35,232 nucleotides of DNA from Thermoplasmatota archaeon (lineage in GTDB: Archaea > Thermoplasmatota > Thermoplasmata > Thermoplasmatales > GCA-001856825): contig JAMCUN010000008.1 of NCBI GenBank assembly GCA_023381415.1, forward strand, positions 1-35,232, in the 5' to 3' direction. The position numbers and the translations under genes are program-made. The notes under the pieces were generated by a model, which ran no database searches, was not told the DNA's origin, and worked only from the letters and a program-made list of their open reading frames with translations. Every line of letters starts with the position of its first letter. Position 1 is the stretch's first letter. Shown here in pieces: positions 1 through 35,232 of the stretch.

Positions 1-894
1 AAGGAGGACGATCCTGGAGTCCTCCCTTTCCCCCCCGAAATCGTAGTTGAGATAGCCGTTCAGCCTTGATGAGAACTCTCTGATTTCATCGTGGGACGGC
101 ATGTTGTTTATCGTCAGCCTGTTCCTAGACCCTCCTACGTGTACGTACCCCTTGCTCTCCACGAAATCAGGGTCTGCCTTCTTGTCCAGCCTGTAGTACT
201 CTTCTACGTATCCAAGATTAACACCCTTCACGAGCGTATGCCTTATGACAGTTCTTGTGTCGAGCGAAGGCAGGAGCTCGAGCGTCCTGTTCAGCCTTTC
301 CCAGGAATCCTTGTAAATGGGGTTCAGGACCTCGTTGAATATCTTCCTGTTAGGGGCGGCTACAGTCACGTACAGTTGGGTTGGGAGAACCTTCAGTTTC
401 TCAAGTGTATCCGGCTGAGTGCCGTTAGTCACGACGAATGTTGAAATGTGCCTCTTCTTCGCCTCCATCAGCAGGTCGTCAAGTTTCCCGTAAAGGGTCG
501 GTTCACCTGTCAGTGATATTGCCATGTGCTTCGGTTGCTGGGCGTCGAGCCACTTCTTCATGTTCGTCCTCGAATCCCCCTTGAATCCTGTGAGGAGTAG
601 GCGCTGCGCTTCTATCGACCCTTCCATGATGTCTTCGGCATCATCCTCCTGGGGTATCCTGGCCCCCTCCCATCCCTGGGACCTCCAGCAGAACGTGCAG
701 TTCTCGGAGCACCAGTCCACTGAAGGTGTCATCTGCACGCACCTGTGGCTCTCGATGCCGTAGAAGGTATTCTTGTAGCACGGCCTGTTGTAATACAGGT
801 CCTGCCTGACCCAGTGGCACAGCTTCACCCCTGAGTGATTTCCGACAATCTTGTACCCCTGTTTTTCAAGGGCCCTCTTCTTAACTTCATCCAT
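1..894 (-). CDS. taw1: tRNA 4-demethylwyosine synthase Taw1 (partial, C-terminus outside window)
   Basis: Radical SAM enzyme that builds the tricyclic core of wyosine at G37 of tRNA-Phe, using pyruvate and SAM. Reading the minus strand from the ATG at 892-894 gives an uninterrupted frame to the window edge (298 codons). The radical SAM cluster motif CSENCTFCWR lies at about residues 59-68, preceded by the family-typical stretch ending in SHRCVQMTPS. A segment containing AISLTGEPTLYG and a late EDSRIVLL match archaeal Taw1. The start overlaps the end of the upstream methyltransferase gene by 8 bases, so both are probably co-transcribed as a tRNA-modification operon. The C-terminus lies beyond base 1. 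Family assignment is firm; the operon is inferred from the overlap. Confidence 0.93.
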   Translation of the reverse strand, partial: MDEVKKRALEKQGYKIVGNHSGVKLCHWVRQDLYYNRPCYKNTFYGIESHRCVQMTPSVDWCSENCTFCWRSQGWEGARIPQEDDAEDIMEGSIEAQRLLLTGFKGDSRTNMKKWLDAQQPKHMAISLTGEPTLYGKLDDLLMEAKKRHISTFVVTNGTQPDTLEKLKVLPTQLYVTVAAPNRKIFNEVLNPIYKDSWERLNRTLELLPSLDTRTVIRHTLVKGVNLGYVEEYYRLDKKADPDFVESKGYVHVGGSRNRLTINNMPSHDEIREFSSRLNGYLNYDFGGEREDSRIVLL

Positions 895-1609
895 TAAGGT
901 TTACACCCACCCCCGAAACTATGAATCCGGTATGGTACAGGAACGAAGTTTCGGGCCTCATTCCCATGGAGCTCAGCTGCATGGGGACATCTATGAGTTC
1001 ATGGACATTGACTAAAAAACCCTTTTTTAATAGGAAACGCGAAAACCTCTCCGCCTGGGAATAGGTCGGAAGGATTGTTGCTACCTTCTTGTCGCCTGTC
1101 AGCTTCCTGTCAAGGAACGTCCACGGTTCAGGGTTGTCTATGAATATGCAGCCGAATGAATCCAGATCAGCTTCCATCCCGTCCCTGTTGTTTGCCTCGA
1201 TGAACTCCCCAACCTCAAACCTTGTTATGTTCTTCCTGAGAAGGTCAAAGTACTCACGGTCGATCTCATAGCTCACTATCCTTATCCTGAACATCAGCGC
1301 TGCCAGGACGGAAAATCCACCTGCACCTCCCCCTATCTCAAGAAGCTCTTTGCAGAAAGGAAGGTCCAGCTCGAAACCGATCTGGGACACATCCTTGGGG
1401 AGGACTATCTGGGGTCCCCTCTCTATTGAGGAGGAAACGTCGCTCAGCGTCGACTTCCTCGTCCTGAACGTCCTTGACCCAAGCTCAATCCCATCTCTTG
1501 AGATGGATATCTTCCTGGTATCAACATTCCCGAGATTCCTTATGTATATCAGTCCCGCCTGATTGGAGAATGAATATAGCTCCGTGTCGTTGTAAATTGT
1601 TACGAGCAC
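887..1609 (-). CDS. trmI: tRNA (adenine-57/58-N1)-methyltransferase, TrmI-like
   Basis: Probable SAM-dependent methyltransferase making m1A in the T-loop of tRNA. The 240-residue protein has a short N-terminal beta-rich part, then the TrmI-type sequence GPQIVLPKD at about residues 66-74, the SAM-binding loop LEIGGGAGG at about 90-98, an acidic residue ending the next strand (SYEID), the segment DNPEPW, and a late RPETSFLYHTG resembling the R-P...HTG ending of TrmI proteins. The start is GTG at 1607-1609; an AT-rich TATA-like box lies about 25 bases upstream, which suggests a leaderless mRNA. The glycine-rich loop is slightly unusual (GGGAGG rather than GTGSG). Another Rossmann tRNA methyltransferase is possible but less likely. 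Confidence 0.82.
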   Translation of the reverse strand: MLVTIYNDTELYSFSNQAGLIYIRNLGNVDTRKISISRDGIELGSRTFRTRKSTLSDVSSSIERGPQIVLPKDVSQIGFELDLPFCKELLEIGGGAGGFSVLAALMFRIRIVSYEIDREYFDLLRKNITRFEVGEFIEANNRDGMEADLDSFGCIFIDNPEPWTFLDRKLTGDKKVATILPTYSQAERFSRFLLKKGFLVNVHELIDVPMQLSSMGMRPETSFLYHTGFIVSGVGVNLNG

Positions 1610-1627
1610 AGGATGAACAGAATAAAG

Positions 1628-1640
1628 AATTTAAAATAGT
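1628..1640. promoter_or_regulatory. Shared TATA region between trmI-taw1 and alaS
   Basis: The run TTTAAAAT at 1630-1637 lies 26 bases before the alaS GTG. Read on the other strand, the same AT-rich core lies about 25 bases before the trmI GTG. One nearly symmetric element therefore probably serves both divergent leaderless transcripts. This is positional evidence only. Confidence 0.5.
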
Positions 1641-1655
1641 TATTCTTCCACTCTT

Positions 1656-4241
1656 GTGTCGGAGAGGGAAGAGGTCATTGGTTATTTTGTGGAGAACGGT
1701 TATGAGAAGAAAAAGTGCGTAAGCTGCGGTAAGATATTCTGGACGATAGACAGGGGAAGAGAAACATGCGGGGAAATACCATGCGACCCTTACTCATTCA
1801 TAGGAAACCCCCCGACTTCCAGGAAATATTCGCTACTGGAGATGAGGGAGGAGTTCCTTTCATTCTTCGAAGGGCTGGGGCACAAGAGGGTGAAGAGGTA
1901 CCCGATAGTTGCGAGATGGAGGGAGGATGTTTATCTCGTGAACGCCAGCATCTATGATTTCCAGCCGCACGTGACATCAGGCAAGGTACCACCGCCCGGA
2001 AATCCGCTTGTCATATCCCAACCGTGCATAAGGACGGTGGACCTGGATAACGTAGGGAAGACAGGGAGACACCTGTCAGTCTTTGAGATGGGGGGTGCGA
2101 AGGCTTTCAATTTCCCAGGGAACGAGGTGTACTGGAAGGACAGGGCGATAGAGCTCGCAGTTGGGTTGGGAGAACCCCTCGGTGTGAAGAAGGAGGAGAT
2201 AGTTTTCAAGGAGAAGCCGTGGGCAGGCGGCGGAAACGCGGGTTCCTCAGTAGAGGTGATGGTAAGGGGGCTGGAGGTGGCAACCCTCGTCTTCATGGAC
2301 ATGGTAGAAACGCCGGATGGGGACGTTGAGATTGATGGAGTACGTTACAGGAAGATGGAAAACAGGATAGTGGATACCGGGTACGGGATAGAAAGATTCA
2401 CCTGGCTCTCCCAGGGTACTGATACAATATATGAGGCTCTCTACCCACAGCTGGTTTCAGGGCTCATGAAGGAGGCTAAGATGTCGAGGCCTGACTTCCT
2501 CAGGAACTTCATCGACTCATATGCCAGGGAGGATGGCTCTGAAGTGAAATTCCTGGGGTCGCTCACCGAAGAGCAGCGGGTAAACCTGGACAAACTTTCA
2601 AACATATACGTTCTTGCAGACCACAGCCGTGCAATAACTATACTGCTCTACGACGGCCTCGTTCCGTCAAACTCAAAGGCGGGCTACGTACTGAGAATGC
2701 TGATCAGGAGGGCACTCCTCGCAAGGAAGAAACTTGGAGTTATGACGGACCTGTGGGGGCTGATAGAGCAGCAGAAGGAGCGGTTCAATAGCATCCTTGA
2801 TACGAGTCTGGAGGGTTCGGCAAGGGATATAGTGAATCTTGAGGTGGAGAGGTTCGACGAACTGCTTGGAAAGGGGGATGCAATGATAAGGAAGCATTCC
2901 AAAGGTGGAGCGATCAGCGCTGACGACGTCCTCCTCCTATTCGAATCAAACGGTCTTCCAATAGAGTACGTGAAGGAAAGGTGTGAGGCTCTGGGCATCA
3001 GGTTCCCCGAGAGGATGGAGAAGGCAAGGGGGTTCTCGAACATCAGGAAGGAACCAAGGGAGAAGGAAATTACCCTGAAGAAAAGGTACCCTCCGACAGG
3101 TAAATCATATTACGAAGACGAAAGGATAACGGAATTCAACAGCAGGGTTGTGGGGATAGAGGGGGGAGGAATAATCCTTGAAAACACCTATTTCTATCCG
3201 GAAGGCGGAGGGCAGCCATACGACAAGGGGATAATCACTTCCTCCGGGATGAAGGCATCAGTGGATGAGGTGAAGCTTGTGGACGGTGCAATAGTCCATT
3301 ATGTGGACGATGCCAGCGGAATGAGGGTTGGGGAAGTTGTTCACGGTGCGGTGGCAGTCGAGAGGAGAAGGAGGCTGATGCAGAGCCACACTGCAACCCA
3401 CATACTCCTCTCATCCATAAGGTACGTTCTGGGGCCTCACATCTGGCAGGCGGGCGCCCAAAAGGACGAGGCAGTAAGCAGGCTGGACGTAACGCATTTC
3501 AGGGATGTTTCGAGGGACGAGATATCGAGGATAGAAGAGAGGGCAAACGACGTCGTGAGGCTCAACGTCCCTATACACAAGGAGTTCGTGGACAGGAATA
3601 CTGCAGAAATGAAATACGGCTTCACCCTCTACCAGGGGGGAATACCGGAAGGGAACAAGCTGAGGCTTGTGGAGATACCCGGAATAGATGCGGAGGGGTG
3701 CGGTGGAACGCATCTTGACTACACAGGTGAGGTCGGGTACATCAAGATAGTGAAGGTGGAGAGGATACAGGACGGAATAATAAGGTTCAATTTCGCAGCT
3801 GGTAAGTCAGCTGTGGAGTATTCGGACAGGCAGAGCAGCCAGCTCTCAGGGATAAGGGAAAGGCTGGGGGAGGATCCTGTGAAGGCGTTCGAAGACGTGA
3901 ACCGTTCACTGGAAGAGACAAGGAAGGCCATTGAGACAGGATTCGAATATTCAAGAATATCTTACAAGGGAAGGGAGATGAAGATTTTAGCAGTGAACGA
4001 GTCAATAGCTGAATCTGTGTCAAAGAGCTTGTCATCCTTAAATGGAATCGTGATATCGAAGGAAAAGATCAGGGTCGCATCATCCTCTCCGGATATCTCA
4101 GCACTGGAAGTGATGAGGAGCCTGGAGAAGAGGGGTATCGCAAAAGGTGGCGGGAACAAGAACTACGCACAAGGAAAAGTATTAAAGGAAAATCTAAGTA
4201 CAAAGGAAGTGGAAGAGGCGATAACGTATAACAGCGGATGA
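1656..4241 (+). CDS. alaS: Alanyl-tRNA synthetase, archaeal type
   Basis: Charges tRNA-Ala with alanine. The 861-residue protein begins with the archaeal N-terminal extension with paired cysteines (CVSCGKIFWT, then CGEIPC) before the class II catalytic core. The editing domain carries the zinc/active-site signature HTATH at about residues 577-581 and CGGTH at about 681-685. The C-terminal portion is the dimerising C-Ala region, ending in a glycine-rich tail. Length is close to other archaeal AlaRS. Start is GTG at 1656, 26 bases after a TATA-like box; the window also holds a tRNA-Ala gene and a free-standing AlaX editing protein. No missing catalytic motif was seen. Confidence 0.97.
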   Translation: MSEREEVIGYFVENGYEKKKCVSCGKIFWTIDRGRETCGEIPCDPYSFIGNPPTSRKYSLLEMREEFLSFFEGLGHKRVKRYPIVARWREDVYLVNASIYDFQPHVTSGKVPPPGNPLVISQPCIRTVDLDNVGKTGRHLSVFEMGGAKAFNFPGNEVYWKDRAIELAVGLGEPLGVKKEEIVFKEKPWAGGGNAGSSVEVMVRGLEVATLVFMDMVETPDGDVEIDGVRYRKMENRIVDTGYGIERFTWLSQGTDTIYEALYPQLVSGLMKEAKMSRPDFLRNFIDSYAREDGSEVKFLGSLTEEQRVNLDKLSNIYVLADHSRAITILLYDGLVPSNSKAGYVLRMLIRRALLARKKLGVMTDLWGLIEQQKERFNSILDTSLEGSARDIVNLEVERFDELLGKGDAMIRKHSKGGAISADDVLLLFESNGLPIEYVKERCEALGIRFPERMEKARGFSNIRKEPREKEITLKKRYPPTGKSYYEDERITEFNSRVVGIEGGGIILENTYFYPEGGGQPYDKGIITSSGMKASVDEVKLVDGAIVHYVDDASGMRVGEVVHGAVAVERRRRLMQSHTATHILLSSIRYVLGPHIWQAGAQKDEAVSRLDVTHFRDVSRDEISRIEERANDVVRLNVPIHKEFVDRNTAEMKYGFTLYQGGIPEGNKLRLVEIPGIDAEGCGGTHLDYTGEVGYIKIVKVERIQDGIIRFNFAAGKSAVEYSDRQSSQLSGIRERLGEDPVKAFEDVNRSLEETRKAIETGFEYSRISYKGREMKILAVNESIAESVSKSLSSLNGIVISKEKIRVASSSPDISALEVMRSLEKRGIAKGGGNKNYAQGKVLKENLSTKEVEEAITYNSG

Positions 4242-4263
4242 AATCCAGAACATTCGCTCAACT

Positions 4264-5985
4264 GTGCGCAAGTACTTTGCAGTGACGAATGAGGTCAAGA
4301 TACAGGAAGGGGTGTACGAATTCCACACCCTCGTGGACCCGAACCTTGAATCCGATTTCAAGAAGCTGGTAGCTGAGCTCAAGCAAATGGGATATATACC
4401 CGTTATCGGCAGGGGGAAGGGGCCAGGTTCGGACTACGTGATATCTGTCATCAAGAAGAGGAACGCCCGCCCTTTCGGTATATGGGTGAACATAACACTC
4501 CTTGTCGCAACGCTGGCATCAACGATCTACGTCGGATCTCTCCTTGCAGCCCCCTATTTCGGGCTGGGTGACACGTGGAAGCTCTATCTGTACGGCTTCC
4601 TGTACTTCTCTCTTCCCCTCCTCATAATCCTAGGGTCCCACGAGTTCGGGCACTATTTTGTTGCAAAGAGAAACGGAGTTGCAGCCTCACTCCCATTCTT
4701 CATCCCCCTTCCGGTCCCTCCCCTCGGAACGATGGGCGCATTCATATCACTCAGGGACCCCCTCCCGGACAGGAAGACGCTGATCAAGATCGGCGCTGCC
4801 GGCCCCCTTGTAGGATTCGTGATGAGCATCGTCGTTGGTATAATAGGGGCATACCTGGGGAACATCCAGAAGCCGGTCATCATAACGAATTCCCAGGTTA
4901 CTACGCTGATTTACCTGCCGGTGATCTATTACATCTTCCCGGCAATACACATATCCAACAGCATACACCCAGTTGCGTTCGCCGCATGGGTAGGTTTCCT
5001 TGTTACTGCGATAAACCTCTTCCCGATAGGGCAGCTTGACGGAGGGCACGTTGCGAGAGGCCTTCTCGGCAAGAATGCAAAGTACCTGAGCTACTCGTTC
5101 ATCGTTATCCTCGTCATCCTCGGTATATACTACTTCTCATGGATACTCTTCGCCATAATCATCATAATCCTGGGGCTGAACCATCCTCCTCCTCTCAATG
5201 ACATTTCAAGGCCAGGAAGGAGGGAAATCATGGTCGGCGTGGTTGCTATAGCCCTCGTTGCCATATGTTTCTCCCCGATACCTTTTGCAGAGCACGTCGC
5301 ACCAGACACATCGGTAGCATACATTACCGGTGGAAACAATTTCATAATCGTTGGCAACCCTGCATTCGATGTAGACCATATGTCCCTCATAGTTGATAAC
5401 ACGAACAACTACACAATTCTCAATACGGTTGCCGTAAAGGCTCCTCCGGGCTTGCACTCGACAGCCCCATTTAACAACAGCACAGGGCCCCTTGAGAAGA
5501 AGATGTACGAGATAGCCGTCTGGCCATCATCCAATCTAACTCTCGGTTTCTATAGCTTTTATGTCAGCGTATCTACTGAAACAAAACACTGGAACTTCGA
5601 GAGAAACGTGACTGTTGTTGACCTGGATCCAAACCTGACTTTCAATAATAGGAATCCACTGTATTCAAATAGTACAACCATCAATCTTACTCTCTTAAAC
5701 GACGGCGGCTTGGCAACTCTCGAGGCCCATAGGTTCAATGGTTCTTCTGATTTCAGTATAATTGGCACGTCTGAGTTCACCAGCTCTGGAAACGGTATTC
5801 TTCTGACAATACCAGCAGGTAAACAGATAACAATTTCAATGGTATTCTTCAATCTGACTCAGGCAGCAGGAGTGGTATTTGTCGATGAGAACAGCCCATG
5901 GCAGGCGGTAGTTGTCTTCTACATACCTCCCAATTCGCCCCAGTACCAACTGCTCTCCAACACGCAAGGATCTCAATTTGCATAG
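4264..5985 (+). CDS. Site-2 protease-like membrane metalloprotease (M50) with C-terminal ectodomain
   Basis: Zinc-dependent intramembrane protease of the site-2 protease family. An N-terminal soluble part of about 75 residues is followed by several hydrophobic helices. The zinc motif HEFGH lies at about residues 126-130 and the second metal-ligand motif QLDGGH at about 257-262. After a last membrane segment near 320-340 there is a long, Asn/Thr/Ser-rich, beta-like ectodomain of more than 200 residues with many N-x-S/T sites, probably extracytoplasmic. The start is uncertain: GTG at 4264 is the only canonical choice, but the frame stays protein-like upstream (ITADEIQNIRST) back to an ATA at 4228, inside the end of alaS. 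Substrate unknown. Confidence 0.9.
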   Translation: MRKYFAVTNEVKIQEGVYEFHTLVDPNLESDFKKLVAELKQMGYIPVIGRGKGPGSDYVISVIKKRNARPFGIWVNITLLVATLASTIYVGSLLAAPYFGLGDTWKLYLYGFLYFSLPLLIILGSHEFGHYFVAKRNGVAASLPFFIPLPVPPLGTMGAFISLRDPLPDRKTLIKIGAAGPLVGFVMSIVVGIIGAYLGNIQKPVIITNSQVTTLIYLPVIYYIFPAIHISNSIHPVAFAAWVGFLVTAINLFPIGQLDGGHVARGLLGKNAKYLSYSFIVILVILGIYYFSWILFAIIIIILGLNHPPPLNDISRPGRREIMVGVVAIALVAICFSPIPFAEHVAPDTSVAYITGGNNFIIVGNPAFDVDHMSLIVDNTNNYTILNTVAVKAPPGLHSTAPFNNSTGPLEKKMYEIAVWPSSNLTLGFYSFYVSVSTETKHWNFERNVTVVDLDPNLTFNNRNPLYSNSTTINLTLLNDGGLATLEAHRFNGSSDFSIIGTSEFTSSGNGILLTIPAGKQITISMVFFNLTQAAGVVFVDENSPWQAVVVFYIPPNSPQYQLLSNTQGSQFA

Positions 5986-6001
5986 GCATGACTACCTACC
6001 A

Positions 6002-6009
6002 TTTTAATA
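6002..6009 (+). promoter_or_regulatory. TATA box for geranylgeranyl reductase gene
   Basis: TTTTAATA lies 28 bases before the ATG at 6030 in a short gap after the protease gene, matching the spacing of other leaderless genes in this window. Confidence 0.5.
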
Positions 6010-6029
6010 GGAAGTGATATTTCACCAAC

Positions 6030-7466
6030 ATGGCAGAATATGACGTTATAGTTGCGGGAGCGGGTGTTTCAGGATCCACAGCCGCGGCTATGGCCAGCAA
6101 GCTCGGCAAGAGCGTCCTTCTGATTGACAGGAACTCTTCCGATGAACCTGGGAAGAAGACCGTATGGGGGTGGGTCTGCGGGGACGCAGTCGCGAAGTCT
6201 CACATAACTTATGTTCAAAAGAACCTCGGGAATACGTTCAGCGATGAGGCGCTTGGGCTGAAAGTTGACGGAGTGGTTGCACTCTCTCCTGACCTTGGCT
6301 ACAAGCTGCCTTTCGACGGTGAGGGGTACAGCCTGGAAAGACCGCTTTTCGGCAAGGCGCTCTTTGACGAGGCTATCAAGAATGGTGCCGAATTCAGGGG
6401 AAGGTTCAGCATAGAGGGGCCGATACTGGAGGACAATGTGGTGAAGGGGGTGTATGGGAAGAACGAGAAGGGAGAGGAAGAGAGGATAAGGGCAAAGGTA
6501 ACGATAGATGCCCTCGGTATAGCTTCCCTCCTGAGGAGGAAACTCCCGGAGAACCCTTACATTGACAAGGAGATAGACTACGAGGACCTTGAACTCACGG
6601 GAAGGTTCATCTACAAGACAGGCGACTCATTTGACGATCCCAAGTACTACGATAGCAAGAACGCACTCATACACCTGAACCAGCAGATGGCGCCAGGAGG
6701 ATACGGATGGGTCTTCCCGAAGAAGGGGGGAAGGGTGAACGTGGGGCTCGGCGTACAGCACAGGAGCCTTGAGATAAGGAACAAGAAGTTTGGTGCGAAT
6801 GACAACCTCAAATCGCTCATAGAGAAGTACGTGAAGTGGAACCCCCTGTTCAAGAGCTATGAATTGGACAACACGAGCAAGAACGGTGAAGGGTACTGGA
6901 GCGTGAGCGTGAGGAGGCAGATGGAGGGTATGGTATTTCCGGGTTACATTGGTGCAGGGGATTCCATGGCTTCCGCAAACCCCCTAAGCGCGGGCGGAAT
7001 AGGTCCGGCACTGATAGGAGGTATCCTCGCGGGAAGGGCAGCTTCAACCGCTGTAGAAGCGAATGATGCCAGCCTGGAGGGGCTGTGGGGGTACAATGTT
7101 GATTACGTGAAGCAGTACGGGAAGAGCATGGCGGGAATGGAGGTGTTCAGGATATTCCTCCAATCAATGAACAACCAGGACATAGATTACGGGATGAAGA
7201 GCTTCATAACATACGAGGAGGCAGTAGAAATAACGTACGGGAGGATACCCGAACTGTCACTGACAAAGAAGGTGAGCAAGCTGGTCAGGGGGGTTGGGGC
7301 GCTAAGGACATTCAAGGACCTGGTATGGACAACGCAGAAGATGAAGGAGCTTAACAATCTTTACGCAGATTACCCAAAGTCGCCAAAGGAATTCCCTGAA
7401 TTCAAGAAAAAGGTTGTATCGACAATAAGCGAAGCAAAAGCAAGGATGCCATCATCCCCGGTATAG
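6030..7466 (+). CDS. Geranylgeranyl reductase family flavoprotein (archaeal lipid saturation)
   Basis: FAD-dependent reductase expected to saturate the isoprenoid chains of archaeal ether lipids (digeranylgeranylglycerophospholipid reductase-like). The N-terminal dinucleotide-binding motif GAGVSGS is at about residues 10-16, followed by an acidic strand end (LLIDRN). The family substrate-site sequence GGYGWVFPK and a second FAD motif (GAGDSMASANPLSAGGIG) are present. Length of 478 residues is somewhat longer than the roughly 390-450 usual for the family, with the extra residues in the C-terminal helical part. A geranylgeranyl reductase acting on another isoprenoid, such as a quinone side chain, cannot be excluded. 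It has its own promoter and stops four bases before the convergent ChrB-like gene. Confidence 0.88.
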   Translation: MAEYDVIVAGAGVSGSTAAAMASKLGKSVLLIDRNSSDEPGKKTVWGWVCGDAVAKSHITYVQKNLGNTFSDEALGLKVDGVVALSPDLGYKLPFDGEGYSLERPLFGKALFDEAIKNGAEFRGRFSIEGPILEDNVVKGVYGKNEKGEEERIRAKVTIDALGIASLLRRKLPENPYIDKEIDYEDLELTGRFIYKTGDSFDDPKYYDSKNALIHLNQQMAPGGYGWVFPKKGGRVNVGLGVQHRSLEIRNKKFGANDNLKSLIEKYVKWNPLFKSYELDNTSKNGEGYWSVSVRRQMEGMVFPGYIGAGDSMASANPLSAGGIGPALIGGILAGRAASTAVEANDASLEGLWGYNVDYVKQYGKSMAGMEVFRIFLQSMNNQDIDYGMKSFITYEEAVEITYGRIPELSLTKKVSKLVRGVGALRTFKDLVWTTQKMKELNNLYADYPKSPKEFPEFKKKVVSTISEAKARMPSSPV

Positions 7467-7470
7467 GGTG

Positions 7471-7938
7471 CTACCTGAGGGAGTGCTTGAGGACATTACC
7501 ATCACTCACTTTCAGCCTGCAGTATTCGTAGAGCGCGTCGTAGAGGGGGAACTGCCTCCTCATGTTCTCGAAGTCGTCGCCTGACGTTCTGCTGAAGCCG
7601 ATTGCAGCTGCCTCAAGCCCGGGTGATTCAGGAGGTGTATCTTCCAGTGACGCATCAGCCCCCCTGACTATCTTTGCCAGTTCGTGCAGCGGTGCATCTT
7701 CCAGTTTATACTTCCTTATGATGGCATCAAAAGAAACGAATTCCCTACCTTCCACTCTGTAGTGGTAAAGCTCCGCGCCCGGGACGTCAAACGGTATTGC
7801 ACCAGTGCGTTCAGCCTCCTCCATCACCCTATCCTTTGGAGCGAAGATGAACGTAGCATCAGGATCAACGAATTTTCTTATAAGCCAGGGGCAGGCGATC
7901 CTGTCGACCCTCGCATTCTCCCGCGTTATCCATTTCAT
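7471..7938 (-). CDS. ChrB-like (chromate resistance protein C-terminal domain) protein
   Basis: The 155-residue product starts MKWITRENARVDRIACPWLI, the characteristic opening of the ChrB C-terminal domain, and continues with FDVPGAELYH and a late ALYEYCR segment. It corresponds to the stand-alone domain without the ChrB N-terminal half. A longer reading from 8031 exists, but the ATG at 7936-7938 begins the family homology and lies 27 bases after a TATA-like box (7958-7965, minus strand), so I chose it. It is divergent from an MFS exporter, suggesting a joint role in oxyanion or toxic-compound resistance. The biochemical function of this domain is not well established. Confidence 0.82.
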   Translation of the reverse strand: MKWITRENARVDRIACPWLIRKFVDPDATFIFAPKDRVMEEAERTGAIPFDVPGAELYHYRVEGREFVSFDAIIRKYKLEDAPLHELAKIVRGADASLEDTPPESPGLEAAAIGFSRTSGDDFENMRRQFPLYDALYEYCRLKVSDGNVLKHSLR

Positions 7939-7957
7939 ATTTGAAAGCTGATTGAAC

Positions 7958-8062
7958 GTATTTAACCATTTGCCAACTCCCCTTCCTCCTAATTTGCGGG
8001 GTTGAAGCATGTCGAGGGATGATCGAAGCAATTAGTTTCTGAAGGTGCAGAATCATATTTAT
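7958..8062. promoter_or_regulatory. Divergent promoter region, ChrB-like / MFS
   Basis: A TATA-like TTAAATAC on the minus strand (7965-7958) serves the ChrB-like gene, and ATATTTAT at 8055-8062 lies 29 bases before the MFS ATG. The roughly 90 bases between them could hold an operator; I see no clear palindrome. Confidence 0.45.
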
Positions 8063-8083
8063 TCAAGGTAAAATAACCCCTCA

Positions 8084-9559
8084 ATGAATTCGAACCAAGC
8101 TTCAGCTCCAAGGATCAGTGAGAATCTCATTCTCTCCGTGATAGTCCTGGGATCGCTGATGGCATCGATTGATTCCACCATAGTCCTCCTTGCGTTCCCT
8201 GCCATAACGTCAGCCCTTCATTCCACAATATCAACAATAATCTGGGTCATACTCATCTACCTGATAGTCACTGCGGTATTCTCGACCCAGTTCGGGAAGA
8301 TAGGGGACATATACGGAAGGTCAAGGATGTTCAACCTTGGCTTTGCAATATTCACGGTCTCATCGTTCCTGTGCGGAATAGCCCCGACAGACATAACACT
8401 CATCATATTCAGGGCAGTGCAGGCGATCGGGGGCGCACTGATATCATCAAATAGCGGGGCTATTATCGCAGACACTTTCCAGAGGAACAGGATAGGGAGG
8501 GCGTACGGATTCACGTCAATGAGCTGGAACATAGGTGCCCTTCTCGGGATATTGCTGGGAGGGTTCATAACGACGTTCATAGGGTACAGGTACATTTTCT
8601 TCATCAACGTCCCGATAGGCATCGTGGCAACTGTCCTCGGGTTGATGTTCATAGTTGACAAGAAGAGGGAGAGGGATGTGCTTGACATCCCTGGAATGGC
8701 GTTCCTGGGGGTTGCAATAGCGCTGGTATCGTACGGAGGGATAGAATATGCCTCCTCTGGACTGACCGTTACAAATCTCTCGCTCGTTATCGTGGGCATC
8801 CTTGTATCAATACTGTTTGTGTTCACGGAGAGGAGAGTGAAGGCACCCACGATCAACTTTTCAATGTTCAGGAACAGGGTGTTCAAGAACTCGCTGCTTG
8901 CATCCCTATTCCAGGGGCTGGGGTATATGGGCGTCACTTTCCTGATCATAATGTACCTGCAGGGCGTCAGGGGTTTCTCCCCCTACTACGCATCCCTCCT
9001 ACTTCTCCCTGCCTACCTTCTGAGCGGAATATTCGCTCCGTACATGGGCAGGCTTTCAGATAAGTACGGTTCAAGGCTGATCGCATCGTCGGGCATACTG
9101 ATAATGATGGCCGGCGTGGTCTTCTACATAATCTTTCTGGGGGTAAGGTCGTCTGTATATGTTGTCGTAACAGGTGCACTCATAATGGGTCTGGGGGGCG
9201 CATTCTTCTGGCCATCCAACCTGAGCGCCATAATGGCAAACGTCTCACCGGAAATGAGGGGTGCGGCATCAGGGACTGCAAGGCTCCTCGGCAGCCTGGG
9301 GATAATTGGGAGCTTCATCATAGCCTTCGTTGCGGCCTCATCTGCAATTCCCAGGTATCTTGCTTTTGCAATATTTGCCGGTACATCCAACGTGATCGGA
9401 GGGATCGGGGCCGGTTTCGTCACCGGAATTCATTACTCCTTCGTCGCCCTTGCCTTAATGCTTCTCATTTCTGGGATCTTCTCAGTAACAAGGGGAACGG
9501 AGAACAGGCATCAGGAGGATCATTCAAAGAAGGATGTGCCAACCGAATCCCCAAAGTGA
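8084..9559 (+). CDS. MFS multidrug-type exporter, 14-TM DHA2 (EmrB/QacA-like) family
   Basis: Proton-driven efflux permease in the cytoplasmic membrane. The 491-residue protein is almost entirely hydrophobic, consistent with 14 membrane helices. The N-terminal segment has the DHA2-type sequence LGSLMASIDSTIVLLAFPAI, the MFS motif A region reads GKIGDIYGRSR, and the family arrangement FINVPIGI follows. It ends in a short charged cytoplasmic tail. The gene stands alone, 45 bases from the convergent presenilin-like gene. Substrate cannot be read from sequence; the divergent ChrB-like neighbour suggests oxyanion or drug efflux as an inference only. Confidence 0.92.
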   Translation: MNSNQASAPRISENLILSVIVLGSLMASIDSTIVLLAFPAITSALHSTISTIIWVILIYLIVTAVFSTQFGKIGDIYGRSRMFNLGFAIFTVSSFLCGIAPTDITLIIFRAVQAIGGALISSNSGAIIADTFQRNRIGRAYGFTSMSWNIGALLGILLGGFITTFIGYRYIFFINVPIGIVATVLGLMFIVDKKRERDVLDIPGMAFLGVAIALVSYGGIEYASSGLTVTNLSLVIVGILVSILFVFTERRVKAPTINFSMFRNRVFKNSLLASLFQGLGYMGVTFLIIMYLQGVRGFSPYYASLLLLPAYLLSGIFAPYMGRLSDKYGSRLIASSGILIMMAGVVFYIIFLGVRSSVYVVVTGALIMGLGGAFFWPSNLSAIMANVSPEMRGAASGTARLLGSLGIIGSFIIAFVAASSAIPRYLAFAIFAGTSNVIGGIGAGFVTGIHYSFVALALMLLISGIFSVTRGTENRHQEDHSKKDVPTESPK

Positions 9560-9603
9560 TATTCCTCTGGGGTACATAATCACCCCTGTCATAAACCGGG
9601 TTC

Positions 9604-10530
9604 TCAGCGAATGACTACGTATACCAGGTATGAGATAATTGTCCCAAGTATCACTCCCGTATTGAGGAACGGCAGTCCTGGGGCTGGTTTCTTAACATTC
9701 CCGAGAACGAGGTATACCATCCCTATTACCCCTCCCACCAGAGGGAGGATGAAGAAAGGGAAGAAGTGTCCCGTCTTCATTCCATACACGGCAGATGCGA
9801 CGACCATTATTCCGGGGAATGCAACATCACCAAAACCGAGGGCCATTGCTGCGTGCCCCTCTATTCCATCCTCCCCTATCTCTATCTTTTCTATCTTCTT
9901 CGAGAAATCTGTGGGAAAGACGAAGAGCATTGGAAGGTCCCTGTCGACTGCAATCTTCGCAAGACCAACCATGTGCTTCGTCTTGTATACTGATATGTAG
10001 TCATAAACGGCAAATAGTGCAAGGAATATCGCGGCCGCCCATATGCCGAGCAGCAGTCCTAGCAGGAAGGCGATACCGGAGGTGAGGAAAAAGCCAGCTA
10101 CGTTCACAACGTACCACCTGTTGACGAATATCATCGCAAGGACCATTATGATCGGTGCCGCTATGATTATTGCATAGTATTCCTGTAATGTGTCTGCTAT
10201 CACCAGCCCGAGATAATTCCACACCATGAAAACAACGAGGCCGATGACTGCAACGAACAGCCACTTCAGGAAGTTCAGCTTGAACCTCCTTGAGAGGAAA
10301 ATGAGCAGGAAGGAGAAGACGAGGGCTGCAACGAGATAGTAGATCACATACCCTATTCCGGATGTTGTGCTGCTTGCTGATTCCGATGGAGATATCTGGA
10401 ATGCTATGCTCGCCAGGTATACAGCGAAAACAGATGAGAGCACAAACAGCACGAGGCTTGTCAGTTGAGCTACCGGTAATTCACGTTCATCAGCCATCTG
10501 GAATTCATATCCCCTGTATTGTACGGACAT
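9604..10530 (-). CDS. Presenilin/signal peptide peptidase-like intramembrane aspartyl protease
   Basis: Archaeal A22-type intramembrane protease. The hydrophobic protein (308 residues from the ATG at 10530) has about nine membrane segments. The catalytic YD is at about residues 176-177 (VYDYISVYKT) and the second aspartate is in GFGD at about 232-235. The C-terminal sequence PAPGLPFLN corresponds to the conserved PAL region. The start is uncertain: an in-frame TTG directly precedes the ATG at 10530, and another ATG at 10497 (MADERELP) is possible; a TATA-like CCATATAT lies near 10541-10550. Natural substrates of archaeal presenilin homologues are largely unknown. Confidence 0.85.
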   Translation of the reverse strand: MSVQYRGYEFQMADERELPVAQLTSLVLFVLSSVFAVYLASIAFQISPSESASSTTSGIGYVIYYLVAALVFSFLLIFLSRRFKLNFLKWLFVAVIGLVVFMVWNYLGLVIADTLQEYYAIIIAAPIIMVLAMIFVNRWYVVNVAGFFLTSGIAFLLGLLLGIWAAAIFLALFAVYDYISVYKTKHMVGLAKIAVDRDLPMLFVFPTDFSKKIEKIEIGEDGIEGHAAMALGFGDVAFPGIMVVASAVYGMKTGHFFPFFILPLVGGVIGMVYLVLGNVKKPAPGLPFLNTGVILGTIISYLVYVVIR

Positions 10531-10667
10531 CAAGTCTCCGATATATGGCTTTCCATGAGGTGAGTTTGAAGGAGAGAAACAGGATGGTGAATTTCCCTGA
10601 CATTATGCAATAAATTGCTGCATCAGTCACGAGAAATTGAAATAGGTAAGTTTCCCTAACGGTCACC

Positions 10668-11216
10668 ATGAACGGCAGCAGGATCAGGGGGGAAAGTGCA
10701 ATTCAGTCCATCAAGTACCTGGTAGCCGATGGACCTTTCGAACCGATGAGGAAAAAGCTAATGCTCTTCGGCCAGTTCGTGGGGGACTGGGATATAGTGG
10801 AAGCTGAGAGCCTCCAGGATGATGGTTCATGGAAGCGCTCCAGTGGGGAGCTGCACTCTGGCTGGATCCTGGGAGGGACCGCAGTGCAGGATATCTGGCG
10901 ATCCACGGAAGATGGGAATGATGACGCAGGCGGGACAACGATTCATTTTTACGATCAAGAAACTGACAGCTGGAACAGCGTATGGATATCACCTACCCAG
11001 GGCACAATAAGGGGGTTCGTCGGAAGGAAGGTGGGGAAGGAGATTGTCCTTGAGTCGAGGGAAACGAGCAGGAAGATGATGAGGTGGGTCTTCTACGAAA
11101 TCAAGCGCAATTCTTTCAGGTGGAAGGCAGAGTACTCTAATGATTCCGGGCAGTCATGGACGACGATGGAGAAGATGCTGATCAGGAGGAAGAGGGGCAA
11201 AGGGAACGTCGAATGA
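10668..11216 (+). CDS. DUF1579-like lipocalin-fold protein of unknown function
   Basis: A soluble protein of 182 residues with the pattern of the DUF1579 family: FVGDWDIVEAES near residue 38, a central GELHSGWILGGTAVQDIWR, then alternating beta-type segments with conserved Trp and Gly (SWNSVWISPTQGTIRGFVG). These usually form a calycin-like beta barrel. No signal peptide or membrane segment is seen. The gene has its own upstream gap of about 135 bases and ends 120 bases before grpE, so it is probably not part of the heat-shock operon. Ligand and role unknown. Confidence 0.68.
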   Translation: MNGSRIRGESAIQSIKYLVADGPFEPMRKKLMLFGQFVGDWDIVEAESLQDDGSWKRSSGELHSGWILGGTAVQDIWRSTEDGNDDAGGTTIHFYDQETDSWNSVWISPTQGTIRGFVGRKVGKEIVLESRETSRKMMRWVFYEIKRNSFRWKAEYSNDSGQSWTTMEKMLIRRKRGKGNVE

Positions 11217-11280
11217 CCCCGATGCGTAACAATTCAGACAGGTTTCTGTGCCTGATGACGGGCTCTTTCTGCGGGAAGTT

Positions 11281-11316
11281 TCGGTACACAACCAACCGAT
11301 GATAACATTATTATAG
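11281..11316 (+). promoter_or_regulatory. Heat-shock operon promoter with adjacent inverted repeat
   Basis: A TATA-like CATTATTATAG at 11306-11316 lies 20-30 bases before the grpE GTG. Directly upstream is a short inverted repeat, TCGGT (11281-11285) and ACCGA (11295-11299), separated by nine bases. It is placed where a regulator or transcription factor B element could act, but five-base arms can arise by chance. Confidence 0.4.
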
Positions 11317-11335
11317 AAGTGCTAAATTAGGGAAA

Positions 11336-11818
11336 GTGCCAACCGTCTCCTATTACAGAAATCTGAAACAATCCCTTTCGGATTGCACAGAAAAGGTCAA
11401 GTCGCTAGAGCAGAGCAACGGGCAGAAGGACAAGGAGATCAAGGAGCTGAAGGAGCAGAACCTCAGGTTCTCGGCTGACCTGGAAAATTTCCAGAAGAGG
11501 GTGGGGGAAGAGTCGATGAAGATTGTCAGCTACGCTTCGGAGAGAATCATAAAGCAGCTTCTTCCTGTGCTGGACAGCCTTGAAAACGTGACGGATGAGG
11601 GATCCATCGCGATAAAGAGGCAGATTGAGGGCATACTCCAGAAAGAGGGGTTGACGGCGATCAACGACAGCTCTGCCTTCGATCCGAACAGGCACGAGGC
11701 CATAGGAGCGGAGGAGGGTGGAGTGGCCAACACAATCAAGAAGGTTGTGAGAAAGGGGTACGCACTTGGAGACAGGGTGATAAGGCCAGAGTTAGTAATT
11801 ATCAACAAAGGTGATTAG
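11336..11818 (+). CDS. grpE: GrpE nucleotide exchange factor
   Basis: Releases ADP from DnaK to restart the chaperone cycle. The 160-residue protein has a long charged N-terminal coiled coil (about residues 15-60) containing the family sequence [13 protein letters not shown], then a four-helix part with LLPVLDSLE, and a C-terminal beta domain ([26 protein letters not shown]). Start is GTG at 11336 with a purine-rich AGGGAAA just upstream. It is followed immediately by dnaK and then dnaJ. Confidence 0.95.
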
Positions 11819-11819
11819 G

Positions 11820-13667
11820 ATGGAAAAAATATTGGGAATAGATCTAGGGACGAGCAATTCGCAGGCTGCAGTAATGATAGCGGGCAAGCCGGTAGTGCTG
11901 CCAAGCTCGGAAGGAACAACGCTCGGAGGAAAGGCGTTTCCGAGCTATGTTGCCTTCACGAAGAACGGGGAGCTTCTCATAGGGGAACCGGCGAGGAGGC
12001 AGGCCCTCACGAATCCTGAGGGCACTGTATACGCATTCAAGAGAAGGATGGGTGAAAATTACAAGTTCAAGATAAGGGGGAAAGAGTATACGCCACAGCA
12101 GCTATCAGGCTTCCTTCTGCAGAAGATAAAGGACGATGCGGAGAAATATCTCGGGGAGAAGGTCTCTAAGGCCGTCATAACCGTGCCAGCTTATTTCAAC
12201 GACAACCAGAGGCAGGCCACGAAGGATGCAGGCGCAATTGCCGGACTGGACGTGGTGAGGATAATAAACGAACCTACGGCAGCGGCGCTCGCATACGGAC
12301 TGGACAAGACGGAGGGAGAGCACAGGATAATGGTCTTCGACCTGGGAGGTGGAACGCTTGATGTGACAATAATGGAATTCAGCTCCGGGGTGTACGAAGT
12401 ACTTTCAACTTCCGGGGACACGAAACTCGGAGGGACGGACATGGATGAGGCGGTGATAAACTACCTAGCCTCCAAATTCCAGCAGGAGAATGGAATCGAC
12501 CTGAGGAAGGACAAGAATGCGTACATCAGGCTCAAGGACGCAGCCGAGAAGGCGAAGATAGAGCTATCCACCTCCCTATCCACTGAGGTCAACCTCCCGT
12601 ACATTACGAGCGGCGCTGACGGGCCGAAGCATCTCCTGATATCTATGACAAGGGCAGATCTGGAGAACCTGGTGAGGCCCATAATGGAAAGGGCTAGGAA
12701 GCCCATAGAGGAAGCGCTCAAGGGGGCCAAGATTTCTGCATCGGACATAAGCAAGGTGATACTCGTCGGTGGTCCAACAAGGATGCCGATGGTCAAGAAG
12801 TTCGTCGAGGACATAATGGGAAAGAAGGTCGAAAGCGGCGTTGACCCGATGGAGTGCGTAGCAATAGGTGCATCCATTCAGGGTGCAGTACTGGCAGGAG
12901 AGGTGAAAGGGATAGTCCTTCTTGATGTCACCCCGCTCACCCTCAGCATAGAGACCCTCGGAGGAGTTGCAACGCCTCTCATAGCTGCAAACACAACAAT
13001 ACCTACAAAGAAATCACAGGTCTTCTCTACGGCCGCTGACAACCAGACGGCAGTTGAGATCATCGTCGTCCAGGGGGAGCGTCCCATGGCGAAGGACAAT
13101 ACGCTCCTTGGAAGGTTCATGCTGGACGGTATCCCTCCAGCGCCCAGGGGGATGCCCCAGATCGAGGTCACGTTCGACATAGACTCAAACGGAATACTGA
13201 ACGTAACGGCAAAGGACCTTGCAACGAACAAGCAGCGCGGCATAACAATAACATCAAGCACTAAGTTGAGCAAGGAAGAGATAAACAGGATGAAGGAGGA
13301 GGCAAAGAAGTACGAGGAAGAGGACAGGAAGAAGAAGGAGGAGATAGAGACAATTAACGGAGCTGAATCGCTTGCCTACTCCACGGAGAAAACTATGAGC
13401 GACTATGGAGACAAGATTCCGCAGGACATAAAGGACAACATCAACGGGAAGCTCAAGGACCTGAAGGATGAGATCCAGAAGAAGGACGTCGCTGCAATGA
13501 AGGAAAAGATGGATGTGCTTACGAAGGAGATACAGAAGATAGGGGAATACATGTACAAGAACGTCAAGCAGGAAGAGCAGCAGTCATCTGGGGCAGAAGA
13601 GGCCCCTCCAGGTCCAAATCCAGGTGAGACGGAGATTCACGAAGATAAAGAAAATAAGGAGCAATGA
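11820..13667 (+). CDS. dnaK: DnaK (Hsp70) chaperone
   Basis: ATP-dependent chaperone of the bacterial type. The product is 615 residues from the ATG at 11820; a GTG nine bases upstream is also in frame, but the GGTGAT Shine-Dalgarno-like sequence sits well for the ATG. Motifs are the N-terminal phosphate loop [10 protein letters not shown], the [11 protein letters not shown] segment, the DLGGGTLDV loop, and the substrate-binding domain beginning after [13 protein letters not shown]. The C-terminal lid is short and acidic, lacking the bacterial EEVD-like end. The gene begins one base after the grpE stop codon, so translation is probably coupled. In archaea this cluster is generally attributed to transfer from bacteria. 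Confidence 0.98.
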
Positions 13668-13680
13668 ACTCCTGATCTGA

Positions 13681-14787
13681 ATGGGCAAGGATTATTATGC
13701 CATCCTGGGAGTGGACAGGAAGGCATCAAAGGATGAGATAAAGAAGGCATACAGGGAACTGGCAAAGAAGTACCATCCAGACCTTAACCCCCAGAACAAG
13801 AAGGAGGCGGAGGAGAAGTTCAAGGACATCTCAGAGGCATACGAAGTGCTGATGGATGACCAGAAGAGGGCAAGGTTCGACCAGTACGGTGAGGAGGGAG
13901 TTAAGTTCCAGGGACAGGGGTTCGACTGGAACCAGTTCCACCACTACCAGGATATCCAGGATATATTCGGGGACATATTCTCTCAGTTCGGCTTCGGGGG
14001 CGGTGGGTTTGGAAATCCGTTCGGAGGTTTCTCAGGCCAGCAGAGGGAATTGAGAGGGCAGGATGTATTCGTGGAGATACCCATTGACATTAGAAGGGTG
14101 GCTAAGGGGGACAAGATAGAGGTCTACTACTTCAGGGAGATGAAGTGCGACGAGTGCGAAGGAACGGGTTCCTCCACTAAGAAGCTCCTGACCTGCCCCA
14201 CCTGCAGGGGGAGGGGATATGTTGAAAGATCTTCTAACCAGGGGTTCATACTTTTCAGGACAACAGAGGTCTGCAGGACATGCAACGGCAGGGGAAAGGT
14301 ACCAGAGAAGGTGTGCCACGCATGTTCAGGCTCAGGTTATGTGAGGAAGAAGGACAAGATAGAGATATCCCCTCCCCCCGGGATTCATGAGGAGGAGGTA
14401 TACATTCTCAGGGACAAGGGGAACTACAGGTACGGGGGATCAGGAGATCTGAGGATAAAGTTCGACATAGATTACATGGAATTCAGGAGGTCAGGTGACG
14501 ACCTGGAGAAGGACGTTCAGGTCGATTTCACTGACGCAATAATGGGCGGAAAGGTGAAGGTCAACCTTCTCAGGGGGGAGAAGGAGATAGATATACCTGC
14601 GGGGACCCAGCCGGATGAGCAACTTGTGCTGAAGGGGGAAGGAATCCAGAAGAAGACTGGCAGGGGAAATGCAGACATAATCCTGAGGATGAAGGTAACC
14701 CTGCCGAAGAAGATAACGAAGAAGCAGCGGGAGCTTCTGGAGCAGTTCAGAAATGAGAAGGGGTTCTTCTCCCAGTTTCACCTGTGA
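13681..14787 (+). CDS. dnaJ: DnaJ (Hsp40) co-chaperone
   Basis: Stimulates the DnaK ATPase and delivers substrates. The 368-residue protein has the J-domain with HPD at about residues 33-35, a Gly/Phe-rich linker (about 95-120), four CxxCxGxG zinc repeats ([32 protein letters not shown]) between about 157 and 225, and the C-terminal peptide-binding domain. Complete type I DnaJ architecture. It begins 14 bases after dnaK. Its last ten bases overlap the end of the convergent alaX gene. Confidence 0.98.
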
Positions 14788-15476
14788 ATTGAGAAGTACA
14801 TTCTCTTGTTGTTTTTCCCCTTGTTTTCTATCTTGTATATCTCTATTTCACCCACTTCAGAAGTGTTCCTGACGTGTGTGCCGCCGTCCGGCTGCATGTC
14901 TATGTCTCCAATTTTGACAACCCTAAGGACCTCGAGGTTGGGCAGAAGCCTCTCGTCCACCTTCAGGGCACCTTCTACCTTCAGAATTTCTTCCCTCCTC
15001 ATGGTCAGGACAGAAACATCCTGGTTCCTCCTCAACTCCTGGTTAACCCTCCCCTGGAGGGAGGTGGATATCTGGGCGTTCCAGTCCTTGAAGTTGAAGT
15101 CTATCCTCGAATATTCCTCGTTTATCTGGTTCCCTGTTATGGACGCCCCGAACTCCTTCATGGCTATGGAAGATACGACGTGGATGGCGGTGTGCATTCT
15201 CATGTGCCTGTATCTCCTCTCCCAGTCTATTTCAAGCCTGACCTTCTCCCCAACCTGAGGGAGAGGATCACTTACATGAACGATCTCGTCGCGTTTGGTT
15301 ACCTCTTTCACGTCATAAGTTCTTGACCCTACCATTTTACCGGTATCTCCTGGCTGTCCCCCTGAAGCCGCATAGAAGATCGTCCTGTCCAGTATGACTC
15401 CTTCCCCAACCTCCACAACTTCCGCTTCTACCTCTCTGAGGTAGGAATCCTGAAGATACAGCTGTACTGTCCTCAT
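14778..15476 (-). CDS. alaX: AlaX-type alanyl-tRNA trans-editing protein
   Basis: Hydrolyses mischarged Ser-tRNA-Ala (and possibly Gly-tRNA-Ala), backing up AlaRS editing. The 232-residue protein resembles the medium-length AlaX class: an N-terminal domain with the glycine motif [13 protein letters not shown] and the editing domain with HTAIH at about residues 95-99. The second zinc motif reads DGGTH where CxxTH is usual, so the Cys ligand is replaced by Asp. I believe similar variants occur in other archaeal AlaX proteins, but could not check. The ATG overlaps the ctaB stop by four bases (ATGA), indicating translational coupling with ctaB. Confidence 0.9.
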
Positions 15477-16375
15477 CTCAAAACACCTACAAACGGGATC
15501 AACAACGAGAAGATGGCAATGAATACAAAAAACATTCCTATGAATATGTTGGTTGAAACGAAAAGTTTCATGATCCTCTTGTCAGGTTGCGCAAGCGCTA
15601 GGAGGTATGAAGCTAGTAGGTAGACCCCAAGGGCAACATAGACAACAAACAGTGCAATTCCGATGAAGAACGGGAAATAGAGCCTGAATTCGTATCCCGT
15701 AAGAACAGTCACCGCAACAGCAAGAATCGCGATCGGGAAGAGGACGTTCATCGACTGCCGCGTTGTCCTCCCGACTGGAAGCATAGGCACTGAAGCTGCG
15801 GCATAGTCGTCCCTGTACCTTATTGAGAGGGACCAGATGTGGAGAGGGGTCCAGATGAATATCGTCAGGAACATGAGGATCGCAACGGGGTTATAAGAGG
15901 AAGTAAAGGCGTAGAACCCGGCAAGAAGCGGCGCGCCTCCAGAGTATGCGCCTAGGATTATGTTCCAAGCAGTTCTCTTCTTGGTGAGATAGGAGTAGAT
16001 TATAGTATAGTCGAAAATGCCTGTTGCCATGAAGGCGAAGGACAGGAACGACCTAAAAAAAGAGAGAATGAGAGTCGCCGCTATCAGAACGAGTCCCCCG
16101 TAGAGCGCAACACTCGGCTTCATCCTACCTGAGGGGAGGGCCCTCTCCTTTGTTCTGTTCATCATCCTGTCAATTGAAATGTCGAAATAATTCGAGACCG
16201 ACTCAGCCCCCATTAGCCCCAGAGCTATGTAAAGGACAACGTAAAGGAAACCTCCCACATCCAGGCTTCTCATTGTGCTGAGAGCAAATACTTCGCCAGC
16301 TATGCCGGTGATGAGGAGAAACACCCACACCCTTGGCTTTGTCATGACGAAGAAATCCCCAATGAAGTTCCCCAT
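15473..16375 (-). CDS. ctaB: Heme O synthase (protoheme IX farnesyltransferase)
   Basis: Polytopic UbiA-family prenyltransferase that attaches a farnesyl-type chain to heme B for heme-copper oxidases. The 300-residue protein has about nine membrane segments. The first Asp-rich motif is NYFDISIDRMMNRTKERALP near residues 62-81 and the second is YRDDYAAASVPMLP near 188-201, both diagnostic of CtaB/CyoE. A TATA-like box (TTTATAG on the minus strand, about 16396-16403) lies about 25 bases upstream of the ATG. Its presence implies aerobic respiration with heme O or A. It is the first gene of a two-gene unit with alaX. Confidence 0.94.
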   Translation of the reverse strand: MGNFIGDFFVMTKPRVWVFLLITGIAGEVFALSTMRSLDVGGFLYVVLYIALGLMGAESVSNYFDISIDRMMNRTKERALPSGRMKPSVALYGGLVLIAATLILSFFRSFLSFAFMATGIFDYTIIYSYLTKKRTAWNIILGAYSGGAPLLAGFYAFTSSYNPVAILMFLTIFIWTPLHIWSLSIRYRDDYAAASVPMLPVGRTTRQSMNVLFPIAILAVAVTVLTGYEFRLYFPFFIGIALFVVYVALGVYLLASYLLALAQPDKRIMKLFVSTNIFIGMFFVFIAIFSLLIPFVGVLR

Positions 16376-16395
16376 TGGGAGTACAGTGACAGACT

Positions 16396-16638
16396 CTATA
16401 AATCAATATGGTAGCAGAAATTCATATTCATTGGACGAAGATGCATTATTGGTCTGTCCTGAAATCAACCGGAAACGAGGGATACCCGTAACCTAAAGGC
16501 TAAATAATGACATTGGATGCACATTAGCTCCCCAAATGACAGAGCCGGGGGGAGCAAAACTGTATTGAATGACCGCAGACCCCAGACGTTCTGGATGATA
16601 GAGCGTTGGACGCTTAGTATTGGCACAGATACAGTACA
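16396..16638. other. Intergenic stretch with two tiny adjacent hairpins
   Basis: No gene was found between ctaB and tRNA-Ala. Two perfect five-base-pair hairpins with three-base loops stand 7 bases apart: CCAGA-CGT-TCTGG (16582-16594) and AGCGT-TGG-ACGCT (16602-16614), separated by ATGATAG. They may be a structured leader, a small RNA or chance. Confidence 0.35.
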
Positions 16639-16710
16639 GGGCTGGTAGATCAGCGGAAGATCGCCTCCTTGGCATGGAGGAGGCCCGGGGTTCAAATCCC
16701 CGCCAGTCCA
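16639..16710 (+). tRNA. tRNA-Ala (anticodon GGC)
   Basis: A full cloverleaf can be folded. The acceptor GGGCTGG (16639-16645) pairs with CCAGTCC (16703-16709) with one G-T, and A is at the discriminator position. The D-stem is GATC/GATC. The anticodon stem CCTCC/GGAGG encloses the loop TTGGCAT with anticodon GGC. The T-arm is CGGGG-TTCAAAT-CCCCG. No intron is present and CCA is not encoded beyond the acceptor sequence. The accessory region starts just downstream, so this is a possible integration target. Confidence 0.95.
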
Positions 16711-16721
16711 TTGCATAAGGC

Positions 16722-17102
16722 TCAGGGTTGCGGGAACTCGTTGAGAAGTCTTAGAACTTCGGATTTCCAGCCACCCTGCGGTTGGACTGGTTTCTGCCGT
16801 GTAGGTTGATTCTTTGATTGCTCCGAGGATGCTTGTTTAGTCTCGTTCTTGATTGGGCTTGAGTTGCTTTGCTGGTGTTCCTGTGGAGTCTTGGGAAATC
16901 CATTCTGTTTGAGAATTCCGAAGGGGACTATGCCCATCTTCGAGAAGTCCTGCTGTTCGAACTCGTTGGGCGGTCTTCCCTGACTGTTCTTGTATTCTTC
17001 CTTGAAAATTCCATTTCCCCTATATAGTAAGATGCATATTGTCTGATTTCTTCGTCTGGAGGGAAAATCATGCGGGGACACCTTCTTTTTGGCTATGCTC
17101 AT
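16722..17102 (-). CDS. Hydrophilic protein of unknown function, possibly a gene remnant
   Basis: An open frame of 126 codons directly downstream of tRNA-Ala on the opposite strand. The product is highly polar, rich in Gln, Asn, Pro and Lys, with no recognisable domain, membrane segment or signal peptide. The middle (FEQQDFSKMGIVPFG) looks protein-like, while the first 30 residues overlap a disrupted ribbon-helix-helix gene in another frame and are less convincing. A TATA-like CTATATAG on the minus strand at 17021-17030 lies inside the frame. It could be the surviving C-terminus of a longer gene. Confidence 0.3.
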   Translation of the reverse strand: MSIAKKKVSPHDFPSRRRNQTICILLYRGNGIFKEEYKNSQGRPPNEFEQQDFSKMGIVPFGILKQNGFPKTPQEHQQSNSSPIKNETKQASSEQSKNQPTRQKPVQPQGGWKSEVLRLLNEFPQP

Positions 17103-17220
17103 GTAGAAGTATTTTCAGAGCTTCCTCAAACGAATCGACTTTCAATTCATACTTCAAATTCTTAAGTTATTCGTGGGTGTCCAAGTGGATTCCTACAATT
17201 CTTTGTTTTAATTTCATCAT
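17068..17220 (-). pseudogene. Ribbon-helix-helix (VapB-like) antitoxin or regulator gene with in-frame stop
   Basis: Starting at the ATG at 17218-17220, which lies 28 bases after a good TATA-like box, the frame reads 17 residues (ending IVGIHLDTHE), a TAA at 17167-17169, then in the same frame LKNLKYELKVDSFEEALKIL and a normal end at 17068. The combined sequence has the beta strand plus two-helix pattern of short RHH antitoxins (strand, then Lk.lK..l..dSf.eal..LL). One base change (GAA to TAA) would explain the stop. The downstream part lacks a good start. A functional short peptide or readthrough is possible but unlikely. Confidence 0.55.
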
Positions 17221-17240
17221 TGTCTCCATTCTATTATTAC

Positions 17241-17298
17241 TATATACAATACATAACATATATGCGTTCTCTACCATGCCTAGAATTAACATATATAC
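17241..17298. promoter_or_regulatory. Divergent TATA boxes, RHH gene / winged-helix gene
   Basis: ATTGTATA-type sequence on the minus strand (17248-17241) lies 28 bases before the RHH ATG. ATATATAC at 17291-17298 lies 28 bases before the GTG of the winged-helix gene. The interval is very AT-rich. Confidence 0.5.
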
Positions 17299-17318
17299 AC
17301 TCGGTAATTCATATATTA

Positions 17319-17606
17319 GTGACAATCTCTGGATTGGAAGGGCAAAAGGGGATCCTGAGGGTCCTGATTTATTTGTTGAATGTGAAAGAGGCGAATAGAC
17401 AGAGAATTACGGATGAATTGACTAACGATGCTAGAATAACTAATGCAAGCATACGTAAACTTGAAGAACTTCATCTTATTGAAAAGTCAATAAAGGAGGC
17501 GGGGAGGGCTGGTCAACAACTTGTTAAAGTCTTCTCCCTTACCGACAAAGGCAAGAAAGTTGCGAAGAATCTCAAGGAGATTGAGGAAATTTTAGGAGGA
17601 GAATAA
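17319..17606 (+). CDS. Winged helix-turn-helix transcriptional regulator
   Basis: A small DNA-binding protein of 95 residues from GTG 17319. It has the winged-helix pattern: LRVLIYLL (helix 1), RQRITDEL (helix 2), TNASIRKLEELHLIEKS (recognition helix), then a wing containing a Gly-rich turn and FSLTDKGKKVAKNL, as in MarR/ArsR-like archaeal repressors. An upstream extension to 17220 is in frame but low-complexity and contains the promoter, so I rejected it. Its stop overlaps the ATG of the next gene (TAATG), and AGGAGGA precedes that ATG, so the two are translationally coupled. It probably regulates the restriction-like gene behind it. Confidence 0.75.
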   Translation: MTISGLEGQKGILRVLIYLLNVKEANRQRITDELTNDARITNASIRKLEELHLIEKSIKEAGRAGQQLVKVFSLTDKGKKVAKNLKEIEEILGGE

Positions 17607-18550
17607 TGACAGAAATTTCTGTGACCAAGATTATTGAACTTGTAAACGCTCTGAAGGATAAAATTTCGAAATATGAAACTGACTTTTCAAGAAACGAAGC
17701 ACTTGTGAGATATTCAATAATTAATCCTTTTCTAATTGCGTTAGGGTGGGACATTTCTAATCCTGCACAAGTGATTCCTGAGTATTCGACAAACGCCGGT
17801 AGAGCAGACTATGCATTACTTAAAGAAAATAGAAAACGACCGATAGCCTTCTTAGGCGCAAAAAAATTAGGAACAAAAGAAGACTTGGGGCAACATCTTA
17901 ATTACTGCCTCCAAGAAGGAGTTAAATATTTTATTGCAACCGATGGACAAAAATGGGAGCTTTATGACACGCACAAGGATGTCCCTCTCTTTGAAAAAAA
18001 ATCAGTAGAATGGGATATTTTGAACGATGATACATCTCAAATAGCAATAAAGTCCCTTGTCATTGCAAATATAGGTTCTTTCGGAGAAGAACCTTTTCAG
18101 CCAATTCATAAAGTGGAGACTGATGCAACGAATGAAAATAAGCAAGAACAATCGTCCATCGTAAGAAATAGGGGAACGTTAAATGAAAGGCGTGTAGGTA
18201 ATAGGAGGAGCCCCTTGAGACCACTTAGCCTCACTATAGAAGAAAAAACATTTCAGGTAAACAAGTCGAATCAGATTCTTATAAAAACAGCAGAATGGTT
18301 GATATCAGAAGGAAAACTGGATGTATCAGCGGTTCCTATAGAGTCAGGGCCGGATCGTTGGCTAATAAGTACGAAGAAAATACACAGAAATGGAAGCCCA
18401 TTCAAAAATCCTTCGAGACTTTCCAATGGACTCTTTATTGAAACGAACTACGGGTCTAGGAGAATTGAGGAACTGGCAAGAAGATTAATGAAACATTTTG
18501 GTTATTCAGAGAATTCAATTTCGGTGAACTGGATGGAGATGAAAGAATGA
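17606..18550 (+). CDS. Type I/IV restriction-like protein (HSDR_N nuclease fold) with altered catalytic motif
   Basis: The N-terminal 160 residues resemble the HSDR_N/COG2810-type PD-(D/E)xK domain of restriction enzymes: a helix with NEALVRYSIINPFLIALGWD, the metal-binding Asp in GRADYAL near residue 70, and GQHLNYC after the catalytic strand. The usual ExK strand reads IAFLGAKKLG, so Gly replaces the catalytic Glu, and cleavage activity is doubtful. A polar linker (about 180-215) leads to a C-terminal domain with LIKTAEWLISEGKLD and LSNGLFIETN that resembles uncharacterised C-termini of restriction-associated proteins. AT-rich codon use marks it as probably acquired. It may bind DNA without cutting. 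Confidence 0.7.
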   Translation: MTEISVTKIIELVNALKDKISKYETDFSRNEALVRYSIINPFLIALGWDISNPAQVIPEYSTNAGRADYALLKENRKRPIAFLGAKKLGTKEDLGQHLNYCLQEGVKYFIATDGQKWELYDTHKDVPLFEKKSVEWDILNDDTSQIAIKSLVIANIGSFGEEPFQPIHKVETDATNENKQEQSSIVRNRGTLNERRVGNRRSPLRPLSLTIEEKTFQVNKSNQILIKTAEWLISEGKLDVSAVPIESGPDRWLISTKKIHRNGSPFKNPSRLSNGLFIETNYGSRRIEELARRLMKHFGYSENSISVNWMEMKE

Positions 18551-18581
18551 TTTATAAGAAAAATAAAGAAGCAGTTGAAGG

Positions 18582-18905
18582 ATGGTTGCTAAAATAAAGT
18601 CTAACGAGGATCTCGAATCAAGAAGGCGAAATGTTGGAAACGCACTTGCTGAATTCAAAGGCAATATCGTGCAACTTACATACAGGAATGGAGAGGGGAG
18701 AAAGATGGTTACAGATGATTTTATGATCGTGAATTTGAGTCAAGATGGGATATTGATTGACCGTACGGTCTGGAACGAATCAAAATGGAAAGTTGAATCA
18801 GCAGGGCATCCGTTCCTGATTAAACCTGAGTCGGTACATGTTATAGTTTCAAACAATGAAGTCATCTTTCCTCTTAAGTCTCAAAGAAAAAAGAGAGGTG
18901 AATGA
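18582..18905 (+). CDS. Small protein of unknown function
   Basis: A 107-residue soluble, basic protein. It has no recognised motif; the predicted pattern is an N-terminal helix (EDLESRRRNVGNALAEF) followed by beta segments (NIVQLTYR, MIVNLSQDGILID, VHVIVSNNEVIF). A TATA-like GATTTATAAG lies about 30 bases upstream of the ATG at 18582, so it can be transcribed separately from the restriction-like gene 30 bases before. It overlaps the next small gene by eight bases. Confidence 0.55.
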   Translation: MVAKIKSNEDLESRRRNVGNALAEFKGNIVQLTYRNGEGRKMVTDDFMIVNLSQDGILIDRTVWNESKWKVESAGHPFLIKPESVHVIVSNNEVIFPLKSQRKKRGE

Positions 18906-19041
18906 ACTGGCAGGCATAGTCCAGGGATATACCGATGATGTAGATCTGTTGCGCTTAATCGATGAAATTGAGTTGAAGTATGAAAAGGGTGAAATAACGA
19001 AGGAAGAATATGATAAGATGAGGGAGGATTTTGGGAAATGA
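18898..19041 (+). CDS. SHOCT-type small protein
   Basis: A 47-residue product from GTG 18898. Its C-terminus (ELKYEKGEITKEEYDKM) matches the SHOCT short helical motif, which commonly sits at the C-terminus of membrane or oligomerising proteins. A longer frame from ATG 18856 exists, but that part overlaps the previous gene in another frame. The stop overlaps the ATG of the next gene by four bases (ATGA). The codon use looks more like the chromosome than like the AT-rich neighbours. Confidence 0.55.
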   Translation: MNELAGIVQGYTDDVDLLRLIDEIELKYEKGEITKEEYDKMREDFGK

Positions 19042-19421
19042 CCTCCAATCGTGACCCTAGGAGGATATTCTGGACAGGTCTTGCAATAATGTTGGTCCTG
19101 ATCGGAGTTGCTGCAGTGTTGGGCGTGATATTTAATACTCACAACTACACAGTGAATGGACTAAACTGGCTGGGAATTGCAAGCGGAATTGCTGGAACGC
19201 TGATAGGCCTCTTCGTCCTCTTCATATTCATATGGTTCATCGTTTGGATATTCAGGTTCGTTGGATGGTCCTCCAGGAGCTGGAAGTATTATTCAGGCTG
19301 GTGGGGTCATGATGAAGCAATGGAGATACTGAGGGAGAGATATGCAAAGGGTGAAATATCGAAAGAGGAATATGACAAGATGATGAATGATCTCCAGAGG
19401 AATAAGGGGATGAATCTGTGA
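19038..19421 (+). CDS. Two-TM membrane protein with C-terminal SHOCT motif
   Basis: A 127-residue protein with two hydrophobic segments (about residues 11-32 and 46-72), an aromatic stretch rich in Trp and Tyr (FRFVGWSSRSWKYYSGWW), and a C-terminal SHOCT helix (EILRERYAKGEISKEEYDKMM). The motif is nearly repeated from the preceding small gene, and the two are translationally coupled. Function unknown; such proteins often sit in stress or envelope operons. Codon use (many AGG, few AGA) resembles the core genome. Confidence 0.65.
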   Translation: MTSNRDPRRIFWTGLAIMLVLIGVAAVLGVIFNTHNYTVNGLNWLGIASGIAGTLIGLFVLFIFIWFIVWIFRFVGWSSRSWKYYSGWWGHDEAMEILRERYAKGEISKEEYDKMMNDLQRNKGMNL

Positions 19422-19440
19422 TGAAGTCGGAAGGAAGATT

Positions 19441-19506
19441 ATGATTGAATTTCTGAAGGAGATTGAAAGGGTGCCGGAGGATGATGGGGGATATTTACTA
19501 TGCTAG
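19441..19506 (+). other. Tiny open frame, possible gene remnant
   Basis: ATG at 19441 opens a 21-codon frame (MIEFLKEIERVPEDDGGYLL...) that ends inside the start of the NurA-like gene. Its composition is like the SHOCT genes, so it may be the start of a chromosomal gene cut off by insertion of the AT-rich segment. A real peptide is possible. Confidence 0.25.
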
Positions 19507-21347
19507 GAAGACCAACGGTTTCAGATATTTTTGATCTGTACGATCAAGCATTAGACCAAACGAGAGACAGACTGGAAAACAGAGTGATCGAGGGCACTAG
19601 AGCTTTAGATACCTTTTATAGGAACTTCTTGAAAGATCATGTTATTCAATATGCTCCATTATTTCGAAACGAATCATTTCGTCGTGAAATGCATAGAATT
19701 CTGCAACAAAGACATAGAAGTACCAATTTGAGATTCTGGGCAATTGATGGGGCGTGCGAGAAATTAGAAACTTCAGACCTTGCCATATTTTATGGTGGAG
19801 CATATGTCGTAAAGGGAGAACTTGGTCTACAGTCAAATCCTCCTCTTTTGTCGTATAACGAATCCGAACCGGAAGATGATAGTAGCTTGGTTGCATACTT
19901 ACCCCTCTCACCCGAAGATTTAACCGCTATTGATCCTGAAAACAGATTTATAGTAGACGATGCTGAACGAATATCAATCGCTGGATTAGATACTTCATTA
20001 ATGTTGCTCGCCGAGATTTTTATGTGTTATCGGGGGGCCTCAGGCACTGATAGACCTCATCTTATATTGTGGGATCACTCACTAGCGTCAGTTTTGGCAA
20101 ACGCTACTCCAAATGTCAGAGAATTGAGATTTTCTGGTGTACAGATAGCAGGAGAAACTATATGGTATCCTGATCTCTTAGTTGGATACTCCAAACCGTG
20201 GGATAGAAATCTCGACGTACCATCAAAAAAATCTCACAGACTGTGGGAACGCGCCATAGCCAAGATATATGAATCAGAAGAGAAAAAACTTGATCTTGAA
20301 GAATTTTCAAGAAGCGTAAATTTACCAATTGGTATCGTCGAGAGACAAGTAAGACTGATATGGGAATCCAATAAGTTAGGAGAAAAGATAGAGGGTACTA
20401 ATCCTTCTGATGCTTTAGTAAAAAAGACTGGAAAGATCCTCACTCTAAATCAAGAATATATTAACTCGACTTACAAAATTGAGCGAATGTTTCTCTATTT
20501 TTGCAACAAACTCTACAGGGATAAAGACCCGTCAATCTTGATTTATAATTTTAGAGACGAACAAGGTGCAATGAGATCCAGATTTCTGTCTAAAGATGAG
20601 CTCTCCTTCCTATTAGCAATAGGACTTCGTTTGACATTTGAAGCAGCTTGGAGAAATGGTGTTATATTCATAGGAATTTCGAAGGATTCCGCCTCTACCT
20701 ACTTCACCAACCACTACTTAGGGGTAATGAGGTTCATTGGTAGGTTCAATTTCAATTCACTTCCTATTCCTGCAACTGATAGGCTAACTTTTGAACGAAT
20801 CCCTGAAATTGACGGTTCCATAGAAGGTCCGTGGAGCTCTACTGAATTTGATGCATTATTCATGACTCTCAGAATGAGAAGAGAATTTCAAGCGACCAAT
20901 CCAACAATGCAAGGAGTAAGGGGAGATGTTCTAGTTCAACCTAATCTAATTATGAAGTCACTGGTGCAATTCCACTATGCAAGAAACCCACCTACGGAAC
21001 CATCGATGAGTCACGTAATATTCGTAGACCGTTTGATACACCCTTCTTATCAGCCTTCTCAAAGAATGAATATAATTACTGGGGATCCTGATTTGGGAAC
21101 CCTTGAACCGTTCATTCAAATCAACAAGGATGCACCGAATAGGGAACAAGAACTTTCAATGTACCTCTTATCTGTGTTGACAAGGAACGTTTTCCCTGAG
21201 GTAATTGGATATCCAGATCCACTCCACCATGCGGACCGTGGAGCGAAGGCGGTACTTAGAATGGTCGAGCCAATGTTACGTTCTTCAGAGTGGTTAAATA
21301 GAGCAGATCCTATTCATCGTACGCTAAGACAAAACCGAGATGGTTAA
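19500..21347 (+). CDS. NurA-like 5'-3' nuclease, enlarged
   Basis: Predicted partner nuclease of the HerA-like ATPase behind it. The 615-residue protein has NurA hallmarks split over its length: the strand with metal-binding Asp in FWAIDGACEK (Asp83) followed by a beta strand YGGAYVVKGE, the central VIFIGISKDSAS, and the C-terminal GYPDPLHHADRGAKAV near residues 580-595 containing the conserved His/Asp. Typical NurA is about 350-450 residues; the extra length lies between about 190 and 360 and includes a helix-turn-helix-like segment (LDLEEFSRSVNLPIGIVERQVRLIW). The stop overlaps the HerA-like start by eight bases. Assignment rests on motif pattern and on the HerA neighbour. Confidence 0.75.
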   Translation: MLGRPTVSDIFDLYDQALDQTRDRLENRVIEGTRALDTFYRNFLKDHVIQYAPLFRNESFRREMHRILQQRHRSTNLRFWAIDGACEKLETSDLAIFYGGAYVVKGELGLQSNPPLLSYNESEPEDDSSLVAYLPLSPEDLTAIDPENRFIVDDAERISIAGLDTSLMLLAEIFMCYRGASGTDRPHLILWDHSLASVLANATPNVRELRFSGVQIAGETIWYPDLLVGYSKPWDRNLDVPSKKSHRLWERAIAKIYESEEKKLDLEEFSRSVNLPIGIVERQVRLIWESNKLGEKIEGTNPSDALVKKTGKILTLNQEYINSTYKIERMFLYFCNKLYRDKDPSILIYNFRDEQGAMRSRFLSKDELSFLLAIGLRLTFEAAWRNGVIFIGISKDSASTYFTNHYLGVMRFIGRFNFNSLPIPATDRLTFERIPEIDGSIEGPWSSTEFDALFMTLRMRREFQATNPTMQGVRGDVLVQPNLIMKSLVQFHYARNPPTEPSMSHVIFVDRLIHPSYQPSQRMNIITGDPDLGTLEPFIQINKDAPNREQELSMYLLSVLTRNVFPEVIGYPDPLHHADRGAKAVLRMVEPMLRSSEWLNRADPIHRTLRQNRDG

Positions 21348-23196
21348 TATGATAACTAATCCGTTTGATGACGAACGACTTAGAGGGGCTAGATCAGCTC
21401 TCGTAAGAGTGACTCCAGACACACAAGGAAGATTTTCATTTGAGTTGTGGTGTCAATACACTCGGCTTGGACTTGATAGTCTTCAGATAGGAGATCTGGT
21501 TGCTATAGAGAATTATACCCCACCTACTAATGGAAATAATGTGTATTCCGTACTCACTCTTTCCCAAATTTATCCAGTCCATTTTGCAATTCAAGGCAAA
21601 GATGCATATCCTGGTCACGTTTTTGAGTCGATGAGGTCTATAAGGGAAGATTGGGAAAGTCAATCTGAGCGTCCTCTGCATCTTACCACTACAATTATGG
21701 CACAAGCTGTCTCTACAGGGTTCCAGTTTAGATATAACCCTCGGTCTACTGAGCTCCCTCCATTTGAGGAGGAGAGAAATATCCCAATGACTGGTGCAGA
21801 GATCAGACCCTTGAGTAGAGCAATGGTAGATGCTATAATAAATCAAGGGATACGTGATGAGCCAGATTCACCTTTCAACCATAAGAAGTTTGACAACCTC
21901 AATGTGAAACTGAATATTGAAAGTCTTCTTACAACTCACTTTGGAATATTCGGTTTCACAGGAGTGGGAAAGTCAAATTTGGTTTCGTCCTTGGTATCAG
22001 CCCTGTCATCAGGCAATTTAGGAGTTTCTGCAAACATTGTATTAATGGACCCTAATGATGAATACCTTGCTTTGCTTATTGATAAATTCGAATCCGCACC
22101 TGATCAGGTTTCTTACATACACGTTGGGCCTGAGTCTCTTGCAACAAGAATAATTCAATACTTAGGAGATAACGGCAATAATGTGCCGAATGAGGTAATT
22201 GAGCTAATGAGACAGCAACTACGCTTACCTCCCGCTCTCCAAAATGTTCCGAATCTAACAGAATATCTGCGTCGTGCCTTGTCAAACGCAATACGCAGGA
22301 CGAGGATAGTACTACCTTTTGAGGACATTAGGACATTAATTCATGAAGAACTTCAAAATCAAACAGATGAACGAACCGGTCCAGCTGCACGCGAGGCACT
22401 CAGAAATGTTGAAAGAAATTGGTCGGATGGCTTTGAGGGAACCCCAATCACTTCAGAAAATGTCAAAAGGGCAATTGATGCTGCTAATGCATTTCCGTCT
22501 CCTTTTGCTCAACCGTTTCAACATATTAATGATGCTACTAAGGGAACGGCCAAAGGAGTAATAGATAGAACTCTGCGCGAACTGGATAGGATACAAAGAG
22601 GGCTCATAAACATTCCACCAAGCGCTATTATTCCGATTGGAGATCTAATTCAGAGCTTGAACTCTCGAGAAAGACATCAAACTATAATAATCACTGGCAG
22701 AAAAGATTCAGAACTGAAACATTTTGCATCGGTTCTTGGTAACCAACTTTACGACTCTAGAAGACAGATGACTAGCAGGGAGCCATTCATATCATTCGTT
22801 TTTGATGAAGCCGATTTGTTCTTACCCCAAGACAGACAAGACGCAGATACAGTTGCAATAAGGGAACTCTGTATTACTTTAGCGAGAAGAGGTAGGAAGT
22901 TTGGTCTCGGAATTGGCATATCAACTCAACGAGCTTCTCTTTTGGACACGGCAGTAATGGCAAATCTTCACACTTATTTTGTGAGCAAGTTGCCCAGACT
23001 TAGCGATAGACAGAGAGTATCCGAGGCATTTGGTATTAGTGAAGAACAATTGGCTCCAACATTCACATTTCGCCCTGGGAACTGGCTTATCATAAGCCAT
23101 GATGCTACTGGATTGAAGGGGGTCCCTATTCCAACTATTGCCGAAGATGCAAACCAAAGAATTCTTAGGAATGCTGGAATTTCTGAGCAACACTAA
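21340..23196 (+). CDS. HerA-like hexameric DNA translocase ATPase
   Basis: FtsK/HerA superfamily motor expected to form a ring with the NurA-like protein and drive DNA through it. The 618-residue protein has an N-terminal HAS-barrel-like beta region (about 1-110), Walker A GFTGVGKSN at about residues 205-213, a large helical insertion (about 270-420), Walker B FVFDEADLF at about 487-495, and the C-terminal HerA signature region ARRGRKFGLGIGISTQRAS. Two possible ATGs exist (21340 and 21349); the first overlaps the nurA-like stop. Core archaeal HerA is usually about 500 residues, and this one has AT-rich codon use, so it is likely an accessory copy rather than the housekeeping HerA of the mre11-rad50 cluster. 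Confidence 0.88.
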   Translation: MVNMITNPFDDERLRGARSALVRVTPDTQGRFSFELWCQYTRLGLDSLQIGDLVAIENYTPPTNGNNVYSVLTLSQIYPVHFAIQGKDAYPGHVFESMRSIREDWESQSERPLHLTTTIMAQAVSTGFQFRYNPRSTELPPFEEERNIPMTGAEIRPLSRAMVDAIINQGIRDEPDSPFNHKKFDNLNVKLNIESLLTTHFGIFGFTGVGKSNLVSSLVSALSSGNLGVSANIVLMDPNDEYLALLIDKFESAPDQVSYIHVGPESLATRIIQYLGDNGNNVPNEVIELMRQQLRLPPALQNVPNLTEYLRRALSNAIRRTRIVLPFEDIRTLIHEELQNQTDERTGPAAREALRNVERNWSDGFEGTPITSENVKRAIDAANAFPSPFAQPFQHINDATKGTAKGVIDRTLRELDRIQRGLINIPPSAIIPIGDLIQSLNSRERHQTIIITGRKDSELKHFASVLGNQLYDSRRQMTSREPFISFVFDEADLFLPQDRQDADTVAIRELCITLARRGRKFGLGIGISTQRASLLDTAVMANLHTYFVSKLPRLSDRQRVSEAFGISEEQLAPTFTFRPGNWLIISHDATGLKGVPIPTIAEDANQRILRNAGISEQH

Positions 23197-23240
23197 GGAA
23201 TTAATGGAAATGTTTAAGATGAAATAGGTCCTGTGGTCCT

Positions 23241-24365
23241 GTGGGAATTATTCCTATATTCGTTGCAGATAGGCCATTCTCCTTGAAAATATTGGAAGGG
23301 TTAGCTGGTTACAACAACCAGTTCGGGATATTATCACATGCATTTACGTCTAATCCGTTCAAGATAAAATTCAAGAAATTCGACCTGACAGATACCAAGA
23401 TAGGCGACTCGGGAATATTCCAAGGAAGAGATGTCGACTATAATTTTCTCTTCGGTGAGTACCTTAAGATGGGAGTTAGTCACGGGATAATAAAGGATTA
23501 TTATAGAGACCCTTATAAAACTTTAAGCAGTGCTAGAGAAGCTATAAGAGAATATCGTTCTGGTAGATATGATAGAGATTTCACGCTCGTTGGTGTCGCT
23601 CAAGGAAGATCATCAAAGGAATACGTCGAGAGTTATACAAAACAGAAGCGAATGGGCTATGAAATGGTAGCGATAGGAGGGCTTCTAGATAAAGTTGAAA
23701 ATCACGTTAGACTTGTTAAAGTGCGACGGGAAGAAATGCTTGTCGAAACTCTCACAAAAATCAAAAAGAAGTATCCTGAAGACAAATTATTCCCGCTTGG
23801 AACTTTTAACAGATCCAGAATCGGGTTATTCAAGCAACTAGGGGTATGGGGTTCAGACTATAAAGGTTGGATATTCCGCTACAACCTAGAAGAAAGTCAT
23901 AAAAAGCATAACAGGATGGAACAAACCCGTAGCTACATAGAAAGGGAAATATTTCCATTATTGAGCAAGGAGAGGTTACTCCTACTTTCATGCTCAGAAA
24001 CAAAAAAAATTGGAGAAGGAAAAGCGATAGACATATACGATGGCCCAGCCTTTAAAATGGTCAGAAAATATCTAAACCAGAGAGATGGTATAGACGTTAG
24101 AATTATCTCTGCCAAATATGGAATTATTAGCAAAGACAAGCCAATTGAATATTACAATGAGAAACTCACCCCCGAAAAGGCACTAAAGTACAGGTTGATA
24201 TATTCAAACGAAATCAATGCCCTGTGTTCAAACTACCAAGACATAATGTTATTTGGAGGACACACATACCAGTCTGTTTTTAAGGATGAAAACATCAAAA
24301 GAACATCGGGTAGAATAGGAGAGCAGTTATTACAATTAAAGGAGTGGCTCTACTCAGGAAATTAG
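23241..24365 (+). CDS. TGT/DpdA-like transglycosylase fused to DUF6884 (YaaA-like) domain
   Basis: Predicted base-exchange enzyme of the tRNA-guanine transglycosylase superfamily. Residues 1-215 follow the TGT barrel pattern: DSGIFQ at 56-61 (TGT has DSGGFQ), GVAQGR at 118-123, AIGGLLD at 144-150, and GSDYKGWIFRY near 204-214 where Asp206 could be the nucleophile. This shape is closer to DpdA, which inserts 7-deazaguanine into DNA, than to archaeosine TGT, and no PUA domain is present. Residues 245-374 resemble DUF6884: LLLLSCSETKK, YDGPAFKMVRKYL, ISAKYGIIS and LFGGHTY. The start is GTG 23241, about 27 bases after a TATA-like TTTAAGAT. It lies 45 bases behind the HerA-like gene. DNA specificity is an inference. 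Confidence 0.7.
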   Translation: MGIIPIFVADRPFSLKILEGLAGYNNQFGILSHAFTSNPFKIKFKKFDLTDTKIGDSGIFQGRDVDYNFLFGEYLKMGVSHGIIKDYYRDPYKTLSSAREAIREYRSGRYDRDFTLVGVAQGRSSKEYVESYTKQKRMGYEMVAIGGLLDKVENHVRLVKVRREEMLVETLTKIKKKYPEDKLFPLGTFNRSRIGLFKQLGVWGSDYKGWIFRYNLEESHKKHNRMEQTRSYIEREIFPLLSKERLLLLSCSETKKIGEGKAIDIYDGPAFKMVRKYLNQRDGIDVRIISAKYGIISKDKPIEYYNEKLTPEKALKYRLIYSNEINALCSNYQDIMLFGGHTYQSVFKDENIKRTSGRIGEQLLQLKEWLYSGN

Positions 24366-24865
24366 ATTTTAAGCTCTTTACTTTTTTTCTTACCACTTAT
24401 CATCTCCTCTAGAGCTGTCATCCTGTCCTCTAATTTTTGAATCCTTTCTTCAGTGGTCGACAGCACGAGGACTCCAGAGGGGTTTGCCATTAATTTTCTT
24501 ATTGATTCGTAAAAGGTTCTGTCACTGAATAATTTTCTGGAATCGTTCCTAGAATTTCCCCGACTGACCAGGGTAGGTTTGAGAAGACTAGATGCTACCA
24601 GCTCTGCAGCTTCTAGTCTGGCTCTGGTTGAAAATCCCGGCTCTTCCCACCATTTTAGTTTGGTAAGATATTGTGTTTCTAATCTGACTGCAGCTTGTCC
24701 GGTAGTTACGCTGCTATTATGCTTTACGAGGTGCTGCTCCGCCCTTTGCCTGAGGTTCTTGGCCACTCCTACGTATGCAACGTATTCTGTTACTCCTCTG
24801 CCCCCATATAGGGCATAAACTGCAGGTACACTTGGCAGCTCTTTTGTAGAATTTATCACTCTCAT
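24362..24865 (-). CDS. GIY-YIG family nuclease domain protein
   Basis: A 167-residue protein whose N-terminal 100 residues fit the GIY-YIG fold: VYALYGG (about 15-21) as the GIY strand, AYVGVAKNLRQRAEQHL (about 30-46) containing the YIG-like YVG, the conserved Arg and His, and a later helix with Glu (ARLEAAELVASSLLKP). A C-terminal coiled coil (EERIQKLEDRMTALEEMI) suggests oligomerisation. It converges on the DpdA-like gene with a four-base overlap. The ATG at 24863-24865 lies about 25 bases after a TATA-like box on the minus strand (about 24887-24895). Possible roles are restriction or mobile-element homing; none can be fixed. Confidence 0.75.
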   Translation of the reverse strand: MRVINSTKELPSVPAVYALYGGRGVTEYVAYVGVAKNLRQRAEQHLVKHNSSVTTGQAAVRLETQYLTKLKWWEEPGFSTRARLEAAELVASSLLKPTLVSRGNSRNDSRKLFSDRTFYESIRKLMANPSGVLVLSTTEERIQKLEDRMTALEEMISGKKKSKELKI

Positions 24866-24911
24866 TTAATGAACGATGAACTCCGCGTTAATAAAGTGGC
24901 GGGATATGAAG

Positions 24912-25235
24912 TTAAACCAGCTCCAGTTCCTCCATCAACTCATCAGCTCTCTCGCTGGATACCTTCGTTATGACGAAGCTCATATTCTCCTTCAGGAACT
25001 CGAAATACTGTTCTTTGTTCTTCGAGACCTCATATCCTTTCATCATGATCTCGTAATCTATGTCCCACTGGTCTTTCCTTCCTGTGATATATTCCTTCTT
25101 GAACCGTTATTGACCATTCTCCACACCCTCCATCCTCAATTTGTCCAAAACTTCATTCATATTCATCTGGCCAAGTACCTTCAAGCCATCTTTCCATACA
25201 AGTGTAGTCTGTTTGTTTGTTAAATTGCAAATCAT
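24912..25235 (-). pseudogene. Unknown small protein gene interrupted by in-frame TAA
   Basis: From ATG 25233-25235 the frame reads 42 residues (ending MEGVENGQ), then TAA at 25107-25109, and continues in the same frame without shift: RFKKEYITGRKDQWDIDYEI and on to a normal TAA at 24912-24914. The whole would be a charged, mostly helical protein of about 107 residues. No family was recognised. The codon composition is continuous on both sides of the stop, which favours one gene with a nonsense mutation over two genes; the second half has no start codon near its beginning. Confidence 0.5.
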
Positions 25236-25240
25236 TGGGA

Positions 25241-25399
25241 TCACTCCCCTAATACCTCTCTGCCATCAGGGCTAGATAATTCGGAAACGTTATCCATGAA
25301 ATCAAGTTCCTCCTTCAGATTAATCCTGTCAAGCCTTTTCATCCTTCCTTCTACCAACTTGTCAAATTCTATGTCTGCTGCTTCATTTTTCATGTACAT
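25241..25399 (-). CDS. Short acidic protein of unknown function
   Basis: A 52-codon frame (or 50 from ATG 25393) opening MYMKNEAADIEFDKLVEGRM and ending in VLGE. It precedes the interrupted gene by five bases, so the two look like an operon of antitoxin-like size. No motif recognised; helices are predicted from the alternation of charged and hydrophobic residues. Could equally be the N-terminal part of a longer ancestral gene. Confidence 0.35.
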   Translation of the reverse strand: MYMKNEAADIEFDKLVEGRMKRLDRINLKEELDFMDNVSELSSPDGREVLGE

Positions 25400-25647
25400 C
25401 GATCCGAAAATTTGCAACCATATATTTCAAGATTTTAGTCCGAATTGAAAAGTGAATGAAATGAAAAAGTGAATTTTGTAAGGAAAAAATTATTAAAGGG
25501 ATTGTTGCATTCACATTCATGCGAAAAATGAAATCAGAAAGAAAGAGAATTAAGATAAGATTTGTAAGTATATGGATGACACCCTTCAAATAATAGTATT
25601 AGAGAATGACGGCTAGCTCTCTCTCAAACAGACAGCCGTAGTTAATT
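25400..25647. other. AT-rich intergenic region with terminator-like hairpin
   Basis: No credible gene. Near its end is a six-base-pair inverted repeat ACGGCT (25609-25614) and AGCCGT (25634-25639), followed on the plus strand by GTTAATTTTA. It could end transcription of the HD-domain gene on the minus strand or act on plus-strand readthrough. The rest is low-complexity A/T with no repeat I can support. Confidence 0.35.
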
Positions 25648-27156
25648 TTAGGATTTCGCATGACTACTGATTTCCTCTACTAGTGATTCTCTGATTTCCT
25701 TTATGTAGTTCGCCTTCCATTCGGATCTGTACCCCTTGGCGTTCAATGGCAGAAAACCAAGATATGCTGGCCTAAACTGGGTCCATTCCTTGTTTATTGC
25801 CTGAAAGTATGAAGAAAGGCCCTCAGTCATTATTTCCTTAATTTCGTTGCCACTGTAAATCCAGATATTATCCTCCTTTGCTTTAGGTGTATAAGGGGAT
25901 CTTGGCTGAAAGCTCAAAATAAGGTGGATATCAATTGATCTATTTGCCTTCCTTGGAATGGAGTTGCTTTCCTGTTCTTCCACACTCTTACCCCATCTGG
26001 AAATCTCTTTTTCTACAGTATCCTTGTACGACAAGTCCCTGCCGAATCCAATCTTTTCAGAAATATCCTTAACAAACTCATCGTAATCGTACGGCCTCTT
26101 GAACAGGCTAATCGGAAGATACCTCCTGTCAATGATTCCACGGAATGGCTGGCTTTCCTTTCGAGAGAAGTCTTGCTTCGAGAAAACCCCAATCGCTTCG
26201 TCGTCATACGATTTCCCCTTTACAAATTCCTTCCAGTTGAAGAATTTTGATGGCAATTTTCCTACGTCTGTAAGCTTTTTAAGGGCCTCCTCACCCATCT
26301 TATCAACCAGGACCACAAGTGAATGCCCGTAGACCCATTTATACATCTTAAGACGGGAATCCTGCATATCCTCTATGCTTCCAAGGGATTTAATGTGAAA
26401 GGAGATTGTGTACTCATTTGTGGGTTTGACAAGTTTGATGCTCAAGCCATCAATTATCCTCTGAATATCGATGTTCCCATATACAGCACCAGTCATGTAT
26501 GAGTCTCTGAGAAGGTAGTCAAATCTGTCTGAATCTACATAACCCGACACGATTGGGTGGACTGTTTTAGTCCATGATGTCGCACCTTCCATTCTAGGGA
26601 AAAGAACTGATGAAATGTCCTTCTTGTTGAATTGTAGTCCCTTCGACTCTTTCAAGATGGAATCAATCTCACCGTCTTCGTTTATTATCTTGTAAGAGTA
26701 GTATTCGTGAGTAGGAATTAAGGTATTGCCGGTAAGGCTAAACAAACGCATAGCCTCTTCGTTCTCTGACTTTTTCAGCGTCTTTCTCATTATGTTTTCA
26801 GACGCGTGCGAGAATGGTCCGTGTCCAATGTCATGAAGCATTGCAGCCAGTCTCACGACACCAATTACGTATTCTACTTTCTCATCACCAAATAAGTTCT
26901 TGTACGTATTTCGGTCCATTTTCTGTAGAATACTTGTGATCATTTTTCCTGCAACATGCATCGTTCCTACACAGTGGACGAACCTGGATGTGACAGCATT
27001 AGGGAAGACTAGATAGGCAAGTCCATTAACCTTCACCCTATGCAGTCTCATGAAACTCGGAACCTGTAATATCCGGTATTCTGTATCTGTCAAAGGGATA
27101 TGACCGTGGACAGGATCTACTATGGTAGTTCTAGGAAGACTCGTCGGAACTTCCAT
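25648..27156 (-). CDS. HD-domain phosphohydrolase (dNTPase-like)
   Basis: Member of the HD superfamily group that includes dNTP triphosphohydrolases and SAMHD1 (COG1078-like). The N-terminus reads DPVHGHIPLTDTEYRIL, followed by RLHRVK and SRFVHCVGTMHVA as in that group. The metal-binding HD is in AAMLHDIGHGPFSHASE near residues 108-124, and a later Asp is in DSDRFDYLLRDSYMTG near 215-230. At 502 residues the length is usual. A TATA-like TATATATTAAAA on the minus strand lies about 20 bases before the ATG. Codon use is AT-rich, and it sits among nuclease genes and a DNA methyltransferase remnant. A role in dNTP depletion during phage infection is possible but unproven. Confidence 0.85.
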   Translation of the reverse strand: MEVPTSLPRTTIVDPVHGHIPLTDTEYRILQVPSFMRLHRVKVNGLAYLVFPNAVTSRFVHCVGTMHVAGKMITSILQKMDRNTYKNLFGDEKVEYVIGVVRLAAMLHDIGHGPFSHASENIMRKTLKKSENEEAMRLFSLTGNTLIPTHEYYSYKIINEDGEIDSILKESKGLQFNKKDISSVLFPRMEGATSWTKTVHPIVSGYVDSDRFDYLLRDSYMTGAVYGNIDIQRIIDGLSIKLVKPTNEYTISFHIKSLGSIEDMQDSRLKMYKWVYGHSLVVLVDKMGEEALKKLTDVGKLPSKFFNWKEFVKGKSYDDEAIGVFSKQDFSRKESQPFRGIIDRRYLPISLFKRPYDYDEFVKDISEKIGFGRDLSYKDTVEKEISRWGKSVEEQESNSIPRKANRSIDIHLILSFQPRSPYTPKAKEDNIWIYSGNEIKEIMTEGLSSYFQAINKEWTQFRPAYLGFLPLNAKGYRSEWKANYIKEIRESLVEEISSHAKS

Positions 27157-27339
27157 TTAGAATTCTATATATTAAAAATATTAAATAATTTCTATTTGCA
27201 TGAATTGGGACTTAATTGCTATCTGGTCATTAAAACGAGTTCGATGACTAAAAGTGCCTTCTGAAGCTCAAGTTTATCTGGTAACAACTATTTTCTAATA
27301 TCTTCAACTCCTTAAAGGGACAGTGATGGTCTATCTTCC

Positions 27340-27689
27340 TCAAAACTTCCACCAATACCCACATATCCATTTCTTCCTTCCATTTTCCACTAGAGGATTC
27401 GCATAATCAATAGCTTTATTCGGTTTGCCGAATATATCTTCCATCCACTCATCATAGAACGACAGGTTCAGCAAGTAGCTACCCTCAAGCTCATCCATCA
27501 TCTTCTTTAAGTCGATAAGGTCCTGCAGCCGGAAGATATGTAAGGGGGATCAAGGTAGAAGAACACCTTGGGTTTGTTGTATTTCTTCATGAGCTGCCTG
27601 AAGTCCATATTCTCAACTGGCCAGTCCTTCACATAAAGGAAATTCTCTATATGGAACCTCGGGACTCCCTTTTGCCCCTTGAATCTTCT
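27340..27689 (-). pseudogene. D12-class (Dam-like) DNA adenine methyltransferase remnant
   Basis: Reading from 27689 downward gives FHIENFLYVKDWPVENMDF and then VFFYLDPPY, with the catalytic DPPY at 27540-27551, exactly the C-terminal half of D12-type N6-adenine methyltransferases. About six codons later the frame is lost; a one-frame shift near 27524 resumes the family sequence (DLIDLKKMMDELEGSYLLNL, then KKWICGYWW) and ends with TGA at 27340-27342. The N-terminal SAM-binding region (FxGxG) is absent, since the esterase gene ends at 27709. The gene is therefore truncated and frameshifted and cannot make an active enzyme. Confidence 0.75.
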
Positions 27690-27708
27690 TTAGAATGTCT
27701 CATCTATT

Positions 27709-28650
27709 TTATGTAAGAATGTTGCCAACGAATGACCAAATCATTGTAAGAAGATTTTTAGACGCTGGAACTACTGGGAAGAAATTTTGGAATCCGTGTA
27801 TCATGCCTTTTGCCCTAATTCCTGTAGCTTGCGTTCCGTCCTTCTGAAGTTTTGCAAGGTACGTTTCCCCCTCATCCCTCAGAGGGTCATATTCAGCTGT
27901 TACCACGAGTGCCTCTGGTAATCCGGAAAGGTTAGGATGATTTATTATCGAAAAGTATGGATCAAGAATGTCAGAGGGTTGCTTTAGATAAGCCTTACCA
28001 AAAAATGCCATATCCTTTTCAGTCAAGTAGTAATTTTCGGAATACTCTGTCATGGACATCGAAGCCCCGCTTCTACCCAAAGAAGGATAAATCAAGACCT
28101 GCAGTCTTGGAGGCTTCAATTTCAAATCCCTTGCCTTAAGGCATACCCCGGCCGCAAGATTCCCACCTGCACTGTCACCTGCAACTGCAATTTTTTCAAC
28201 ATCTATGTCTAATTCCTTTGCACTCCTTTGGACCCATCTTAGTGATTCAAGTGCATCCTCGAGGGCTGCAGGAAATTTGTTCTCCGGGGCCAGTCTGTAG
28301 TCAACGGACATAACCCGGGTCTTCGAACGATTAGCCGCAATGCGGCAGAGACCATCATACATATCCAGACTGCCAAAGACGAAACCTCCACCGTGGAAAT
28401 ATAAAATCAAACCAGACCCTGCATTTTCGGGAGTGTAGAGTCTTGTACGAACAGTCACTGCATCATGTTCGAACTTCATGTCCTTCACCTCCCCAACTTC
28501 TTCGCTTGTCTTGATCAAGGCAGATTGTTCGGCAAAATTCCTGAACTCCTTTATGTCCGTCGTTGTTAAATCTGGTCGCGGTATGCTTTCCATCATTTTC
28601 AAAAGATTCTTAATATCTGGGTCCAGAGGCATTTCAACCATCTCTTTCAT
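27709..28650 (-). CDS. Alpha/beta hydrolase, HSL-type carboxylesterase
   Basis: Soluble esterase of the hormone-sensitive-lipase group. The 313-residue protein has the oxyanion motif FHGGGF near residue 83, the nucleophile elbow GDSAGG near 155-160 (Ser157), the acid in DPLRDEGETY near 252, and the His in GMIHGFQ near 283. The length is usual and no signal peptide is seen. The ATG at 28648-28650 lies about 20-25 bases after ATATTTAAATT on the minus strand. It hydrolyses short-chain esters in known relatives; its physiological substrate is unknown. Its end lies 19 bases from the methyltransferase remnant. Confidence 0.9.
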   Translation of the reverse strand: MKEMVEMPLDPDIKNLLKMMESIPRPDLTTTDIKEFRNFAEQSALIKTSEEVGEVKDMKFEHDAVTVRTRLYTPENAGSGLILYFHGGGFVFGSLDMYDGLCRIAANRSKTRVMSVDYRLAPENKFPAALEDALESLRWVQRSAKELDIDVEKIAVAGDSAGGNLAAGVCLKARDLKLKPPRLQVLIYPSLGRSGASMSMTEYSENYYLTEKDMAFFGKAYLKQPSDILDPYFSIINHPNLSGLPEALVVTAEYDPLRDEGETYLAKLQKDGTQATGIRAKGMIHGFQNFFPVVPASKNLLTMIWSFVGNILT

Positions 28651-28993
28651 GGAATTATTAATTTAAATATTTGTTAAAGGTGACCGTGAACGTAGTTTGC
28701 GGCTCGATGCAACCAGATATGCAACGTTCAAAAGAAGCAATCATGAATGTTGTCGTTGGGCTCTATATGATACACCGTAATCTCTCCGGCAAAGTTGACT
28801 CTTGAAAATAGACGTGAGATTTAGATTCCTAGGTGGATATAGTAAACACTTTTGGAATAACAAAAATGGAAGGGAATCACTGGTGTCAATAAATATACCA
28901 ATAATGGTGATGGCTAAAGTTTAGGAACGCTTAAATATTCAGATAGTCTAAATGGGACGTAGGCATATAATATAAATGATACAAGGAGACCAG
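28651..28993. other. Intergenic region with KaiC-like gene promoter
   Basis: No supported gene in about 340 bases. A 28-codon frame (MQRSKEAIMNVVV...) near 28720-28804 faintly resembles a transposase tail but is too short to call. At the right end ATATAATA (28965-28972) lies 29 bases before the ATG at 28994. Confidence 0.4.
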
Positions 28994-30049
28994 ATGGACG
29001 TATACAAGGTCGCCCAGGAATTTTCGTTGGGGGACGACTTCACAATTGAGAATAATGTGCTGATTAGGGGCAAGTCTGGTCTTCAGCATAAATTCGACCT
29101 GATCATTACATCAAGCAGGGACGAAGATACGAAGATTGCTGTCCTTCAAAAGTTATCAGAGGATACCGTGACAGACATAATGGAATTCAATGCGATAGCA
29201 AGGGACTGCGGTTTTCAGCTCAAGGCAATTTCAATAGACAGGAACCTTAACAAGCTGGAGCTCAACCTTGCAAAGGCGTGCAACATTTCCATTATTTCTC
29301 CAGATAACGGGAAGAAGAGTTACAATATTTTTGGGCTCAAGAATCTTGACGAAAATTTCGGCAAGCTGATGAGGAAGGGCAGCATCTACATGGTTTCCGG
29401 ACCATCTGGAACAGGAAAGACGGCTCTCAGCACCCAGTTCCTGATAGAAGGGGCGAAGAAAGGAGAAAGAGGGATGGTAGTGCTCACAGATACTCAGGGG
29501 AAGATGTTCGTCTCAAACGCACAATCATTCTCATACAAGTTCGGGGAATATTACAGGAACGGGGTGATAGAAGTTATGGAGATCTCGGATAGAATCCTGA
29601 AACTCAAATCAAGCCTGACTTCAAATTATTTCTCAATGAAGAATTATATCCGAAACATTACCACACAGCTGAAAACATTGGTCGTCCAGTATGATGTATC
29701 AAGGCTGGTGATAGATCCAATCACCCCTCTGATCATAGAGGACAACGATTTCCTTGGCCAGTTTTTCAGGGCACTTTCAATAACAGATACTTACACCATA
29801 GTAACGAGCGGAGTTGGCAAGAGCGACGTCAGCGTCTTCGGTCTAGAACAGTCATTCGCTGCAGGGGTTATAAGACTGAACACAGATAATCCAGACTCGG
29901 ATGTGAAGAGGGCAACGGTAGTCAAAATGAGCGGCGGAGGGTACAGTACAAAGCCAATTCTGTTCAGGATTACAGGAAAGGGAATCTTGGAGTACGAGGA
30001 AGATGACGTTGACATGGCGGGCCCACTCTTCAATCAGGTCATTGTTTGA
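28994..30049 (+). CDS. KaiC/RecA-like ATPase with N-terminal nuclease-fold-like domain
   Basis: The C-terminal two thirds is a RecA-superfamily ATPase of the KaiC type: Walker A GPSGTGKT near residues 136-143, a strand MVVLTDTQG, Walker B RLVIDPIT near 237, and a C-terminal glycine-rich loop. The first 100 residues (MDVYKVAQEF onward) include GKSGLQHKFDLII, reminiscent of restriction-endonuclease-like domains, but without a clear catalytic ExK. I chose ATG 28994 over 28976 because it has the right distance from the TATA box and a GGAGA sequence five bases upstream. Such archaeal proteins are often signalling or regulatory ATPases; the function here is unknown. Confidence 0.78.
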   Translation: MDVYKVAQEFSLGDDFTIENNVLIRGKSGLQHKFDLIITSSRDEDTKIAVLQKLSEDTVTDIMEFNAIARDCGFQLKAISIDRNLNKLELNLAKACNISIISPDNGKKSYNIFGLKNLDENFGKLMRKGSIYMVSGPSGTGKTALSTQFLIEGAKKGERGMVVLTDTQGKMFVSNAQSFSYKFGEYYRNGVIEVMEISDRILKLKSSLTSNYFSMKNYIRNITTQLKTLVVQYDVSRLVIDPITPLIIEDNDFLGQFFRALSITDTYTIVTSGVGKSDVSVFGLEQSFAAGVIRLNTDNPDSDVKRATVVKMSGGGYSTKPILFRITGKGILEYEEDDVDMAGPLFNQVIV

Positions 30050-30105
30050 TATTTCCGTAATGAAGGTAAATAACAGATTCCAGATGCTTCTACTGAAGGC
30101 AACCC

Positions 30106-30909
30106 CTATAAGAGCCTGGTCTGGCCAGTCTTCTGATCCCAGTTCAGAGGCATCAGTCCGTATGTCCGCCTGAAGAGGTTGACAGTTTCAGGACCGAACC
30201 CCTGGAAATGGTTGTTGCTGAGAACGTACGCGTGCCTGATAATATCCTCCTTCTCCTTGAGTTTCCCTGCCCAGAATCCCACCTCCTTCGTTCTATCCAC
30301 AACAGCTCTTCCGAACTCCTCTTCCCTTATTGAACGATCGCCGACGAATCTTATGTATATTGTGTCAGATGTTGCAACTGGAGGTATCATGACATAGGGT
30401 GTCTCTGACCAGGCCAATATAACGTTTCTCTCCCTCAGCATGAAGTAGGTATCGTCCACAAGCCATGATGGGTCCCTGACCTCAACTGAATATCTAAACT
30501 CATTTGGGAGTGCATCAAGGAGACTCGAAAGTCGCTTAAATCCTTCATTGAATTTGAGTGAAGGGGGTAATTGGATGAGAATGATTGCAAGTTTCTCTCC
30601 AAGTACTTTCATTGACTCCAGGAAATTTTTTGCCTCATCGGTTGAATTCCTCAGCCTCAAGTCGTGGGTTATCATCTGCGGCATCTTTGCCGTGAACCTG
30701 AAATCCTCAGGCACCGAATCTCTCCACTTCTCAACGATGTCAGTGCCCGGTCTCGCGTAGAAGCTTGAGTCTATCTCCACTGTGTCAAACACGGATGAAT
30801 ACACTTTAAGGTAGTCAGATGGCCTAGTTCCACGGGGGTAGAACGGCCCTACCCATCTGCTGTAGCTCCAGCCAGAACAGCCCGTCCTGATATCCAATGA
30901 CTTGATCAA
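30106..30909 (-). CDS. DUF72 (YecE-like) family protein
   Basis: A TIM-barrel-type protein of 267 residues from the widespread DUF72 family, whose function is not established. Family hallmarks are RTGCSGWSYSRWVGPFYP near the N-terminus, TVEIDSSFYARP near 44-55, FTAKMP near 74, ILIQLPPSLKF near 110, and YVLSNNHFQGFGPETV near 228. The start is TTG at 30907-30909, about 25 bases after TTATAAGC on the minus strand, so a leaderless TTG start is plausible. Stands alone. Confidence 0.88.
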   Translation of the reverse strand: MIKSLDIRTGCSGWSYSRWVGPFYPRGTRPSDYLKVYSSVFDTVEIDSSFYARPGTDIVEKWRDSVPEDFRFTAKMPQMITHDLRLRNSTDEAKNFLESMKVLGEKLAIILIQLPPSLKFNEGFKRLSSLLDALPNEFRYSVEVRDPSWLVDDTYFMLRERNVILAWSETPYVMIPPVATSDTIYIRFVGDRSIREEEFGRAVVDRTKEVGFWAGKLKEKEDIIRHAYVLSNNHFQGFGPETVNLFRRTYGLMPLNWDQKTGQTRLL

Positions 30910-31061
30910 GGGTGAAGCTGCTTATAAGCTTATCCTGCAGGAAATCTTCCATGAGCTCTTCCTTCAAGAGATTATGGACGTCTTTGATTGAAAACACACA
31001 CCTTCCCTACAGACCTTCTGTCACGTTGCATCTTCCTGACAGTTCTATCCATAGAGAAAGA

Positions 31062-31946
31062 CTACCTCCTCTTCGAATTGGACCTTTCCATCCTGAGCAG
31101 ATATTCCTTCCTCTCTATTCCCATGCCGTACCCCCCAATTCCTCCATCTTTCCTCACTACCCTGTGACAGGGTATGATCAGGGGGACTGGATTTGAGGCG
31201 CAGGCATTAGCGACTGCCCTCACTGCACTCGGCTTTCCGATCATCTTCGCTACATCATGGTATGATCTGGTCTCCCCATACGGTATAGTCTGAAGAGCAA
31301 CCCAAACCCTCCTCTGGAAATCGGTACCCCTAACATCTACAGGGAGGTCGAGGGATTGTCCTTCAAGATACTTCAAGACAGAATCCAGGCTCTTCCTTAC
31401 CTTCTCCGATCTCTCTATCTCAGCATTGGGATACTCCTTAATCAACGACTGTACAAGAACATCCTCAGAGTCCGCGAGGCTAAGGGAGCAGACCCCCCTA
31501 TCTGTTTCTGCCAGGAGGATGTAGCCAAGAATGCAAGATGAAGTCAGGTATCTGATCGACGACCCCCTTCCTCCATTCCTGTAAGTGGAAGGTGACATCC
31601 CAAGCTTGGAATCCGAACCACCGTAAAGCCAGCTTTGCGAATTATATCCCGCTTTGTATATGGCCTTAGGAATGGGTTGGTTGTCCTTAAGGTTCCTCTT
31701 TAGCATGAGTATTCTGCGCTCCTCTGCGTACTTCCTGGGAGAAATGCCCATTACCTCCTTGAACGTTTTTTGAATGGTGAACCTGTTTACTCCTAGGTGC
31801 CTTTCGAGGGCAGAAAGGGAAACGTCCCTAGATGTGTTTGACCGGATGAAGGAGCAGACCTGTTCTACAAGATTATGTTTAAAGGTGTTCGTCATCGTTG
31901 TGCCGCTGCTGTCCTCCATCGCTCTACGCTTTGCACTCAATGCCAT
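31062..31946 (-). CDS. AraC-type HTH fused to O6-methylguanine-DNA methyltransferase (Ada-like, no N-terminal zinc domain)
   Basis: DNA repair suicide enzyme. Residues about 25-125 form an AraC-type helix-turn-helix pair (SLSALERHLGVNRFTIQKTFKEVMG, then a second helix pair with MSPSTYRN). Residues about 135-290 are the MGMT domain with FQRRVW, IPYGETRSY and the acceptor Cys in IPCHRVV near 262-268. The order equals bacterial Ada without the Cys4 phosphotriester-sensing domain. I chose ATG 31946 because a TATA-like TTTTATTCAA lies about 25 bases upstream; longer frames start at TTG 32009. Probably acquired from bacteria. Whether the HTH part still regulates is unknown. Confidence 0.88.
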   Translation of the reverse strand: MALSAKRRAMEDSSGTTMTNTFKHNLVEQVCSFIRSNTSRDVSLSALERHLGVNRFTIQKTFKEVMGISPRKYAEERRILMLKRNLKDNQPIPKAIYKAGYNSQSWLYGGSDSKLGMSPSTYRNGGRGSSIRYLTSSCILGYILLAETDRGVCSLSLADSEDVLVQSLIKEYPNAEIERSEKVRKSLDSVLKYLEGQSLDLPVDVRGTDFQRRVWVALQTIPYGETRSYHDVAKMIGKPSAVRAVANACASNPVPLIIPCHRVVRKDGGIGGYGMGIERKEYLLRMERSNSKRR

Positions 31947-32090
31947 CCAGGAAGGGAGTGAGGATTGAATAAAAGAGATTTTGTCTGTTTCTTGAGCAAT
32001 CATCAACAATACTCCAACGTTGGAAATGGATCAAGAAAGAGAAGGAAAGAAGCAAGAAAAATTATTTGCCCGGAAATCAGATACGCATAC

Positions 32091-32645
32091 ATGTTTCAGA
32101 ACGTACAGAGCCTGATTAAGAAGGAGAAGAGCGCGCTTGTTGTATGGGACGTTCAGGAGGCATTGGTTTCAAGCATCTTCAACAGGGAAGAATTCATAGG
32201 AAACCTGGTGAAGATAATAGGTAAAACGAGGACGTCAGGCATCCCACTGTTCTATTCCAAGATAACACCCCTGCCTGAAAAGTTCGAATCACCGCTCAGG
32301 AAGATTTCTGGATTTGGAAAGTTCGAACCAGGAGACGTCGTGAAGGAAGTTTATCCTGAGAAGGGAGATACAGTGATCAACAAAAACACCGCGAGTTTCT
32401 TCATAGGGACGAATTTTGAGCTAATGCTTAGGAATGCTGGCATAAACACAATATTCTTCACTGGTATTGCGACTGAAATGGGTGTAGAGACTTCCGCAAG
32501 GCATGCCCAGAATCTTGGCTTCATTCCGGTGATAATTCAGGATGCCGTCTCGTCGAGGGACAGGGAAGCACACGAAAGGAGCCTCAAAAACCTCGCAAGA
32601 ATGATGCCAGTTATCAGCACAAGCGAATACATGAATATGTTCTAG
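32091..32645 (+). CDS. Isochorismatase-like (cysteine hydrolase superfamily) protein lacking the usual Cys
   Basis: A 184-residue protein with the fold motifs [12 protein letters not shown] (Asp near 22) and [10 protein letters not shown] (Lys near 97). The nucleophile region reads [18 protein letters not shown] where the family consensus has TxxCVxxTA, so Gly replaces Cys. Active hydrolysis by the standard mechanism is therefore not expected. The ATG at 32091 was chosen because the homology begins there and AAATTATTTG lies about 28 bases upstream; the upstream extension to 31965 is low-quality and overlaps the divergent promoter. Substrate unknown. Confidence 0.8.
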
Positions 32646-32871
32646 GGCATACTGTTCAGGTATTCCGTAAAGCTGAAACAACAGCTTCGGGCAGATGCAT
32701 CTATGCCGGCGTGAATGTTCCTCATTGATACTGCAATCTCTATTGCATGTAGGCCGTTCAATGCGTTGTTGCAATGATGCAAATTACCCTAAAGCATTCA
32801 TATAGTTGTAATCAACAAGTCGGTGAAACTACAGGGGAATTAGGCTCAAAACACTAACTGAGGTTGCAGGC
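32646..32871. other. Intergenic region, no gene seen
   Basis: About 225 bases with no supported frame. A TATA-like TTCATATAG near 32797-32805 lies about 70 bases before the next gene, so that gene may have a leader, unlike its neighbours. Confidence 0.3.
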
Positions 32872-33690
32872 ATGGGAAATGATTCTTGCTTCTTCCAGGA
32901 TAGAGGTACAAACCAAATGGTTAAGTCAGAAATTAAGTTCCGTTATATGAAACAGATGGTTATTACAAGCGGGGCGCTTCCACCGGTTCCCGGCCACTAC
33001 GAGATTGGGATAGGGAACGATGTCGAAAGTATCTCTACCAGCATTACGGGTAGCTGGAACTGGTACAACAAGATGAGGGGGATAGTATCGTGGAACCTGA
33101 AAAATAACTCCATGTATCAGGAGACAGCAGTGCTGTACAGGTCAGGGTACTATTTCGGCAACGCCTACTTTCCTATTTATCTGGGTAATGGACTGACTAC
33201 CTGGGCGACACAGCTCACCCCCCTCATGAATAATGGAATAGAGAGGAACATAATGCCCCTTGGCATAATCGACTTTAGTCAGGGGGAACGCATAATTGCC
33301 TTCCTCTTCACTCTGGACCCCGGGGAGACGTGGAGCGTACTGGAAGGTGGATTCTCTGTCAAGACCCCTCCATTCAATGCACGGCTGTACGGTGCATCGC
33401 TCGAGAAGCAGGGATCGTTCTGCATCGGCTATGACCCGAAACAGGTGGAAGACTACGACCGGCAGACAACATCTACACTGAAAGGTTACACTCCAAATCC
33501 GGATTATATAAAGACGGTGGAAGTCTCCATATCTTCATTCGCACAGTACGTTCAGCTATTCCCAGGGGATTCAATATCCGATGCCCCATGCTCAGATATG
33601 AAGGAAAGGGTTATAGAGGGGGACAATGCCTCGTCCGGTGACTTCGAAGAGATAATTGCAAACGTAATCAACAAGATACGTTCTTTCTAG
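32872..33690 (+). CDS. Protein of unknown function, beta-rich
   Basis: A 272-residue soluble protein without a recognised family, signal peptide or membrane segment. It is rich in Tyr, Trp, Gly and Asn with alternating hydrophobic residues (SITGSWNWYNKMRGIVSWNL, TAVLYRSGYYFGNAYFPIYLGN), suggesting a mainly beta fold. Segments such as FTLDPGETWSVLEGGFS recall cupin-like turns but not enough to name. An internal ATG at 32917 (MVKSEIKF) is an alternative start. Codon use is that of the core genome, so it is probably a lineage-specific gene rather than a recent import. Confidence 0.7.
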   Translation: MGNDSCFFQDRGTNQMVKSEIKFRYMKQMVITSGALPPVPGHYEIGIGNDVESISTSITGSWNWYNKMRGIVSWNLKNNSMYQETAVLYRSGYYFGNAYFPIYLGNGLTTWATQLTPLMNNGIERNIMPLGIIDFSQGERIIAFLFTLDPGETWSVLEGGFSVKTPPFNARLYGASLEKQGSFCIGYDPKQVEDYDRQTTSTLKGYTPNPDYIKTVEVSISSFAQYVQLFPGDSISDAPCSDMKERVIEGDNASSGDFEEIIANVINKIRSF

Positions 33691-33714
33691 TTCTTTTATG
33701 GTGCTGAAGGATGC

Positions 33715-34014
33715 CTACTCCTTGGCGAACTTTCCTGTCCCTTTGGATACATAGTCGAAGAATCTTTCCGTCAGGCCATTCGATGTCCACTCAGCTCTCA
33801 GTCGAGTCCTCTTCTCCACCCTCCTCATATCAGAAAGGAGCTTCCTATTGAGTTCCTTTGCACTTTCTCCCTCAATTTCCGCTTTGATTTCAATGACATC
33901 CCCTTTCACAACTGCACTTCCACTCTTACCTATGAAGTCATTGACTGCATCCAGCACTGCCTGGAGATTGCTGCTGCTTACCCTTGCTTCAAGATTGAAT
34001 AGTGCCTTGGCCAT
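33715..34014 (-). CDS. Small protein of unknown function
   Basis: A 99-residue protein from ATG 34014, which lies about 22 bases after TATTTATT on the minus strand; a second ATG four codons upstream is too close to that box. The pattern strand-helix-strand-strand-helix (ALFNLEARV, LQAVLDAVNDFIG, DVIEIKAEIEG, ELNRKLLSDMRRVEKR) resembles a ferredoxin-like or KEOPS Pcc1-like fold, but no diagnostic motif is visible, so I leave it unnamed. Convergent with the 272-residue protein gene, 24 bases apart. Confidence 0.65.
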   Translation of the reverse strand: MAKALFNLEARVSSSNLQAVLDAVNDFIGKSGSAVVKGDVIEIKAEIEGESAKELNRKLLSDMRRVEKRTRLRAEWTSNGLTERFFDYVSKGTGKFAKE

Positions 34015-34106
34015 TCCTAATCCCATCCTGAATAAATACTCTGGATTTTACCCTTGCAGCCGTTCATTTCCATATGTGCGAAAAGACCTCAGGAGTACAG
34101 AGAAGA

Positions 34107-34772
34107 TTACAAATTCAGTTCAGTTATTGTATCCATTACTTCCCTGAAGTTATGAACTGTCCTATCTGCTGCAGTCTTGCTTGAGTCATCATCCATTTTC
34201 AGTGTTATGAAATTCATTCTCTTCGCCCCCTCTATATCCCTTCTCTCAGAATCACCAATGAATACCACCCGTGATGGGTTGTGAGACTCCCTGAGTGCGA
34301 AATTGAATATCTTGGGATCTGGTTTCGGTGCTCTGGCCATCTCAGCTGTAACTATGACCTCAAAATATCTTGTTACCCCTAGCGCTTGAAGCGTCCGTTT
34401 CGTGTACAAATCATCTGCGTCGGTCACCATCACAACCTTGAATCTGCCCGTCACCTTATCCATGAAATCAACAAAATCAGGCCTGAGAACCAGACCTTTC
34501 TCATGAGACCTGTAATACTCCTCCTCCAGAATGTCCGTTAGTCCGTACAGTTCGTGAAGCACTTCCCTGTTTATCTCCATGAAGGTCCTGAAATTTTTCT
34601 CCCTGTCAATGAGCTTCTCCATTCTCATCTTCCCAAAATTGCGATGAATTTCGCCGCCTATGTGGTACTTCTTCGCTACCAGATCCAGCCAGTCCGAAAT
34701 TGACCTGTTCTCAGATTCCACAGTTGTAATCGTATTGGAAAAGTCTAGGAAGATGGCTTTGTCAGTTGCCAC
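34107..34772 (-). CDS. HAD superfamily hydrolase
   Basis: A probable phosphatase or phosphoglycolate-phosphatase-like enzyme of 221 residues. HAD motifs: I FLDFSNT at residues 8-14, II VMVTDAD near 113-119, III KPDPK near 148-152, and IV GDSERRDIEGAK near 171-182. Motif I has Ser where most phosphatases have the second, acid/base Asp (DxDxT), which could change or abolish phosphatase chemistry, as in dehalogenase-type members that also lack it. A helical cap lies between motifs I and II. Start is GTG at 34770-34772, about 31 bases from the shared AT-rich box AAATATTT (34796-34803). Confidence 0.85.
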   Translation of the reverse strand: MATDKAIFLDFSNTITTVESENRSISDWLDLVAKKYHIGGEIHRNFGKMRMEKLIDREKNFRTFMEINREVLHELYGLTDILEEEYYRSHEKGLVLRPDFVDFMDKVTGRFKVVMVTDADDLYTKRTLQALGVTRYFEVIVTAEMARAPKPDPKIFNFALRESHNPSRVVFIGDSERRDIEGAKRMNFITLKMDDDSSKTAADRTVHNFREVMDTITELNL

Positions 34773-34795
34773 CCCCTCGAATGATTACCTCTGGT

Positions 34796-34803
34796 AAATA
34801 TTT
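34796..34803. promoter_or_regulatory. Shared TATA box, HAD gene / tRNA-His
   Basis: The symmetric AAATATTT lies 27 bases before the tRNA-His 5' end and 24 bases (near edge) from the HAD gene GTG on the other strand, so it probably serves both. Confidence 0.45.
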
Positions 34804-34829
34804 TAGGAAGGAATCGTTTGAGGAAGCAT

Positions 34830-34903
34830 GGCCGGGATGGGGTAGCGGTGCATCCTTGGGGACTGTGGATCCCCGGACCCGGGTTCAAATCCCGGTCCCG
34901 GCC
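34830..34903 (+). tRNA. tRNA-His (anticodon GTG), with encoded G-1
   Basis: Acceptor GCCGGGA (34831-34837) pairs with TCCCGGC (34896-34902), with C73 at 34903 and G-1 at 34830, the identity pair of tRNA-His. The anticodon stem GGGGA/TCCCC encloses loop CTGTGGA with anticodon GTG. The T-arm is CCGGG-TTCAAAT-CCCGG (34879-34895). No intron, and CCA is not encoded. Confidence 0.95.
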
Positions 34904-35044
34904 CTCTGGAAAATGAGGGGATTCTCTTCAAGTCAGTAAACCTGACACCTAAAACAAGCAGCTCACACCAGGGCTCTGGGTTAGAGATGAATAAGAAGGG
35001 CAAATTGCGTTACTGTTTAGTACTATCGTTTCTTTAGACAAAGA
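34904..35044. other. Gap after tRNA-His with small hairpin
   Basis: Contains a five-base-pair inverted repeat GTCAG (34932-34936) and CTGAC (34942-34946) with loop TAAAC, possibly part of a tRNA 3' trailer or terminator. A TATA-like GTTTAGTA near 35016-35023 lies about 25 bases before the NUDIX gene. Confidence 0.35.
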
Positions 35045-35232
35045 ATGCGCATCCCGCACCCTGCGGAGGAAGATGAATTCATTGCAGACAACAAGGACGG
35101 GAATGAGTACGCTGCAGTTGCAATAGTTATTCACGACAAAAGGATAATCCTGCAGAAGAGGAGTTCTACTAGGGGAGACCCGTGGGCAGGTCAATTTTCC
35201 CTCCCGGGAGGGCATTATTCAAAACGCGACAG
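35045..35232 (+). CDS. NUDIX hydrolase (partial, 3' end outside window)
   Basis: From ATG 35045 the frame is open to the window edge (62 codons). The sequence AAVAIVIHDKRIILQKRS followed by GDPWAGQFSLPGGH is the typical approach to the NUDIX box of CoA-pyrophosphatase-like or NTP-cleaning enzymes (GxxxxxE begins at the GG of PGGH). The catalytic REXXEE part lies outside the window. A TATA-like box sits about 25 bases upstream. Substrate cannot be told. Confidence 0.85.
   Translation, partial: MRIPHPAEEDEFIADNKDGNEYAAVAIVIHDKRIILQKRSSTRGDPWAGQFSLPGGHYSKRD

What the first reader, a model, noticed from the sequence alone, without database searches (positions are those of the whole stretch)
19500..24365. 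Candidate new conflict system: NurA-like nuclease, HerA-like ATPase and a DpdA-like transglycosylase in one AT-rich block
Seen: a NurA-like and a HerA-like gene overlap by eight bases, and 45 bases later a TGT/DpdA-like gene fused to a DUF6884-like domain is transcribed in the same direction. Known: HerA/NurA pairs resect DNA ends in archaea and HerA-type ATPases occur in antiphage systems; DpdA-type enzymes put 7-deazaguanine into DNA and work with restriction partners. Inference: the three may be a modification-plus-restriction module in which the base exchange marks self DNA and the HerA-NurA machine destroys the rest. The DpdA-like gene appears to have its own promoter, so regulation may be split.
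Basis: partly seen in the sequence, partly recalled or inferred. Interest (0 to 1): 0.78.

Follow-up and report, generated by a model that had tools for sequence, protein, structure and literature searches.

The report
DNA-marking and DNA-shredding archaeal defence operon
Three adjacent archaeal genes look like a self/non-self DNA system: one enzyme probably swaps a marked base into the cell's own DNA, while a pump and a nuclease destroy unmarked DNA, and the same marking gene recurs in other microbes beside quite different DNA-destroying partners.

Summary
Window 19500-24365 carries a divergent NurA-like nuclease, a HerA-family ATPase (8-bp overlap) and, 44 bp on, a DpdA-like transglycosylase fused to a DUF6884 (DpdC/YaaA-like) domain. 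The trio recurs complete, same order, in four other genomes from the phylum of an Archaeoglobus MAG; a sixth locus has HerA plus the transglycosylase, cut by its contig end. The transglycosylase-DUF6884 gene also sits beside four other restriction-type modules: DpdJ/DpdK-like, DruE-like, DISARM DrmA/DrmC, and SIR2-ORC plus a CARF-like protein. Trees show the marking gene and its partners have been reshuffled. All ten fusion proteins tested match DpdA; catalytic-type aspartates are kept. The host has QueC (preQ0 synthesis) and a separate tRNA enzyme. The block sits in a tRNA-Ala hotspot where four congeners have other, shorter DNA. Best reading: a compact 7-deazaguanine restriction-modification system with HerA-NurA as the restriction arm. 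No modified base or defence activity has been shown; the NurA assignment rests on weak profile scores plus conserved motifs. I found no published description. Verdict: a new variant of the Dpd kind.

The parts
19500..21347 (+). NurA-like nuclease gene, 615 aa, divergent, with a long central insert
   Evidence: Pfam NurA sub-threshold (14.8 bits); four of six relatives hit NurA, best E 0.0065; profile comparison with 30 true NurAs P=4.6e-4 against 0.29 and 0.14 for controls, NurA motifs in order in a forced full-length alignment; invariant D83, E172, D192, K395, D396 in six relatives
21340..23196 (+). HerA-family ATPase/translocase gene, 618 aa; overlaps the NurA-like gene by 8 bp
   Evidence: DUF87 E=2e-17; PADLOC PDLC01055 E=1e-50; solved HerA structures matched to E=2.7e-20; Walker A GFTGVGKS at residue 205, DEAD at 489, RRGRK at 516
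23241..23888 (+). DpdA-like (DNA-guanine transglycosylase) domain of the third gene, residues 1-216
   Evidence: NCBIfam DpdA E=1e-8, hit by 10 of 10 relatives; only solved structure matched by the family profile in this part is DpdA 7ui4 (E=1.2e-5); 7ui4 is the top fold match; D56, D86, Q121, G146-G147, D206 invariant
23979..24284 (+). DUF6884 (YaaA/DpdC-like) domain of the third gene, residues 247-348, with CxxxK (C251-K255) and SAKYG motifs
   Evidence: Pfam DUF6884 50.6 bits, cut-off 30; PADLOC DpdC E=2.6e-4 and PDC-M57A E=3e-11; motif positions
23241..24365 (+). whole third gene: DpdA-like transglycosylase-DUF6884 fusion, GTG start, 374 aa
   Evidence: 71% identical relative in Thermoplasmata MAG DBS2-4.bin120
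16639..16710 (+). tRNA-Ala(GGC) that bounds the hotspot holding the block
   Evidence: same tRNA between the same flanking genes in four congeners

Best explanation
A three-gene restriction-modification-like defence operon. Step 1 (inferred): the DpdA-like domain of the third protein swaps guanine in the cell's own DNA for preQ0, which the host makes for its tRNA. Step 2 (inferred): the fused DUF6884 domain, the counterpart of DpdC, turns the preQ0 mark into the amide form (dADG-like). Step 3 (inferred): HerA, a hexameric DNA pump, threads unmarked foreign DNA into the NurA-like nuclease, which degrades it. Shown here: gene order and its recurrence, domain identities, conserved active-site motifs, presence of a precursor gene in the host, residence in a variable tRNA-anchored island, and repeated exchange of the marking gene between different restriction modules.
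For: Trio complete in five loci (window, L085, L086, L087, L089), same order, gene spacing from an 8-bp overlap to a 44-bp gap; HerA plus marking gene in a sixth, cut by its contig end. The marking gene occurs beside DpdJ/DpdK-like proteins in L052 (PADLOC E 1e-40, 4e-9), a DruE-like helicase with a PLD end in L053 (6e-82), DISARM DrmA/DrmC in L055 (1e-77, 1e-25), and SIR2-ORC plus a CARF-like protein in L054 and L067. A crude motif scan saw no DNA methyltransferase in those clusters (L089 has a separate type I system). A Haladaptatus plasmid has DUF6884 and TGT as adjacent separate genes after a DpdJ-like helicase and a PLD gene, so the fusion joins functional partners. DpdA-type identity. 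DUF6884 is the Pfam domain reported for dpdC in dpd islands (PMC11888242). QueC at 254.6 bits in the host genome and a separate 598-aa tRNA-type TGT. Module exchange: window NurA/HerA are nearest to L089 (68%/56%) but its marking domain is nearest to L052 (72%); the HerA-linked marking genes as one clade are rejected, p-AU 1e-54.
Against: No direct evidence of modified DNA or defence. NurA assignment is below Pfam's cut-off and the single-sequence model was useless (pLDDT 33). DpdB, which the Salmonella-type pathway uses, is not among the window's neighbours. The zinc-type CxCxxC motif of tRNA TGTs is absent from all 11 proteins, so activity is assumed from the kept aspartates. The DUF6884 active motif is lost in the Heimdall member and the domain is in a separate frame in the Spirochaete member. 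QueC is weak in two of seven genomes (G456, G602).
Confidence: 0.62

Rival explanations
1. The third protein is an attacking or sensing enzyme, not a self-marker: it recognises or exchanges bases in incoming DNA (for example hypermodified viral DNA), creating lesions that HerA-NurA or other nucleases then process.
For: A DUF6884 member (YfjM) was reported as an interactor of DNA lesions and modelled flipping a base (PMC11701544). The partners are all effector-like modules.
Against: TGT-family chemistry is base exchange rather than excision. The closest solved enzyme, DpdA, is a preQ0 insertase marking self DNA. DISARM- and Dpd-type partners normally need a self-mark, and none other was seen by motif scan.
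Confidence: 0.15
2. A tRNA/RNA base-exchange enzyme that rides with defence genes, for example restoring or altering tRNA during infection.
For: The TGT superfamily is mostly tRNA enzymes; 4 of 10 members also give weak hits to the general TGT model.
Against: DpdA is hit by all 10 members and with the best E-values, and is the only solved TGT-type match of the family profile. The host already has a full 598-aa TGT. The tRNA-enzyme zinc motif is absent. Partners act on DNA.
Confidence: 0.08
3. HerA-NurA here is a repair end-resection pair and the transglycosylase is an unrelated neighbour.
For: HerA-NurA resects DNA ends in archaea (PMC12977600).
Against: The host has a separate, probably housekeeping, HerA (G000:C23). 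The NurA-like protein was found in no other of 299 sampled genomes of its class; the trio sits in a variable island and recurs intact in distant genomes.
Confidence: 0.07
4. A defence operon in which HerA-NurA kills or degrades on a trigger other than mark status (abortive type), and the mark protects against something else.
For: HerA-nuclease and SIR2-HerA systems act without modification genes (known families; PMC11291478 is one). Two marking genes sit by SIR2-ORC plus CARF-like proteins.
Against: It does not explain why one marking gene is kept beside so many different effectors.
Confidence: 0.08

Closest known systems
Dpd (7-deazaguanine in DNA) system, dpdA-dpdK, Salmonella Montevideo type
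   Same: DpdA-like base-exchange enzyme; DpdC-like DUF6884 domain; linked restriction genes; a sibling locus (L052) even has DpdJ/DpdK-like partners.
   Different: Marking functions fused in one short protein; no DpdB or DpdD-DpdK genes in the window; HerA-NurA as the proposed restriction arm; archaeal.
BRC (BREX-related capture) system (PMC12839542)
   Same: HerA/FtsK translocase linked to a TGT homologue in one predicted defence locus.
   Different: BRC has PglZ, DUF6079, STAND-NTPase, DUF4007 and in part GNAT, and no DpdC homologue; none of those families was found in the nine window proteins scanned, and this operon has NurA and a DUF6884 domain.
Archaeal HerA-NurA end-resection pair
   Same: Adjacent NurA-like and HerA-family genes; motif order of NurA kept.
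   Different: NurA part is about 600 aa with a large insert and below the Pfam cut-off; linked to a marking gene; variable-island location.
DISARM
   Same: A relative (L055) joins the same marking gene to DrmA/DrmC-like genes.
   Different: The base-exchange gene stands where DISARM has a methyltransferase; the window itself has no Drm genes.
HRTV-29 haloarchaeal virus YaaA-DpdA gene pair
   Same: DUF6884/YaaA-like gene overlapping a DpdA gene.
   Different: Viral, separate genes, no linked nuclease; virus-protecting role presumed.

Membership tests
Dpd system | DpdA homologue with kept catalytic residues | tested here: met
   DpdA hit by 10/10 members; D56, D86, Q121, D206 invariant; D86, Q121 and G146-G147 fall on TGT motifs in the profile alignment; score is below NCBIfam's equivalog cut-off
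Dpd system | DpdC-type second-step domain | tested here: met
   DUF6884 50.6 bits; PADLOC DpdC weak hits in up to 7/10 members; DUF6884 named for dpdC in PMC11888242
Dpd system | DpdB ParB-like ATPase | tested here: not met
   No DpdB among the nine window proteins scanned with PADLOC
Dpd system | DpdD-DpdK restriction genes | tested here: not met
   None in the window; DpdJ/K-like genes only in L052
Dpd system | preQ0/ADG present in DNA | not testable with these tools
   Needs LC-MS; the precursor gene QueC is present
BRC system (PMC12839542) | PglZ, DUF6079, DUF4007 and STAND partners | tested here: not met
   No such families in the nine window proteins scanned
NurA family (PF09376) | score above the curated cut-off | tested here: not met
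   14.8 bits against 21; best relative E 0.0065
NurA family (PF09376) | ordered acidic motifs and gene next to HerA | tested here: met
   DG, E, D and K-D-S motifs align in order with 30 NurAs, P=4.6e-4; adjacency in six loci
HerA ATPase family | DUF87 core with Walker motifs | tested here: met
tRNA-guanine transglycosylase (PF01702) | Pfam TGT match and CxCxxC zinc motif | tested here: not met
   Window gene not among the PF01702 matches of its genome; no CxCxxC in 11 members
Anti-invader defence system | Protection against virus or plasmid | not testable with these tools
   Needs transformation or plaque assay

The most novel reading that the evidence does not exclude
A one-protein 7-deazaguanine marking cassette (DpdA and DpdC functions fused) is a general, mobile self-marking subunit that archaea and some bacteria plug into at least five unrelated restriction modules (HerA-NurA, DpdJ/K, Druantia-like helicase, DISARM DrmABC, SIR2-ORC/CARF-like). 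These effectors would then read the same base mark as the self signal, with HerA-NurA as a new restriction arm.
Probability: 0.5. Interest if true: 0.85.

Novelty: new variant of a known kind. Interest (0 to 1): 0.74.

Why it matters
If right, HerA-NurA, known from DNA repair, also serves as the destroying arm of a base-marking immune system. A single gene would then suffice to write a 7-deazaguanine self-mark that many different effectors can read. That makes the modular logic of such systems directly testable, extends DNA 7-deazaguanine defence to Thermoplasmata and other archaea, and offers a compact tool for writing 7-deazaguanines into DNA. It would also give DUF6884 a defined chemical role.

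Tried and rejected
Viral contigs were scanned with the NurA-like and HerA proteins and with three family alignments: no relatives, so a viral origin was not supported. Plasmids gave no NurA relative, and for an Archaeoglobus relative of the marking protein (L053) plasmids and phages gave matches to the DUF6884 part only. The NurA-like model without relatives was unusable; I did not send relatives fetched from the genome tool to the structure predictor because its stated rule does not list them. A direct repeat of the tRNA-Ala end marking the far side of an integrated element was not found, so site-specific integration at this tRNA is unproven. The own-promoter idea for the third gene was left open. 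PADLOC candidate PDC-M57A could not be traced to a paper. The missing NurA of the truncated L056/G456 locus was sought elsewhere in its genome and not found; true relatives are only about 33% identical to the query, so that negative is weak.

Full report
Observation. They lie in a block of about 37-42% GC against about 50% to the left.

Identity of the parts. The second protein is a HerA-family ATPase: DUF87 (E=2e-17), PADLOC HerA PDLC01055 (E=1e-50), solved HerA chains matched by the family profile (E=2.7e-20). The third has two parts. Residues 247-348 are DUF6884 (50.6 bits). The N-terminal part matches DpdA (NCBIfam E=1e-8), as do all ten members of its family. The family profile matches only two solved structures at E<=1: DpdA 7ui4 (E=1.2e-5) and, for the DUF6884 end, YaaA (E=0.066). 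A moderate-confidence model (pLDDT 65) has DpdA 7ui4 as its best Foldseek match by E-value, ahead of tRNA TGTs; TM-scores are low (about 0.3). The TGT-type active-site residues D56, D86, Q121, G146-G147 and D206 are invariant. D86, Q121 and G146-G147 align with TGT motifs in a profile alignment; D206 lies just past its end, opposite the nucleophile position (residue roles from general knowledge of TGT). The CxCxxC zinc motif is absent. The first protein is the weakest call: sub-threshold Pfam NurA, four of six relatives hitting NurA at best E=0.0065, and a profile comparison with 30 genuine NurAs at P=4.6e-4, where two control families gave 0.29 and 0.14. A forced full-length alignment puts the NurA DG, E, D and K-D-S motifs in order; I take the first to correspond to the D49 region essential in T. 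kodakarensis NurA (PMC12977600).

Recurrence. A scan of about 85,000 species genomes with the marking protein found five relatives: two Thermoplasmata MAGs, an Archaeoglobus MAG, a Heimdallarchaeota MAG and a Spirochaetes MAG. A search for the HerA family in the phylum of that Archaeoglobus gave four genomes with the complete trio in the same order (L085, L086, L087, L089) and one (L088) with NurA-like plus a HerA broken by an insertion element and no marking gene nearby. The last is what restriction-modification logic predicts (restriction cannot persist without its mark), but it is a single case. L056 has HerA and the marking gene overlapping by 14 bp, with the contig ending inside HerA. The NurA-like protein was found in none of 299 other sampled genomes of the window's class; that search is only sensitive to fairly close relatives.

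Other partners. In L052 the marking gene (71% identical to the window's) follows a DpdJ-like helicase, a DpdK-like PLD protein and an unknown 394-aa protein. In L053 it precedes a DruE-like helicase with a PLD end, read in two frames. In L055 it follows DrmA-like, a 607-aa and a DrmC-like gene. In L054 and L067 it follows a SIR2-ORC/CDC6 protein and a CARF-like protein (the CARF match is sub-threshold in L054 and by similarity of size, place and sequence feel in L067). In L086 the trio converges on the same kind of SIR2-ORC plus CARF-like pair (by inspection). A Haladaptatus plasmid has DUF6884 and TGT as neighbouring separate genes behind a DpdJ-like helicase and a PLD gene (the helicase there is called DpdJ-like from its size and order, not from a profile search). 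A haloarchaeal virus has a YaaA/DUF6884 gene overlapping a DpdA gene. A crude motif scan found no DNA methyltransferase in these clusters, other than a separate type I system in L089.

Module exchange. Window NurA and HerA are nearest to L089 (68% and 56%), but the window marking domain is 72% identical to L052 and only 43% to L089. On the tree, window plus L052 is fully supported; forcing window with L089 is rejected (p-AU 1e-5) and forcing all HerA-linked marking genes together is rejected (p-AU 1e-54). Partner type changes at least five times on the 11-member tree. These groups were named after seeing the loci, so p values are descriptive.

Host and location. The host genome has QueC (254.6 bits), so preQ0 should be available, and one ordinary 598-aa tRNA-type TGT elsewhere. 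The farnesyltransferase gene, tRNA-Ala(GGC) and a KaiC-like ATPase gene flank the block. In four congeners the same three features flank other, unrelated DNA; the distance between the two protein genes is 1.4-4.3 kb there against 12.6 kb here. The trio therefore lies in a variable tRNA-anchored island. No repeat of the tRNA end was found.

Mechanism. Most likely the third protein writes a 7-deazaguanine mark (preQ0 inserted, then hydrated to the amide by the DUF6884 domain) on self DNA, and HerA pumps unmarked DNA into the NurA-like nuclease. The constant element across loci is the writer; the destroyers change. Shown: gene order, recurrence, domains, motifs, reshuffling, precursor gene, island. 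Inferred: chemistry, substrate, mark reading, defence.

Known and new. Dpd systems and the role of DUF6884/DpdC are known (PMC11888242). A HerA-TGT combination in the BRC system was published in 2026 (PMC12839542), but with PglZ and other parts, and without DpdC. Paper searches combining HerA, NurA, DISARM, DUF6884 and 7-deazaguanine found no description of NurA-HerA-DpdA/DUF6884 or of DISARM with a base-exchange writer. The library holds only open-licence papers, so absence there is not proof of novelty. I file this as a new variant of Dpd-type DNA marking, not as a member of the Dpd or BRC systems as defined.

Noticed in passing
window 16639-28975: tRNA-Ala-anchored hotspot between a farnesyltransferase and a KaiC-like gene; four congeners hold different, shorter cargo there (L110-L113).
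   Followed up: yes
window 17220-18550: Winged-helix regulator followed directly by a PD-(D/E)XK/HSDR_N-like protein; possible second defence element in the same island.
   Followed up: no
window 24362-24865 (-): GIY-YIG-like nuclease gene overlapping the end of the marking gene by 4 bp on the other strand.
   Followed up: no
window 25648-27156 (-): HD-domain protein with weak similarity to dGTPases, including anti-phage dGTPase models.
   Followed up: no
L086 10997-14489 (-): SIR2-ORC-like and CARF-like genes convergent with the trio, the same kind of effector pair that accompanies the marking gene in L054 and L067.
   Followed up: partly
L055 2576-9942: DISARM-like DrmA/607-aa/DrmC genes with the base-exchange gene at the operon end and no methyltransferase seen; its DUF6884 motif is degenerate.
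   Followed up: partly
L085, L086, L067, L089 marking proteins, near residues 55-90: A cysteine-rich insert absent from the window protein; possible metal site in one branch of the family.
   Followed up: no
L088 6077-10004: NurA-like gene and a HerA truncated by an insertion element, with no marking gene nearby: possibly a decayed system.
   Followed up: partly
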